Program-made: the position numbers and the translations under genes
The notes under the pieces: model-generated
What the model was told of the DNA's origin: nothing
Database searches by the model: none
Seen by the model: only the letters and a program-made list of their open reading frames with translations
Shown: positions 1-49,135 of the stretch, piece after piece
Position numbering within the stretch: the first letter of the stretch is position 1
Layout of the letters: each line of letters begins with the position of its first letter
IMG/VR virus record: IMGVR_UViG_3300042894_001940
Span: 1-49,135 of that record
DNA: 49,135 nucleotides
Source of the DNA: a virus
Reading direction: 5' to 3' (one strand)

Positions 1-2
1 CA

Positions 3-413
3 CATCCTGTTCCTGGTGAGTTGTATATGTACTATTATGATGCTAAACATAAAGATACTTTACCGTACTGGGATAAGTTTCCATTAGTGTTTCCATTTAG
101 AATGATGCCTGATGGATTTATAGGAATAAATCTTCATTATCTTCATTATAAACAGAGAATATTATTGTTGGATGCTCTTCAAGAAATTGCAAAGAGCCCA
201 AGAAAAACTACTAGTGCAAAGTTGACTATTTCTTATGATATACTTAGAACAGTAGCAAAGGGAAAACATTTTGAGAAATGTATTCACAGATATCTGTACG
301 ACCATTTCAAGACACCAATCAAAAAGATTCATTCTGATAATTGGGTAATGGCATCATTACTACCAAATGAAATGTTTGTTGGTGAGACTAAAGAATACAT
401 CTGGAAACAATAA
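3..413 (+). CDS. T4-like virion structural protein, 5' end cut by window edge
   Basis: The reading frame is open to the left edge, so the start lies outside the window; a TTG at base 21 is only an internal codon. The visible residues begin HPVPGELYMYYYDAKHK and include DTLPYWDKFPLVFPF, a pattern I recognise from conserved structural proteins of marine T4-like phages. It is followed 8 bases later by a tail-tube-fold gene, which supports a virion role. I cannot assign a T4 gene number. No membrane segment or signal is visible. Confidence 0.6.
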   Translation, partial: HPVPGELYMYYYDAKHKDTLPYWDKFPLVFPFRMMPDGFIGINLHYLHYKQRILLLDALQEIAKSPRKTTSAKLTISYDILRTVAKGKHFEKCIHRYLYDHFKTPIKKIHSDNWVMASLLPNEMFVGETKEYIWKQ

Positions 414-421
414 GGAAAGTT

Positions 422-1177
422 ATGAGTGCTGCACACCACGATACTATAACAGGATTACAAAACTTCATATCCGAAGTAAAAAATAAAGGATTGATGAGGA
501 ATACTCATTTTGGTGTTCTTATTCATACTCCTACTAATGCTAATGGTGAAGTAGTCATTAAAGATGAAATAGCCTTTGCTGATGCCATGAAGCGATATAT
601 TATGTTTTGTGATTCGGCTCCGTTGCCAGGAACATCATTGAGCACTGTTGACGTTTCTCCTTATGGTGAGATAAGAGAACAGCCAACTCAAAGAATATAT
701 GATCCAGTCAATTTGACATTTTATGTGGATGTTGATTTCAAGATTAAAAAATTCTTCGATTTGTGGCTAAATTACATTATCAATCCAATAACTAGAAATC
801 ATGCATACTATAGTGATTACACTACTACAGTTGATATTTACGTTTATGATGTAGAACATAATGAAAAATACAAAGTAACTCTTCATGAATGCTATCCAAA
901 GTCAGTGGGTGAAATTTCCATGAGTTATAGTTCTGAAGGTGTAATGAAATTGAATGTGACTTTACAATATAGAAATTACAGTGTGTTTGATTATACTAAG
1001 CAGAATACTATAGAAACATCCAAAGGAACTACTATTGATACTGTGTTGAGTACTGGTAATGTTTCTTTATCATCTCTAGCAAAGAATGTAGCCAAACAAC
1101 AGACAATTTCAGACATTATGAAGGAATCTACTATTCAGGCTTTAGAACAACCTATTTTATTATTAGGGTTACAATGA
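422..1177 (+). CDS. Tail-tube-fold protein (gp19/gp48/gp54-like)
   Basis: The 251-residue protein has the T4 tail-tube family pattern: PLPGTSLSTVD near residues 68-78, followed by a tube-domain core with the acidic/aromatic run VDVDFKIKKFFDLWLNYI and a late MKLNVTLQYRNY strand. Such proteins form the inner tube (gp19) or cap the baseplate where the tube starts (gp48, gp54). The neighbours are baseplate and terminase genes, so a baseplate-tube junction protein is my preferred reading, but plain tail tube cannot be excluded. An AAGGAAAG ribosome site precedes the ATG. The 3' end overlaps the next gene by 4 bases (ATGA), indicating translational coupling. Confidence 0.7.
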   Translation: MSAAHHDTITGLQNFISEVKNKGLMRNTHFGVLIHTPTNANGEVVIKDEIAFADAMKRYIMFCDSAPLPGTSLSTVDVSPYGEIREQPTQRIYDPVNLTFYVDVDFKIKKFFDLWLNYIINPITRNHAYYSDYTTTVDIYVYDVEHNEKYKVTLHECYPKSVGEISMSYSSEGVMKLNVTLQYRNYSVFDYTKQNTIETSKGTTIDTVLSTGNVSLSSLAKNVAKQQTISDIMKESTIQALEQPILLLGLQ

Positions 1178-1584
1178 ACATTGATGCAAAACTAAATGAT
1201 GTCTTTGACTTGACTCCTATGGATGGAGACTTGATTACTAAGAAGGGAGTAATAATTCCTCCTAAAGATGATGCTGTATCTTATGACTGCGATCAGACTA
1301 GGAGTAACTTATATGGACTACTTCAAAGTGGACAGGATGCCCTTGATGCTGCTCTTGAGATTGCTAAACAATCCGAACACCCAAGAGCATTTGAAGTTGT
1401 TGGTAATCTTATCAAACAACTTGCTGATATAAATCATCAGTTACTTGACGTACACACAAAGAAACAAAAACTTGAAACTAAAGAACCTGACCAAAAAGCA
1501 ACCAACGTGACTAACAATTCTATATTTGTTGGTTCTACAGCAGAACTCTCGAAACTTATAGACAAAATGAATAAAGGCGACTAA
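1174..1584 (+). CDS. 16: Terminase small subunit gp16
   Basis: The 136-residue protein matches T4 gp16 in its central helices (HPRAFEVVGNLIKQLADIN, compare the T4 PRHMEVFATLMGQM region) and in the C-terminal NNSIFVGSTAELSKL motif. gp16 forms a ring that recognises concatemeric phage DNA and stimulates the large terminase gp17 during head filling. In T4 it sits beside 17; here it sits between a tail-tube protein and gp26, a rearranged order. The gene overlaps the previous stop codon by 4 bases and ends 2 bases before the next ATG. Confidence 0.85.
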   Translation: MNIDAKLNDVFDLTPMDGDLITKKGVIIPPKDDAVSYDCDQTRSNLYGLLQSGQDALDAALEIAKQSEHPRAFEVVGNLIKQLADINHQLLDVHTKKQKLETKEPDQKATNVTNNSIFVGSTAELSKLIDKMNKGD

Positions 1585-1586
1585 TT

Positions 1587-2300
1587 ATGGCTTTACCAAA
1601 ACAAATACTACCAACATACTCAACAGAACTTCCTTCAACTGGAAAAGTAATCAAATTTAAACCGTTCCAAGTAAGAGAAGAAAAAGCATTACTATTAGCT
1701 CAACAAAGTGATGATAAAGGTATCATGGCGGATACACTGAAAGATGTTGTAAAGCATTGTGTGGTTGATGATATAGATGTTGAATCTTTGGCAATGTTTG
1801 ATCTCGAATACTTGTTACTCCAAATTAGGGCAAAATCAATTGGAGAGATTGTAGCATTAATTTTCTCATGTGATACTTGCATTGATCCTAAAGCCAAAAC
1901 AAAGATCAACTTTGATTTGACTCAATTGAAAGTTAAGAAAGATCCTAATCATACTAACAAGATAAAGTTATTTGATACGACTGGAGTAGTATTAAAGTAT
2001 CCTGATGTTAGTGCAATTTCTAAATTTGATACATTAGAAGATGACGATATTAATGGCATATTTGATCTTATCATTAGTAGTATTGATTATATCTATTCAG
2101 ATGATGAATTCTTCTATGCAAAAGACCAGACTAGACAAGAACTGCATGAGTTCATTAATAACTTAACACAAGTACAATTCCAAGAATTGGTTAAGTTTTT
2201 CGAGACCATGCCAAAATTAAGACAAGATGTAAAGTATACTTGCCCATTGTGTGGATTAGCGCATAACAAGTATATCGAAGGGATTGATAGTTTTTTCTAG
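1587..2300 (+). CDS. 26: Baseplate hub protein gp26 (zero-frame product)
   Basis: The 237-residue product has the T4 baseplate-hub N-terminus (ELPSTGKVIKFKPFQVREEKALLLA, residues about 14-38, shown here only as family evidence in parts: LPSTGK, FKPFQVREEK). Four cysteines, CDTC near residue 95 and CPLCG near 221, suggest a small zinc site. gp26 acts in assembly of the central hub. Its last sense codons AGT TTT TTC directly before TAG contain the heptamer T TTT TTC, a canonical -1 slippery site. The gp51-like frame continues in -1, so a minor fusion product of about 296 residues is likely. Confidence 0.75.
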   Translation: MALPKQILPTYSTELPSTGKVIKFKPFQVREEKALLLAQQSDDKGIMADTLKDVVKHCVVDDIDVESLAMFDLEYLLLQIRAKSIGEIVALIFSCDTCIDPKAKTKINFDLTQLKVKKDPNHTNKIKLFDTTGVVLKYPDVSAISKFDTLEDDDINGIFDLIISSIDYIYSDDEFFYAKDQTRQELHEFINNLTQVQFQELVKFFETMPKLRQDVKYTCPLCGLAHNKYIEGIDSFF

Positions 2301-2411
2301 TAGCCCTCTCGCATGACTCGTTGGCAAATTTCTATAAACTGAACTTTGCCTTAATGCAGTATCACAAATATGCTTTGTCAGATATTGAAAATATGATACC
2401 GTTCGAGAGGG
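2291..2411 (+). promoter_or_regulatory. Candidate -1 programmed frameshift signal
   Basis: The slippery heptamer TTTTTTC (2291-2297) is in phase with gp26 codons (T TTT TTC). Six bases downstream, CCCTCTCG (2304-2311) is perfectly complementary to CGAGAGGG (2404-2411), an 8-bp GC-rich stem in an AT-rich region. A weaker GGCAAA/TTTGCC pair (2323-2328 with 2345-2350) lies within the long loop. A spacer of about 6 bases before a stimulatory stem is typical of known -1 sites. Whether the stem forms is inference. Confidence 0.6.
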
Positions 2412-2476
2412 AAATTTACATAGCTATGCTAGTAGAATACTTAGAAGAAAGAAAAAGGGATCAACAGAACAAATAA
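2291..2476 (+). CDS. 51: gp51-like hub assembly factor, probably made by -1 frameshift from gp26
   Basis: The -1 frame relative to gp26 is open from the slippery heptamer (2291-2297) to TAA at 2474-2476. It encodes 59 residues from base 2297, including FALMQYHKYALSDIENMI and PFEREIYIAMLVEYL, which resemble gp51-type hub factors. The first ATG in frame (2354) falls inside the conserved block, and neither it nor the TTG at 2321 has a Shine-Dalgarno sequence, so independent initiation looks poor. An in-frame stop at 2288-2290 closes the frame upstream. The layout mirrors siphovirus G/GT tape-measure chaperones. Confidence 0.6.
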   Translation, partial: FFLVALSHDSLANFYKLNFALMQYHKYALSDIENMIPFEREIYIAMLVEYLEERKRDQQNK

Positions 2477-2490
2477 CCACAGGATGGGTC

Positions 2491-5400
2491 ATGAAGAAAA
2501 TTCTCAACCAACAAATAGAACATTTAGTAAAATTGGAAGAACTTGCAATCATTAGCAATGATGCCCTTGATGCTAGTAATATAGAACTTCAAAGCATGGC
2601 TCAAGACTTGTCCGATATATCTGAAAAGATGTCTACTATTATGGCATCTAGTAAGGAAAGAGATATCAAAGAAGCTGATGTTGCTAAGGTAGAAGATAAA
2701 GAAAAGTCTGACAATAAAAAGGACGACCAGTCTAGTAAAGACAAATCGCTAGAAGAACTTAAAAAGATATCTGCTGCTTTAAAGTCTCAACATAATGTAG
2801 ATGTAGCGGATAAAGCACTTAATGATCCAGTTTACCATAATATGTTTACTCGTATGGATTTGTTAAAAGAGTCATTTGGTAAACTCAAAAATACGTTTAA
2901 GGATAATGATACTGGTAAAACAACTGTTGGTAGTACATTCAAAGGAATAACTAATAACGTATCATCCATTTTTTCTAAGAATGCTAGAAATAGAAACCAG
3001 TACATTACTACTGAACGAGCTGCTGGTTCAGTAAAAACTGATAAGCAGTTGAAAGAACAGTATAAAGAGAAACAAAAACTTTTATACCTTAATAATAAGA
3101 ATGAAAGAAATATGAACGAGAATAGAGGTCTTCTATCTAAAGAAGAATTCCTCAAATCAACTTCACCTGATGCTAAAAAGTACAGAGAAGAACAACAACA
3201 AATTGGTAGTAGATTATCTGAAATCGATTCAAGATACAAATATACCAATCCACAGAAATCTGATAGAGAAAAAGATCTTAGATTCTTTGGCAAAGAAGGC
3301 TCTTGGAAAGCTAAACCAACTGAACCGACGCCTCCATCCGATAAACCATCACCAACTGAACATCCGATTTCAGGTGATGGTTTGGCCATACTTGAACCAT
3401 TAAAAGTAGTAATTGAAAACGAACCTATTACGGTAAAAATAGATAAGGATTCTGCAGATGATTCACAAGAATGTGAATGTGAAAAAACTGATTGCTGTGA
3501 AGAATTATCTAATGCTATAGATTCGATAAAATTTACTATAGAAAAGTTATCAAATAAAATTGCCCCGTTAGTTTCTAGTAATGTAGTTTCCGATGCTAGT
3601 ACTATCAGCAATACAAATACAAATAATGCAAGCAACGCTAATACAAATAATGCAAGCAACGCTATTACCAATAATGCAAGTAATGCAAATACAAATAATG
3701 CAAGCAACGCAAGCAACGCTATTACCAATAATGCAAGCAATACAAATACCAATAATGCAAGCAATGCAAATACCAATAATGCAAGCAACGCTATTACCAA
3801 TAATGCAAGTAATGCAAATACCAGTAATGCAAGTAATGCAAATACCAGTAATGCAAGCAACGCTATTACCAATAATGCAAGCAACGCTATTACCAGTAAT
3901 GCAAGTAATGCAAATACCAATAATGCAAGCAATGCAAATACCAATAATGCAAGCAACGCTATTACCAGTAATGCAAGTAATGCAAATACCAATAATGCAA
4001 GCAACGCTATTACCAGTAATGCAAGTACTAGTTCCAATATAGAAACTAAATTGGAAACAGCAAGATCAACTGAGTTATTCCAAGACAATCAATTATCCTC
4101 GACAAATGACCAGAATAAATTACTAGACGAAACTCTCAAAGTCCAAAAGTTAATTCTCGAAGAACTCAAAAAACGTACTGAAGAAATCATCAAGAAAAAA
4201 GAACCACCTACTAAAAAACCAGATGATGCTGATAAAGATATTGATGTTAACAAACCAAGAAAAACTAAAAACGATAGAACCAATAGAAGACCAATTCCTA
4301 CTAGAAATAACGGTCGTAGACGTAGAGGATTATTTGGTCGATTAGGATTAGGTACTGCAGTTGCCGCTAGTGTTGCAGAAATGAGTACTGATGATAATCA
4401 TACACCTTCTTTAGCTGATGTCGTGCCAGAAGAAAGGTTTCCAAACAGAACAACTAATGCGCCTAGACCAACTACACCGGAAGTACCTAAGACTTCTACT
4501 GGACGTGGAATACTTGATAAAGCTAAAGGCGTATTCAATAAGATTCCTGGTGCCTCCGTATTGAAGAATGCTGGTAAAATGGCATTACGATTAGCAGGTC
4601 CAGCAGCTGCTGCATTAGCTGCTTATGAAGTTGGATCTACCGCTATAGACGCTTATGATGAATCGTTTGGTGAAGGTGGCAAGAAAGTAGTACAAGATCT
4701 TCATCATAAAAAGATCATATCGTATAATTTCGGTGATTCGGAAGTACTAGATTGGAAAGGTATTCAAGAATTACCAACAGAAGATTTGAAGAAACTCATT
4801 GATGCTAAAATAAGATTCAAACCAGAAGATGACGCTAAACTTCATGAAGTATTGACTCATAAATTAGTAACTAGAGATACTAAATCTGAAATCGGTAAAC
4901 CAGAAGTAGTAAAACCAACAGAAGTTAATGGTAAACCAGAAGTTCAATCTGAAATCGGTAAACCAGAAGTTCAATCTGAAATCGGTAAACCAGAAGTTAA
5001 TGGTAAACCAGAAGTTCAATCTGAAATCGGTAAACCAGAAGTTAATGGTAAACCAGAAGTAGTAAAACCAACAGAAGTTAATGGTAAACCAGAAGTAGTA
5101 AAACCAACAGAAGTTAATGGTAAACCAACAGAAGTTAATGGTAAACCAGAAGTTCAATCTGAAATCGGTAATGTATATTCTGAAGATGTCAAGAAGATCT
5201 ATAATGATTTGAAAGAAAACAACAAGTATAGTATTACTAAAAATGAATTGTTGGAAGATGCTGTAGCAGAAGCAAAATCTAAAGGACTAGAGATTTATTC
5301 CAATATTGCTATGGGCGAAGTTAAGCCAATTGCACAACAATTGAGCTTGGATAAAATTAAACCAGAAACTAAAATAGCACCCGAAGCAATCAAACCAAAA

Positions 5401-5610
5401 ACTCTTGCTCCAGAAGCTGCTAATGTAGTTTATGATAAATCTGCAGAAGTTTCAAAAGAGGCTAGTAATACTTCTACTGTGGTCAATAACATTTCAGCTC
5501 CGACTAATAATGTTACTCAACACTCAACAAATCAACAACCACCAATGAATCCTAGAAATACTGAATCAACAATATCAAAATTCTTCCAGAATAGAAACAG
5601 TTTCTACTAG
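2491..5610 (+). CDS. Large repeat-rich tail protein, probable tape measure
   Basis: This 1039-residue protein has an N-terminal helical, charged region (residues 1-270), an Asn/Ala/Ser repeat block, a Lys/Arg-rich linker, a small hydrophobic Ala/Gly patch (around residues 695-720, KMALRLAGPAAAALAAYE) and a second tandem repeat block rich in KPEV, followed by an Asn/Gln-rich C-terminus. Its place directly after gp26-gp51, which resemble tape-measure chaperones, and the hydrophobic patch in a long helical protein favour a tape-measure role like T4 gp29 (590 residues). No recognised enzymatic motif is visible. It ends at a strong terminator and is the last gene of the plus-strand operon. Confidence 0.5.
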   Translation: MKKILNQQIEHLVKLEELAIISNDALDASNIELQSMAQDLSDISEKMSTIMASSKERDIKEADVAKVEDKEKSDNKKDDQSSKDKSLEELKKISAALKSQHNVDVADKALNDPVYHNMFTRMDLLKESFGKLKNTFKDNDTGKTTVGSTFKGITNNVSSIFSKNARNRNQYITTERAAGSVKTDKQLKEQYKEKQKLLYLNNKNERNMNENRGLLSKEEFLKSTSPDAKKYREEQQQIGSRLSEIDSRYKYTNPQKSDREKDLRFFGKEGSWKAKPTEPTPPSDKPSPTEHPISGDGLAILEPLKVVIENEPITVKIDKDSADDSQECECEKTDCCEELSNAIDSIKFTIEKLSNKIAPLVSSNVVSDASTISNTNTNNASNANTNNASNAITNNASNANTNNASNASNAITNNASNTNTNNASNANTNNASNAITNNASNANTSNASNANTSNASNAITNNASNAITSNASNANTNNASNANTNNASNAITSNASNANTNNASNAITSNASTSSNIETKLETARSTELFQDNQLSSTNDQNKLLDETLKVQKLILEELKKRTEEIIKKKEPPTKKPDDADKDIDVNKPRKTKNDRTNRRPIPTRNNGRRRRGLFGRLGLGTAVAASVAEMSTDDNHTPSLADVVPEERFPNRTTNAPRPTTPEVPKTSTGRGILDKAKGVFNKIPGASVLKNAGKMALRLAGPAAAALAAYEVGSTAIDAYDESFGEGGKKVVQDLHHKKIISYNFGDSEVLDWKGIQELPTEDLKKLIDAKIRFKPEDDAKLHEVLTHKLVTRDTKSEIGKPEVVKPTEVNGKPEVQSEIGKPEVQSEIGKPEVNGKPEVQSEIGKPEVNGKPEVVKPTEVNGKPEVVKPTEVNGKPTEVNGKPEVQSEIGNVYSEDVKKIYNDLKENNKYSITKNELLEDAVAEAKSKGLEIYSNIAMGEVKPIAQQLSLDKIKPETKIAPEAIKPKTLAPEAANVVYDKSAEVSKEASNTSTVVNNISAPTNNVTQHSTNQQPPMNPRNTESTISKFFQNRNSFY
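3609..4029 (+). repeat. Coding tandem repeat, 24-bp unit (NASNAxTx)
   Basis: About 17 copies of a 24-base unit encode NASNANTN, NASNAITN and NASNAITS variants, with one 12-base partial duplication (NASNAS). The unit length is a multiple of 3, so copy-number change keeps the frame. All other frames are also open across the array. Confidence 0.9.
4885..5169 (+). repeat. Coding repeat block (KPEV modules)
   Basis: Interleaved modules KPEVNG, KPEVQSEIG and KPEVVKPTEVNG are repeated about ten times within the large tail protein. Module lengths are multiples of 3 bases. Near-identical DNA copies suggest recent expansion by recombination or slippage. Confidence 0.85.
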
Positions 5611-5617
5611 ACAATAA

Positions 5618-5640
5618 AAAGGGGCCTTAATGGCCCCTTT
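5618..5640. terminator. Bidirectional intrinsic terminator
   Basis: A 9-bp stem AAAGGGGCC / GGCCCCTTT with loop TTAAT lies between the convergent tape-measure-like gene and gp32. The minus strand continues into TTTTTATTG and the plus strand into TTTCTTAT, so it can stop transcription from both sides. Confidence 0.9.
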
Positions 5641-5656
5641 CTTATATCACAACTTG

Positions 5657-6574
5657 TTAATCCATTTCTGCAATCTGAGCAAAGTAGTTCATGATATCTT
5701 CGTCATCGTCTACTGGAGCAGATTTAGCAGGAGTTGATTTGAAACTTGGAGCAGGAGCTGCTCTAGCAGGAGTAGGAGCTTCAATCGATTTCTCAGCAAT
5801 CTGAGAAGCACTTACTGAACCACCTTCCCCATTCAACACAGAATTCAACTTTCTCGATAATTCATCATAAGATTTGAAATTCTTTCTATCTAACAACTCA
5901 GCTAACTTATGTTGCTTATTAGCAATCTTCAGAATAGCTTCTTCGTCACCTTTGAACAATTCAGAAGGAGATTCAAATTCCGATTTGTCATATGAAGGCC
6001 ATCCATCAACTTGACGCATCTTAATTTTGAAGTTTGCACCATCCCAGTAATCAAACACATTGACTGGAGCTTCATCTTCAAATGTTGGACGAGCTTTATC
6101 CATAATCATATCAAAGATACGCTTACCGTATTTGAACAAGAATACTTTACCTTCATTCTCAGGATGTTTAGGATCACTAATAACCAGAATATTAGAAGTA
6201 TAATTCAACTTACGTTTTTGCTTTGTAGCAATTTTCTTGTCTGACTCATTACCAGAATTCCATAATTTAGAATTCAATTCACCTACTGGATCATTCTCAT
6301 TCAGAGTAGTAAGAGAGTTTTCAATATACCATTTACCAGTAGGACCTTGGAATCCATGTGTGAAGATACGAACCCATGGCAATTCATCATCTCCTACGAC
6401 TGGTAAGAAACGAATGACTGCTGAAGCATTTCCTGCTTTGTCTTTTTCTAATTTCCAATAACGATCGTCACCGAATGAACCATTAGTAGACTGAGGATTG
6501 ACAATTTTCTCAAATTCTGAAGTGATGCTAGCGAAGTTGTTGTTACGTGTTTTTCTTAAAGATGCGATATCCAT
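5657..6574 (-). CDS. 32: Single-stranded DNA-binding protein gp32
   Basis: The 305-residue protein aligns with T4 gp32: basic N-terminal self-association segment (R7 K8 T9 R10), core with the conserved segments ENEGKVFLFKYGKRIFDMI and DYWDGANFKIKM, and an acidic tail (DDDEDIMNYFAQIAEMD) for partner contacts. It coats replication and recombination intermediates and, in T4, recruits gp59 and regulates its own translation. The T4 zinc ligands (one His, three Cys) are not present: after H73 the expected cysteines are missing. It lies downstream of 33 and 59, the T4 order, but has its own promoter. Confidence 0.95.
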   Translation of the reverse strand: MDIASLRKTRNNNFASITSEFEKIVNPQSTNGSFGDDRYWKLEKDKAGNASAVIRFLPVVGDDELPWVRIFTHGFQGPTGKWYIENSLTTLNENDPVGELNSKLWNSGNESDKKIATKQKRKLNYTSNILVISDPKHPENEGKVFLFKYGKRIFDMIMDKARPTFEDEAPVNVFDYWDGANFKIKMRQVDGWPSYDKSEFESPSELFKGDEEAILKIANKQHKLAELLDRKNFKSYDELSRKLNSVLNGEGGSVSASQIAEKSIEAPTPARAAPAPSFKSTPAKSAPVDDDEDIMNYFAQIAEMD

Positions 6575-6585
6575 TTTTATATTCC

Positions 6586-6613
6586 CGAAGTATGTATTAT
6601 GTACGAAGTATGT
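6586..6613 (-). promoter_or_regulatory. Direct repeats in gp32 mRNA leader, possible autoregulatory operator
   Basis: The 10-base sequence ACATACTTCG (minus strand) occurs twice, at 6604-6613 and 6586-6595, just upstream of the gp32 ribosome site GGGA. T4 gp32 represses its own translation by binding its leader; this repeat pair is a candidate equivalent, by inference only. Confidence 0.35.
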
Positions 6614-6630
6614 TTTTGTGTCACTAGGAT

Positions 6631-6659
6631 AGTATCTCCTAGTATTGGTATTTAGTCAA
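6631..6659 (-). promoter_or_regulatory. Promoter for gp32
   Basis: On the minus strand TTGACT (6654-6659) and GATACT (6631-6636) are spaced by 17 bases. The -10 lies in the dyad ACTAGGA / TCCTAGT. Confidence 0.55.
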
Positions 6660-6670
6660 CATTATGCCTC

Positions 6671-7261
6671 CTATAGTTCATCATATATCATTGTTAGTTT
6701 ATCGATATCAAATTTTACAAATTTCTTCAACTTCTCAATAATCAAGAATTCCTTACTCCAAATAACAGAATGTTGAGGTTTCCATTCATCCAAGTAATTA
6801 TTCATTTCATTTAGGATGTGCATAGTTTCAATAGTAACCTTTCCTCCCATATACAATTTGAACAATTCAGGAACATCACCGTTCTTACTGAGAAAGAGAC
6901 TATCTTTGGATAATTGTCTCTTCTCAAGGTACAATCCTAGTTGATCTAAGTCTTCTTTGAAGATGTTAGTGATACTCTGTTTTCGTTTATTCCATATAGT
7001 AATATTACGTTCACTGGTAGCAATATTATGAATTGGATTGTCATTCCTATAAGCATAATTTGCTACCAAGAACTGGATTGCGTCACGTTCATTATCAAAC
7101 TTTCTTGCAACAGCATTGTATACATTATAATCCCGTTTAGCAAGAAACTTCTCAAATGAGGTACCAGCTACTGAACCCTTATACTCAAACACATTATACT
7201 TCTCTGTGGTAAAATGAAGTTTAGTAGCTCGGTCAAACTTGAATAACTGAAAACCGTTCAT
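6671..7261 (-). CDS. 59: gp59-like loader of replicative helicase
   Basis: The 196-residue, mostly helical, basic protein begins MNGFQLFKFDRATKLHFT and contains FEKFLAKRDYNVYNAVARKF, resembling the N-terminal half of gp59 (217 residues in T4). gp59 binds forked DNA and gp32 and loads the gp41 helicase. The assignment rests as much on gene order (33-59-32, as in T4) as on sequence. Its ATG overlaps the gp33 stop codon (base 7261 shared). Confidence 0.65.
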   Translation of the reverse strand: MNGFQLFKFDRATKLHFTTEKYNVFEYKGSVAGTSFEKFLAKRDYNVYNAVARKFDNERDAIQFLVANYAYRNDNPIHNIATSERNITIWNKRKQSITNIFKEDLDQLGLYLEKRQLSKDSLFLSKNGDVPELFKLYMGGKVTIETMHILNEMNNYLDEWKPQHSVIWSKEFLIIEKLKKFVKFDIDKLTMIYDEL

Positions 7262-7482
7262 TATAAAGTCATTGTAGTCGATTTTGGTAATCTGCCTTCC
7301 TGTTGCAATTCATACTCAATCTTATCTTTCAAAGATTTACTGATATGGGGAACTACTTCAACAGGATCGATGAAATTCTCAGCACAGTACTCAAGAATTG
7401 CTTCCATCTTAGAAAGATTCTTTTCACTGGCTAGGGTTTCGATAAACAGACTGAATTCATTAGCGGAAGTAATTCTATTCAT
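7261..7482 (-). CDS. 33: gp33-like late transcription coactivator
   Basis: This 73-residue acidic helical protein (SLFIETLASEKNLSKMEAIL, then DPVEVVPHISKSLKDKIEYE) resembles short gp33 proteins of marine T4-like phages. gp33 links RNA polymerase to the sliding clamp so that gp55 can use TATAAATA late promoters. It sits immediately upstream of the gp59-like gene as in T4. The several near-consensus late promoters in this window are consistent with such a system. Confidence 0.6.
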   Translation of the reverse strand: MNRITSANEFSLFIETLASEKNLSKMEAILEYCAENFIDPVEVVPHISKSLKDKIEYELQQEGRLPKSTTMTL

Positions 7483-7739
7483 AATTTCTCCAAGTAATAT
7501 CTCGCCACACGAAACAACTTTAGGAAGTCTTCATATTGATCAAATTTCTCATTATAAGGTTTTCTAATATCAGAATTGAGTGGAGCATTAGACCATACTG
7601 AGTCAGAGAATGATTTGATATACCCATCGAACCACTTGTTTAGATTATCAATATGGAGTTGGAGTTCATAGAATATTTCACGTAGCTGCTCTTTATCTTT
7701 CAAAGCGTAAAGGGTAGCAATTTCATTAACGGTATGCAT
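7479..7739 (-). CDS. Conserved small phage protein, function unknown
   Basis: The 86-residue predicted helical protein (MHTVNEIATLYALKDKEQLR at the N-terminus) is first in the 33-59 operon and overlaps gp33 by 4 bases. I do not recognise the family. Its place at the head of a replication/late-transcription operon is the only functional hint. Confidence 0.7.
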   Translation of the reverse strand: MHTVNEIATLYALKDKEQLREIFYELQLHIDNLNKWFDGYIKSFSDSVWSNAPLNSDIRKPYNEKFDQYEDFLKLFRVARYYLEKL

Positions 7740-7776
7740 AATTTAGATTCCTTTGGTGGGGTCAATTTAAAAACTT

Positions 7777-7804
7777 ATTATACTATAGAACTCCATTTTG
7801 ACAA
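7777..7804 (-). promoter_or_regulatory. Sigma70-type promoter of the 33-59 operon
   Basis: On the minus strand TTGTCA (7799-7804) and a perfect TATAAT (7777-7782) are 16 bases apart, 38 bases upstream of the first ATG. Confidence 0.75.
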
Positions 7805-7807
7805 CAT

Positions 7808-8380
7808 TTAATTTAAATCCTTAATCTCGTCACAAAGTCCATATTCAAGAGCCTCTTGTGGACTTAACCAAACATCGTGGGGTGGTAATAGAATTTTGTT
7901 AATTTGATCTTCAGCAAGATTAGAGAATTTGACGTAATGATTCATTAACATATCTCTAGTCAAATCAAATGCTCTATTTGCAGCTATTAGCTCATGATGT
8001 TTTCCAACTGATCCATATGAGTATTGATGAGAAAGGATAGCAGTATTAGGAGTAAGAATTCTATGACCGTGGTATCCTGCCATGAATATCATTAGTCCAG
8101 CAGAAGCAATCTGACCAATCCCAATAGTTCTTACAGGAATATGAGAACCTCTAATAACATCTATTAAAGCAAATCCTGCATTGAGATCTCCTCCTGAAGA
8201 ACATATCATCAAGTTAAGCATCTCAGCAGGCTCTTCTGAGAAATTCGAATCAATAATCCATTCTATACATGGTCTAATAGAATCATTCTCTATATCGTCC
8301 ATGAGAAGGAAAAACGATTGTTGGTCGCGGTTACCTGAAAGTGATTCGTTAATCTTACTGAACATCTTGTTTGAAGCCAT
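7808..8380 (-). CDS. clpP: ClpP-like serine protease
   Basis: This 190-residue protein has the full ClpP triad: Ser93 in GQIASAG, His118 in LSHQYSYG and Asp169 in PPHDVWLSPQEALEYGL, plus the SSGGDLNAG oxyanion loop region at 61-69. ClpP degrades unfolded substrates in a barrel fed by an AAA+ unfoldase; no Clp ATPase is in the window. In some phages ClpP-like enzymes act as prohead proteases, but the location among replication genes does not favour that. It ends 68 bases upstream of the next operon start. Confidence 0.88.
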   Translation of the reverse strand: MASNKMFSKINESLSGNRDQQSFFLLMDDIENDSIRPCIEWIIDSNFSEEPAEMLNLMICSSGGDLNAGFALIDVIRGSHIPVRTIGIGQIASAGLMIFMAGYHGHRILTPNTAILSHQYSYGSVGKHHELIAANRAFDLTRDMLMNHYVKFSNLAEDQINKILLPPHDVWLSPQEALEYGLCDEIKDLN

Positions 8381-8454
8381 ATTGAATTCCTTTTGAAGTT
8401 ATAATGTAAACTCTATTTAACAGCTAACTAATACCAATAGAAGCCATTAGGACT

Positions 8455-8483
8455 ATAATACTATAGAAGTCAACAAAAGACAA
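8455..8483 (-). promoter_or_regulatory. Candidate promoter of clpP
   Basis: On the minus strand TTGTCT (8478-8483) and TATTAT (8455-8460) are 17 bases apart. A second possible -10, TATAGT, overlaps it. Confidence 0.45.
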
Positions 8484-8658
8484 CACTCCTAGTATCCCAT
8501 TGTTAATCAACAGGAATATAATTAAACGCCAGTTTCGTTAAATTTAATGGCATGAATGTACATATTCCTGAAAAAGTCAGAAAAATGGCTTCTAACTGAT
8601 TGATTATAAAGCGGGTAAAATCCCGAAATAGCGTTATTTTGGAATTCTAATGAAAAAA

Positions 8659-8678
8659 AAGTCTTCCGAAGAAGACTT
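8659..8678 (-). terminator. Intrinsic terminator after the SleB-like gene
   Basis: Minus-strand stem AAGTCTTC / GAAGACTT closed by a TTCG tetraloop is followed by a run of eight T (counting the end of the stem). It lies 18 bases past the stop codon. Confidence 0.9.
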
Positions 8679-8695
8679 ATCGTAGACTGATTGGA

Positions 8696-9163
8696 TTAGG
8701 TTTTGATTGCTTTATAGAAAAAGTGATTTCCAATATGAATGGATCCACGTTTATGAGGTTTGTTTGGGAATGAATCAAATGAGTCTAGGTTGCCTATTGG
8801 GTTAGGTACCTTGCCATCCAATACATTTTCTGCTAGAGTCAGGAATACCATACGGTCCTTATTAGGAAGACGTTTTTGTGTGTATTGTTGTTTGACTACT
8901 GAGCAGGGTCTTTTGTGGAGTATTTTAGTTGACCTGTTGACTATGGTATAGCCGACAGCATGCTTTCCTACTAAGGGTTCTCCTCTAGCTTCGGAATAAA
9001 TGGTCTCAGCCGTACATTGAATATCACGTACGTTAAAATACTTTGGTTTGATTGGAATGTGCTTCAAGAGCACAGAATGTGTTTGTTTTATCGGTTCCAC
9101 TACTTCATTTCCTGTTAACTCAGTGGAAGCTGATAATAATAACATCAATATTAATAGTCGCAT
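8696..9163 (-). CDS. Secreted SleB-type cell wall hydrolase
   Basis: The 155-residue protein has a signal-like hydrophobic N-terminus (MRLLILMLLLSAS) and the Hydrolase_2/SleB core: AETIYSEARGEPLVGKHAVG around residues 52-71, including the conserved Glu of the lytic transglycosylase-like site, and TIVNRS. It would cut peptidoglycan glycan strands in the periplasm, at entry or lysis. A consensus late promoter lies 147 bases upstream and a terminator follows, so it appears to be a separate late unit. It is one of three peptidoglycan hydrolases in the window. Confidence 0.8.
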   Translation of the reverse strand: MRLLILMLLLSASTELTGNEVVEPIKQTHSVLLKHIPIKPKYFNVRDIQCTAETIYSEARGEPLVGKHAVGYTIVNRSTKILHKRPCSVVKQQYTQKRLPNKDRMVFLTLAENVLDGKVPNPIGNLDSFDSFPNKPHKRGSIHIGNHFFYKAIKT

Positions 9164-9187
9164 ATTGAAGTTCTCCTGTTTTCAGTG

Positions 9188-9214
9188 ATACTATACCCAA
9201 AACGGATATAGTAT
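9188..9214. promoter_or_regulatory. Dyad upstream of the SleB-like gene
   Basis: ATACTATA (9188-9195) and TATAGTAT (9207-9214) form a perfect 8-bp inverted repeat in the leader, preceded by a CCTAGTATCGG motif also seen at the gp32 and clpP promoters. It may be an operator or part of a middle promoter. Confidence 0.4.
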
Positions 9215-9309
9215 TTCCCTAGTATCGGTCGACTTGTTTTGCCAGTTGATAATTTGTGGGAGTTGTGTATCGTAACCTTATAGGCTGCTCCTTTCTATTA
9301 TTGGTAGTA

Positions 9310-9317
9310 TATTTATA
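9310..9317 (-). promoter_or_regulatory. Late promoter for the SleB-like gene
   Basis: A perfect minus-strand TATAAATA overlaps the end of the upstream gene and points to the hydrolase gene 147 bases away. Confidence 0.45.
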
Positions 9318-9567
9318 TATTCCTGATCAGAATAACTTGGCCCATAGCCGACCAGTACTGAATAGGACCGCCCCACATAATAGATATAGAATAAGCATCA
9401 TCAGGGTTATAAGTATCAGATACCCAATACGATCCTATTGAATGAGTAATCAGGAATAGCTCATCCTTAGTAGGTAATCTCCATACAGAACCCAATTGCT
9501 CTAATGCTTTAATAGCATCAGTCTTATTAACAGGATTAGAAGTGATTGCTAATCTTTCAATTGTCAT
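9313..9567 (-). CDS. Small DUF1566-like protein
   Basis: This 84-residue protein contains WRLPTKDELFLI followed by GSYWVSDT and YSISIMWGG, the pattern of the DUF1566 (Lcl C-terminal) fold seen in surface and phage proteins. No signal peptide is visible. It overlaps the upstream membrane-peptide gene by 11 bases. Confidence 0.55.
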   Translation of the reverse strand: MTIERLAITSNPVNKTDAIKALEQLGSVWRLPTKDELFLITHSIGSYWVSDTYNPDDAYSISIMWGGPIQYWSAMGQVILIRNI

Positions 9568-9727
9568 CAGGAACTCCTATAAGGTGGCAATGCTGGGTTC
9601 TTGGTAAATTTTTCTCACACTCGTTAATTAGTGTATTAATTTTATTGGCATTATAAAATGCGCCGAAGATAATGATTACAATCAAAATTGCAACTCCTAT
9701 CAAACTCAAATTGTACTCACTTTTCAT
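9557..9727 (-). CDS. 56-residue single-span membrane protein
   Basis: ATG at 9727 has AGGAG ten bases upstream. The product has one hydrophobic segment (residues 9-24, LIGVAILIVIIIFGAF) and two Cys in a short C-terminal tail. It is coupled to the following gene. Function unknown. Confidence 0.65.
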   Translation of the reverse strand: MKSEYNLSLIGVAILIVIIIFGAFYNANKINTLINECEKNLPRTQHCHLIGVPDDN

Positions 9728-9746
9728 TTGGAACTCCTAAATAATT

Positions 9747-9754
9747 AATAAATA
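9747..9754 (+). promoter_or_regulatory. Candidate late promoter (AATAAATA)
   Basis: AATAAATA, 7 of 8 bases matching the T4 late consensus, lies 56 bases before the plus-strand virion-like gene. The same variant occurs at 14662 and 23504. Confidence 0.45.
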
Positions 9755-9810
9755 ATAATTTATTATATAGTATTGTGGTTTAAAAGTAAACGTTATAAAG
9801 GAGAATTTTA

Positions 9811-10296
9811 GTGTCAAATGTTGTGTACAGATTATATGTTGAAAAATTAGGCAATTCTAATGTGTCGACGTTCGTAGGTAATTATGGCGATGTATTTTAC
9901 GACCCATCACTGCCAATTTTAAAACTCAGTGATGGCGCATCAGCTGGAGGAATAGAAATACCGACAGGGTATATTAATATTCCGCAGGTAGCAATATCAA
10001 ATAATTATGTTTGTGTATTATCCGACTCTGGTAAACACATATTGCACCCAACAACAGATACTACTGCTAGGACAATAACTATACCTGCGTCATCGTCTGT
10101 GAATTATGAACTAGGGACTACCATAACAATTATCAATCAAAATTCTGCAGGAACCCTTACCATTGTTTGTGGGGACACTATGCGGTTGGCAGGTTCTGGT
10201 ATAACTGGAAATAGAACGCTGACTGCCAACGGAATGTGTACTGCAATTAAACTGTCGGCTACTGAATGGATCATATCTGGAACAAATTTAACTTAA
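9811..10296 (+). CDS. Virion/tail-fibre-like protein
   Basis: GTG start with AAGGAG seven bases upstream; 161 residues. The N-terminal module FVGNYGDVFYDPSLPILKLSDGASAGG (given in parts: GDVFYDP, LKLSDG) recurs in structural proteins of marine T4-like phages, and the C-terminus has a beta-rich GTTITIINQNSAGTLTI pattern typical of fibre tips. It is transcribed as an isolated plus-strand pair with the next gene. A surface or receptor-binding accessory role is inferred. Confidence 0.55.
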   Translation: MSNVVYRLYVEKLGNSNVSTFVGNYGDVFYDPSLPILKLSDGASAGGIEIPTGYINIPQVAISNNYVCVLSDSGKHILHPTTDTTARTITIPASSSVNYELGTTITIINQNSAGTLTIVCGDTMRLAGSGITGNRTLTANGMCTAIKLSATEWIISGTNLT

Positions 10297-10314
10297 CCGA
10301 TTGGAGCCTTAAAC

Positions 10315-10860
10315 ATGAGTGCTATTTTAATCGCATCGTACCAAAAACCATCAGCTGCCCCGCCGACTAACAATAAAGTACCAGTTGCATCTATGACAAC
10401 TAATAACCTTATCTATAGTGCAAATTCATCAGTAATACCATTTACTAATGTTAGCATACTCGGAGCTACTTCTCATTCTGGTACCAACTACAAGATAAAA
10501 CAGATTGTGCTGCAAGTAACAGGAGTTACTGATAGTAATAATGAAAAGGTAATTATTAGCGGGTTAGAAGTCCCACTTGTATTAAGTGCTGCAAAACCAC
10601 TACCATCCGGTGGAACATACGCAATTTCTTCGATAGGAACAACCAGAATAATCACACTGACAAACACCAGCGGATTTAGTTCACCAAATACCTTAATATC
10701 AACATTAGCTTATAAAAATGATGCACCAACTCCTACATTAGGAGTTAGAACATTTTTATTTAAATCGGTGACAGATACAGGTATCTCTGGTCCTGCTGCA
10801 TCACAATACGGAACCAATCCCTTTTCGGCATTTAATTTTACGAGTACTGTGACAATTTAA
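10315..10860 (+). CDS. Adhesin-repeat-like beta protein
   Basis: The 181-residue Ser/Thr-rich, beta-strand-like protein has the motifs ITLTNTSGFSS and LISTLAYKNDAPTPTLGVRT, which resemble domains repeated in very large bacterial adhesins. No signal or membrane segment is seen. It follows the fibre-like gene by 18 bases and overlaps the convergent RTX gene by 4 bases. Confidence 0.5.
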   Translation: MSAILIASYQKPSAAPPTNNKVPVASMTTNNLIYSANSSVIPFTNVSILGATSHSGTNYKIKQIVLQVTGVTDSNNEKVIISGLEVPLVLSAAKPLPSGGTYAISSIGTTRIITLTNTSGFSSPNTLISTLAYKNDAPTPTLGVRTFLFKSVTDTGISGPAASQYGTNPFSAFNFTSTVTI

Positions 10861-11480
10861 AGAATAAGATCTGCGCTAGTAATAGTAATTTTAGGCGGGT
10901 TACATGGATTGAGAACTCCAATTAGCTGTATTATAAGTTCAGGATTTTTGTCTCCGTCGATGTTGCCGATCAATGCGTATTGATCTTTACAGTAATAAAC
11001 TTCACCTACTTTAGGTGTGTGATAGTGTTGGAAGTTTCCAGTAAACTTCCAACTTTGCATTCCAGCTTTGTTTAAATTTGCATCCAATTTAGATAAATCG
11101 ATTTTATCTTGCCCTACAGTAAAATCATACACAACATCTACTTCTCGAGTATCCTTAGATATGTCGCCTGTGAACCATTTGAATGTATCCGCTCCAGCAT
11201 CTCCTAGCAGGATATCGCCGTCTGAGCCGCCAACAATTTCATCGTTTCCTTCACCGGCTCTAATAAAATCGATCCCAGCACCACCAATCAATGTATCATC
11301 GTGCCCGCCGCTGTGAATTATATCGTTACCCGCACCACCAAAAACTAAATTTTTAAATTGACCTCTACTTACATACCATTCACCAACTTGGCAATTGATA
11401 TAATGTGTAATTACTCCATCAAAGATAACATCGCTACCCTCAGCAGCGCACGATTCTTCTGGTAAACTAGGTTTTTTCAT
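10857..11480 (-). CDS. RTX-type calcium-binding protein
   Basis: The 207-residue protein has four to five RTX nonapeptides (residues about 45-92: GGAGNDIIH, GGAGIDFIR, GEGNDEIVG, GDAGADTF) followed by a serralysin-like beta region with YDFTVGQDKIDLSKL. Such repeats fold on calcium outside the cell, often after type I secretion. The start at 11480 is preferred because AGGGGA is correctly spaced; an ATG six bases earlier is too close to it. It could be a secreted factor or a virion surface protein; the sequence does not decide. Confidence 0.75.
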   Translation of the reverse strand: MKKPSLPEESCAAEGSDVIFDGVITHYINCQVGEWYVSRGQFKNLVFGGAGNDIIHSGGHDDTLIGGAGIDFIRAGEGNDEIVGGSDGDILLGDAGADTFKWFTGDISKDTREVDVVYDFTVGQDKIDLSKLDANLNKAGMQSWKFTGNFQHYHTPKVGEVYYCKDQYALIGNIDGDKNPELIIQLIGVLNPCNPPKITITSADLIL

Positions 11481-11530
11481 TTGCATTCCCCTTGTATTTT
11501 TTGAAGTTGTTCTTCAGTCAATAAACTCAT
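11477..11530 (-). CDS. 17-residue leader peptide before the RTX gene
   Basis: ATG at 11530 has a GGAG ribosome site; the product MSLLTEEQLQKIQGECK ends in a TGA overlapping the RTX start codon. It would couple translation of the RTX gene. Confidence 0.45.
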   Translation of the reverse strand: MSLLTEEQLQKIQGECK

Positions 11531-11531
11531 A

Positions 11532-11741
11532 TTATTCTCCAGTGAAATTGTTCAGTTTTTCTTGACGGATAAAATCAAGTTCATGTTCAGTAATGTGGTA
11601 TTCGTATTTACCACCTCTCCACGATACCTCTGCCTTACCTGCTTTAGTAGCTTCACCAAATGATGAAAAGATACCAATTACATAACTATGTGATTCTCTA
11701 TCACCCCAGCGTAATGCTTCTACTACAAAGAACTTGCTCAT
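11532..11741 (-). CDS. Small protein, paralogue of the gene at 31663
   Basis: The 69-residue product starts MSKFFVVEALRWGDRESHSY and shares the pattern VVxAxRxGDRExHSYVxGxF and RxGKY with the 83-residue protein at 31663-31914. Function is unknown. It overlaps the upstream gene by 4 bases. Confidence 0.7.
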   Translation of the reverse strand: MSKFFVVEALRWGDRESHSYVIGIFSSFGEATKAGKAEVSWRGGKYEYHITEHELDFIRQEKLNNFTGE

Positions 11742-12136
11742 TTCACTTCTCCTAATACAAATACTGAATTGGTTGAGTACATATTGGATTCTGACATCTC
11801 GTTACCTTCAGCATCACGACCATAAGCAACCTGAAAAGCTCCCATTGAATCATCATACTTGTCATCTATTTTATAGATGAAAACCATAGGACCAATAGTA
11901 GACGAACCGATAGTACCAATAGATTGGTCATCGATTACAAATTGAGTTTTGGTAACGTATTCGAGTTTGAAGCCTGCATCAGTGAAGCGTTTAGCATCGG
12001 CTTTTTTACGATACACTTTGTTGATGTCTACTTCGTTGACCACAGGATAGACGCGAGCAAGCGCCAATTCCTCAGAAGTTGCGATTGCTGCGAAAGAAGC
12101 AGAAGGAATGAAAAAGTAGTTGGTTTGTGTATCCAT
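11738..12136 (-). CDS. Early protein of unknown function
   Basis: The chosen ATG (12136) lies just after GAAGAGGA; an upstream TTG in frame is part of the ribosome site and is rejected. The 132-residue product is acidic and shows no family I recognise. It is the first gene behind one of the repeated early promoters, so probably expressed immediately after infection. Confidence 0.75.
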   Translation of the reverse strand: MDTQTNYFFIPSASFAAIATSEELALARVYPVVNEVDINKVYRKKADAKRFTDAGFKLEYVTKTQFVIDDQSIGTIGSSTIGPMVFIYKIDDKYDDSMGAFQVAYGRDAEGNEMSESNMYSTNSVFVLGEVK

Positions 12137-12158
12137 GATATAAATCCTCTTCAAATTT

Positions 12159-12177
12159 GTTAACCGAATTGGTTAAC
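12159..12177. promoter_or_regulatory. Operator-like dyad GTTAACC-N5-GGTTAAC
   Basis: A perfect 7-bp inverted repeat lies between the -10 box and the ribosome site. Related dyads occur at 14599, 19128, 20376, 32944 and 41108. It may be an operator or an mRNA leader hairpin. Confidence 0.6.
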
Positions 12178-12185
12178 TTACGGCT

Positions 12186-12213
12186 ATTATCCATCATAAT
12201 AGCCAAAGGTCAA
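12186..12213 (-). promoter_or_regulatory. Repeated early promoter, copy 1
   Basis: Minus-strand TTGACC (12208-12213), 16 bases, GATAAT (12186-12191), then the conserved AGCCGTAAGTTAACC. The spacer and -10 form a perfect GGCTATTAT / ATAATAGCC hairpin. This is one of 15 copies in the window. Confidence 0.85.
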
Positions 12214-12245
12214 CAGGGGAAGCAAAATAAATTTAATAATATGGA

Positions 12246-12276
12246 GAAGGCCCATCAACAGTGCTAATGGGCCTTC
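12246..12276 (-). terminator. Hairpin terminator after phoH
   Basis: A 10-bp stem GAAGGCCCAT / ATGGGCCTTC lies just past the phoH stop. It is followed on the minus strand by only a weak T-rich tract. Confidence 0.7.
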
Positions 12277-12279
12277 AGA

Positions 12280-13038
12280 CTACACTGCCAATTTTTCTTT
12301 TGCTATGATATAATTCTTGACTAAACTTGACCTCACAATATCGTCACTAGTAAAGTTGATTCTAGTGAATTCTTCCATTGAACTTGCAATCTTTATGAAC
12401 TCAGGTAAACCTGTAACATCAGAGGACTTCTTCAACAGATCATTCTGTGCAGTATCACCAACAAAGATAAGTTTAGATTGATGACCTATACGAGTAGTTA
12501 CTGTATCCAGCTCTTGGAAACTAAAGTTCTGACATTCATCAGCAATCACAATAGCATTATCGAAAGTCATCCCACGTAACGCAGTGGTTGTAGTGAACTC
12601 AACAAATCCCTGTTCCGTCAGTCTCTGATAAGCATCTTTCTTACCAAACAAGTCGGCACATATCTGAACATATGGCTCTTCATAGATTGAATTCTTTTCT
12701 TCTAAGGTACCTTTCAAGAATCCAACATCTCTAGTTTGTACAGCTGAACGGATAATGATTAACCTATAGTATGGAGTGCCACGATCCATGACTTCTTCTA
12801 ATGCTTTATAGATGGAGATGAAACTTTTACCTGTACCTGCCGAACCAGACAACATCATAAAATAATCACCTAACTTATAAGCATCAAAGAATGCTCTTTG
12901 GTTATCAGTCAGAGGTGAGAATGTTTTTAGATCTTCAATCCGCATCTTGATTCTATTAGAAGCAGTAGGAGTCTGTTTGATAGGTTCCTGTTTAAGATCG
13001 TCAAAATGCTTTTCAATAATTCTGGGTTTTCTGGCCAT
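12280..13038 (-). CDS. phoH: PhoH-like ATPase
   Basis: The 252-residue protein has Walker A GSAGTGKS (65-72), Walker B IVIADECQN (163-171) and a later FVGDTAQND motif, as in the PhoH family of NTPases. PhoH is very common in marine phages; its role is not settled, with RNA helicase-like activity or phosphate stress proposed. The gene is followed by a terminator and preceded by a string of small conserved phage genes with nearly no gaps. Confidence 0.92.
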   Translation of the reverse strand: MARKPRIIEKHFDDLKQEPIKQTPTASNRIKMRIEDLKTFSPLTDNQRAFFDAYKLGDYFMMLSGSAGTGKSFISIYKALEEVMDRGTPYYRLIIIRSAVQTRDVGFLKGTLEEKNSIYEEPYVQICADLFGKKDAYQRLTEQGFVEFTTTTALRGMTFDNAIVIADECQNFSFQELDTVTTRIGHQSKLIFVGDTAQNDLLKKSSDVTGLPEFIKIASSMEEFTRINFTSDDIVRSSLVKNYIIAKEKLAV

Positions 13039-13058
13039 AAAATTCCTTTTTGGTTTGA

Positions 13059-13304
13059 TTAGATGTCGGTAGTCTTATTTAATATACTACCTGAGGTTCT
13101 TTGGTGTATCCGAGAAAGTACTTCCTTAAAGGCTCCTCCTTTAGTCAAGCCTCCTGACATTCTTACTGAATTACATAATGCAGGAGTAGATAGTTGAATT
13201 TCTAAATGTGGGTTTGCTTTCTTAAATGAATCAAGTTCGGACATCTTCATAATCCGTTCTGTGACTTCACCTGTTTCCTTATTCTTGAAATCGTAGGTTG
13301 GCAT
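13059..13304 (-). CDS. FmdB-like small protein without zinc ligands
   Basis: The 81-residue protein starts MPTYDFKNKETGEVTERIMK, the N-terminus of FmdB-type regulators, but lacks the usual CxxC pair. Similar proteins are common in T4-like marine phages. Its start overlaps the preceding stop codon. The regulatory function is inferred from the family only. Confidence 0.55.
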   Translation of the reverse strand: MPTYDFKNKETGEVTERIMKMSELDSFKKANPHLEIQLSTPALCNSVRMSGGLTKGGAFKEVLSRIHQRTSGSILNKTTDI

Positions 13305-13486
13305 TAAAATTCCTTCATTGAATATTGGTCTTTAGTTGGATCATAAAACTCACCCCGTTCTATACTGTAATACATTACTCTGCCATTTTTCCTGAAAGGA
13401 CCAACGTGATTAGGAAGTTGTCCAAATCCGTCTAGCATAGCATACTGTTTATTGTCATCAGCTTTGATTGGAGTAAACTGGTACAC
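13304..13486 (-). CDS. Conserved phage protein, 60 residues
   Basis: GTG start (MYQFTPIKADDNKQYAML). The soluble, aromatic-rich protein has no recognised motif. It lies between two other small genes with almost no spacing, so it is part of the phoH operon. Confidence 0.65.
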   Translation of the reverse strand: MYQFTPIKADDNKQYAMLDGFGQLPNHVGPFRKNGRVMYYSIERGEFYDPTKDQYSMKEF

Positions 13487-13488
13487 AC

Positions 13489-13641
13489 TTAATCCTCTTG
13501 ATTGAATTCAGGTTCAGTAGGTTTGGATTCCTTAGTAGGCTCCTTAGCCTTACTCCAATCAATTGCATCCCAATTGTCCCTGTATTTCTTCATATCGACT
13601 CGGTCTTTGTCGCCCTTACCACCTTCCCACTGTCCAGCCAT
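13489..13641 (-). CDS. Conserved phage protein MAGQWEGGKGDK
   Basis: A 50-residue basic, hydrophilic protein begins MAGQWEGGKGDKDR, a start I recognise from conserved hypothetical proteins of marine T4-like phages. AGGGAGG is the ribosome site. The ATG overlaps the preceding TGA. Confidence 0.75.
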   Translation of the reverse strand: MAGQWEGGKGDKDRVDMKKYRDNWDAIDWSKAKEPTKESKPTEPEFNQED

Positions 13642-13778
13642 CAAACCTCCCTAGATTTATAATATTGATACAATTTAACATAATGAGCAAATTGTATTGG
13701 TTCCTGCTTATGATCAGGCAGGACTCCAAACATAGCAATCATTTCATCGTATATAGTTTGCATTTCAGTATCGCTCAT
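13641..13778 (-). CDS. Conserved 45-residue phage protein
   Basis: MSDTEMQTIYDEMIAMFGVL followed by HYVKLYQYYKSRE resembles a short conserved protein next to MAGQWEGGKGD genes in related phages. It overlaps both neighbours by 1-4 bases. Function unknown. Confidence 0.75.
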   Translation of the reverse strand: MSDTEMQTIYDEMIAMFGVLPDHKQEPIQFAHYVKLYQYYKSREV

Positions 13779-14032
13779 CCACAGAATCCTGATAATGGTA
13801 GTTGTTCAGCGTACTTATCCGGATCAGCAACAACAGCTTTTTTGACCGAAGTAATAGCATATTCGTAGATTTTGCCTAAATCAGGTTCATTAGTCCAATT
13901 GAGTTCACTAGCACGGATAGGCATATGAACGTGACTGATAGTACCATCATTACAAATAGTACGGTAAACTACTACAGCATCATCTGAGATAGGTTGAACA
14001 TCAGCAGTATGTTTGATAAAATTGTATGGCAT
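13775..14032 (-). CDS. Unknown 85-residue protein
   Basis: Soluble protein (MPYNFIKHTADVQPI) with an RBS GAGGAA upstream. The stop overlaps the next ATG. No family recognised. Confidence 0.65.
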   Translation of the reverse strand: MPYNFIKHTADVQPISDDAVVVYRTICNDGTISHVHMPIRASELNWTNEPDLGKIYEYAITSVKKAVVADPDKYAEQLPLSGFCG

Positions 14033-14056
14033 TTGTATTCCTCGGTTAGTAAAATA

Positions 14057-14353
14057 TTATTGTTCACTTTTCAATACAGCTAATCGTTCCTCAAGTTCTT
14101 TGATTTCTAAATTTCTTTTATCTCTTTCAATGTTGCTAACATTTGAATGCTCCATATAACTAATCATAAATATAACATTGGCTGGGGTGAATTCTCCATT
14201 GATGTAAGCATCTCTAAGGGATGACCAATCACTGCTTACATCGATTTTGCTATCTAACATTCCCGCTATAGTGTAACTGAAAGGTAACTCATCGTCTTCG
14301 AAGTAATTATAGACTTCAGTTATTAATTCTAAGTCACTTATAGTATTTTTCAT
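14057..14353 (-). CDS. Unknown 98-residue acidic protein
   Basis: The ATG at 14353 follows GGAGG; longer upstream starts would overlap the previous gene without need. The product ends in a predicted coiled coil (LEIKELEERLAVLKSEQ). Function unknown. Confidence 0.7.
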   Translation of the reverse strand: MKNTISDLELITEVYNYFEDDELPFSYTIAGMLDSKIDVSSDWSSLRDAYINGEFTPANVIFMISYMEHSNVSNIERDKRNLEIKELEERLAVLKSEQ

Positions 14354-14354
14354 A

Positions 14355-14570
14355 TTACACATCCTCCGAAATTGATAAAATATCCAAACCATCACCGTGT
14401 TTGAAAATTGCTCTTGCTTTTGCATCGTCTTCATCAAACGCTACAATGTAGTCGAATCCGTGGACAATGTCTTTTTTGAAGAAGTAATCGAATTTTTCAT
14501 ATTCCACTTCAAAAGATTTCATATTAGCTGGAAGGGATTTGCTTAGTTCGTTTAAGTTTATTGATCTCAT
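14355..14570 (-). CDS. Unknown early protein, 71 residues
   Basis: First gene behind early promoter copy 2; ATG at 14570 follows GAAGAGGAATTATAAA. The product (MRSINLNELSKSLPA) is soluble, with a FDEDDAKARAIFKHGDG segment. No family recognised. Confidence 0.75.
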   Translation of the reverse strand: MRSINLNELSKSLPANMKSFEVEYEKFDYFFKKDIVHGFDYIVAFDEDDAKARAIFKHGDGLDILSISEDV

Positions 14571-14624
14571 TTTATAATTCCTCTTCAAGTTTAAATTTGT
14601 AACCGAACTGGTTAACTTACGGCT

Positions 14625-14652
14625 ATTATCCTTGATTATACCAAAAGGTCAA
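14625..14652 (-). promoter_or_regulatory. Repeated early promoter, copy 2
   Basis: Minus-strand TTGACC (14647-14652), 16 bases, GATAAT (14625-14630), AGCCGTAAGTTAACC. An imperfect GTTAACC dyad follows at 14599-14616. Confidence 0.85.
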
Positions 14653-14661
14653 CAATTATTT

Positions 14662-14669
14662 AATAAATA
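14662..14669 (+). promoter_or_regulatory. Candidate late promoter (AATAAATA)
   Basis: Plus-strand AATAAATA 27 bases before the ATG of the membrane/lysis-like cassette. Confidence 0.5.
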
Positions 14670-14696
14670 ATATGAAAGGAATTTAGGAGACGTAGC

Positions 14697-14987
14697 ATGG
14701 AAGGCGAGATCACTAGTTGGCTTGATTTAATTGGTAAAGTTGGATTCCCCATTGTTTCTGCTATTGCAGCAGGATACTTCATTTTCTTAACTCTGAAATT
14801 TATCTTGGATGGCACGTTAAGTTCACTCAAGAATATATCGAGTATCATTATTCGGCTAGATCATAGAATCGATATAATGTCGAACGACCTAATAAGAATT
14901 GATGTTCTTGTATCCAGTGCTCTTGGATTGAAGCCTGATACAAGTAGAATAGCACGTTCTGAACAATCAGATCATAGAGGAGACTAG
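14697..14987 (+). CDS. Membrane protein of lysis-like cassette, paralogue 1
   Basis: AGGAG ribosome site. The 96-residue protein has one membrane span (residues about 16-37) followed by an amphipathic helix with RLDHRIDIMSNDLIRID. The next gene encodes a protein of the same layout (GFPI before the span, similar coiled helix after it), so they arose by duplication. One-span proteins with a trailing coil occur in phage lysis regions, which the holin-like gene downstream supports; function unproven. Confidence 0.6.
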   Translation: MEGEITSWLDLIGKVGFPIVSAIAAGYFIFLTLKFILDGTLSSLKNISSIIIRLDHRIDIMSNDLIRIDVLVSSALGLKPDTSRIARSEQSDHRGD

Positions 14988-14988
14988 T

Positions 14989-15276
14989 ATGAGTCTTAAT
15001 GATGTAGCAAAAGTTATCAATGAATATGGATTTCCTATTATCGAGACTATAGGCATTGCGTATATTCTTTATTATGTGTGGGTTTGGACCACGACTAAAG
15101 TCAAGCCGGTAATATCAGAAGTTAATACTGTTCTTATAGCACTCATCGACAGAGTCAGATTGTTGGATAATGATATGCTAAGGCTAACCCAGAAAGTAAA
15201 CGTGGTTCTTCATCTTAAAGGCGTCGAACCATTCATGTATAAGGAAAAAGAAGATGAGCGAAACGACAAAGGGTGA
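14989..15276 (+). CDS. Membrane protein of lysis-like cassette, paralogue 2
   Basis: The 95-residue protein has one span (residues about 14-34, GFPIIETIGIAYILYYVWVW) and a coil with RVRLLDNDMLRLTQKVNVVL. It resembles the preceding gene in length and layout. It overlaps the next frame by 23 bases. Confidence 0.6.
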   Translation: MSLNDVAKVINEYGFPIIETIGIAYILYYVWVWTTTKVKPVISEVNTVLIALIDRVRLLDNDMLRLTQKVNVVLHLKGVEPFMYKEKEDERNDKG

Positions 15277-15591
15277 ATTCATCGAAAAGATTGTATTTGC
15301 CGCAGTTCCTATTCTGTTCAGCTGTATTGTGTACCTAGTATCAGATTTGAATACTGCCAAAACTAAATTGACTGAATTGGATAATAAGATTTCTATAGTA
15401 GTATCTCCAGAAAATACACCAAGACCAAACCAAGACCAAACCAAGCAGCAGAATTAGCAAGAGAAAAGTTAAGGTTGGATTTTGTTAATGAACAGAATGA
15501 AAGTCTGATAAGACATACACAAAATAATGGTCAGATTAATTTATTGACTTGGAGAGTAACTGAACTGGAGAAGTTAAATGGGAAAAAGTAA
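15254..15591 (+). pseudogene. One-span coiled-coil protein disrupted by 11-bp duplication
   Basis: The ATG frame encodes a membrane span (residues about 12-29) and stops after 67 residues. The -1 frame continues directly with AAELAREKLRLDFVNEQNES, a coiled helix ending at 15589-15591. At the junction the 11-base unit ACCAAGACCAA is perfectly duplicated (15418-15439). Removing one copy restores a single frame of about 108 residues, with a span plus periplasmic-type coil as in i-spanin-like or cassette paralogues. No slippery heptamer is present, so a slippage mutation or on/off switch is more likely than programmed frameshifting. Confidence 0.7.
15418..15445 (+). repeat. 11-bp tandem duplication causing a frameshift
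   Basis: ACCAAGACCAA occurs at 15418-15428 and 15429-15439, followed by a partial third copy ACCAAG. The unit is not a multiple of 3, so copy number sets the frame. Confidence 0.9.
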
Positions 15592-15847
15592 AATATTACA
15601 AGGTGGTTGGAGAACTGCTTTGGCATGGAGTTACGTAATAATCTGTATGTTTGATTTCTGTATTGGCCCAATCATATACAATTTCCTACAATTCTATAAT
15701 CCAGGTCAACACGTAGATATGTGGCAAGCAATAACCTTGCAGGGTGGAGGTTTATATCATCTTGCCATGGGTGCAATCTTAGGCATTTCTGCCCATGGCC
15801 GCACCCAGGAAAAATTAGCATCAACTAAAGAAAGTTCGGCTGATTAG
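15578..15847 (+). CDS. Putative holin
   Basis: This 89-residue protein has two clear hydrophobic segments (about 13-36 and 54-74) and the pattern WSYVIICMFDFCIGPI with GGGLYHLAMGAILGISAHGR, which resembles multi-span phage holins. Holins open the inner membrane to release endolysins. It overlaps the end of the interrupted gene by 14 bases and is the last gene of the cassette. Confidence 0.6.
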   Translation: MGKSKILQGGWRTALAWSYVIICMFDFCIGPIIYNFLQFYNPGQHVDMWQAITLQGGGLYHLAMGAILGISAHGRTQEKLASTKESSAD

Positions 15848-15874
15848 ACAACATTGTACCGAGTTTTTGTATTT

Positions 15875-15882
15875 TATAAATA
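15875..15882 (+). promoter_or_regulatory. Late promoter TATAAATA of GIY-YIG gene
   Basis: Perfect plus-strand T4-type late box, 83 bases before the start codon of the homing-endonuclease gene. Confidence 0.7.
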
Positions 15883-15902
15883 ATATTGTATAAACTAAAA
15901 AG

Positions 15903-15933
15903 GCTGGTCGCGGTGCTACCAACACCCACCAGC
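15903..15933 (+). promoter_or_regulatory. Leader hairpin of GIY-YIG gene
   Basis: GCTGGT-cgc-GGTG-loop-CACC-c-ACCAGC forms a two-part stem in the leader. A hairpin of the same architecture precedes the second GIY-YIG gene (46609-46636). Confidence 0.5.
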
Positions 15934-15965
15934 ACTAATCATTCCAAGATAAACAGGAGTCTACC

Positions 15966-16724
15966 ATGACCAGCACAAGTATATATCAATCAATAGTACC
16001 TACCTACCTTTATATCAAACAACATTCCGTTACCAAAAAGAAATATTTTGGCAAGACTACTAGAGACCCATACAAATATAATGGTTCTGGCGAATATTGG
16101 TCCAAACATATCAAGAAGCATGGAAAAGAACATATTGTTACCTTGTGGGTTTCTGATTTGTACTACGACACATCAATTGTTGATATTGCACTACATTTTT
16201 CATTCGATAATAATATTGTTGAATCTAAAGAATGGGCAAATCTAGAACCAGAAAATGGCTTGAATGGTGGTGCTTCTGGCAGGAAGTTTTCCGAAGAATC
16301 CAAAGCCAAACTGTCTGTAGCAAAGAAAGGAATATCAAGATCTGAAGAAACTAAAGCCAAAATGTCTGCTGCAATGAAAGGTGTTCCTAAACCTCCCCGT
16401 ACAGCAGAACATTGTGCTAAAATATCTGCTAGACAGAAAGGCGTTCCTAAACCAGAATTATCTGCCAGACAAAAAGGCGTTCCTCTATCAGAGGAAACTA
16501 AAGCAAAAATATCTACGGCAATGAAAGGTGTTCCTAAACCAGAAGGATTTGGTGCAAAAGTATCTGCTGCAATGAAAGGTGTTCCTAAACCTCCTCGTAC
16601 AGCAGAACATAAAGCCAAGTTAAGAGTTCCTAAATCAAAATTCTTTTCAATTATTGAAACTAGAAAGACTTATGACAAGGGAAATCTTTCCAGACATTAT
16701 CCTGAATTTAAGCAATATTACTGA
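15966..16724 (+). CDS. GIY-YIG-like homing endonuclease with NUMOD3 repeats
   Basis: The 252-residue protein has a degenerate GIY-YIG module (YLYIKQH then KKYFGKTTRD, residues about 14-34) followed by a chain of NUMOD3 DNA-binding repeats (SEETKAKMSAAMKGVPKP and variants, about residues 105-225). This is the layout of Seg-type free-standing homing endonucleases, which cut related genomes to copy themselves. It lies on the strand opposite to its downstream neighbour, has its own late promoter, and overlaps the convergent phosphoesterase gene by 17 bases. Confidence 0.85.
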   Translation: MTSTSIYQSIVPTYLYIKQHSVTKKKYFGKTTRDPYKYNGSGEYWSKHIKKHGKEHIVTLWVSDLYYDTSIVDIALHFSFDNNIVESKEWANLEPENGLNGGASGRKFSEESKAKLSVAKKGISRSEETKAKMSAAMKGVPKPPRTAEHCAKISARQKGVPKPELSARQKGVPLSEETKAKISTAMKGVPKPEGFGAKVSAAMKGVPKPPRTAEHKAKLRVPKSKFFSIIETRKTYDKGNLSRHYPEFKQYY

Positions 16725-17235
16725 TATTTTCTATGTTCCTGCTGAACTGTAAAATGTCGTCTAGCATTATAGGATAATAATCAGTTTGTTCGACTGAAAC
16801 ATTCAAGTACCGGGCATCATCAATAATTTTACTATGAAGATGCCCGTGTACATTCATCTTGTGTCTGTATTCTAATTGAGATGGATGTACTGGTATATGA
16901 CTTAACAATACATTTTCCACTGTATGATAAGAACGGATATCTTTAAAATATTTCATGTACTCATCTACTCTAAAGAAATCGTGGTTGCCTTTGATGAGAA
17001 TCAAGTTCGAGCAATGTATCTGATCCAGCATCTTCAATCCTGATCTGTTTAGTGCAACATCACCAAGTATGAAGCATTCATCACCAAATTTTACTTTCTC
17101 GTTGAATCGTCTAACAAGCTCTTGGTTCATCTCATCGATATCATCCCAAGGTCTCATTTTTGTGCCATCTTCATTCAAGAACTTTAGAACATTCTTGTGA
17201 TTGAAGTGTTGGTCTGAAGTTATCCAAGTTGCCAT
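16708..17235 (-). CDS. Calcineurin-like metallophosphoesterase 1
   Basis: The 175-residue protein has all metal-binding motifs: SDQHF (7-11), GDVAL, GNHDF, LSHIPVHP and HGHLH. These enzymes hydrolyse phosphomono- or diesters with two metal ions; the substrate is unknown. A second, different phosphoesterase is at 24688. The C-terminal 17 bases overlap the homing endonuclease gene on the other strand. Confidence 0.85.
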   Translation of the reverse strand: MATWITSDQHFNHKNVLKFLNEDGTKMRPWDDIDEMNQELVRRFNEKVKFGDECFILGDVALNRSGLKMLDQIHCSNLILIKGNHDFFRVDEYMKYFKDIRSYHTVENVLLSHIPVHPSQLEYRHKMNVHGHLHSKIIDDARYLNVSVEQTDYYPIMLDDILQFSRNIENISNIA

Positions 17236-17236
17236 A

Positions 17237-17455
17237 TCATTCCGGTTTATGGTTTTGATAATAAGAAGTTTCTAAAGTATTTCCAACGATTCGTTTACAG
17301 TCATCATTACCACAGAAATCTTTAGCCCACACTCGTTTCACATCTTCTTTGTGTACGTGTATATTTTTAAACTCTGGATCCCATCCAATACAGAATCCAA
17401 ATATAATACCCATTAGCCAAGGCCACCAATAGTCAAGATAACTATCCACTACCAA
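17237..17455 (-). CDS. Small membrane protein
   Basis: A 72-residue protein with one Trp-rich span (about residues 9-25, YWWPWLMGIIFGFCIGW) and two Cys in the C-terminal part. One base separates it from the phosphoesterase start. Function unknown. Confidence 0.65.
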   Translation of the reverse strand: MVVDSYLDYWWPWLMGIIFGFCIGWDPEFKNIHVHKEDVKRVWAKDFCGNDDCKRIVGNTLETSYYQNHKPE

Positions 17456-17646
17456 GACTCCACACCAGTAACAGGCAAAGTAACTGTTGCATCTAGGTCA
17501 ACTAGTTTATAATTGAATTGAATATCCACGGTATTGCCAATACCGTTAGTTTGATATAGCAAGGAAAAGTTATTCACGTCACTAAAACGGTCAAGTAATT
17601 TCACAATCTTTTCAAGTTCACTTCTGTGTAATCTAATTTCAGTCAT
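17449..17646 (-). CDS. Unknown 65-residue protein
   Basis: ATG at 17646 follows GGAG; product MTEIRLHRSELEKIVKLLDR. The earlier in-frame ATG codons lack a ribosome site. Soluble; family not recognised. Confidence 0.65.
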   Translation of the reverse strand: MTEIRLHRSELEKIVKLLDRFSDVNNFSLLYQTNGIGNTVDIQFNYKLVDLDATVTLPVTGVESW

Positions 17647-17647
17647 C

Positions 17648-17893
17648 TTATTCTCCATTAGCAAATTGATTATGGATAGACCATAGTACTGGTTCAGTTA
17701 AGTAGTTATCGCTATTTTTGTATCTTTTATCACTACGAAAAGTAAAGGTCTCAGTATATCCAACTCTAATCACAAGTTTATAATATTCGATTCCACCGTC
17801 GGCAGTTTCTTTGGCCATCGTCATTGATGTTATTTTATCTATTGCTAATACAATGTCACCGCCATTACAATAGATTCTAATTCTGTTATTCAT
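17648..17893 (-). CDS. Unknown 81-residue protein
   Basis: Beta-rich soluble protein (MNNRIRIYCNGGDIVLAIDK). Overlaps the upstream membrane-peptide gene by 4 bases. No family recognised. Confidence 0.65.
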   Translation of the reverse strand: MNNRIRIYCNGGDIVLAIDKITSMTMAKETADGGIEYYKLVIRVGYTETFTFRSDKRYKNSDNYLTEPVLWSIHNQFANGE

Positions 17894-18036
17894 CTTGGTT
17901 TTCCTAAATTCCAGATCATATAAAGTGGTAAAATGATTGCTGCTACAATCGATATTCTAAAAGCTACTAGAGGTGCTACCAATAGTGTAAGAAAGAATAG
18001 TAGCAGGATAACCACAAGCCAATTAGCAATATTCAT
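17890..18036 (-). CDS. 48-residue membrane peptide
   Basis: Two hydrophobic segments (about 5-24 and 28-42) fill nearly the whole protein, which ends GKPR. The stop overlaps the next ATG. Such tiny membrane proteins recur throughout the early operons here. Confidence 0.6.
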   Translation of the reverse strand: MNIANWLVVILLLFFLTLLVAPLVAFRISIVAAIILPLYMIWNLGKPR

Positions 18037-18039
18037 AAG

Positions 18040-18258
18040 TTATCCATTATAATGTTCAAAGATTACCCAAGCACCATTCAATGATATTATACCAATGATG
18101 ATTAAGAGTCCTCTAAGAATGGTTCCTGGAAACCTCTTTTCAAGTGTCAATAAGATACTTGCTAAGAAATATCCAATGGTGTAAATTATAACAATAGTTA
18201 TCATTACTACAGACATATAATCTAAGAATGATAAATCTTCTGGTCTCATAGATCTCAT
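18040..18258 (-). CDS. Two-span membrane protein
   Basis: A 72-residue protein with spans at about 13-37 and 46-66; RBS AGGAAA. Function unknown. Confidence 0.65.
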   Translation of the reverse strand: MRSMRPEDLSFLDYMSVVMITIVIIYTIGYFLASILLTLEKRFPGTILRGLLIIIGIISLNGAWVIFEHYNG

Positions 18259-18259
18259 G

Positions 18260-18481
18260 TTATTTCCTGTTGTGCATTATTGTCATTCTAACATCAGCAT
18301 ATTTTTCTATAAATTCGTCATGCGTGATTTCCATTTTATCTCCATTACTATTTTGTTTTTTAAGTTTGTATATTTGACATTCCAGCTGTTTAACATAAAC
18401 ATATATTGAATGCGGCACTTTAAAATGCTCTGATAATTTAGTTTCTATATTCGTACAACATATAAAATATGAGGATGCCAT
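18260..18481 (-). CDS. Unknown 73-residue protein
   Basis: Soluble, with a short basic coil (QLECQIYKLKKQNSNGDK). The start overlaps the preceding stop by one base. No family recognised. Confidence 0.55.
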   Translation of the reverse strand: MASSYFICCTNIETKLSEHFKVPHSIYVYVKQLECQIYKLKKQNSNGDKMEITHDEFIEKYADVRMTIMHNRK

Positions 18482-18897
18482 CAGTTTACTCCAAAGTGTT
18501 CTTTATCGTACCTAATAATCTCATTAAATTCTTCAACTGTAATCTTACCATTCAGCAATGTTTCTATTGCATCTAATCTTTGTAGTGTATCAAATGTTCT
18601 TTTTAAATCGATAAGTGAACCAGGACTTGGTCGTTCACCTAAAGCAAGAATCGTTACATGCAAAGTAACGTAAGCAGGATGGAAGAAATTGGAAATAAAC
18701 ATGATGTCTTTTTCTCTATCAGTACAATCCAAAAACTCGAAAAGTTTTACATATTGAATATCCTTATCAGCAAATGGAATATGCCATTCATTAGGATTCA
18801 TCTGTCTGTAATAAGAATTAGAGTATTCCATCATTTCAGATGCTTTGGTTGGTTTTTCTATTTCTTCAACCAGTTTGAATAGAGCATTGTGTTTCAT
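18481..18897 (-). CDS. Unknown 138-residue protein
   Basis: The ATG at 18897 follows GAGGA. The product is helical with a FLDCTDREKDIMFISNFFHP segment. No enzymatic motif recognised. It lies in the operon driven by early promoter copy 3. Confidence 0.65.
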   Translation of the reverse strand: MKHNALFKLVEEIEKPTKASEMMEYSNSYYRQMNPNEWHIPFADKDIQYVKLFEFLDCTDREKDIMFISNFFHPAYVTLHVTILALGERPSPGSLIDLKRTFDTLQRLDAIETLLNGKITVEEFNEIIRYDKEHFGVN

Positions 18898-18926
18898 TTC
18901 AAAGTTCCTCATCAAGGTTTATTATT

Positions 18927-19109
18927 TTAATAAAATTCTATTTCACGCGATATAGGAACAATTTGTATAATCTTGCCATCTGGATATTCTTCCAGAACTA
19001 TTTCGGTAAATTTTTCTAATCTTTTTGAATTTGCTACCCCAATGTTACTTACTAAAATAAGTTTTGTATCATAGGGTGTTTCAACCGTAACAATATATTT
19101 TTGCATCAT
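18927..19109 (-). CDS. Unknown early protein, 60 residues
   Basis: First gene behind promoter copy 3, with leader GAAGAGGAATTAA. The product (MMQKYIVTVETPYDTKLILV) looks like a small alpha/beta protein. Function unknown. Confidence 0.7.
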   Translation of the reverse strand: MMQKYIVTVETPYDTKLILVSNIGVANSKRLEKFTEIVLEEYPDGKIIQIVPISREIEFY

Positions 19110-19154
19110 TTAATTCCTCTTCAATTGGTTGACCGAATTGGTTAACTTACGGCT

Positions 19155-19182
19155 ATTATCCTTGATTATAGGAAAAGGTCAA
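19155..19182 (-). promoter_or_regulatory. Repeated early promoter, copy 3
   Basis: Minus-strand TTGACC (19177-19182), 16 bases, GATAAT (19155-19160), AGCCGTAAGTTAACC. A one-mismatch GTTGACC dyad follows at 19128-19146. Confidence 0.85.
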
Positions 19183-19190
19183 CATTTATT

Positions 19191-19700
19191 TCAACCCTTC
19201 TTGTATTCAGTTAATACCAGTGTGATATAGTTTATCGTCTCGGGATAATTAGGAATCTTTCTGTGGTGTCTAATTACAGCATTCTCTCCTGCATTATATC
19301 CTGCTAATGCCAACTTCTTATTACCATCAAAGGTATCCAATAAGAATCTAAGAAACCGTACACCACCATAAATGTTCTCTTTGACGTTGGTACGATCTGA
19401 TACACCAAACCTTTCTGCAGTAGCAGGCATCAGTTGCATCAATCCTACCGCACCTTTCTTACTAACAGCTTTGGTTCGATAGGTGCTTTCAGTTTTGATT
19501 ACAGCACGAACCAGCTTTTCGTCCACCTGATACTTCAATGAAGCATTATGGATATAACGGTCAATGTCTTTAGGAGTAATCTTCGGCTTAGTTGTAACCA
19601 TTTGGTATGAATGATTAACGAACTTGGCAGTTCCTGTACTTGTATAGATTTGAGTACTAGGAGCCATCATTGATGATACTATCAGAATGGTCTTAATCAT
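19191..19700 (-). CDS. Secreted lytic transglycosylase (SLT fold)
   Basis: The 169-residue protein has a hydrophobic N-terminus and an SLT domain: LVRAVIKTESTYRTKAVS (catalytic Glu in KTES), GAVGLMQLMPATAERFGV, and ALAGYNAGENAV. It cuts peptidoglycan glycan strands with formation of anhydro ends, in the periplasm. It overlaps the upstream secreted-peptide gene by 4 bases. With the SleB-like and GH19 enzymes it makes three wall hydrolases. Confidence 0.9.
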   Translation of the reverse strand: MIKTILIVSSMMAPSTQIYTSTGTAKFVNHSYQMVTTKPKITPKDIDRYIHNASLKYQVDEKLVRAVIKTESTYRTKAVSKKGAVGLMQLMPATAERFGVSDRTNVKENIYGGVRFLRFLLDTFDGNKKLALAGYNAGENAVIRHHRKIPNYPETINYITLVLTEYKKG

Positions 19701-19918
19701 TTCTTTGCCTTCTTAGGTTTGCCTTTAGGGCATTGCTCGGTAAGTTTAACATACTTCATGGGAGAGCATTTCTTATGAGTCTTGAAGAACTTCTTTTGAC
19801 TAGCAATACTATCAAGGTATTGCTTTGTGTAACATTGTTCCATAAGATTAACGATGTTGATGCAATTAGCCTTTACGGGTAATGACACCAACATCATGAT
19901 TAGGATTTTAGTTTTCAC
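19697..19918 (-). CDS. Small secreted basic Cys-containing protein
   Basis: The 73-residue protein has a signal-like start (MKTKILIMMLVSLPVKANC), four Cys and a Lys-rich tail (PKGKPKKAKK). It is translationally coupled to the transglycosylase, so both may act in the periplasm. Family not recognised. Confidence 0.6.
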   Translation of the reverse strand: MKTKILIMMLVSLPVKANCINIVNLMEQCYTKQYLDSIASQKKFFKTHKKCSPMKYVKLTEQCPKGKPKKAKK

Positions 19919-20354
19919 TGATTGTCTCGTAGATATGGTAGCAGTAAACTAAATCGATTATTGGTTCGTCATAAATGTATTCAGTAGTAGGAGTTTGTGT
20001 ACCAATATAGTCGCCCCATTTGTGCCATCTCCAACCTTCATATCTAGGTTGACTAGATTTAGTGATTTTATGCAATAGCACTACGAATTCACGGTCAGGT
20101 GATAACAGTTCAGGAATGACTTCAAGTAAATTTTCAATTCCATCACATACGCCATAATACCATGCAGAATCATTTGTTAGAAATTCAGGATCTCTAATAT
20201 ATGATTTAGAATGCTCGATTGCATGTAACCGAGACGAATAATTGCTTATATATGATTTAGAACGCTCGAGTGCATGTAACTGAAACGAATAATCGCTCAG
20301 ATAAACGCCTTCTTGTAATTGATGTTCTTGTATAATCGGGTTACTTTTTAACAT
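19908..20354 (-). CDS. Unknown early protein with internal repeat
   Basis: ATG at 20354 follows the repeated GAAGAGGAATTATAAA leader. The 148-residue product carries a 17-residue direct repeat near its N-terminus (SDYSFQLHALERSKSYI and SNYSSRLHAIEHSKSYI). No family recognised. Confidence 0.7.
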   Translation of the reverse strand: MLKSNPIIQEHQLQEGVYLSDYSFQLHALERSKSYISNYSSRLHAIEHSKSYIRDPEFLTNDSAWYYGVCDGIENLLEVIPELLSPDREFVVLLHKITKSSQPRYEGWRWHKWGDYIGTQTPTTEYIYDEPIIDLVYCYHIYETISEN

Positions 20355-20402
20355 TTTATAATTCCTCTTCAATTGGTTGACCGAATTGGTTAACTTACGG
20401 CT

Positions 20403-20430
20403 ATTATCCTTGATTATACCAAAAGGTCAA
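20403..20430 (-). promoter_or_regulatory. Repeated early promoter, copy 4
   Basis: Minus-strand TTGACC (20425-20430), 16 bases, GATAAT (20403-20408), AGCCGTAAGTTAACC. A one-mismatch dyad follows at 20376-20394. Confidence 0.85.
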
Positions 20431-20439
20431 CATTTATTT

Positions 20440-20547
20440 TCAAATTTTGTTATAAGCATTCATTATTAGAAAAACCACAAATACTACACCAATGGTATGT
20501 ACTACTGTTGATAGTAATTCAAACAAGTTTGGTCCAATATCAATCAT
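20440..20547 (-). CDS. 35-residue membrane peptide
   Basis: MIDIGPNLFELLSTVVHTIG and a following VVFVVFLIM form one span. The ATG overlaps the stop of the upstream gene (TAATG). Confidence 0.55.
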   Translation of the reverse strand: MIDIGPNLFELLSTVVHTIGVVFVVFLIMNAYNKI

Positions 20548-21323
20548 TACGCATTCTCCCAACTGATAGTAATTACAGCATTGTTAGTGTCAAAACGTAT
20601 TCCAGAACTTGCATATGCTGCCATATCTGGTGACCTACTAGCAATACAGTTTGCTACATAACCATATTCCGTCAATGTGGTTACCAGAATTCCAGCAATC
20701 TTGTTAAAGGTCTGGTCAGATAACCCATCAACTTTGTTAAAAGAAATTGAGTATTTTCCATTCTTAATAGCATCATTAATCAATACTTGAATTTCTTGAA
20801 GAGCTTTGGTGATTTCCGTTTGTTTGATCTTGTTAAGTTCAGTTTCTACTTCTTTAGTTTTGGCATAAGCCACTGCTGCATGTATCATGATGGGTGGTTC
20901 CTCTTTAGGTTTATCAAGTTCAGTTAGAAATTCATTCAAGCTACCATCTTTGTATACAACATACCATTTCTCATCAACTTCAACGTACAAGTAGTTATAT
21001 TCTTGACGATCATATCTCAGTCTGTAATGATCGAAAGATTCGTAGATGTTAGTTTCATTATTTGCTTCTCCACGATCCCTTCCATAATAAACACAAGTTC
21101 CTTCTTCAGGATATGCAAATGTATGTAAATATCCATTTGGCTCAATTCTTTTGTTTAATGAAGATAGATTACCAAGGGAAACTAATTCCTTAGCTAACTC
21201 GGGAGTATTATAGAATTGTTTTAACATACTACCATTGTACTCGAGATATCCATCCCAGTGGCAATAGATTTGGTGAATGGTTCCATCGGTGTGTTGAACT
21301 GCAATAGTAGAATTTGTGCTCAT
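20547..21323 (-). CDS. Conserved phage protein, 258 residues
   Basis: ATG at 21323 after GAAGAGGATTTATATC. The N-terminal STIAVQHTDGTIHQIYCHWD with WDGYLEYNG pattern recurs in many phage hypothetical proteins. The C-terminal part is separate and helical then beta-like. Function unknown. It follows promoter copy 5. Confidence 0.7.
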   Translation of the reverse strand: MSTNSTIAVQHTDGTIHQIYCHWDGYLEYNGSMLKQFYNTPELAKELVSLGNLSSLNKRIEPNGYLHTFAYPEEGTCVYYGRDRGEANNETNIYESFDHYRLRYDRQEYNYLYVEVDEKWYVVYKDGSLNEFLTELDKPKEEPPIMIHAAVAYAKTKEVETELNKIKQTEITKALQEIQVLINDAIKNGKYSISFNKVDGLSDQTFNKIAGILVTTLTEYGYVANCIASRSPDMAAYASSGIRFDTNNAVITISWENA

Positions 21324-21360
21324 GATATAAATCCTCTTCAAGTTTTATTAAGTTACAGCT

Positions 21361-21389
21361 ATTGTCCTATACTATTAGGAATGGGTCAA
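21361..21389 (-). promoter_or_regulatory. Repeated early promoter, copy 5
   Basis: Minus-strand TTGACC (21384-21389), 17 bases, GACAAT (21361-21366). The spacer contains the dyad TCCTA / TAGGA. Confidence 0.75.
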
Positions 21390-21407
21390 CACTAATTTCT
21401 TTTATAA

Positions 21408-21602
21408 TTATAACACCTCACATTTCATAGAATAGCCAAGTAATCCATCTTCCAGTTCTTTTTGGATTTCAGGAGTATGTTGTTCAATATAAAACTCACA
21501 TTCCGCATAAGTATCGAATGTCATCACGGTAACTTCAGGAGTCCCATGTGAAATCTGATCAGCAGTAAAGTACATCAGCATTGTTAAAATTGCACCAGTC
21601 AT
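21408..21602 (-). CDS. Unknown early protein, 64 residues
   Basis: Hydrophobic N-terminus (MTGAILTMLMYFTADQ) may be a signal or anchor; the rest is soluble and contains two Cys. It is preceded by the repeated leader and promoter copy 6. Confidence 0.65.
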   Translation of the reverse strand: MTGAILTMLMYFTADQISHGTPEVTVMTFDTYAECEFYIEQHTPEIQKELEDGLLGYSMKCEVL

Positions 21603-21638
21603 TTCTATAATTCCTCTTCAATTGATTAACTTACGGCT

Positions 21639-21666
21639 ATTATCCTTGGTTCTATATAAATGTCAA
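21639..21666 (-). promoter_or_regulatory. Repeated early promoter, copy 6
   Basis: Minus-strand TTGACA (21661-21666), 16 bases, GATAAT (21639-21644), AGCCGTAAGTTAA. Best -35 match of the family. Confidence 0.85.
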
Positions 21667-21737
21667 CAGGGATATGAAAATATATTTTAGAATGCTTTAT
21701 AGGTTCTTATTGGTCCCCTTTAGCAAACCTTACGACC

Positions 21738-21766
21738 ATTATCCAGCATAAACAGAGATAGGGCAA
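21738..21766 (-). promoter_or_regulatory. Degenerate early promoter, copy 7
   Basis: Minus-strand TTGCCC (21761-21766), 17 bases, GATAAT (21738-21743), GGTCGTAAGG. It lies in tandem behind copy 6 and just left of a plus-strand nuclease-like gene. Confidence 0.5.
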
Positions 21767-21772
21767 CATTAT

Positions 21773-22105
21773 ATGAAAGAAATTTCTACATTATATTCTC
21801 AACTGAAATCTTCAGCAAAATCCAGAGGCATAGAATTCTCCATTACGAAGACGGATTTGCACGATTTATCGTTTCCTATGACTTGCCCAGTACTAGGCAT
21901 TAGACTTGATTGGAATAGAGGAACTGCAGGGGATAATAGTTATTCTGTGGACCGAATTGATAGCTCTGTTGGATACGTACCAGGGAATTTGGTAGTGATA
22001 TCTAACAGAGCCAACATTCTTAAAAGAGATGCAACTCTGAGAGAATTGCAGTTGTTAGCAGAGTTTTATACTGAGTTAAGTGAATCAGTTAGAGTACGAG
22101 TTTAG
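21773..22105 (+). CDS. HNH-like endonuclease-type protein
   Basis: The 110-residue protein contains CPVLGIRLDW, SVDRIDSSVGYVPGNLVVIS and RANILKRDAT, a pattern shared by small phage HNH/endonuclease-VII-like proteins. The classic paired histidines are not obvious, so activity is uncertain. It is alone on the plus strand among minus genes and overlaps the convergent gene by 21 bases, suggesting insertion as a mobile unit. Confidence 0.6.
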   Translation: MKEISTLYSQLKSSAKSRGIEFSITKTDLHDLSFPMTCPVLGIRLDWNRGTAGDNSYSVDRIDSSVGYVPGNLVVISNRANILKRDATLRELQLLAEFYTELSESVRVRV

Positions 22106-22312
22106 GGCTTGCTGTTCAGCATCAAGCCAGTTTTGTTTTTCGTCATGTGACCCATTCAGCCACAAATAATAAGCAATCTCGGATACTAGTTTATGATGTT
22201 CTTCTATCTTCACTAATCCAGGACGCTTCCGGTACTCATTGCTAATTATAGGATATTCCATAACACGACCATTATCAAACATTTTAAGCCAATTTTCGAC
22301 TAGGGTTATCAT
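22085..22312 (-). CDS. DUF2934-like small protein
   Basis: The 75-residue protein ends with IAYYLWLNGSHDEKQNWLDAE, the core pattern of DUF2934. No function is known. It overlaps the upstream gene by 4 bases. Confidence 0.5.
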   Translation of the reverse strand: MITLVENWLKMFDNGRVMEYPIISNEYRKRPGLVKIEEHHKLVSEIAYYLWLNGSHDEKQNWLDAEQQALNSYSN

Positions 22313-23199
22313 TTTCTTTTAGACAATTCATTATTCAAGTGTTCAAGTTCTTTAGTTATACTGTGAATCTCAGACTCGAGATTAGCTTTAGTATTACGTT
22401 GAGCTTTTTCCCAATTGGGATCCTCTTTTCCTATAACAACAATATCACGACTCCCTGTTTTCCGTATATTAAGAGTTATTGATTTTGGCAAGTCTTTCAA
22501 ACGAGATTCTAAATTAGACTTTTCTTGTTCAGTGACTTTGATTCTAGCTTTCAATCCATCCAATGATACTTCTAAATTCTTATAGTTCACTCCAGAACAA
22601 GACTGAGTTTGGTATCCTACTCCTGGACGAGTAAATCCATGATGAGTCATGAGACCAGTCTTATCAATAGCAATATCACGCAAACACCATCCACAGGTTC
22701 CTCTGACTTGATTAGGATTAACTGGTTTGATAGCAACAGAAGGAGCTCTACCTTTAGTAGCATTAGTTTTCAAATGATCCATTATATCTTTCAATGGTGC
22801 ATATTCAGAAGCAATTCTAATAGCATATCCAATCAATTCTGATTTGTCTGCTAATTTAGAATATTTCTTGATAATGCCATCCATATTTCTAAAACCTTTG
22901 TCTTTGTAATAGATATCTTCCTCTTCTGTGGCATAAGGAGAAGCATCTCTAGCTTCACGAGACTGGTTGAGAAAAGGATCTCGGTAATGCTTTTCCCAAG
23001 TAGCTTCACAAGAATTATTGAAAATGGTTTTCAGATTATCCAATTCTGCTTTACGAATGCTTCCTTGATCCATAGCATCACGAAGGGTAATTAATGCAGT
23101 GTCAAATTTATCCTTATTCTTTGGAGTCAAAGAATCCAAAGTCAATGTGAAGTTGGGAATTTGAGGCGATTCTGTTAGATATTCGTAAAATGTTTTCAT
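22309..23199 (-). CDS. Candidate head-packaged protein with zinc-finger-like module
   Basis: The 296-residue protein begins MKTFYEYLTES, closely matching the capsid-targeting sequence of T4 internal proteins (for example MKTYQEFIAE), with an LTE site for a prohead protease. A later module CGWCLRDIAIDKTGLMTHH with QSC is a likely zinc site (residues about 166-202), followed by long coils. If targeted, it would be packed in the head and injected. The role is inferred. Confidence 0.45.
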   Translation of the reverse strand: MKTFYEYLTESPQIPNFTLTLDSLTPKNKDKFDTALITLRDAMDQGSIRKAELDNLKTIFNNSCEATWEKHYRDPFLNQSREARDASPYATEEEDIYYKDKGFRNMDGIIKKYSKLADKSELIGYAIRIASEYAPLKDIMDHLKTNATKGRAPSVAIKPVNPNQVRGTCGWCLRDIAIDKTGLMTHHGFTRPGVGYQTQSCSGVNYKNLEVSLDGLKARIKVTEQEKSNLESRLKDLPKSITLNIRKTGSRDIVVIGKEDPNWEKAQRNTKANLESEIHSITKELEHLNNELSKRK

Positions 23200-23229
23200 T
23201 GATTATTCTTAGTAAAGTGTTGTAGTAAG

Positions 23230-23265
23230 TTATTATGGTCCTATTATATCACAGAACCATAATAA
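23230..23265 (-). promoter_or_regulatory. Extended -10 promoter inside a 9-bp dyad
   Basis: Minus-strand TGTGATATAATA has TATAAT at 23243-23248 with an extended TG. The flanking arms TTATTATGG (23230-23238) and CCATAATAA (23257-23265) form a perfect inverted repeat. The same TGTGATATAATA occurs at 34928. Confidence 0.6.
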
Positions 23266-23278
23266 AGTATACTTTTTT

Positions 23279-23482
23279 CTACCCAAGTTTAGCATTACGA
23301 TTAGCTAACTCAGCCTCGATATCCTGCTTCATCTGGAACTGTACTGTACCAGGAATAGCATTGGCAAGAAACGCTAGATGAGTAGTAAGCACATTAATAT
23401 CTACTTTAGTCATATCGTCACCAATCTTGGCAACGTCAGCAGATCCATCTTCCATTAATGAGTATTCTTTAAATGACAACAT
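23279..23482 (-). CDS. Small protein with capsid-targeting-like N-terminus
   Basis: The 67-residue protein begins MLSFKEYSLMED, a capsid-targeting-like start with an LME cleavage-type site. A late-type AATAAATA box lies 22 bases upstream of the ATG, which fits a virion component. Function otherwise unknown. Confidence 0.5.
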   Translation of the reverse strand: MLSFKEYSLMEDGSADVAKIGDDMTKVDINVLTTHLAFLANAIPGTVQFQMKQDIEAELANRNAKLG

Positions 23483-23503
23483 TGTTATTCCTTGAAATAA
23501 ACA

Positions 23504-23511
23504 TATTTATT
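23504..23511 (-). promoter_or_regulatory. Candidate late promoter (AATAAATA)
   Basis: Minus-strand AATAAATA directly upstream of the small capsid-targeting-like gene. Confidence 0.4.
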
Positions 23512-23512
23512 A

Positions 23513-24118
23513 TTAAAGTACTTTCAATGCTTTATGCCAGATTTCTTGGCGTTCGGGAAGTCCTGTAGTGCCACCATTAATCTTCTTAGTCAATGTGACG
23601 AAATCACCTTTATCAGCAACTGTATTCAAATTATGAGTATTCCAGAAGTAGCAAGCAGACTCAATTGCTCCATTAATAGTTTCACAGTAGGCTACGGCTT
23701 CATCAATGGCCATATCAATACTCGAAGCAAACTTTGTGTAGTTTTCTTTACCCGTTAACTGAATTGCTCCTCTACCACAATACAAGAATCCTTCTCCAGA
23801 ATCCTCAGTACCATTACCCATTCTATCTGCATACACTTTATTAGCAATCTTTTCAGGATTACGATGATAGGCTTTAGCTTCTGTTAAAGTAGGGAATCGT
23901 TTTGGCCATACTTTACAGAGTCCTTCTGCACTATAATTGAGGTTTTCTTTGAGGGTATTGAAGCTACCAGATTCATGACCAGTCTGAGCAAGAAATGCTG
24001 CTAGACGTTCTTTGGTGGTAATCTGATATTTGGGAAGAATGATATTAAGTGCTTTGGTTGTATCATTTGGGTTTTTACAAGCTGGGAAGATTTGTTTGAA
24101 CTTGTCTACTGTTATCAT
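23513..24118 (-). CDS. GH19-type endolysin
   Basis: ATG at 24118 follows AGGAG. The 201-residue protein has the GH19 chitinase-like core: FLAQTGHESGSFNTL (catalytic Glu in HES), NLNYSAEGL, RFPTLTEAKAYHRNPEKIAN, YADRMGNGTEDSGEGFLYCG and GRGAIQLTGKENY. It cleaves peptidoglycan glycans. No signal peptide is visible, so it would need the holin to reach the wall. It is likely the main endolysin. Confidence 0.92.
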   Translation of the reverse strand: MITVDKFKQIFPACKNPNDTTKALNIILPKYQITTKERLAAFLAQTGHESGSFNTLKENLNYSAEGLCKVWPKRFPTLTEAKAYHRNPEKIANKVYADRMGNGTEDSGEGFLYCGRGAIQLTGKENYTKFASSIDMAIDEAVAYCETINGAIESACYFWNTHNLNTVADKGDFVTLTKKINGGTTGLPERQEIWHKALKVL

Positions 24119-24126
24119 GTTGTCTC

Positions 24127-24687
24127 CTAATTCCATAAATTTCTAAAATATTTTCCAAAAAGTCTTAGTCCATTGTTTACTCGTTCTTGCATGAACTCGT
24201 ATGCTTCTGAGTCGTTGAACTGTATTAGTACCATATGCTCCCAATCATCATTTACAATGTGTTCAAATGCCCATATCATCTCATCGATGACATAATCCCA
24301 CCGTTTAAAGTAGAACTCATCAGTATCATAAGGTTCTTTGACTCTAGGAGCATTCATAGATTTGATACTATCAGGTACGTCTGAATCATCAACATTAGGA
24401 GCACCATGAAGGTTCACTTTGAATTTCTTTAGCATCTTGAGAATGATAGGGGCCAGAGTATGATCCATACTCCAGGTATCCCAATCATCTATGTGAATTA
24501 CTTCAGTTGGTTTTCTTAATGGATTATTTTCATATGCCCAATTGAGGAAATCATTTACCCAAGTATTTGCTAATTTTTCTCCTAGCTCCCAACATTCGTC
24601 TTCGGTCCAACCAACGTGCTGTAAAAGGTCTGCTAGTTGATAAGGACCAAACCACCAATTTTTAGGTTTCCCTAGATACACTTTCAT
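24127..24687 (-). CDS. Conserved phage protein MKVYLGKPKNW
   Basis: The 186-residue Trp-rich acidic protein starts MKVYLGKPKNWWFGPYQLAD and has DDWDTWSMDHTLAPIIL, a pattern common to conserved hypothetical proteins of many tailed phages. Function unknown. It abuts the phosphoesterase gene. Confidence 0.75.
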   Translation of the reverse strand: MKVYLGKPKNWWFGPYQLADLLQHVGWTEDECWELGEKLANTWVNDFLNWAYENNPLRKPTEVIHIDDWDTWSMDHTLAPIILKMLKKFKVNLHGAPNVDDSDVPDSIKSMNAPRVKEPYDTDEFYFKRWDYVIDEMIWAFEHIVNDDWEHMVLIQFNDSEAYEFMQERVNNGLRLFGKYFRNLWN

Positions 24688-25479
24688 TTATACCTCAATT
24701 GTTTTAGGTTTGTAATTGATAGCAGTATCCTCGTACCCAAGATATCCTCTAGGATTACATACTAGTCTCGTATCACCAAGATAATGATCAAACGGGTCAT
24801 GAGTGTGGCCAGAAATCCATGCTTTGATTTGTGGATGTCCTAATATGAAATAATCAAGATCAGAATGGTATGCCATATTTCTTATATTATTATCATTAAA
24901 TGAACACGATTGTCCTTGAGAAAATCTTTCGCTAAGATTTTTAAAACTAGGAGAATGATGAGTGACCATAACGACTTTATGGAATGCTGGTACTGTTTTG
25001 TTGAAGTATTCCATAGTATTGTAATGCAATTCTACCGATTTACCTGCAGTAAACAATTTACCATCATAGTCAATGCATATATAGTCGTTCATCATCCTAG
25101 CAATAGTTTTCATTGCATAAGAATCATGATTAAAGTTCGTCCAAAGTGTGCCCCCAATAAAAGCAGTATCGCCGATAGCAATACTACTATTATCCAGGAG
25201 ATGAATATTCTTGAGGATATGGAACTTTTCTTTAAAAATTGTGGTCGCATCCAGAATATCTCCATGATAGTGTTCATGATTACCCATAACATAGACAACA
25301 TCATCATAGTTTTGAGATGCCATCTCAAAGAACTCTTTTATACTAGTATAAGACTCTTTTCCTAATTGCTCAAGTACACAAATATCACCGGCAAGAACGA
25401 GAACATCAGCACCATTCTCGTTCACTGGTTCATAGAAACCAAATTCAAGATGGACATCACTCATGACGTCTATTTTCAC
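24688..25479 (-). CDS. Calcineurin-like metallophosphoesterase 2
   Basis: The 263-residue protein has SDVHLEF, LAGDICVL, GNHEHYHG, THHSPSF and SGHTHDP, the complete dimetal site of the family. Substrate is unknown; related phage and bacterial enzymes act on nucleotides or nucleic acids. It is distinct in sequence from the enzyme at 16708. It overlaps the upstream stop by one base. Confidence 0.88.
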   Translation of the reverse strand: MKIDVMSDVHLEFGFYEPVNENGADVLVLAGDICVLEQLGKESYTSIKEFFEMASQNYDDVVYVMGNHEHYHGDILDATTIFKEKFHILKNIHLLDNSSIAIGDTAFIGGTLWTNFNHDSYAMKTIARMMNDYICIDYDGKLFTAGKSVELHYNTMEYFNKTVPAFHKVVMVTHHSPSFKNLSERFSQGQSCSFNDNNIRNMAYHSDLDYFILGHPQIKAWISGHTHDPFDHYLGDTRLVCNPRGYLGYEDTAINYKPKTIEV

Positions 25480-25706
25480 TATAATTCCTCTATTGTAGTA
25501 ATGACTCGAAGATTACCAGCACGGATAACTTCACAGTCATCAAAGTCAATCCACCGACCCGCAGTGTGTTCGACTAATTTAAAACCTGAATTGTCATCAT
25601 CTTTAAGTACCCAAAATTCCTCATCAATCTTACCAGCATACCAATAGGTTCTCATGTTGGCTTTAATGATTTTAACTTTTATTGCTGTCATTACTACTTC
25701 ACACAT
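25479..25706 (-). CDS. Unknown 75-residue protein
   Basis: Small beta-rich protein with WYAGKIDEEFWVLKDDD and WIDFDDCEVI. RBS AGGA before ATG 25706; an internal ATG 15 bases on is possible. No family assigned. Confidence 0.6.
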   Translation of the reverse strand: MCEVVMTAIKVKIIKANMRTYWYAGKIDEEFWVLKDDDNSGFKLVEHTAGRWIDFDDCEVIRAGNLRVITTIEEL

Positions 25707-25715
25707 AATCTAATC

Positions 25716-25949
25716 CTATTCAATAATTGCGGCTATTTCATCTTCATGAACAACATACAACTCACCAGATATCCATTTAGCTTTCTTCCAATTGAGGATA
25801 AGAATATTGCCTAATTCTACTAGGGTAACATCATCACCAAGATTCATTGCTTTTGCTCTAATATTATCATCAGACTCTACACCTTGAATCAATCCAGTGT
25901 ATTCTGGTTTCTGTTTTAACACTAATACGTTTTTGCCTAATACCTGCAT
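25716..25949 (-). CDS. Possible GroES-like co-chaperonin
   Basis: The 77-residue protein follows the GroES outline: MQVLGKNVLVLKQ strand, a short mobile-loop-like segment, LGDDVTLVELGNILILNW and a terminal YVVHEDEIAAII. T4 gp31 replaces host GroES for capsid folding but is longer (111 residues). The match is to a pattern, not to specific catalytic residues. A TATAAATA box at 25962-25969 may make it late. Confidence 0.45.
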   Translation of the reverse strand: MQVLGKNVLVLKQKPEYTGLIQGVESDDNIRAKAMNLGDDVTLVELGNILILNWKKAKWISGELYVVHEDEIAAIIE

Positions 25950-25960
25950 TTTATTCCTTA

Positions 25961-26221
25961 TTATTTATAATCATTGAATGAACCAGTTAACAAATTCATT
26001 CGAAACTCCTCGATCATCCAAAGAGCAGTTTTAGCATCGACACCATTCGATACAGTCAAAAGCAATCCTTCTTTGGTGTAAGCAAGAGTAAGAGCCAAAT
26101 CTATTTCGTCTCTAATCTCGTTCATTTGTTCGTAATACTCATCATCAAGTTGCTTTTGGAATTCAGCATCAGATGGTTTTTCTTTTTCCTTCTTACTTAC
26201 TAGTTGGATCAAATCGCTCAT
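25961..26221 (-). CDS. Unknown 86-residue protein
   Basis: Acidic helical protein (EYYEQMNEIRDEIDLALTLA). Its ATG overlaps the upstream TGA. No family recognised. Confidence 0.65.
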   Translation of the reverse strand: MSDLIQLVSKKEKEKPSDAEFQKQLDDEYYEQMNEIRDEIDLALTLAYTKEGLLLTVSNGVDAKTALWMIEEFRMNLLTGSFNDYK

Positions 26222-26376
26222 TTCAGTTCCTTAGCATTTTGTTGTTTACAATGACCAATACATTTTGGTGCTGTCTTACCAAAAGCACAACACCAATCAT
26301 TATACTTTATCAATCTAGAATCTTTAGGGTGTCCTGCAACATGATGGAATTTACATCCTTTGCAATGCTTTGTCAT
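26218..26376 (-). CDS. 52-residue Cys/His-rich protein
   Basis: MTKHCKGCKFHHVAGHPKDS, then WCCAFGKTAPKCIGHC: six Cys and several His suggest a zinc-binding mini-protein. Overlaps both neighbours by 4 bases. Confidence 0.65.
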   Translation of the reverse strand: MTKHCKGCKFHHVAGHPKDSRLIKYNDWCCAFGKTAPKCIGHCKQQNAKELK

Positions 26377-26558
26377 AACATTGATTCCGCTTTCTTCTTG
26401 AGTTTAGCATCCCATCTTACCAAGTACTCTTCAAGTTTATCAGCATCCCAAACTCCATCCTTGGAAGGTGGAATATAACCAGAATATTCTGCCATCTCAA
26501 CCTGAATTTTTGAGCAACCAAGTCTCTCCATTATCTCTTTTATTGATACGGTTTTCAT
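26373..26558 (-). CDS. Small helix-turn-helix protein
   Basis: The 61-residue protein (TVSIKEIMERLGCSKIQVEM, then SGYIPPSKDGVWDADKLEEY) looks like a MerR- or excisionase-type winged helix. It may regulate transcription. It overlaps the upstream gene by 62 bases, which is long for this operon. Confidence 0.5.
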   Translation of the reverse strand: MKTVSIKEIMERLGCSKIQVEMAEYSGYIPPSKDGVWDADKLEEYLVRWDAKLKKKAESML

Positions 26559-26970
26559 TGTAATCCTTGAATAAATTAACTATGATTTCAGATGCCTGAA
26601 TAGCATCTTCTTTATCCAAATACAGCAGTCCATTTTTCAATAACCAATTGTCAAATGCATCTTCGGACCAAGTATAACCAGTATATCCATTAGGTCCCAT
26701 ATTTGGAAAGTAGTATGGAGTTCCATGATAAGGTTTTTCAGTTTCAGGAAATCCAAATGGTCTGGTAAGTTCTTTTACTAAATTCATCTTACCATCATCC
26801 CATGCGTAACTGACAATACCTTGCTCATTGTAATTAGCATAAGTTCTTTCTGCACAATCGAAAGTGGTGCCAATAAAGTTATAACCAGAACTAATGGTAT
26901 AATCTGTTGCCACAATAGCAACTTTAATACCATTGTCAGTGACGTAAGTTTTTCCAATCTCAATTTTCAT
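26497..26970 (-). CDS. Unknown 157-residue protein
   Basis: Starts MKIEIGKTYVTDNGIKVAIV, beta-rich first half, with a WLLKNGLLYLDKEDAIQASE segment. No family recognised. The C-terminal 20 residues overlap the next gene in another frame. Confidence 0.65.
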   Translation of the reverse strand: MKIEIGKTYVTDNGIKVAIVATDYTISSGYNFIGTTFDCAERTYANYNEQGIVSYAWDDGKMNLVKELTRPFGFPETEKPYHGTPYYFPNMGPNGYTGYTWSEDAFDNWLLKNGLLYLDKEDAIQASEIIVNLFKDYNENRINKRDNGETWLLKNSG

Positions 26971-27218
26971 AGTTTAGTATAGTTGTGTTTGCTGATTGAA
27001 TTGTGACAATGAACACCATTAATCCAAGTAGGATCTTTAGATAATCCATCATTATGTTGTTTATTTTGAACATCAATCAAATGAGCAGTTGCATTAGCTT
27101 CTTTGATTTGAGTAAGCACTTGATTGAATTGCATAGTATCCACCATTGATTCTAGGTCTTGTCTGTACTTGATATTACTGTTGATAATGTAGTTAATTAC
27201 CGTTGGATTTATTTTCAT
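26967..27218 (-). CDS. Unknown 83-residue protein
   Basis: RBS AGGAA. Asn-rich helical protein (MKINPTVINYIINSNIKYRQ). Overlaps the following gene by 4 bases and the preceding one by 26. Confidence 0.6.
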   Translation of the reverse strand: MKINPTVINYIINSNIKYRQDLESMVDTMQFNQVLTQIKEANATAHLIDVQNKQHNDGLSKDPTWINGVHCHNSISKHNYTKL

Positions 27219-27396
27219 TCTTGAGTTCCTTTCCTAATTCATGTTCAACTAAACACTTATCTATTTCCATTCTAAATATTTCATACTTCAATCGTTTTAC
27301 TTCATCTTCAAGTCGGAACAATTGATCGTATTTGACTTGTAAATTACAATACAATCTTGATTGTTCTTCTCTAAGTTTGTTAATTATATCAGACAT
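27193..27396 (-). CDS. Coiled-coil protein, 67 residues
   Basis: Heptad-like charged helix through most of the protein (LREEQSRLYCNLQVKYDQLF). It overlaps both neighbours. Function unknown. Confidence 0.55.
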   Translation of the reverse strand: MSDIINKLREEQSRLYCNLQVKYDQLFRLEDEVKRLKYEIFRMEIDKCLVEHELGKELKNENKSNGN

Positions 27397-27589
27397 CACA
27401 TTTTGCTCTTAACATCATATTGACAAAGTACTTTCTAACACGAGTATAATCGACCATCATCTCGATTATTAGAATGATGAAGAATGCTGCAACAACAAAG
27501 AATCCTGAAGTAGCAATGTAATAGAAAAATGGTAGTATAGTAAGTACTAATAGACCATCGATGAATCTGATAAGACGCAAGCCACTCAT
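27389..27589 (-). CDS. Two-span membrane protein
   Basis: ATG at 27589 with GGAGAGA upstream is preferred over a longer frame. The 66-residue product has spans at about 9-25 and 27-44 and a basic tail. Confidence 0.6.
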   Translation of the reverse strand: MSGLRLIRFIDGLLVLTILPFFYYIATSGFFVVAAFFIILIIEMMVDYTRVRKYFVNMMLRAKCDV

Positions 27590-27744
27590 TATTTTCTCTC
27601 CAATGCAGAAATTACACCCCAAACACCAATAGCAATGCCAACAAATGCTATAGCAAGTTCTGTTGGCATATCAACAATGCCTTCTAAGTTTACTGCACTG
27701 AATATAATAAACAGTGCTAGTATGAATCTGATTTGACCTTTCAT
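27589..27744 (-). CDS. 51-residue membrane protein
   Basis: MKGQIRFILALFIIFSAVNL and IAFVGIAIGVWGVISAL make two short spans. TAATG overlap with the following gene. Confidence 0.6.
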   Translation of the reverse strand: MKGQIRFILALFIIFSAVNLEGIVDMPTELAIAFVGIAIGVWGVISALERK

Positions 27745-27751
27745 GTGATTC

Positions 27752-27925
27752 CTAATTGTAGTGACTAAAATCTTCTAATTCTGATACCAATCCATCAAAG
27801 TCTTCTTCGTGACCAAGGATATCAGAGAGTTCTTCAATGATATCTATGTCAACTCCAAAGTCTTCAGATAACGATTCCAAGTACTGATCGCGACTTTCAA
27901 AACCATATTCTGTGTATATGCTCAT
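27752..27925 (-). CDS. Acidic 57-residue protein
   Basis: Strongly acidic (SEDFGVDIDIIEELSDILGH). Such small acidic early proteins can be DNA mimics or host inhibitors, but nothing proves that here. Confidence 0.6.
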   Translation of the reverse strand: MSIYTEYGFESRDQYLESLSEDFGVDIDIIEELSDILGHEEDFDGLVSELEDFSHYN

Positions 27926-27926
27926 C

Positions 27927-28061
27927 TTAGTTCTCCAACGACAACATAAATGCGATAATGTCTTTCACTTCTTCAGTAGTGATTCCTGCATCAAGAGCAA
28001 TGTCTCTAACAGACATACCAGCAAAATACATATTGACTACTTCTTCTTGAAACTCTTTCAT
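27927..28061 (-). CDS. 44-residue helix-turn-helix-like early protein
   Basis: MYFAGMSVRDIALDAGITTE resembles a homeodomain-like or resolvase-type HTH. It is first behind promoter copy 8 with leader GAAGAGGAATTATAAA. Confidence 0.6.
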   Translation of the reverse strand: MKEFQEEVVNMYFAGMSVRDIALDAGITTEEVKDIIAFMLSLEN

Positions 28062-28099
28062 TTTATAATTCCTCTTCAAATTTTTATTAACTTACGGCT

Positions 28100-28127
28100 A
28101 TTATCAATCATTTGACCAAAAGGTCAA
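28100..28127 (-). promoter_or_regulatory. Repeated early promoter, copy 8
   Basis: Minus-strand TTGACC (28122-28127), 16 bases, GATAAT (28100-28105). The -35 is one arm of TTGACCTTTTGGTCAA. Confidence 0.85.
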
Positions 28128-28138
28128 CATTTATATTC

Positions 28139-28237
28139 TTAAAAAGATGCCATGCCAAAAACAACCATTGCTACGAATGGTGATGCATATGCGATGGTGT
28201 ATGATACCAACTTAACAAATATTTCTAATTCTAACAT
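28139..28237 (-). CDS. 32-residue membrane peptide
   Basis: MLELEIFVKLVSYTIAYASP with FVAMVVFGMASF; one span. First and only gene between promoter copies 8 and 9, with GAAGAGGAACTGGATA as leader. Confidence 0.55.
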   Translation of the reverse strand: MLELEIFVKLVSYTIAYASPFVAMVVFGMASF

Positions 28238-28273
28238 TATCCAGTTCCTCTTCAAAATTTCTATCTTACGGCT

Positions 28274-28301
28274 ATTATCCTTGATTATATGAAAAGGTCA
28301 A
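28274..28301 (-). promoter_or_regulatory. Repeated early promoter, copy 9
   Basis: Minus-strand TTGACC (28296-28301), 16 bases, GATAAT (28274-28279), AGCCGTAAG. Confidence 0.85.
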
Positions 28302-28337
28302 CAGGCAAATGAAAATAAATTTCCTCCAGACAATAAA

Positions 28338-28361
28338 AAAGCCAGTACAAAGACTGGCTTT
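28338..28361 (-). terminator. Intrinsic terminator after RNA ligase gene
   Basis: AAAGCCAGT / ACTGGCTTT stem, six-base loop, followed on the minus strand by TTTATTG. Confidence 0.9.
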
Positions 28362-28378
28362 ATCAATATGTCATCAAG

Positions 28379-29425
28379 TTACTTTTCGTTCAGTAGGAAC
28401 TTCTGCGAGATTGCCTTGAATGAGAACTGACCATCAGTCCGTTTGAACACCAAACCTTCTCTAACCTTAGCATTAATCGATGGACCATCAGCCATCTCCA
28501 ATAGGTCTTCGATGTTACCACTTTCTAATGGTCCTAATCCAAGTGCTGGAGCAGTATCACCAGTATAACCCAAATTTCGTAATTTTTGAATGGCTTCCAT
28601 TCTATCTGCCCAAACAAAATAGCATTGGTTGTCTATGTCAAAGATATCGAAGATAAAAAACTTATGAGAATCAAATCCTTCTTTATTACCTTGAATACCT
28701 GGACCCATCAATTCGCCTTGTACAGCAATATTCTCATTCAGTTCAATCAATGCTTTCAGTAATCCAGTCGACTTGGCAATCTCAACAAACGAATTGCCTT
28801 CTTGCTCAAGTTCCAAATCTAAGTTTCTTGAACAGACACCTACCAAACCAGCATTATGATAAACGGTACAAGATGAACCATCCAACTTCAAAGATACTTC
28901 AAAATGCACTTGATCTTGATACGCTTGAGCAATGTCGTGTACTAGGTTCTGGCATCTTTCTTGGTCAGTCTTACGGATAAATGCAGGAAAATTACCTTTC
29001 ATTTGACCACGAAGATTTGCGGGAATAGGAGCTTCCCATTTCTGAACATTCAAAAAATCAGATACATCTATAGTTTCTGCTAAGTCTGGCAAATAACTAT
29101 CATATTCAGTAGAATCCAAGAGATTCATCGGTAATATCAATCCCTGAGAAACTTGACCTTTCAACTTGACAGTTCTTAATCGTTCACCCTTAACGCCATT
29201 ATATTCTCTAGGCTCTTTACCTTTAGATAAGAATGGAGCAATCACATGTGGAATCCAAGAATCGATTTCGGCATATAGTACTAAATCGCCCACATTATAT
29301 TTTCCTACTTGGTCAACAACCCACCAACCTTTAACTCGGTATGCACAAATCAAATCAGCACCAGGAATAGATTTGACTTCAACTACTGGATTGATAGTAA
29401 CCATTTTTCTAAATTCTACAGGCAT
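28379..29425 (-). CDS. RNA ligase (Rnl/DRB0094-like)
   Basis: ATG at 29425 follows GAGGAGA. The 348-residue protein has an N-terminal OB-like region and a nucleotidyltransferase core: motif I KLDGSSCTVY (lysine is adenylated), motif III FFIFDIFDI, motif IV EGLVFKR and motif V SFKAIS. RNA ligases of phages repair cleaved tRNAs or other RNA breaks. No Pnk partner is in the window. It is closed by a terminator. Confidence 0.85.
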   Translation of the reverse strand: MPVEFRKMVTINPVVEVKSIPGADLICAYRVKGWWVVDQVGKYNVGDLVLYAEIDSWIPHVIAPFLSKGKEPREYNGVKGERLRTVKLKGQVSQGLILPMNLLDSTEYDSYLPDLAETIDVSDFLNVQKWEAPIPANLRGQMKGNFPAFIRKTDQERCQNLVHDIAQAYQDQVHFEVSLKLDGSSCTVYHNAGLVGVCSRNLDLELEQEGNSFVEIAKSTGLLKALIELNENIAVQGELMGPGIQGNKEGFDSHKFFIFDIFDIDNQCYFVWADRMEAIQKLRNLGYTGDTAPALGLGPLESGNIEDLLEMADGPSINAKVREGLVFKRTDGQFSFKAISQKFLLNEK

Positions 29426-29436
29426 ATAAGTTCTCC

Positions 29437-29652
29437 TCAAATTTCAATTAATATATTAGCTCGATCCCAATCTACATATTCCCAATCAGGTTTTGTTATA
29501 ACTTTGTATCTAGCAGAAGTGCCTAGTTTATAGCATCGTTCATTTAATGAGTTTACTATAGCTATAGCACTACTTAATGATCTAGCACTTTGGGTAGGAG
29601 TTTTTAATTTCTCATTAATTATAAGATAATCGTCAGTCTTTTCAAAATACAT
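29437..29652 (-). CDS. Unknown 71-residue protein
   Basis: ATG at 29652 follows GAGG. Basic soluble protein (MYFEKTDDYLIINEKLKTPT). Overlap with the upstream gene is avoided from this view only by 7 bases. No family recognised. Confidence 0.6.
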   Translation of the reverse strand: MYFEKTDDYLIINEKLKTPTQSARSLSSAIAIVNSLNERCYKLGTSARYKVITKPDWEYVDWDRANILIEI

Positions 29653-29659
29653 TACAACC

Positions 29660-29845
29660 TCAATGAAGGGTCTGGCCATTTCTCATGACACCACATACTC
29701 CGGCAATATATTGTTTGAGTGTTTCATGAGCAATCATATCGGCAAAATTTTCCAGTGGGATTTTTAAGTCGTTGTCTGACGATATAACTCCATCATCAGA
29801 CACATTGAATCCAGCCTTTGCTGCATAATCGTGTAACCAATACAT
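29660..29845 (-). CDS. Unknown 61-residue protein
   Basis: MYWLHDYAAKAGFNVSDDG; ATG overlaps the stop of the lipoprotein gene (TAATG). No family recognised. Confidence 0.6.
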   Translation of the reverse strand: MYWLHDYAAKAGFNVSDDGVISSDNDLKIPLENFADMIAHETLKQYIAGVCGVMRNGQTLH

Positions 29846-30009
29846 TACCAATGTCTCATGTGATGATGGTGATGATTATATCCATGCCAATAATTATGAT
29901 GGCTAGGATACACCACAACAGGATTAGGATTATATCCGTGATAAGAAGTTGGATGCACTACACATCCAGTAGATACAAACAAGGCTAAAATACAGAATAG
30001 TTTCTTCAT
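29845..30009 (-). CDS. Small His-rich lipoprotein
   Basis: The 54-residue protein has a lipoprotein signal (MKKLFCILALFVSTGC, lipobox STGC with Cys16) and a mature part with about a dozen histidines, ending NHHHHHMRHW. It would be anchored to the host envelope and could bind metal; it could also be an outer-membrane spanin subunit. It sits just upstream of a membrane-free operon, after DHFR. Confidence 0.6.
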   Translation of the reverse strand: MKKLFCILALFVSTGCVVHPTSYHGYNPNPVVVYPSHHNYWHGYNHHHHHMRHW

Positions 30010-30015
30010 AATTCC

Positions 30016-30489
30016 TCAACGTGAATAGTAGTTAACAGTAAACTGATCAAATTCTCTGACATTGTACTTTTCGAATTCCATTGGAACGTTGAACGTAATA
30101 TCACCTTTGACTTCCAACTTCATTCTTGATACAATAGCAATCCTACAGTAATCTACAAGAGCAAAATATACTTCTCCACCACCACAAATCATAAAACTTA
30201 ATGTTGGATTGCGTTGAGTATAAGTCAAGAAATTATCAATAGTCATTGTAGTGAATCCTGCCAATTCGTAACTTGGATCTCTACTTAATACAATACAATC
30301 ACGACCAGGCAATTTACCAGTAGTTTCGGCAGTAATCCTACCCATCACAATAACAGAACCCATTGTAGTGTCTCTGAAGTGTTTAAGTTCTTCTCGGCAA
30401 TGCCACAACATACCAGTAGTACAAGAATCCCCAATAACACCAAATTTTGCTACAGCAGCAATCAGGTATAGATTATCAAATGGCTTCAT
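30016..30489 (-). CDS. frd: Dihydrofolate reductase
   Basis: The 157-residue protein has the DHFR fold markers LYLIAAVAKFGVIGD, VIVMGRITAETTGKLPGRDC (NADPH site) and SFMICGGGEVY. It regenerates tetrahydrofolate used by the adjacent thymidylate synthase. Overlap of 4 bases with td and same order as T4 td-frd. Catalytic acid position is not certain from reading alone. Confidence 0.88.
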   Translation of the reverse strand: MKPFDNLYLIAAVAKFGVIGDSCTTGMLWHCREELKHFRDTTMGSVIVMGRITAETTGKLPGRDCIVLSRDPSYELAGFTTMTIDNFLTYTQRNPTLSFMICGGGEVYFALVDYCRIAIVSRMKLEVKGDITFNVPMEFEKYNVREFDQFTVNYYSR

Positions 30490-31475
30490 ACAGCAACCTC
30501 AGCCTTTATTGTACCATGAGAACGATATCCCATCAACTCATAACTGTACTCATAAATCTCATCGATGGAATTATAATTATCTTTGAACACTAAGGAGGGA
30601 ATTCCATACTCAGTCAGATTTCTCGATAATAATTCTTTAGCTTGAGCAACGTGATTATTATACAAATGAACATCACCAAACGAGATTACTAATTGATCAG
30701 GAAGCATATTAGTAATATTGCCAATGATTTCTGTCAGTAAAGCATAGGATGCGATGTTGAACGGAGCGCCCAAGAATATATCACACGATCTTTGGTACAA
30801 ATGACACGATAATGCATATTTAGGAACTCCTACATTATCCATAAGATGTTCATAATCTCGGTCGTAACCTAACCCATAATGAACTCCAAGATGTTTCTGT
30901 ACATAAAGAATAGCACGTTCACTAAATGGAATTTCTCTTACCCCAAATTGTACAAAAGCATGACAAGGAGCAAGAGCCATTTTTCCTTGCTGAACATTCT
31001 CTTGAGGAGACAAAGACTCATCAGGAAGATCGGCCACATTCCAAGCTGAAATAATGTGACGTCTGCTAAACGGTCTTTCTTTCAATCCCTTAATCAGATT
31101 ATCGATTTGATCAATTCCGTCCATCGACTCCTCAGGCATATTAGGAATTGGCACACCACCCCAATTCCTAAATTGCTTACCATAAATCGGCCCAAGAGAA
31201 CCATCTTCAGTAGCCCACTCTTCCCATATAGTAGGCTTATCATTACCATTCAATTTCCGAAGCTCTTCATTGTTTGTATACCCATTCAAGAACCAAAGAA
31301 GCTCATTTGAGATTGCTTTGAATGAAGTAAACTTGCCAGTAAGCAATGGAAATCCATGTTGAAGATTAAATTTGATTTGCTCTCCAAATAATGACGAGGT
31401 ACCTACTCCTGTCCTGTCATTAGCAGAATTACCTGTATCTAATATTTTCTGAAGAAGATCATAATATTGTTTCAT
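30486..31475 (-). CDS. td: Thymidylate synthase
   Basis: A 329-residue ThyA-type enzyme: NDRTGVGTSSLFG (phosphate loop Arg), ELLWFLNG, PIYGKQFRNW, RRHIISAWNVADL, and catalytic Cys in LAPCHAFVQF, then YQRSCDIFLGAPFNIASYALL and HLYNNH. It methylates dUMP to dTMP. No intron or intein is present, in contrast to T4 td. Confidence 0.97.
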   Translation of the reverse strand: MKQYYDLLQKILDTGNSANDRTGVGTSSLFGEQIKFNLQHGFPLLTGKFTSFKAISNELLWFLNGYTNNEELRKLNGNDKPTIWEEWATEDGSLGPIYGKQFRNWGGVPIPNMPEESMDGIDQIDNLIKGLKERPFSRRHIISAWNVADLPDESLSPQENVQQGKMALAPCHAFVQFGVREIPFSERAILYVQKHLGVHYGLGYDRDYEHLMDNVGVPKYALSCHLYQRSCDIFLGAPFNIASYALLTEIIGNITNMLPDQLVISFGDVHLYNNHVAQAKELLSRNLTEYGIPSLVFKDNYNSIDEIYEYSYELMGYRSHGTIKAEVAV

Positions 31476-31666
31476 CGTTTAACCTGTGCAAAATCTAAAA
31501 GTGTTTTTACTTGTTCTACTGGGATAATCAAATCACCATACTCATCTGTATTGCCTGATGCTATTGCTTTAACAATAGGTTCTAAATCTACGTACCGTAC
31601 CCAATAACCATCATCAATGGATTCTTCCATTAGATGGATACCAGTGTTTAGTTTGAATCTTCTCAC
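31472..31666 (-). CDS. Unknown 64-residue protein
   Basis: Soluble acidic protein (MRRFKLNTGIHLMEESIDDG) overlapping td by 4 bases. No family recognised. Confidence 0.65.
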   Translation of the reverse strand: MRRFKLNTGIHLMEESIDDGYWVRYVDLEPIVKAIASGNTDEYGDLIIPVEQVKTLLDFAQVKR

Positions 31667-31914
31667 ACCCCTTCTCCATAAAGTTTTTTAATTTCATCAT
31701 ACCGTGATAATGGCCATACAGCTTCGAACTCATCATTATCGAGCTTATCTATCTTGAACTTGAGTACTTCAGCGTAATATTTTCCTGCACGTTCATCCGG
31801 TACTTGTTCAGCAACTTCAATTGCTAATTCTGCATTAGTAAAAACTCCAACCACGTAAGAATGTCTTTCACGGTCACCAAATCGATAAGCAGTTACAACA
31901 TATACATTAGCCAT
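31663..31914 (-). CDS. Paralogue of the protein at 11532
   Basis: 83 residues, MANVYVVTAYRFGDRERHSY, with the shared VVxAxRxGDRExHSYVxGxF block and longer C-terminus. Function unknown. It overlaps its neighbours by 1-4 bases. Confidence 0.7.
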   Translation of the reverse strand: MANVYVVTAYRFGDRERHSYVVGVFTNAELAIEVAEQVPDERAGKYYAEVLKFKIDKLDNDEFEAVWPLSRYDEIKKLYGEGV

Positions 31915-32099
31915 TAGTATTCTCCAAGTTTAAGTTCATTGCCATCAACATCGAACCAACAAGTATCACTGTAATAAGGATCTAATTCTCCCGCGATGAA
32001 CAACGGTTCCCATCTTCCAGTATCATATGATAAAACTTTAACTTGTGCATCCTGAGGAAGAGTTTGTAGATACGTCATCAATTCAGCTACAGTAGTCAT
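31914..32099 (-). CDS. Conserved phage protein, 61 residues
   Basis: MTTVAELMTYLQTLPQDAQV with VKVLSYDTGRWEPL, a pattern seen in many small phage proteins. Function unknown. Confidence 0.65.
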   Translation of the reverse strand: MTTVAELMTYLQTLPQDAQVKVLSYDTGRWEPLFIAGELDPYYSDTCWFDVDGNELKLGEY

Positions 32100-32338
32100 T
32101 ATTTTTCTCCAAAGTGTTCAGATATAACATCTCTTGCTTGCCATACACCATGTTTAATTCCAGTATGGTATACATTGTCACAAGATAATTTTTCTTGTTC
32201 TTCCTCGATAACCCTCATACATTCTTGAATAATCAATTCAGCAAACTTTTCGACGTCCCGAGTCAAGTTAGAAGTATTCCATCCGTCATCATCAAGCAGT
32301 TTAACCTGGTAAGCAAGTTCTTTAATTTTGTCTTTCAT
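32099..32338 (-). CDS. Conserved phage protein, 79 residues
   Basis: ATG at 32338 follows AGGAG. MKDKIKELAYQVKLLDDDGW with VEKFAELIIQECMRVIEEEQ is a widespread phage pattern. Function unknown. Confidence 0.75.
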   Translation of the reverse strand: MKDKIKELAYQVKLLDDDGWNTSNLTRDVEKFAELIIQECMRVIEEEQEKLSCDNVYHTGIKHGVWQARDVISEHFGEK

Positions 32339-32348
32339 CTCAGTTCTC

Positions 32349-32570
32349 CTAGCAATCGTTAGAACATTTACGGATTTCTTCAAGTGTATAGACTCCGCCA
32401 TTGACGATAACCATCAGGCCAATCTTGGTGTTGAATACTTTGAAATATGAATTCTTAGTGGTTTGATAAATGATTCCACTAGTAAGAACAGCACCGATGA
32501 TCAATCCATAAACAGCAAATAGGATGTTGGTTTTGAAAGCAGGATTTGCTTTGGTGATTTTTGATAGCAT
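32349..32570 (-). CDS. Membrane protein, 73 residues
   Basis: One span (about 15-36, ILFAVYGLIIGAVLTSGIIY). First gene behind promoter copy 10 with GAGGAATTATATC leader. Three Cys in total, two near the C-terminus. Confidence 0.65.
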   Translation of the reverse strand: MLSKITKANPAFKTNILFAVYGLIIGAVLTSGIIYQTTKNSYFKVFNTKIGLMVIVNGGVYTLEEIRKCSNDC

Positions 32571-32605
32571 GATATAATTCCTCGTCAAAATAATAATATA
32601 AGGCT

Positions 32606-32633
32606 ATTATCAACGATAATAGCCAGAAGTCAA
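32606..32633 (-). promoter_or_regulatory. Repeated early promoter, copy 10
   Basis: Minus-strand TTGACT (32628-32633), 16 bases, GATAAT (32606-32611). A perfect 10-bp stem GGCTATTATC / GATAATAGCC covers spacer and -10. Confidence 0.8.
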
Positions 32634-32636
32634 CTT

Positions 32637-32915
32637 TTAAAACTTGATATTGGTCCAAAAGTGTTTTTTTATTTTCCACTTTTCAACAACTGGCTTACCC
32701 ATATCATCAATACCAGTGCAAATGTAAGCTACAGTTTTCTTGATGTTAGCAAATCTAACAGAACCATCACAGATTGCAATCTCAAATTTGAATCCATTAT
32801 CAATACCCCAAGTTCCTTGACCTTCAGCTTTACCTTCACTAACTCTGTATTCGAAATTAGCAAAACCATTACTGAATAATCCACCTTCTTTTACTGCATC
32901 GTTGAAATAAGCCAT
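32637..32915 (-). CDS. Unknown early protein, 92 residues
   Basis: Beta-rich soluble protein (MAYFNDAVKEGGLFSNGFAN), first gene behind promoter copy 11 with the repeated leader. No family recognised. Confidence 0.7.
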   Translation of the reverse strand: MAYFNDAVKEGGLFSNGFANFEYRVSEGKAEGQGTWGIDNGFKFEIAICDGSVRFANIKKTVAYICTGIDDMGKPVVEKWKIKKHFWTNIKF

Positions 32916-32970
32916 TTTATAATTCCTCTTCAAGTTTAAATTTGTTAACCCGATTGGTTAACTTACGGCT

Positions 32971-32998
32971 ATTATCCTTGATTATAAGAAAAGGTCAA
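32971..32998 (-). promoter_or_regulatory. Repeated early promoter, copy 11
   Basis: Minus-strand TTGACC (32993-32998), 16 bases, GATAAT (32971-32976), AGCCGTAAGTTAACC. A perfect GTTAACC dyad follows at 32944-32962. Confidence 0.85.
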
Positions 32999-33071
32999 CA
33001 GGCAAATGAAAATAAATTTCGACATAAATACTTTTGAGGGATAGCATAGGGATATGCTTGGACAAGGACGT

Positions 33072-33524
33072 TCACACTAATTTTACCACAATTCCAGCTT
33101 CATCAAACATTTCTTTAGATTTCAAATACGAATCGTACCAGTTTGGTCTATCCAATAACGATTTTCTGCATATAAACACTTCTTTGATTCCTACCTGTAT
33201 AATGCCTTTAGCACACTCGTGACAGATTGGTAATCCATATACGTACAATGAAGCACCATCCAACGATATACCATTATACGTAGCATTATAAATCATGTTC
33301 TGTTCTGCATGAACCACATACTGATATTTCGATTCACGGTTGTTCAATCTTTCTTCAGTGTCATCTATACCTCTTGGAAATCCATTATAGCCTGTAGATA
33401 GGATTTGTCGTTTGGATCCTACTGCTACTGCACCAATCTTCCTTGATGGGTCTTTCGACCAAGTAGATACTAACTCAGCCATCTCCATAAATCTTTCATT
33501 CCAACTAGGTTGTTTTATAAGCAT
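33072..33524 (-). CDS. cd: dCMP deaminase
   Basis: ATG at 33524, with AGGAG ten bases upstream, is chosen over a longer frame. The 150-residue protein has zinc motifs HAEQN (His ligand and catalytic Glu) and LPICHECAKGII (two Cys ligands), and GYNGFPRGI typical of dCMP deaminases. It makes dUMP for thymidylate synthase. Overlap of 20 bases with the upstream gene. Confidence 0.93.
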   Translation of the reverse strand: MLIKQPSWNERFMEMAELVSTWSKDPSRKIGAVAVGSKRQILSTGYNGFPRGIDDTEERLNNRESKYQYVVHAEQNMIYNATYNGISLDGASLYVYGLPICHECAKGIIQVGIKEVFICRKSLLDRPNWYDSYLKSKEMFDEAGIVVKLV

Positions 33525-34482
33525 ACTCGATGGCTCCTGATGCTTCTCTGTGTAGTGGTCTTTTTGCATAGCAATTTGATGTGTTTCTGTCTAGTTGTCT
33601 AATAAGCTCTTCTAATTGATGAGCAGTGAGTGGATACTTTCTTTTGATTGCATTACAAGCAATACTAGCCATAATCTTATAAATCATCCGATATCTTCCT
33701 GTACCATCAGTACGAGCAATAGAAACGTATTCTGATATCAGTTTCTTATTAACAAATGGACAATCTTCATATGAGGTCCAAGTATAGTTCTTATCGGCCG
33801 CTTCTAAAAGCATATCCTGTCTCTGAGCAACAATCATCTTCTGTATATCGGGAGGCATTTGTTCCAATAGAGTCAAAGGTCCTCTAGGCTGTTCAAATTG
33901 ATGCTTAATCATTAACTCAGTAGGATTAATGAATGAACCAACATTGGTGAATATAAAGTTATGAGCATCAGGATACGTTGCAGGAACGTAATACATTCTG
34001 GATAAGTCTTTAGTCTGTCCATCACCAAGATCATCAAATTCTTTATTCAAAGAGAACCAGAAGTGTTTGATTTTATCTTTGCTGACAGAATGAGTTAATG
34101 GAAATACTAATCTGAATTTTGGATATTCTGGTTTTGAACTAGAAGTAGAATAGCAGACGTAGTAATACTCACCAAATTTATTTTTCAATTCTTGTTCAAG
34201 ATTGCCTTCAAATTGGTGGTTATCGATATCAAGAGCAGCCCAACCTGACCATTCAATTACAGCATCATTCGATCTTGTTGTATCTGGTTTGTATGTTGCT
34301 GGAGTAATTAAAGGAGAAGCCTTTACACCCTTAGGTGCTCGGAATTCTCCTTTCTTTAACTTATACCCAGGAATTCTAGCCATACTATACAACATCTTCT
34401 CAAAAGAATCCCACGTGTCGTGCTGTAACTGCTTATGAGTCTTGTTATCATAAATCGAACTAAAAGCAGTTAGTGAGTACAT
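33505..34482 (-). CDS. Possible primase-polymerase-like protein
   Basis: This 325-residue protein contains WAALDIDNHQ, a DxD-type metal motif (around residues 83-92), then YSTSSSKPEYPKFRLVFPL and DLSRMYYVPATY, an order reminiscent of archaeo-eukaryotic primase-polymerase folds and phage replication proteins with a helical C-terminal domain. No T4 gp61 gene is visible in the window, but a lone zinc domain of primase type is at 48596. The assignment is tentative. Confidence 0.4.
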   Translation of the reverse strand: MYSLTAFSSIYDNKTHKQLQHDTWDSFEKMLYSMARIPGYKLKKGEFRAPKGVKASPLITPATYKPDTTRSNDAVIEWSGWAALDIDNHQFEGNLEQELKNKFGEYYYVCYSTSSSKPEYPKFRLVFPLTHSVSKDKIKHFWFSLNKEFDDLGDGQTKDLSRMYYVPATYPDAHNFIFTNVGSFINPTELMIKHQFEQPRGPLTLLEQMPPDIQKMIVAQRQDMLLEAADKNYTWTSYEDCPFVNKKLISEYVSIARTDGTGRYRMIYKIMASIACNAIKRKYPLTAHQLEELIRQLDRNTSNCYAKRPLHREASGAIEYAYKTT

Positions 34483-34907
34483 TATGAAGTATAATCCACA
34501 GTATTAATGAATACTACTTTACTAAGCAAACCTACATTGTCTTCATGAGTAGGAGCAATCCACCCTTCTGGTTTGATTAAATTGGGAAGATCGAGTGGAT
34601 TAGTAGATTCTGGTTCTAGTTGACGTTCTTTGGCCATATTAGACGCGATCACTCTATCCCAAGCCTCATACGTATCAACTCCAAGAGCATCCAATGAAGA
34701 AACACATTCGAAACAAAGATTAATCAACGAACTTACTACTGCTTCAGCATTCTTAGCATCAGAGAACTTTTCAAACTCTCGTTCGATATTTCGTGATTTG
34801 AATCTCAAGAAGAATGCTAGTTGATTAGGAGTAAGTTCATTCATTGTAGTATTCACATCAAACTTATCATGCATATCTTCAATATCCAAACACCAGTTTG
34901 CACTCAT
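34482..34907 (-). CDS. MazG-like nucleotide pyrophosphohydrolase-type protein
   Basis: The 141-residue helical protein has the segment LINLCFECVSSLDALGVDTY, AWDRVIASNMAKER and LIKPEGWIAPTHEDNVGLL, as in all-alpha NTP pyrophosphatase-like proteins of marine phages. Possible roles are nucleotide pool cleaning or ppGpp effects. Catalytic acidic residues are not clear. Abuts the next gene by one base. Confidence 0.55.
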   Translation of the reverse strand: MSANWCLDIEDMHDKFDVNTTMNELTPNQLAFFLRFKSRNIEREFEKFSDAKNAEAVVSSLINLCFECVSSLDALGVDTYEAWDRVIASNMAKERQLEPESTNPLDLPNLIKPEGWIAPTHEDNVGLLSKVVFINTVDYTS

Positions 34908-34927
34908 TATATTCTCCCAAAAATAAT

Positions 34928-34978
34928 ATTATATCACAATTCTCTAAAATTTCAACTTACCACACAAGATAAGTTGAA
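34928..34978 (-). promoter_or_regulatory. Extended -10 promoter with overlapping hairpin
   Basis: Minus-strand TTGAAA (34950-34955), 16 bases, TATAAT (34928-34933) with TG extension (TGTGATATAATA). The arms TTCAACTTA (34951-34959) and TAAGTTGAA (34970-34978) form a hairpin whose downstream arm carries the -35; it may also terminate the upstream operon. Confidence 0.65.
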
Positions 34979-35006
34979 ATCTTTACTAACCAAACATGAA
35001 TCGATT

Positions 35007-35558
35007 CTAAGCGACTAGCTTTTTTGGTCTGCCTCTTGTTTTCCCAGAGACTGGTTGGGTCAATTCTGACTTTGGGATTGGTGCTGGCATGACCTCCTTA
35101 TTCTTCACAGAATTTCTATACTCAGTTTCATCAATTCCGTGTGGCCAAATAAAGAATCCAGCATCGACAACTTTGTCCAAGGTGATATTGGGAAATATAC
35201 TTGGAATACTTTGGTCTTTTACTGCTATCACTAATTTTGCTTCAGCAGGATGTACTTCTTCTAATAATTGAATGAACAATTGCTCTCTTCTAAGTTTGTT
35301 TATATCGGCTCTCAGAAATCTATCAAATTTCTTAATCTCCATCCATAAGTTTGCTTTGACCATTCCTACAGGAGCAGCATCTTCTCTATAAGGAGGAGTT
35401 CCTTCAGGTAATAACCACTTACCTTTAGGAATGAACCCATACCCAAACAACAACTTCAAAATCTCGTTAGACGAGTTATCTTTCAATAACTGAAGTGTAT
35501 CTCCATCATTAAAGCGTTGAAGCATTTCTACTACAGTCTCACGTTTATTCAATTCCAT
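35007..35558 (-). CDS. Conserved T4-like phage protein with AT-hook-like tail
   Basis: The 183-residue protein resembles a conserved marine phage family (possibly DUF6433): KETVVEMLQ-type N-terminus, LLFGYGFIPKGKWLLPEGTP, and a basic SGKTRGRPKKLVA tail like an AT hook. DNA binding is plausible. It is beside rnh in the replication region. Confidence 0.5.
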   Translation of the reverse strand: MELNKRETVVEMLQRFNDGDTLQLLKDNSSNEILKLLFGYGFIPKGKWLLPEGTPPYREDAAPVGMVKANLWMEIKKFDRFLRADINKLRREQLFIQLLEEVHPAEAKLVIAVKDQSIPSIFPNITLDKVVDAGFFIWPHGIDETEYRNSVKNKEVMPAPIPKSELTQPVSGKTRGRPKKLVA

Positions 35559-35566
35559 ATTCCTTC

Positions 35567-36475
35567 CTAAAAATTATCTATTTCATTCAAAAGCAATCTC
35601 ATCTTATTCTTCACCAAGTAACCAAAGATTGAATTCTTATTTCCTAATGGCTTATCGCCAAAAGCAGTAATAATATTATCATTGATTTCTTGAGGTATCT
35701 TATCGAATGAGATTAGCAACTCATTCCGTTGCCAATTACGTTTTTCTTCATCAGTATTACAAGCCTCAATTCCTAACTTGATAAATTGTTCTAGTCTATC
35801 CTTCTTCATTGCTTTCTGTCTAATACTATCAGCAAGACTATTATCTATACTAAGTATGTTTGGAATACCATCTCCAGAATCACCACAAGCAATATGCTCA
35901 TTAATGAATTCAGGAACGCTCTTAGGTTTCTCTACATACTTTTTGAATAGAGGACTGTACTGTCTAATGTTTGCGTATCTATGTAGTTGCTTGAAATCTT
36001 TATCTGAACTAATGATCAGAGTCTTCTTAGGAATTGGTTCGAGTCCTCCTTCAGTAAGATAATTGTCCTGAGTCCATTTACATAAGCAAGCAATAACATC
36101 ATCAGCTTCTGTTCTATCAAGTACGATTACTTTATATGGGAAATGAGCTTTCAATTCATCCCTAGTCTCGTTTAATACATCAAACACAAACTTCCAGTCC
36201 AGGTTAGATGCATCCCGTTTCTTCTTTCTACCAGATTTATAATAAGCAAACTCAGCCTTTCTCCAATAATTGGTACCATCACAAGCAAGTACAATATCAG
36301 AACCATATTCTCCCTCAAACTTCTTTTTGTTGGCCAAGATACTAGAGATGACAGTATGCTTAATAATGTTACGATTCTGTTCCAGATCAGATGAAAACTC
36401 CTTTTCCATCATGAATACTGAAGCTAATGATATTTGTGAATAGTCGATGATGATCAATTTAGATTCCTTATGCAA
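35567..36475 (-). CDS. rnh: RNase H / 5'-3' flap exonuclease
   Basis: The 302-residue protein has the FEN-family acidic metal sites: IIIDYSQ near the N-terminus, VLACDGTNYWRK, LDRTEADDVIACL and SSDKDFKQL, then CGDSGDGIPNIL. It removes RNA primers and processes flaps at the lagging strand, as T4 Rnh (305 residues) does. It overlaps the upstream gene by 8 bases. Confidence 0.95.
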   Translation of the reverse strand: MHKESKLIIIDYSQISLASVFMMEKEFSSDLEQNRNIIKHTVISSILANKKKFEGEYGSDIVLACDGTNYWRKAEFAYYKSGRKKKRDASNLDWKFVFDVLNETRDELKAHFPYKVIVLDRTEADDVIACLCKWTQDNYLTEGGLEPIPKKTLIISSDKDFKQLHRYANIRQYSPLFKKYVEKPKSVPEFINEHIACGDSGDGIPNILSIDNSLADSIRQKAMKKDRLEQFIKLGIEACNTDEEKRNWQRNELLISFDKIPQEINDNIITAFGDKPLGNKNSIFGYLVKNKMRLLLNEIDNF

Positions 36476-37565
36476 ATACTTTTAAAATAATAACATTCTC
36501 ATTAGTACGACCAGTAACAGAATGAGCTTTGGATTTCATATCTTGGAACAACTTCCCAAGTTCTCTCTTACCAAGTTTAGCATACTCTACCAACAGTTCT
36601 GGTTTTCTAATTGCTTTGGAGCAAGATGCCTCAATATCAAATCCTACTATAGAGGAACGACTGACTGAAATTTTGGATCCTTTTACAGCCTTATACATTT
36701 GTAACTTTCTTTTAACAGTATCATACAACCATACTTCCTGACAATCAACAATCTTGACTGGTTTTTCTGATACCAACTTTAGCTCATCAAACTTGGCAAG
36801 AAACTTCAGTAATTTTACAGCTACAGCAGGAGACTTTGGTTTCTTAGTAACAGTAGGCTTCTTAACACTAACCACTTGTTGAGAACACGACATAACCAAA
36901 TCTTTCAATAACTTCAAATATGATTTGATCTGAGTAGATTTCAAATGACCATATCCTTCATTCAATTGTTCACAAGTACCGTTGATAGTCTCTTGTAATT
37001 CATCAATCTGTGCTTTATACACACTAGGAACTAATTTAGCTGCTTGCCCAGTAATAGACTTAGCAGAAGTTTTGAATGAAAAGTTTTTAGGATATCCTTG
37101 CTTAATGAATATATCAATCTCCTCATCAATATCAGCAATGAAGGTTGATAGCTCATCTTTATACTTGTCTTGATTAGAAGCCTTCTTAGGAGCAGACTTG
37201 GTTTTAGTAGATACAACAGAATTCAAAAGCTCTTTGAATTTATTGTTCATGAAAGCAAGTTCGTTAGAATCCAAATACTGATCATTACTAATGAGTCTAG
37301 CAAGAGTACCGACTTGACGGAATGAGGATTCATCAACTTTATTTAATAGTACTTTCTGCTTGTGATCTGTGATGTAAGCCAAAGCCCAAATCTTCTTTTC
37401 GGTATTGGTAGCGTAAATGTTGTACCAGTTGAGAGCTTGAATAAGATCAAGTTTGTATGTTAGAAAACTGATAGTGGGTTCACCTACTCCTTTCACCTTA
37501 GCATTAAGTTTAGCAACTGTTTCTCTACGTTTAGTAGCTCTGTTAGTTTCTGATGCTGTAGCCAT
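36468..37565 (-). CDS. Unknown 365-residue protein
   Basis: Basic protein with helical C-terminal half and central Lys/Pro-rich linker (SVKKPTVTKKPKSPAVAVKL). No enzymatic motif recognised. It is the first gene behind promoter copy 12 and heads the rnh operon. A nucleic-acid-binding role fits the charge but is only inference. Confidence 0.7.
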   Translation of the reverse strand: MATASETNRATKRRETVAKLNAKVKGVGEPTISFLTYKLDLIQALNWYNIYATNTEKKIWALAYITDHKQKVLLNKVDESSFRQVGTLARLISNDQYLDSNELAFMNNKFKELLNSVVSTKTKSAPKKASNQDKYKDELSTFIADIDEEIDIFIKQGYPKNFSFKTSAKSITGQAAKLVPSVYKAQIDELQETINGTCEQLNEGYGHLKSTQIKSYLKLLKDLVMSCSQQVVSVKKPTVTKKPKSPAVAVKLLKFLAKFDELKLVSEKPVKIVDCQEVWLYDTVKRKLQMYKAVKGSKISVSRSSIVGFDIEASCSKAIRKPELLVEYAKLGKRELGKLFQDMKSKAHSVTGRTNENVIILKVFA

Positions 37566-37599
37566 AATATAAATCCTCGTTGATTAAAAATGATGTACC

Positions 37600-37628
37600 A
37601 TTGTCCCACGTCCATGTGGGAATGTCAA
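37600..37628 (-). promoter_or_regulatory. Repeated early promoter, copy 12
   Basis: Minus-strand TTGACA (37623-37628), 17 bases, GACAAT (37600-37605). Spacer dyad TCCCAC / GTGGGA. The AGCCGTAAG box is lost here. Confidence 0.7.
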
Positions 37629-37636
37629 CAATTATT

Positions 37637-38029
37637 TTAATCGCATGATCCACAATCACTAGATGAAGATGAATCAGAACTACAAGCACAATCACAAGAA
37701 CTTGCAGATGATGAGCTGCTAATAATATCATTAGTACTGTATGGGTTGGTTACGACAGTTGAAACTATATTAGCATTAGTAACTACGATAGAATGGTCGA
37801 CTAGACTTTCAGTAACTGGAAACGTAGTTATCGATTTTTTAAAATTCTCACTAAAAGCAATTTTAAGATTACGATTATCTATTTCGAGTCTTTTGAGTTG
37901 CATATCTAAATTTGATATTTTATCTTCTAACTCATTATTCTTACGTTTTAGATTGTCGTACTTAACATGCAGATTAGCAAGATTATTTCCCAACTCTTGT
38001 ATCTTTTTTTCGTTAGTAAACCAGACCAT
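37637..38029 (-). CDS. Coiled-coil protein with Ser/Cys/Asp tail
   Basis: The 130-residue protein has a coiled coil (residues about 8-62) and a low-complexity tail (SSSSSASSCDCACSSD, then SSSSSDCGSCD) with five Cys. This could bind metal or form crosslinks. Function unknown. Confidence 0.7.
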   Translation of the reverse strand: MVWFTNEKKIQELGNNLANLHVKYDNLKRKNNELEDKISNLDMQLKRLEIDNRNLKIAFSENFKKSITTFPVTESLVDHSIVVTNANIVSTVVTNPYSTNDIISSSSSASSCDCACSSDSSSSSDCGSCD

Positions 38030-38033
38030 TTTG

Positions 38034-38111
38034 TTATCCTTTAAATGTATAGAATGTTAACCAAATTCCAGTAGCAATAGTTGCACCAGTTACCATGTAT
38101 AATAAGATCAT
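38034..38111 (-). CDS. 25-residue membrane peptide
   Basis: ATG 38111 with GGAG site; MILLYMVTGATIATGIWLTF is one span. Start overlaps the upstream stop by 4 bases. Confidence 0.5.
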   Translation of the reverse strand: MILLYMVTGATIATGIWLTFYTFKG

Positions 38112-38362
38112 TGTGGTTCTCCATTAATAGAAATTACATTGGCAAAATTGAATGAACGCCATTGTTGAATCTCAGTATCGACTACAGCAATAGCATCAGT
38201 CGAAACTTCTCGTTTACCCTCTTTAGGTTCAGTAGATTCTCTTGCAGGAAATTTAGAAGGATCCAAAGTTCCTATCAATGTTCGTTCAGTACCGTCCTTC
38301 TTAGTGAATACGATTGTAACGTCAGACACTTTAAGTTGGTTCAGTAAGTCTTCTCTAGTCAT
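38108..38362 (-). CDS. DUF2693-like SH3-type protein
   Basis: ATG 38362. The 84-residue protein has VTIVFTKKDGTERTLIGTLD and AIAVVDTEIQQWRSFNFANV, the pattern of DUF2693, an Sm/SH3-like phage domain. Function unknown. Confidence 0.6.
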   Translation of the reverse strand: MTREDLLNQLKVSDVTIVFTKKDGTERTLIGTLDPSKFPARESTEPKEGKREVSTDAIAVVDTEIQQWRSFNFANVISINGEPQ

Positions 38363-38510
38363 TATCAGTATCCAGTTCATATTTCAATTTAGTCAAAGAT
38401 TTCTGTTCACGTTTATAATCAGTTTTCAGCTTGATTACTTTGTGTCTGTACTTTGGGTCAGCTAATTCTGCCTTAACCCAGTTATGCCGATATTCGACTA
38501 TTTCTTCCAT
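38355..38510 (-). CDS. 51-residue charged protein
   Basis: MEEIVEYRHNWVKAELADPK, helical and basic. Overlaps both neighbours by 8-13 bases, which is consistent with coupled translation. Confidence 0.5.
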   Translation of the reverse strand: MEEIVEYRHNWVKAELADPKYRHKVIKLKTDYKREQKSLTKLKYELDTDND

Positions 38511-38659
38511 CGTGTCCACTTGTTACTTCTCCCATGAAAGTACATCTTTTTGTTTCTTCCTGTTAGCATCTTGTGTAATCTATTAGCATTAGCAATACGT
38601 TTAGGAATCCTACAAAATCTATTACCCAACATTCTTAACAGTATATCAATTTTCTTCAT
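38498..38659 (-). CDS. 53-residue basic protein
   Basis: MKKIDILLRMLGNRFCRIPK and a very basic C-terminus (GRNKKMYFHGRSNKWTRWKK). Possibly nucleic-acid binding; inferred from charge only. Confidence 0.5.
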   Translation of the reverse strand: MKKIDILLRMLGNRFCRIPKRIANANRLHKMLTGRNKKMYFHGRSNKWTRWKK

Positions 38660-39008
38660 TCATAACCTTAATATAATGATCAGCCAACAACAGAATCAAT
38701 TGTTTTACCGACTCCTCAGTCACTTCAAGATAAGGATCAAATTCTAACCCATATAATCTATCGCCATCGACGTAATTACCTATTGCATACTTAGAACCAG
38801 ACTTACCTATTTTTCTAACAATAGTATCGACTCCTCCAGATCTTTTCACAACTTCAAACTTTCCAAATACATCACCTTCAGAAAACTCTCCATAATGTTT
38901 CTGGAGCATCATTAGAAAGATGGGAATATGTTTAAACTTAACAATAATACTATCAACACCTTCAGTAATAATGATTCGCTTCTTTGTTGAGTGTGTTTCG
39001 ATATTCAT
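38646..39008 (-). CDS. Unknown 120-residue protein
   Basis: Beta-rich first half (RIIITEGVDSIIVKF) and a helical acidic C-terminus. Between DNA ligase and small operon genes. No family recognised. Confidence 0.65.
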   Translation of the reverse strand: MNIETHSTKKRIIITEGVDSIIVKFKHIPIFLMMLQKHYGEFSEGDVFGKFEVVKRSGGVDTIVRKIGKSGSKYAIGNYVDGDRLYGLEFDPYLEVTEESVKQLILLLADHYIKVMNEEN

Positions 39009-39017
39009 AATATTTTC

Positions 39018-40301
39018 CTATTTAATGTGGTCTAATGTATCAGCAGTATCACGGTCAATTCTTACTTCTAAGTATCTAGGAAGGAATAGTGACCAAGTAT
39101 CAGTACCTTTCGAACTAATTTTAGCATTGTATTTTACTTCAATAATTTTACCGAGGAAATCTCCATTGAGTCTATCATCATCATTCAGACCAGAACCAAC
39201 ATTGACTTTCAAAAGGCCATCTTCAGATTCACAAATAAGAGCACCAATCTGACCTTCATACTTAGTACCTTCATTACCTTGCTGAATTCCTACTACTCGG
39301 AGAGAAGTAGTTTCTTCACCTTTGAATTTAACTTGAGTCTGTGATCTTTTAGGTTCCCAAATAGTATCAGTATTTTTAAGAATGATACCTTCATATCCTT
39401 TAGAGTAGTAATTCTCATATACAGTTTTTGCTTCATCTAATGATTTGACCTCTACACTTGGAACTAGATTAATTTTACCACGAAGATTCAGACTAATGAG
39501 ACGATTATATCTGTGAACGTAAATCATTTCTTCTTTACCCTTCACCCAATTATCGTAGGAAATAATATCCCATACAGTCATAGTAATCAATTCAGCTTCT
39601 TCAGGAGTAATCGTACCTTTGTTAGCTTTATTCAGAATACCGTTACCGATTGCACGAGGAACCACCACACCCCATTTAGTAACCAACAATTCTCCATCAA
39701 ATACTACATTCATACCACGAGCAGCATCTAGGAATTCTTGCTCAAGATTTCCTAACAAATCAAATGTCTTACCATTACGAGAATAAAAAGTAACTGCACC
39801 ATTGTAAACTACAACATTACATCTCAACCCATCCATCTTGAGTTGAGCCATAGCAGGATACTTGATTTTAGCAAGTACTTTGTCGTTCATTGGAGAACAC
39901 AACATAACGTCAAAGGTAGGAATCAAATCCTTCCACACTTTGTTAATAGTAGGAACACCAATACCACAATCAAGGTCCTTCTTAATAATCAACTCGATTA
40001 CTTTAGCATCATCAACAGAAACGTCAGAAAGGATATTAGATAAGACTTCGATTGCTTTATTACCAGTCACTTTACGATCAGCAAGATCATTCATACGTTC
40101 CAATGCTTCAACCAACTCAATGTTGTTTCCATTGGTAGAATAAGCAGGAATCTTACGTTGGTAGTAATTGATATGAGAAGCAAAGGTTCTCACGAGAACA
40201 GATTTGAGTAAACTGTTATCTACATGACTTTTCAAGATAGACTCTTTGTCTAATCTTGATGATGTAGATTTAAGTTCATTAATGATAGGATAGATGCTCA
40301 T
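39018..40301 (-). CDS. 30: ATP-dependent DNA ligase (gp30-like)
   Basis: ATG 40301 after GAAGAGGAATTACAAA. The 427-residue protein has the ligase motifs in order: I QLKMDGLRC (adenylated Lys), III VVFDGELLV, IV YEGIILKN and V TQVKFKG, then an OB-type domain. It seals nicks during replication and repair. First gene behind promoter copy 13. Confidence 0.95.
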   Translation of the reverse strand: MSIYPIINELKSTSSRLDKESILKSHVDNSLLKSVLVRTFASHINYYQRKIPAYSTNGNNIELVEALERMNDLADRKVTGNKAIEVLSNILSDVSVDDAKVIELIIKKDLDCGIGVPTINKVWKDLIPTFDVMLCSPMNDKVLAKIKYPAMAQLKMDGLRCNVVVYNGAVTFYSRNGKTFDLLGNLEQEFLDAARGMNVVFDGELLVTKWGVVVPRAIGNGILNKANKGTITPEEAELITMTVWDIISYDNWVKGKEEMIYVHRYNRLISLNLRGKINLVPSVEVKSLDEAKTVYENYYSKGYEGIILKNTDTIWEPKRSQTQVKFKGEETTSLRVVGIQQGNEGTKYEGQIGALICESEDGLLKVNVGSGLNDDDRLNGDFLGKIIEVKYNAKISSKGTDTWSLFLPRYLEVRIDRDTADTLDHIK

Positions 40302-40338
40302 TTTGTAATTCCTCTTCAAGTTTTATTAAGTTACGGCT

Positions 40339-40367
40339 ATTGTCCCACGTCCTTGTGGAAAGGTCAA
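40339..40367 (-). promoter_or_regulatory. Repeated early promoter, copy 13
   Basis: Minus-strand TTGACC (40362-40367), 17 bases, GACAAT (40339-40344), AGCCGTAAC. Spacer dyad CCAC / GTGG. Confidence 0.8.
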
Positions 40368-40370
40368 CAA

Positions 40371-40724
40371 TTATGTATTAGAAATCCAATCTTGTTCTAC
40401 TGTAAGGAAACTTGGAATCTCTGGAGTTCTTTTGTATTCCCACCACTCAGAACCATCATACTCTGCTCGTTCCATCCAGGATCCATCATCAAAATACACT
40501 TCACCATGCAGCTCTTGACTACCATACCCATCATCATAGTTAAAATCTAAATCTTTCATAAAGGACTCTAACTCATATTGTTCAAAACCTACTGGTAAGT
40601 AAGCGTGAGCACTAGACACCTCTGAAAATCTTTTGTATGATACCCAAGCACACTTTACAGATACTGAATATTTTTTAGTAATATCATCAAGAGCATCAAC
40701 AAGTTCTTTCTTTGCATTTATCAT
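40371..40724 (-). CDS. Unknown 117-residue acidic protein
   Basis: Aromatic, acidic protein (FNYDDGYGSQELHGEVYFDD, WWEYKRTPEIPSF). Abuts the upstream gene with no gap. No family recognised. Confidence 0.7.
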   Translation of the reverse strand: MINAKKELVDALDDITKKYSVSVKCAWVSYKRFSEVSSAHAYLPVGFEQYELESFMKDLDFNYDDGYGSQELHGEVYFDDGSWMERAEYDGSEWWEYKRTPEIPSFLTVEQDWISNT

Positions 40725-41078
40725 TTAAGCCACCAATACGAATTCAGGAGAGAAGTATTCACGTTCAGCAATAGGATCTTGGATGTCTTCTAAGTAATCG
40801 CCATTGAATTTAGTACCAAACACCATTTCTTTGAAGTTATCTTTCAGGAATTGTGTAGCAAAATCAGAGAACGATAAGTCGTGGCTGTTGTATGCATAGT
40901 TGAACTCTACACATCTTTCAACGCGATTTGCTTCAACTTCAATTTCTTCTACTGAAGTGATGTTAGCATTTTTCATTCTAGCAAAAGCAATCACTTTGAA
41001 TGCTTGTTCTAGTTGTTTGTTAGAAGTTTGTTGGAAAGCTGGAGTAGCCGAAACAAATTTAGTAGTACCTTTTCTCAT
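40725..41078 (-). CDS. Unknown early protein, 117 residues
   Basis: Starts MRKGTTKFVSATPAFQQTSN, followed by a helical charged core. First gene behind promoter copy 14. Function unknown. Confidence 0.7.
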   Translation of the reverse strand: MRKGTTKFVSATPAFQQTSNKQLEQAFKVIAFARMKNANITSVEEIEVEANRVERCVEFNYAYNSHDLSFSDFATQFLKDNFKEMVFGTKFNGDYLEDIQDPIAEREYFSPEFVLVA

Positions 41079-41134
41079 TTTATAATTCCTATATCAAGTT
41101 TAAATTTGTTAACCCGATTGGTTAACTTACGGCT

Positions 41135-41162
41135 ATTATCCATCAATTGATGGAAAGGTCAA
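41135..41162 (-). promoter_or_regulatory. Repeated early promoter, copy 14
   Basis: Minus-strand TTGACC (41157-41162), 16 bases, GATAAT (41135-41140). The spacer holds the 16-base palindrome TCCATCAATTGATGGA; a perfect GTTAACC dyad follows at 41108-41126. Confidence 0.85.
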
Positions 41163-41170
41163 CACTTTAT

Positions 41171-41383
41171 TTAAATAATTTCACATCTTTTTATTAAAAT
41201 ATCCATCTGAGCTTTAGTCAGATTCATATCTTTCAACATATTGCTGAAAGCAGATTCGTAGTAACCAGTGACATAAGCATAGTTCACTGTTTTATCAACA
41301 TTCCAACTAGCATTTCGAGATGATTCTTTTGCATTTTCAAATAATGCATCTAAACTTGCTTGGATTTGTTGTTCTTTGTTCAT
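41171..41383 (-). CDS. Unknown early protein, 70 residues
   Basis: Helical protein (MNKEQQIQASLDALFENAKE), sole gene between promoter copies 14 and 15, with the repeated leader. Function unknown. Confidence 0.7.
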   Translation of the reverse strand: MNKEQQIQASLDALFENAKESSRNASWNVDKTVNYAYVTGYYESAFSNMLKDMNLTKAQMDILIKRCEII

Positions 41384-41419
41384 TTTATAATTCCTCTTCA
41401 ATTTATTTAACTTACGGCC

Positions 41420-41447
41420 ATTATCCTTGATTATAGGAAAAGGTCAA
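41420..41447 (-). promoter_or_regulatory. Repeated early promoter, copy 15
   Basis: Minus-strand TTGACC (41442-41447), 16 bases, GATAAT (41420-41425), GGCCGTAAGTTAA. Confidence 0.85.
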
Positions 41448-41504
41448 CACTTTTATTATATCATTTGAAGAAATTAATTATCAATGAAATATTGATAATA
41501 AGAA

Positions 41505-41523
41505 AGCCAGCACGAGGCTGGCT
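41505..41523 (-). terminator. Intrinsic terminator after GNAT gene
   Basis: AGCCAGC / GCTGGCT stem with a 5-base loop overlaps the stop codon end and is followed on the minus strand by TTCTTATT. Confidence 0.8.
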
Positions 41524-42022
41524 ATTTGAATACGAGGTATTGGATATCGTTTATCATAGTTAGGTGTGATATCGATAATCCTAGCTTCTCTGCGAGTCTG
41601 ATAGAAGCAGTATTCTTTGCATCTACATGATAAGTGATAGGATTATATTGGTCCATGAAGAGTCTGCATGATTCATAAGCAATCCCTTGATTTCTGTATC
41701 GTCTCAGAATTATAATTGAACCAATTTTGTAATATTGGAAATCCTCAACTTCAAAGTGGAATTTCTCTTCTTCTGTGAATGTATTTCGGGGGAATGATAA
41801 TCCTACTGGATCGTCATTGTACTTGATCACCATCATTGGCATTTGAGCTTCGTCCAACAATCGCTCTAGTAATCTTTTTCTAAGTCTAAATTCCAGAACT
41901 CTGTCTGGTATATAGTGTATTCTATCAAACCAGTCTCTACCAGTAAATTCAGATTCAAAAAATTCTCTATAGATTGGTAGAAACTTCGAATCATAATCAT
42001 AGGTAAATTCTATGGTAACCAT
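41522..42022 (-). CDS. GNAT-family acetyltransferase
   Basis: The 166-residue protein has the acetyl-CoA loop RRYRNQGIAYESC (motif RxxGIA) and DAKNTASIRLAEKLGLSI as motif B. The acceptor is unknown; host RNA polymerase or toxins are possible. It ends at a terminator, closing the operon that begins upstream of 48907. Confidence 0.75.
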   Translation of the reverse strand: MVTIEFTYDYDSKFLPIYREFFESEFTGRDWFDRIHYIPDRVLEFRLRKRLLERLLDEAQMPMMVIKYNDDPVGLSFPRNTFTEEEKFHFEVEDFQYYKIGSIIILRRYRNQGIAYESCRLFMDQYNPITYHVDAKNTASIRLAEKLGLSISHLTMINDIQYLVFK

Positions 42023-42025
42023 AGG

Positions 42026-42193
42026 CTACTCCTTGATTCTGTTAGCTTCCTTACTTCTCCGAATGGTCTCTTCACTAAAGAAATCTGGGTGGTAGTTTCC
42101 ATCCTTATCCAGAATCTTTGCCTTATAGAGCAACTCCATCCTCTGCTCCTTAGTTAGGAATTCGTATATCTTAATTCCATCAATATTTATCAT
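42026..42193 (-). CDS. Unknown 55-residue protein
   Basis: MINIDGIKIYEFLTKEQRME; ATG overlaps the upstream TGA. Helical, charged. No family recognised. Confidence 0.6.
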   Translation of the reverse strand: MINIDGIKIYEFLTKEQRMELLYKAKILDKDGNYHPDFFSEETIRRSKEANRIKE

Positions 42194-42621
42194 TTGAATA
42201 ATGTCCGTACATGATTTCTGTGTATTTTTCCACCAACAAAGGCATTGTACCATTTGTCTGGTTGAATTAGTACTTCATTAATAATCTGTTCTTTCATTTC
42301 AAGATAGGAGCATTCACCTTTGGTTTGGCAGAAGTGAATAATTTCACGAGTGAATTTATCTTCTCCTAGTGCTTTAACGTCGTTCTGGAGTTCTAAGGAA
42401 GATGACCAATAAGTTCTCCAATCGGAGTCAACTTTAGTTTTGATACGTTTCTTCTTTTTCTCACCAGACTTTAGAGTGACTGTCTTGATGGAAGTTTTAG
42501 CAAACTTTGCTAGCTTCTTTCCAATATACTGGCGACCATCTACCAGATTAGTGATTAGGTAAACAAATCCTTCACAATCTGGTAGCTCGGTCACTGGATT
42601 ACCATTATAGGTCCAACTCAT
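42190..42621 (-). CDS. GIY-YIG-like phage nuclease-domain protein
   Basis: The 143-residue protein starts MSWTYNGNPVTELPDCEGFV and has GFVYLITNLVDGRQYIGKK, a GIY-YIG-type core, with a basic insertion. It is a conserved single-domain phage protein, in the operon and on the same strand as neighbours, so not obviously a mobile homing gene. Activity is not proven. Confidence 0.65.
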   Translation of the reverse strand: MSWTYNGNPVTELPDCEGFVYLITNLVDGRQYIGKKLAKFAKTSIKTVTLKSGEKKKKRIKTKVDSDWRTYWSSSLELQNDVKALGEDKFTREIIHFCQTKGECSYLEMKEQIINEVLIQPDKWYNAFVGGKIHRNHVRTLFK

Positions 42622-42767
42622 TCGTCCTCTAGGCCATCGTCATCATGCAAGATAGGACTACCGCATACCGGACAATAGATAACGTCATTCTTCTCGACGC
42701 CATCTGTTCTTATAGTTACCATTCCTTGTGTTTCACATGAATCACAATCAAACATTTGTTTTATCAT
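42618..42767 (-). CDS. 49-residue zinc-ribbon protein
   Basis: CDSC near residue 8 and CPVCG near residue 32 form a four-Cys zinc ribbon, with an acidic tail. Similar short proteins occur in marine T4-like phages. Function unknown. Confidence 0.7.
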   Translation of the reverse strand: MIKQMFDCDSCETQGMVTIRTDGVEKNDVIYCPVCGSPILHDDDGLEDE

Positions 42768-42771
42768 CTTT

Positions 42772-43197
42772 CTACTTCCCTGTTATACTACACCAAGACT
42801 CTTTCTTTTCTCCAAAGTAAGGTCGAGCATAGCCTTGTTTAATTAATTCTTCAGATAGCAATTTGCCATCCAATATTACGTCACCTAATACTCGTCCACC
42901 AAATTTATCCCATTCTTTAATAGAGACTTGATGAACTTTAGAACTAGCAACCAATCGTTTTGTGAATTCTGTAGCTGAATTACCTTTACTAGCTTCAATA
43001 GTACAATGAGCTCTGAATCCTTTCTCAGGAGTATCAACACCTAATACCCGAAGCGATAATACAGGTTTCAGTGGTTTGGGTAAGAATTCTGCTTTGAATT
43101 CTACAGTATCCCCATCAATGACTCTAGTGATGGGGAAGTTATAAACCTCGGCCGAAACCGAGGAGCTTAACAGTAATAATAAAAATAATTTCTTCAT
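42772..43197 (-). CDS. Secreted staphylococcal-nuclease-like protein
   Basis: The 141-residue product from ATG 43197 has a clear signal peptide (MKKLFLLLLLSSSVSA) and an SNase domain: ITRVIDGDTVEF, LRVLGVDTPEK, DKFGGRVLGDVIL with the catalytic Arg, and GYARPYFG. It would degrade DNA or RNA in the periplasm or outside. An exported phage nuclease could block competing phage DNA or scavenge nucleotides; that is inference. Confidence 0.85.
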   Translation of the reverse strand: MKKLFLLLLLSSSVSAEVYNFPITRVIDGDTVEFKAEFLPKPLKPVLSLRVLGVDTPEKGFRAHCTIEASKGNSATEFTKRLVASSKVHQVSIKEWDKFGGRVLGDVILDGKLLSEELIKQGYARPYFGEKKESWCSITGK

Positions 43198-43433
43198 AAA
43201 GTTTTCCAACCAGTTTCAGTTCGAACCTTAACAGGATCTTCCGTCTCGATCCAAACCTTAGCACCACAGGATAATGGATCATCTGGCTTATATATCACCT
43301 TCCCATTTACAAAATCAACTTCATGGCCATACAAGTTCTCCTTGTATGTCTTACACGTGATAACAGGATTACGTTCTCCTGATTTAGCATTAGCTTTAAT
43401 CACGTGTTGGTTAATGTGAATGATTCGTTTCAT
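43194..43433 (-). CDS. Conserved phage protein, 79 residues
   Basis: MKRIIHINQHVIKANAKSGE and NLYGHEVDFVNGKVIYKPDD with LSCGAKVWIETED is a pattern common in tailed phages. Function unknown. Overlaps the nuclease gene by 4 bases. Confidence 0.75.
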   Translation of the reverse strand: MKRIIHINQHVIKANAKSGERNPVITCKTYKENLYGHEVDFVNGKVIYKPDDPLSCGAKVWIETEDPVKVRTETGWKTL

Positions 43434-43436
43434 AAA

Positions 43437-44432
43437 TCAACCATGGCACGAAATGCACTCGGATTTATTAGTTTGCACTCCACTTTCTGATCGAATATAG
43501 TACAGACTTTTAATGTATGGGTCCAAAAATGCCATCTTATGAACTGAACTAATATACTCTTCAGTCTCTTCAGAACTAAAGAACAGATTGATACTTTGAG
43601 CTTGATCAATATACTTCTGACGTACTGAAGCCAATCTAATGATCTGAGTTTGGTCAATTTCAAAAGCAGTCTTGAACACTAACTTCTCTTCGTCAGTAAG
43701 CCAATCAACGTGCTGTACTGAACCTTTATGATTGATAATGTCCTTCACTACTTCTTCAGAATAAACGTCCTTCTCTTTCATTAGTTTGAGTAAGGTAGGA
43801 TTCACTCGATCAATCTTTCCAGCTGCAGTATTCTGTACGAAGGCGTTTTTGTATATTGGTTCAATGCCTTGGCTAACGGAACCACATATCAGAGCAGAAC
43901 TCAGGTTAGGAGCAATAGCAATTCTGTGAGTATTTCTTACACCATATCCTTTACACCATTCTGGTTCTCCAAATGCTGAAGCCATCCATTGAGAAGCTCT
44001 TAACGATTCATCATGAAGATGTTTGAAGATTTCTGTATTCTTCAGATTAGCTTCGAATGATTCAAATGCAATATTGTGTTCTTGGAGATATGTGTGGAAT
44101 CCTAACAATCCTAATCCTAGAGCTCGGCTTTTAGTAGCAAATCGTACTACCTTTTCCATCCCAGTAATTTTACTACCAATATTGATTAGGTCTTGATTCA
44201 CACAATCAAGAAATACTGTTGCATCAAATACCGCAGTAGTATCTTTCCACTCATCATAGAGAGAAGCATTCATTGATGATAATACGCAACTAAAGGTATG
44301 GTCGTCATCAGAGAACAATTGTATTTCTGAACAATTGTGTACCAATATGTCATTGGCAAAAAAATTATGATTATCTTCTACCGATATGTCATAAACGTCT
44401 TCTTCATAATCTAAATATTCAATTGCTATCAT
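43437..44432 (-). CDS. nrdA: NrdA C-terminal half fused to split-intein C fragment
   Basis: Residues 1-33 are an intein C fragment (VYDISVEDNHNFFANDILVHN spans the motif; it ends in VHN with the splicing His-Asn). Residue 34 is Cys, followed by SEIQLFSDDDHTFSCVLSSMN-type NrdA sequence and ending with the redox tail SECISCHG. With the partner gene at 45412 protein trans-splicing would give a class I reductase of about 568 residues. The +1 Cys corresponds to the SNLC(x)EI active-site cysteine. RBS AGAGGA. Confidence 0.9.
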   Translation of the reverse strand: MIAIEYLDYEEDVYDISVEDNHNFFANDILVHNCSEIQLFSDDDHTFSCVLSSMNASLYDEWKDTTAVFDATVFLDCVNQDLINIGSKITGMEKVVRFATKSRALGLGLLGFHTYLQEHNIAFESFEANLKNTEIFKHLHDESLRASQWMASAFGEPEWCKGYGVRNTHRIAIAPNLSSALICGSVSQGIEPIYKNAFVQNTAAGKIDRVNPTLLKLMKEKDVYSEEVVKDIINHKGSVQHVDWLTDEEKLVFKTAFEIDQTQIIRLASVRQKYIDQAQSINLFFSSEETEEYISSVHKMAFLDPYIKSLYYIRSESGVQTNKSECISCHG

Positions 44433-44441
44433 GTTATCCTC

Positions 44442-45356
44442 TTAAATATAATCTATAGGGTTTAAATCTTTACACCACTTTTGATGTATCTCACGCTTGT
44501 ATCCAGTTCGTTCTTCTACTATCGGAAATAGATCCTTTCCATAATTGAATCTATACTTGGACAAAGATTTTGGAAATTGTAAACCAGTTTTCAACATATA
44601 CACCTTTCTGAAAAATGCCAGTGATGGAATATTCTGCAACTTGTTGCTGAGTAGTATAAATTCTTGTAAAAACTCTTCGTTTGTTATACCACTAAACCTG
44701 CTATTATTTTCGCCATCCGTATTACTAGTAGCGCCACTCCAATCTTCAGTCAACCTTTCATCATTTATTGAACAATATATACGTTCACCTGTCACCTTAT
44801 TATAATATGTATGATTTCCTTTAGAATGATGAACCCATTCACCTGATAATATTTTTGGATGATTTTTATCAAAAGATCCCATTATATCTCCAGTAATTAC
44901 ACATTTAACTGGAAATGTGTCTTTCCTTGATTCAGAAATCCTTCTTATACCATCTTCAGTTTGCCATCCATGATTGTGTCGAAAATCTGAACTATTTTGT
45001 TTCATCCAGGCATAAGATGATCTTACCTTATTAGATATTATGGTAGGAATGCTTCCGTACCTTGGGTTAGTTTTGATGCCGTTTATAATACATCTAACTG
45101 CAACAAAATCGCCCCTATCACCATAGGCTTTATATCTCAATCTATGAGCAAACAAATGTTCTTCAGGCAATAATACTACTAAATTAGTGTCTATATCAGT
45201 TCCACCAACCGATCTCGGAATTATATGATGAACCTCTGTATATAATGAATCGTATTGTAATCTAAAGTCATGTTGATTGCGTTCTAACATCCTTTTTCTA
45301 GGATCAGTATTCTGGCAATGTGAAACAAATTCGTCGTATAATTTTTTATAATTCAT
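44442..45356 (-). CDS. Free-standing HNH homing endonuclease within split nrdA
   Basis: The 304-residue protein has an HNH core (TEVHHIIPRSVGGTDIDTNL, LPEEHLFAHRL; residues about 41-73) and a long C-terminal part probably for DNA recognition. It sits exactly between the intein N and C halves, as free-standing endonucleases do in fractured genes of phage metagenomes. It has its own late promoter inside an inverted repeat. It ends 9 bases before the C-half start. Confidence 0.85.
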   Translation of the reverse strand: MNYKKLYDEFVSHCQNTDPRKRMLERNQHDFRLQYDSLYTEVHHIIPRSVGGTDIDTNLVVLLPEEHLFAHRLRYKAYGDRGDFVAVRCIINGIKTNPRYGSIPTIISNKVRSSYAWMKQNSSDFRHNHGWQTEDGIRRISESRKDTFPVKCVITGDIMGSFDKNHPKILSGEWVHHSKGNHTYYNKVTGERIYCSINDERLTEDWSGATSNTDGENNSRFSGITNEEFLQEFILLSNKLQNIPSLAFFRKVYMLKTGLQFPKSLSKYRFNYGKDLFPIVEERTGYKREIHQKWCKDLNPIDYI

Positions 45357-45357
45357 A

Positions 45358-45399
45358 AAATCTCCTTTAATGATATAGTATTTATAATAAAGGAGATTT
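45358..45399 (-). promoter_or_regulatory. Late promoter inside a ribosome-site-masking inverted repeat
   Basis: Arms AAATCTCCTTTA and TAAAGGAGATTT (45388-45399 and 45358-45369 on the minus strand) pair perfectly over 12 bp. The 18-base loop contains TATAAATA (45379-45386). The downstream arm is the ribosome site of the HNH gene. Read-through RNA would mask it; RNA starting in the loop would not. This parallels known control of T4 intron endonuclease I-TevI. Confidence 0.75.
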
Positions 45400-45411
45400 C
45401 ACTACACAGAA

Positions 45412-46551
45412 CTATTTCAATAGCAGAATATCGTTTTCTTGAAGTTGGCTTGCTTCGACGTATCCTCTATTCTCAGTGAATACCTTATGACATGGAGTAC
45501 ATTTTATAAACTTGCCAGTCCGTTTATCTGTAATTTTCATGAGTTTTGCATTACGTCTCATCTGAGCGGACTTGGTAATTTTCTTCCACTCACCCACACC
45601 ACTTTCTACATTATACGACCAAACCTTCCAATTTTCAACATCATCATTTTTACCTAGGTAATTATTCAAACCTTCCATAGATACTTCAATCTCACCACTC
45701 ATATCACCTTTGATATTGATTCTAGTGTCGCCCGATAAACACAAGTTAGATGCCTTTACTGTAAGGCCCAAGTCTTTGTACATTTGAGGATTTTGGCGAT
45801 TTACTTTATCGATGAACTCAAAGTATCCTTTACCAGTAATCATTTTAAGTTTCAATGCTTTCTGATATCGTTCAATTGCGTCAGGATCTCCTGCTTCTAA
45901 TCTAGCAATGAACGCGTCAGTAACATTCCAACCAATATTAGCATCATCAGGTTGTTTGTTAATATAGTTAACTAATTCAAAGAAATCTGGGTGGTCAATT
46001 TCAATATAGCCAGCCCATGCTCCTCTACGTTGTGAACCTTGGCTAACGTCTCTCGACATTTGAACGTAATCTTTGAATACAGGAAGTACTCCAGAAGCAC
46101 TACCTTTAATGCCCGAGATTTTAGAACCTCTAGGTCTAATACCTCCCAAGTAACTAGAAGTACCAAATCCATTCTTTGAAAGAATAGCAGCTTCTGTTTG
46201 TGAGTTATAGAATGAGAAAATAGAATCTCCTACTACTCCTCCTGAACAAGAAACAGGACAACCAAATCCAGTACCCATATTAGACAATACAGGAGTCGAA
46301 GCTGCTAACCAACCGTTCCATAATAGATTGAAGAATTTAGTTTCCCATTCAGCAGGATTACTTGTATACGAAGCAGCATGACTAGCCACTCTTGTATATA
46401 CGGATTTCAAGTCTGGATGAGATGGAGTCAAGTAGCTACCTTTAAGCATCTGCCATGCAGCAGTAGTACACCAGTTAGGTAATAATCCTTGTTCTTGAAG
46501 GAGTTTACGTTCTTCACCTAATTCTTCATAAATTGATAATTCATTCACCAT
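45412..46551 (-). CDS. nrdA: NrdA N-terminal half fused to split-intein N fragment
   Basis: ATG 46551. Residues 1-270 are class I ribonucleotide reductase alpha subunit (ASTPVLSNMGTGFGCPVSC, SKNGFGTSSYLGGIRPRGS, QGSQRRGAWAGYIEIDHPDF), without an N-terminal ATP cone. Residues 271-379 are an intein N fragment: CLSGDTRINI, later KFIKCTPCHKVFTENRGYVE with the block B TxxH motif, ending LLLK. The extein ends KASNL. It reduces ribonucleotides with NrdB after trans-splicing. Confidence 0.92.
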   Translation of the reverse strand: MVNELSIYEELGEERKLLQEQGLLPNWCTTAAWQMLKGSYLTPSHPDLKSVYTRVASHAASYTSNPAEWETKFFNLLWNGWLAASTPVLSNMGTGFGCPVSCSGGVVGDSIFSFYNSQTEAAILSKNGFGTSSYLGGIRPRGSKISGIKGSASGVLPVFKDYVQMSRDVSQGSQRRGAWAGYIEIDHPDFFELVNYINKQPDDANIGWNVTDAFIARLEAGDPDAIERYQKALKLKMITGKGYFEFIDKVNRQNPQMYKDLGLTVKASNLCLSGDTRINIKGDMSGEIEVSMEGLNNYLGKNDDVENWKVWSYNVESGVGEWKKITKSAQMRRNAKLMKITDKRTGKFIKCTPCHKVFTENRGYVEASQLQENDILLLK

Positions 46552-46577
46552 GTAAAATTTCCTCAAGTTTTAATTTA

Positions 46578-46585
46578 TATAAATA
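46578..46585 (+). promoter_or_regulatory. Late promoter TATAAATA of second GIY-YIG gene
   Basis: Perfect plus-strand late box 84 bases before the start codon, the same distance (about 83) as at the first GIY-YIG gene. Confidence 0.7.
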
Positions 46586-46608
46586 CGTTATATGTAAAGC
46601 AAAAAGGT

Positions 46609-46636
46609 GTTAGTCACGGATTGCACTCCTACTAAC
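46609..46636 (+). promoter_or_regulatory. Leader hairpin of second GIY-YIG gene
   Basis: GTTAGT-cac-GGA-loop-TCC-t-ACTAAC has the same plan as the hairpin at 15903 (6-bp outer stem, 3/1 internal loop, short inner stem) with different bases. Function unproven. Confidence 0.45.
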
Positions 46637-46669
46637 TCTAAACATTCTATCAATAATCAGGAGACTATT

Positions 46670-47509
46670 ATGTCCAGCACAACTATATATACACCATTCA
46701 CTTATTGTATCACATTTCTCCCAACAGGGCAACGATACTATGGTGTTCGATATGCAAAAGGTTGTCATCCTTCTCAACTTTGGACGACCTACTTCACTTC
46801 ATCAAAAATAATATCCAATCTTATAGAAGAATATAGCAAAGATTCATTCACCTTTGAAGTTCGAAAAACATTTATCAATAAAGATTCTGCTCTATATTGG
46901 GAAACAAAATTCCTTACAAAAATAAATGCAGCAAACCATCCAGAATGGCTCAATGGTCATAATGGCGATCTAAAGTGGAATAATGTTGGTGGATATAAAC
47001 TCACCGAAAAAACAGTATCCAATATGAGAAAACCAAAATCAGAATCTCATAAACTAAATATGAGAACACCAAAATCTAAAGAACGGAAACTTTCAGAAAG
47101 AACCAAATGTTTTGAGAAAACAGGATATTACTCTAATTTTGAAAATCCAGATATTATTCAAAAATGCAAAGATTCGTATTTTCAAAATACTGGATATACT
47201 CATAATTCAAAAAATCCAGAAACTATTCAAAAGAGATCAGATAGTTATTTTGAAAAAACGGGATATGCTAACCCCTCAAAAAATCCAGAAGTGTTAGCAC
47301 ACCAATATGATTCGTATTTTCAAAATACTGGATATACTCACCCAAGCCTCAATCCAGAAGTTCAAGAAAGAAAAATCCAAACCTATAAAGACACATGCTC
47401 TAAAAGACCTCCTATAAAATGCCCCTATTGCGATGTTTCTGGCAAAGGAGGCATAATGGGTAGATGGCACTTTGATAATTGTAAATTTAAACCCTTACCA
47501 ACTGAATGA
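46670..47509 (+). CDS. GIY-YIG homing endonuclease between nrdA and nrdB
   Basis: ATG 46670 follows CAGGAG; an upstream ATG at 46607 has no ribosome site. The 279-residue protein has a GIY-YIG core (FTYCITFLPTGQRYYGVRY), 25-residue repeats (FEKTGYSNxxxNPE-type, DSYFQNTGYTHPSLNPE) probably binding DNA, and a C-terminal CPYC...HFDNC finger. It lies antisense to the reductase genes and overlaps the nrdB 3' end by 15 bases. Confidence 0.85.
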   Translation: MSSTTIYTPFTYCITFLPTGQRYYGVRYAKGCHPSQLWTTYFTSSKIISNLIEEYSKDSFTFEVRKTFINKDSALYWETKFLTKINAANHPEWLNGHNGDLKWNNVGGYKLTEKTVSNMRKPKSESHKLNMRTPKSKERKLSERTKCFEKTGYYSNFENPDIIQKCKDSYFQNTGYTHNSKNPETIQKRSDSYFEKTGYANPSKNPEVLAHQYDSYFQNTGYTHPSLNPEVQERKIQTYKDTCSKRPPIKCPYCDVSGKGGIMGRWHFDNCKFKPLPTE

Positions 47510-48490
47510 TTTTTCTTTCCACGATCTCGTGTATGATGAACCTTGAGAACTGAAAAAATCGTGCAATACTCCCGTCGAATCTATGTCTTTATAGAACCAG
47601 GTTTTAATTGGGTTGTATGTAGGCTTAAAAATTGCTTTGTATCCTAAATTTTCCAAACAAATATCCAATCTTGATTCAACAAACGCTTTTAATTGTTTAT
47701 CAGTAATCCCCTTAATATTGCCCTTCTCGAATATCTTATCAATAATAATAGATTCGTGCTCGAGAATGACTCTTGCAGTTTCTTCTAGTTCTTCTTTGAG
47801 CTGTTCTCTTCCGCTGATGGTTAACTGATCATCTTCAAAGGCTTCTTTATCCAGAGTACGGTATAACCACGCGCCAGCTTGAGAATGAAGAGTTTCATCA
47901 ATAGCTGAAAAGTTGATTCCAGCATTGACATTAATCAACTTATTTTTACCTACAGAGTTGAAATGTTTAAGAAAAGCAAATGAACTATACAGGATAGCAC
48001 CTTCGATCATAGAAAACACACCGACCGATTTAAGTACATTGTATACGGTATCTTTCTTAGTGGTTCTTTTAGCAATCCAGTTCATTCTGTTAGCTAATAC
48101 TTTATCTTCTTTGTATGAGTTATAGAATTCTTCCGTATCCAATCCCAACACTTCATTAATCTTATTATAGAATGGAGCATGAACTCCCAACTCCATAAAA
48201 GAGAATGTAGAAGCCATACGTTGGATGTCTGGTCTCGGAAACACTTTACTTACATAGTTTTGCCAATAATCATTACCAACATTGAGTTCGTATAATGTGA
48301 ATAATTTTAGGGTAGATATTACACCATGGTATTCTGCTTCAGTGCAATTGGTTTTGAGATCGTGTAGATCCTTTTCTACATCAATTTCATCAGGAAACCA
48401 AATGATAGATGCCTGTTGTTCAGCAAATTCTATAGCTGTAGGGTAATCAACAATGTATTCCGATTTAGGAGTTAGTAGTCTAATGCTCAT
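47495..48490 (-). CDS. nrdB: Ribonucleotide reductase beta subunit NrdB
   Basis: The 331-residue protein has the diiron-fold helices: WFPDEIDVEKD, ELNVGNDYW (E68), FMELGVHAPFYNKINE (E100, H104, Y108), SMIEGAILYSSFAFL and AIDETLHSQAG. Tyr108 is four residues after the His, as for the radical Tyr of E. coli, but the first Glu-His spacing is i+4 instead of i+3. It makes the radical used by NrdA. It precedes split nrdA in the transcription direction. Confidence 0.93.
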   Translation of the reverse strand: MSIRLLTPKSEYIVDYPTAIEFAEQQASIIWFPDEIDVEKDLHDLKTNCTEAEYHGVISTLKLFTLYELNVGNDYWQNYVSKVFPRPDIQRMASTFSFMELGVHAPFYNKINEVLGLDTEEFYNSYKEDKVLANRMNWIAKRTTKKDTVYNVLKSVGVFSMIEGAILYSSFAFLKHFNSVGKNKLINVNAGINFSAIDETLHSQAGAWLYRTLDKEAFEDDQLTISGREQLKEELEETARVILEHESIIIDKIFEKGNIKGITDKQLKAFVESRLDICLENLGYKAIFKPTYNPIKTWFYKDIDSTGVLHDFFSSQGSSYTRSWKEKSFSW

Positions 48491-48521
48491 ACGTCACCTT
48501 TTGTTATTGTCATAAAATTCC

Positions 48522-48599
48522 TTATAATATAATTGTAAATAAAATTACCAATGTGATTACCAAAGGTATTACTAGATAGTCTAATATTGGATTATTCAT
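48522..48599 (-). CDS. 25-residue membrane peptide
   Basis: ATG 48599 with GGAGG; MNNPILDYLVIPLVITLVIL with FTIIL is one span. Start overlaps the upstream stop by 4 bases. Confidence 0.5.
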   Translation of the reverse strand: MNNPILDYLVIPLVITLVILFTIIL

Positions 48600-48907
48600 T
48601 TGCCTCCAAATATTTCTAAATTGATAGTGTCATCTCCTGCCTTATAATTATCCAACTGATATTCCTGAAACATCACAGAATCCATATCCTGGATGAATTC
48701 TTGAATTGATTTTGAAATTCCACAATTGAAACACTTATAAAGCAATTTATAGTGCTTGTGGTATATATTCCCTCGTGCTTTCTTTGGATCTTTCAAAGAG
48801 TCTCCACAATAAACACAACTAAATCTCCAAGCATTCTCATTCACGACCTTGAAGTTTCTCAACTGAGAAGAAATTTTCAAAATGTACTTCTTATCAACAC
48901 ACATCAT
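48596..48907 (-). CDS. Stand-alone primase-type zinc domain
   Basis: The 103-residue protein has WRFSCVYCGDSLKDPKKARG and LLYKCFNCGISKS, a four-Cys zinc ribbon very like the N-terminus of phage DNA primases. The catalytic domain is missing: the frame ends after an acidic tail. It may act in trans with a separate polymerase domain or be a regulator. RBS GGGGA. Confidence 0.65.
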   Translation of the reverse strand: MMCVDKKYILKISSQLRNFKVVNENAWRFSCVYCGDSLKDPKKARGNIYHKHYKLLYKCFNCGISKSIQEFIQDMDSVMFQEYQLDNYKAGDDTINLEIFGGK

Positions 48908-49135
48908 AATATGTCCCCAAATGAACTATTATAAAGAAGTATACAGGAAGGCTTAGGATTGTTCAACATTATTATGAATAACGCGATTTAGTGTTTTACC
49001 CTCTTTAGAATCAAAGAGTTATACGTGATATTTTAGTGTTTTTGATGAATTCGAGCAATAATGCCGATTAATGGTAATAAACTAGTGTTTACTAGAAAGT
49101 ACTTTATAATTCAGGAGTTACGTAAACTATAAAGT
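48908..49135. other. Right-end non-coding stretch
   Basis: No supported gene. It holds the promoter at 48938-48966 and three copies of TAGTGTTT (48989-48996, 49034-49041, 49083-49090). The end contains CAGGAG that may belong to a plus-strand gene beyond the window. Confidence 0.5.
48938..48966 (-). promoter_or_regulatory. Promoter of the primase-like/nrd operon
   Basis: Minus-strand TTGAAC (48961-48966), 17 bases, TATACT (48938-48943). Confidence 0.6.

Follow-up and report, generated by a model that had tools for sequence, protein, structure and literature searches.

A probable -1 frameshift joining gp26 to a gp51-like extension in an ocean-type T4-like phage

The gp26 locus and the overlapping -1 frame

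We analyzed a 49,135-nucleotide stretch of viral DNA (IMG/VR record IMGVR_UViG_3300042894_001940; hereafter, the window), the source of which can be summed up as an ocean-type T4-like phage. The features of the gp26 locus given below are on the + strand. A gene at 1587..2300 encodes a 237-aa protein, gp26, which in profile searches matches PF12322 (T4_baseplate, 1.5e-58) and phrog_150 ('baseplate hub', 7.6e-65), the latter match ending at profile position 232. This protein constitutes the gp26-like N-terminal part that characterizes the T4-type gp26/gp51 chaperone family, and it would be the short, TAC-N-like form of a tail assembly chaperone. When its predicted structure was compared with others, the matches were viral baseplate hub proteins of the gp26 type; at the sequence level, gp26 and gp51 have no relative among solved structures. 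The last codons of the gene are GAT AGT TTT TTC TAG. These include the heptamer T_TTT_TTC in phase at 2291..2297, followed directly by the zero-frame stop TAG at 2298..2300, the arrangement reported in the preliminary description of this locus.

The -1 frame continues past the gp26 stop for 59 codons and a stop of its own (2297..2476), encoding a gp51-like, or TAC-C-like, extension. Read through from gp26, the extension gives a 296-residue fusion, which agrees with an earlier estimate of its length. The extension matches phrog_634 ('baseplate hub assembly catalyst', 3.3e-25) and also the C-terminal end of phrog_150 (positions 235-277, 1.3e-7), supplying the C-terminal part that characterizes the gp26/gp51 family. 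Over 45 codons, pN/pS is 0.32 in the -1 frame compared to 1.0 to 1.9 in the other frames, and in codons 1 to 5 of the -1 frame, which lie upstream of nearly all possible starts, it is 0.55 to 0.70; taking both comparisons together, the other frames range from 1.0 to 2.2. The -1 frame is under purifying selection from its first codons and is coding sequence.

In the window, the extension contains no ATG or GTG. The sole possible start before its conserved core is a TTG at 2321 with no Shine-Dalgarno (SD) sequence, and this codon sits downstream of the conserved stretch LVALSHDS, which would be removed if translation started there. These data confirm that the gp51-like frame has no usable start or ribosome site, and it shares this property with most of its relatives. 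Among 75 non-redundant sequences, the extension has no ATG in 30 and no start of any kind in 16; a start accompanied by an SD-like match is present in only 5 and absent from the other 70. A C-terminal domain in the -1 frame without an independent start is one of the features that define TAC-N/TAC-NC gene pairs. An in-frame ATG lies just downstream in 45 of the 75 relatives, in some of them as TAATG, and re-initiation at such ATGs may add a free C-terminal piece in some relatives.

The next gene, at 2491..5610, encodes a repeat-rich product of 1039 aa that we presume to be the tape measure protein. A 24/72-nt tandem array at 3610-4025 encodes an Asn-, Ala-, and Ser-rich repeat (NASNANTN), and a second tandem array (GKPEVNGKPEVQSEI) lies at 4930-5154; the window has more tandem repeat arrays at 16473-16591, 20190-20297, and 47021-47340. 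The product of 2491..5610 has no match to a tape-measure profile. In Vibrio phage nt-1, a 623-aa gene with a length near that of T4 gp29 occupies the tape-measure position, between gp26/51 and gp3. Because a BLAST comparison of T2 gp29 with this nt-1 gene found no similarity, we infer the tape-measure identity of the window gene from its position and length.

Conservation of the slippery heptamer and downstream RNA structure

We assembled 117 loci with the whole gp26 end from a scan of viral contigs and 11 GenBank records. At 115 of these loci, T_TTT_TT(C/T/G) is present in phase at the same place, with a homologue of the extension in the -1 frame. The last base of the heptamer is C at 76 loci, T at 37, and G at 2, and the stop lies 0 or 3 nt past the heptamer in all but one record. 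After removal of redundancy, the heptamer is kept in 75 of 77 sequences. A slippery motif that is conserved and in phase where the short-form gene ends is another defining feature of TAC-N/TAC-NC pairs. With the amino acids held fixed, the naive probability of this codon choice is ~10^-28.7, a value that ignores shared ancestry. Elsewhere in the same genes, T TTT TTN occurs at none of 69 Phe-Phe pairs, where G TTC TTT is commonest.

The heptamer is found in marine IMG/VR contigs, cyanophages, Pelagibacter and Methylophilales phages, KVP40-like Vibrio phages, and Aeromonas, Pseudomonas, and Rhizobium phages, and also in Stenotrophomonas Bhz51, Vibrio D480, and the jumbo phage Phosso. In Phosso, a 469-kb Sinorhizobium phage, a very distant gp26 match (E about 1) ends in T TTT TTC and is accompanied by an extension-like -1 frame; at the level of sequence, this case suggests that the arrangement reaches jumbo phages.

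Four phages (Vibrio D492, Aeromonas TSW001, and two Ackermannviridae) do not have the full heptamer. All four keep TT TTC, that is, a U_UUC tetramer, and their extension is still in the -1 frame. In E. coli, U_UUU_UUY is an efficient heptamer class, and U_UU.C is the second-best tetramer, which needs a strong stimulator (PMC4066793). D492 also has TAATG at the junction, making re-initiation a candidate there beside the tetramer. A scan with D492 gp26 as the query found no relatives; 16 gp26 proteins in a mixed alignment diverged too much to serve as a scan query. Wherever gp51 sits in the -1 frame, the heptamer is retained, except in these four phages, which have only the tetramer.

The RNA downstream of the heptamer is unusually stable. 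An 8-bp stem with 2404-2411 had been predicted to begin six bases past the heptamer, and folding places it there exactly: after a 6-nt spacer (2298..2303), the 5' arm of the candidate stimulatory helix, CCCTCTCG (2304..2311; p = 0.01 versus synonymous recoding), pairs with the 3' arm, CGAGAGGG (2404..2411), as part of the minimum-energy fold. In the 115 nt that follow the site, the mean z relative to synonymous recodings of the -1 frame is -2.4 across sequences, and the window has a z of -5.8, whereas control stretches (four in gp26 and one further downstream) range from -0.5 to -1.0. For the window, the single-sequence test for a local hairpin gave a weak result (z of -0.08); only the long-range structure is significant there. 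An individually significant stem starts 4-9 nt past the heptamer in 37 of 74 sequences. A search of the window against Rfam returned no match.

Twelve of the non-redundant phages, with the window counted among them, can form a helix of at least 8 bp in the same register (offset sum 119); two nearby registers hold 8 more, while most registers hold none. In the 12 phages, 93.9% of cells pair, compared to 44-64% in slid registers. Five pairs are changed on both sides, and the resulting covariation score was reached in 0 of 500 shuffles; these phages were picked for having the helix, and the pattern holds when six further sequences are added. In further lineages, the structure is a helix of middle range or a compact hairpin. 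A tentative proposal, which we regard as having slightly less than an even chance of being correct, is that the frameshift of T4-like tail chaperones is driven by stimulatory RNA structures that evolve while anchored ~6 nt past the heptamer: the window and other lineages would use a covarying long-range helix that closes a ~92-nt loop, some phages a mid-range helix, and cyanophages a compact hairpin, with the heptamer reduced to U_UUC in Ackermannviridae and some Vibrio and Aeromonas phages. The covarying helix with its ~92-nt loop may be a new detail, and if functional, it would offer a useful natural example of how frameshifting is stimulated in bacteria.

Frameshifting and competing explanations

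We consider it very probable that this locus yields two tail assembly chaperones, one short and one long, through -1 programmed ribosomal frameshifting, in the manner of G/GT. For most ribosomes, translation would end at the TAG at 2298, giving the gp26 form of 237 residues. A minority would be held up by the RNA structure that starts 6 nt downstream and slip back one base on T_TTT_TTC, the P- and A-site tRNA-Phe re-pairing from TTT and TTC to TTT and TTT. The slipped ribosomes would then read the -1 frame to 2476, and the product would be a gp26-gp51 fusion of 296 residues. If the two forms work as gpG and gpGT do in lambda, the part they have in common would bind the tape measure protein from the neighboring gene, and the extension, made only rarely, would bring in tail-tube subunits. 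The conserved heptamer, the conserved coding in the -1 frame, the conserved and covarying RNA structure, and the homology of the fusion to T-even gp51 are observations; that ribosomes slip here, how often they do so, and how the two forms would divide the work are what we infer.

If gp51 were instead a separate protein made by re-initiation (stop-start coupling) near the gp26 stop, no fusion would be needed. Most GenBank records do annotate gp51 as separate, an ATG occurs within or just past the junction in 45 of 75 relatives, and the KVP40-like and Rhizobium phages have TAATG or TGATG. The remaining 30 relatives, the window among them, have no such ATG, however, and in 70 of 75 no start is accompanied by an SD-like match. 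Furthermore, residue conservation sets in before the first possible start, T-even gp51 is a single uninterrupted protein of full length, and the heptamer is left unexplained. We therefore judge re-initiation to be a very improbable account of the locus.

The T-run itself could be read in two other ways. Transcriptional slippage would generate mixed mRNAs, some of them altered in length so that the two frames become one, and the runs of 6 to 8 T, with at least seven T at 37 of 117 loci, are compatible with this. At 76 of the 117 loci, however, the run is only T6 followed by C, which is short for polymerase slippage, and the phase of the heptamer and the structure at 6-nt spacing are features of ribosomal frameshifting; we assign slippage by the polymerase the same small probability as re-initiation. 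Because the site is a T-run, a homopolymer error in assembly or sequencing might also have split what is truly a single fused frame. Among the 115 loci that share this frame change at this position are finished genomes of isolates, and this conservation refutes an error, the probability of which we consider negligible.

Relationship to T-even genes and other known systems

T2 and its relatives encode gp26 and gp51 in two distinct genes, one on each strand. T2 gp51 (249 aa) spans positions 13-280 of the 282 in phrog_150 and 2-103 of phrog_634, and T2 gp26 ends at phrog_150 position 235. In profile comparisons, residues 7-200 of T-even gp51 align with the whole of gp26, and residues 206-246 align with the extension (hhalign, E 1.3e-6 for the window extension). 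The conceptual window fusion (21-282) aligns with T2 gp51 (13-244) across the junction with an E of 1.5e-9. Judged by these alignments, T-even gp51 is a full-length paralogue consisting of gp26 plus the extension. The profile coverage and the fusion alignment therefore indicate that T-even phages devote two genes to products that other T4-like phages would obtain from one, with gp26 as the short form and gp51 as the homologous full-length form. This fits the earlier suggestion that gp26 and gp51 are the T4-type equivalent of G/GT, and it supports T4 gp26 and gp51, the role of which has long been unclear, as a chaperone pair. Both have been listed as hub assembly chaperones, with gp51 of unknown function (Leiman et al. 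2010, PMC3004832).

Unlike the single, probably frameshifted gene of the window, the T-even pair has no slippery site. The stop codon of T-even gp26 lies shortly after the position of the slip, and the codons there are not slippery. Where T-even gp26 has retained Phe-Phe at this position, the pair is encoded by TTC TTT with G or A in front, which is what one would predict for genes that have no need of a frameshift.

In cyanophages, gp51 was described as being without the first ~200 residues (Sullivan et al. 2010, PMC3037559), and the passages of that paper on gp51 do not mention frameshifting. The missing part would be gp26, supplied through the frameshift, which would explain why cyanophage gp51 looked truncated in 2010. 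In the GenBank records of seven phages, gp26 and gp51 are given as separate CDS and never as a joined CDS, and in the records of S-MbCM7 and aagejoakim the -1 frame is left unannotated. Annotation as a joined CDS would correct many genomes.

A 2016 review describes G-T frameshifting as conserved in long-tailed phages except T4, and it notes that neither frameshift chaperone product of lambda is present in virions (PMC5009743). The window differs from lambda gpG/gpGT and the siphovirus and P2-type chaperones (Xu, Hendrix and Duda 2004) in that we found no sequence relationship to them, and in its U_UUU_UUY heptamer and strong downstream RNA structure. A model of T-even gp51 had no PDB match at E <= 0.001, and the known chaperone fold was not found. 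This argues against homology to the lambda gpG/HK97 gp13 family but not against a similar way of working.

Vladimirov and colleagues are said to have found the frameshift conserved in several groups of T4-like phages and to regard T4 genes 26 and 51 as the two forms. The T4-like tail chaperone genes were identified in 2022 (Vladimirov, Gautam and Davidson, Virology 2022, 566:9-15), and papers that cite this work describe poly-T slip signals in the short-form genes (PMC12846349) as well as separate short and fused genes without frameshifting in some T4-like phages (PMC10885494). Going by these sources, so far as they bear on the subject, the central claim of a frameshifted T4-like chaperone is therefore not new, and the preliminary description was unaware that it had been published. 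The window resembles the chaperones of Vladimirov et al. (2022), as portrayed in the citing papers, in having short and long forms and a poly-T slip signal, and it adds a new member to this already published arrangement.

Follow-up and report, generated by a model that had tools for sequence, protein, structure and literature searches.

In the phage sequence analysed here, one gene, g3, was split by the tandem duplication of an 11-bp unit. The stretch examined, hereafter the window, is an IMG/VR record of 49,135 bases that is classed as linear, such records often being fragments. The duplication probably reflects recent slippage that put an accessory and dispensable gene out of frame, one that would belong to a lysis or membrane module. 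The fate of g3 thus resembles ordinary gene loss, and not a proven on/off switch.

The whole g3 region, coil frame included, occupies positions 15254-15591 on the plus strand. As it now reads, the gene consists of a truncated ORF of 67 codons (15254..15457, plus strand), which encodes a membrane helix, a linker and a short out-of-frame tail, followed by the remainder, a coil frame (15445..15591, plus strand) that is out of frame with the start of g3 and is without a good start of its own, the first candidate being a TTG at 15475. The array is found at 15418-15445 (plus strand), in the linker between helix and coil. The initial annotation had described a doubled 11-bp unit with a partial third copy, and this is precisely what Tandem Repeats Finder (TRF) reports, with a period of 11, 2.5 copies and 100% matches; copy 1 spans 15418-15428, copy 2 spans 15429-15439 and the partial third copy 15440-15445. 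This is the only perfect array of at least 24 bases with a period of 4-20 in the window, and none of 40 simulated first-order Markov windows contained a perfect array of at least 28 bases. The other TRF rows scoring at least 50 in the window all have periods divisible by 3. These include long tandem arrays with periods of 15-72 inside a 1039-aa ORF (3610-5154), which keep the frame, unlike the 11-bp array. The latter makes copy number set the reading frame of g3: the ORF has 67 codons with the duplication and 108 codons with a single copy, as in contig L003. A scan for promoters and terminators returned consensus matches only.

L003 is the nearest distinct relative, with 93.3% identity across 1.7 kb of the g3 region. 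Its g3 contains a single copy of the 11-bp unit and is an uninterrupted ORF. It had been predicted from the window that the duplication splits a gene for a membrane span and a coil, and that removal of one copy would yield one frame of about 108 residues; L003, with one copy, has the gene whole and of exactly 108 codons. Comparison with related phages likewise revealed one gene, and not two separate genes with their own starts. Elsewhere, about 1.9 kb of the window (9585-11525) is replaced in L003 by about 14 bases, and a NUMOD3 homing-endonuclease-type gene at 15966-16724 is absent from L003, in which the sequences flanking it at 15843 and 16741 meet.

A further contig, L002 from sample 3300042890, is a second assembly of nearly the same phage and carries an array identical to that of the window. 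Across 15,795 nt, the two sequences differ at 14 positions, all of them confined to 57 bp (13101-13157), so that L002 and the window represent almost one strain. Lying in one patch, the 14 differences do not count as independent SNPs, which makes L002 weaker evidence for the array than a more distant strain would be. The patch, which alters a few residues in a small gene of which L002 has a different version, resembles a short recombination patch. Since L002 has the same duplication, the suggestion that the latter might be an assembly error finds no support. It is true that L002 equals the window over 15.8 kb save for this one patch and may therefore come from a related sample; however, two contigs that differ elsewhere have the same array, and the array, at 28 bases, is shorter than usual reads. 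An error of assembly or sequencing is accordingly extremely unlikely. Both same-strain contigs (2/2) carry the duplication, and when the one-copy arrangement of this strain was used as an exact probe, it gave 0 matches among the assembled contigs of the viral_contigs collection. A search with the coil peptide matched L002 and L003 only. In the 'phages' collection, nothing was found by DNA-level searches with the g3 region, in near and distant modes, or by tblastn with the g3 of L003.

The L003 sequence also hints at how the break arose. In its g3 linker, the motif ACCAA occurs three times, two of the occurrences being 11 bases apart, so that slippage between them would duplicate 11 bases. The sequence thus points to slippage as the probable mechanism: a replication slip between the linker repeats would have duplicated 11 bp in this strain, shifting the frame and removing the coil from a product that would otherwise comprise one membrane helix, a short proline-containing linker and a coil. 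AlphaFold2, applied to 12 members of the family (mean pLDDT 74.9, pTM 0.28), placed the helices of the L003 protein at residues 6-50 and 58-106, and on this model the array would fall in the short linker leading from the membrane helix to the coil. With respect to timing, the window and L003 show 9 synonymous and 6 non-synonymous differences in the coil codons, against 4 synonymous and 3 other ones in the N-terminal 59 codons of g3. These figures suggest that the coil was constrained during most of the divergence between the two phages and that the break is recent. Against this reading, the coil downstream of the break displays no further decay in the window, although the latter is identical here to L002 and the two are too close to be informative on this point. 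The array could in principle revert, although reversion is not indicated by the present data.

Alternatively, ribosomal frameshifting or re-initiation might still yield the complete protein, or else a coil produced on its own. A TTG is indeed present in the coil frame about 18 bases behind the stop, and in relatives whose g3 is interrupted by a nonsense codon (L186 and L187, see below) an ATG follows directly after the stop. We nevertheless regard this as very unlikely, since inspection by eye revealed neither a slippery heptamer in the frame overlap nor a good ribosome-binding site ahead of the TTG, and the RNA structure around the array is not beyond chance (z -0.44).

The g3 family was gathered by searches with the truncated product, with the family alignment and with the L096 form of the protein, and comprises 93 contigs in addition to the window. 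The alignment search was limited to the best 80 of 182 relatives, and as short products obtain lower scores, short copies may be under-counted and the count of breaks is a lower bound. Within these limits, g3 is uninterrupted in 87 of the 94 sequences (85 assigned by script, and L110 and L111 read by eye), runs off the contig end in 2 (L016 and L147) and is broken in 5, through at least three events. The broken copies are those of the window, of L102 (the same contig as L002), of L108 and L109, which share a nonsense codon, and of L189, which has suffered a deletion. L186 and L187, which are larger pieces of the L108 and L109 contigs, are identical to each other across 12,315 nt; their coil departs from the L184/L096 type by three changes, all of which alter the protein and none of which is silent. 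Relative to L184, which has a whole g3 of 105 codons, L189 lacks 2.65 kb, and the deletion joins the start of g3 to another gene; the resulting fusion (L189:5965-6280) ends in the end of a glycosyltransferase-like gene, named by eye.

All five broken contigs belong to the compact types of g3 (those of the window and L003 and of L184; 105-108 codons), and all come from related phages. The compact types number 11 contigs, 6 intact and 5 broken by at least three events; L110 and L111 are about as short yet align as shortened long forms, and with them the figures become 13 contigs and 8 intact. By comparison, none of the 79 complete ORFs of the long form is broken, with the alignment search limited as stated to 80 of 182 relatives. 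It would thus appear that the coil is dispensable and that compact forms of g3 have lost it repeatedly.

In each of the three losses of the coil, the membrane helix stays intact. This might indicate that truncation is adaptive, the short g3 being kept by selection either because the helix alone is favoured or because translation of the next gene, g4, is uncoupled from the end of g3. The gene g4 (15578..15847, plus strand) encodes a hydrophobic protein of 89 aa with a weak match to the 'holin' family phrog_3427 (E 0.0021), and its start overlaps the coil frame by the final 14 bases of the latter, in L003 as in the window, so that an early stop in g3 could change the expression of g4. However, we estimate from the shape of the gene that three breaks would all fall behind the helix about one time in three by chance, and the L184 type is without this overlap, its next gene starting just behind g3. 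Selection for the short form is therefore unlikely as well, and repeated loss of a dispensable coil remains the reading that we prefer.

The initial annotation had further suggested that slippage in the array could switch the gene on and off. The 11-bp copy number would then slip during phage growth, leaving a minority of virions with a whole gene and with varied timing of lysis. In favour of such a reversible switch, the length of the unit is not divisible by 3, the copies in the array match perfectly, and the one-copy arrangement, as seen in L003, gives a whole gene. The phase-variable (contingency) genes of bacteria that operate by slippage similarly carry within the ORF a tandem array with a unit length not divisible by three. 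The g3 of the window resembles them in this respect but differs in having only 2.5 units, which is short for a contingency tract, in the lack of conservation of the repeat and in the single state seen in the strain. Among 67 distinct g3-family ORFs, only that of the window and L002 has the array, and the other 66 contain no perfect tandem array of at least 16 bases with a period of 4-20. The one-copy allele of the strain is absent from viral_contigs, and both same-strain contigs share one state. Moreover, the coil losses in relatives are of kinds that do not readily switch back, namely a nonsense codon and a 2.65-kb deletion. The proposed switch is not supported by these observations and we consider it unlikely. 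The stronger proposition, according to which the population maintains slippage-driven frameshift switching of a lysis gene of the membrane/coil type, with sister virions differing in lysis timing and the coil losses of relatives representing frozen 'off' states, is more doubtful still. A literature search for slippage switching in phages, associated with holins or with phage-encoded repeats, found no precedent in the portions of the literature that were available, which does not in itself demonstrate that there is none.

The same annotation had placed g3 in a lysis-like cassette, and the neighbours of its homologues lend this indirect support. In L006, the gene directly after g3 encodes a phage lysozyme (PF00959, E 1.4e-50; phrog_7 endolysin) and the next one an Rz-like spanin (phrog_1275, E 5.6e-7). 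In L123, a small gene of unknown family separates g3 from an N-acetylmuramidase behind it (PF11860, E 3.7e-54), and L007 has an SLT gene about 0.6 kb upstream of g3. The g3 products of these three contigs resemble that of L003 in having an N-terminal membrane segment followed by a coil, with whole-protein identities of 35-38%, but they differ from the g3 of the window in that their coils are longer (about 141-188 residues), contain no tandem repeat and are not broken. With four lysin queries taken from relatives, a lysin was matched in 18 of the 94 sequences and in none of the other 76, the loci having been searched with flanks of at most 3-6 kb and the window over its full 49 kb. The window itself contains no PF00959 lysozyme; its candidate lysin is an SLT transglycosylase (19191..19700, minus strand) located about 3.3 kb from g3 on the opposite strand. 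Holin-type profile matches of varying weakness were obtained for g1, g2 and g4, and the g3 of L003 marginally matched the holin family phrog_1296 (E 0.0044). Pfam and NCBIfam offered no usable name for g1-g4 and gave zero matches for g3 of the window or of L003. Taken together, the lysin neighbours of some homologues and the weak holin-type matches suggest that g3 acts in lysis, probably as part of a phage lysis or membrane module, and make 'lysis-like' a fair description rather than a demonstrated one.

Immediately upstream of g3 lie g1 (14697..14987, plus strand), encoding a one-span membrane protein of 96 aa, and its paralogue g2 (14989..15276, plus strand), encoding 95 aa. Both match phrog_18771 (E 1.4e-29 and 9.4e-24, respectively) over nearly the full length of its 93-position profile, g1 covering positions 4-90 and g2 positions 3-87; g1 also has a weaker match to the 'holin' family phrog_4898 (E 3.2e-5). 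In 77 of 80 fetched loci (L002 and L003 being included as L017 and L018), g1 is found upstream of g2 at a distance of no more than 2.5 kb. Two adjacent phrog_18771 genes resembling g1 and g2 also immediately precede csgF and csgG in Pelagibacter phage HTVC008M and Methylophilales phage Melnitz. The window differs from these curli-type regions in being without CsgG, and a g3 homologue was not found in the 'phages' collection. The csgG gene lies inside 20 of the 80 fetched loci, and CsgG is encoded by 12 of the 13 records tested, the exception being the window, a 49-kb fragment. In L184, csgF, csgG, a curlin-repeat-like gene and two further genes precede g3, with g2 and g1 further on, on the opposite strand; of the names used for this contig, csgF, curlin and FecR-like are based on position and on resemblance to Melnitz, CsgG alone having been tested with a profile. 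For the csgGF genes of Melnitz, a role in lysis timing has been proposed (PMC9004378).

Other features of the window may merit attention. A repeat of about 65-105 bases, with copies about 86-93% alike, is dispersed over the window, at 14568-14661, 19104-19191, 20352-20439, 32913-33000 and 41073-41178, and also at about 12134-12215; some copies are intergenic, and the repeat could possibly be a promoter or another regulatory element. The large subunit of ribonucleotide reductase is encoded in two pieces (43437-46566), which match consecutive parts of the same profile and are separated by an ORF of 304 aa (44442-45356), possibly as the result of an intron or of a homing-gene insertion.

As a mutation, the event described here is ordinary, being a slip at a short repeat that truncates a gene. 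The g3 family is of some use beyond this case: its one-span coil protein is widespread, uncharacterised in its role and present in some lysis cassettes, and in related large phages the compact version has been deprived of the coil on at least three occasions. In phages with the compact form, g3 occupies the same region as the phrog_18771 pairs and csgF/csgG, the role of which is debated. A real switch, if true, would make g3 an unusual example of a phage lysis gene that varies through slippage.
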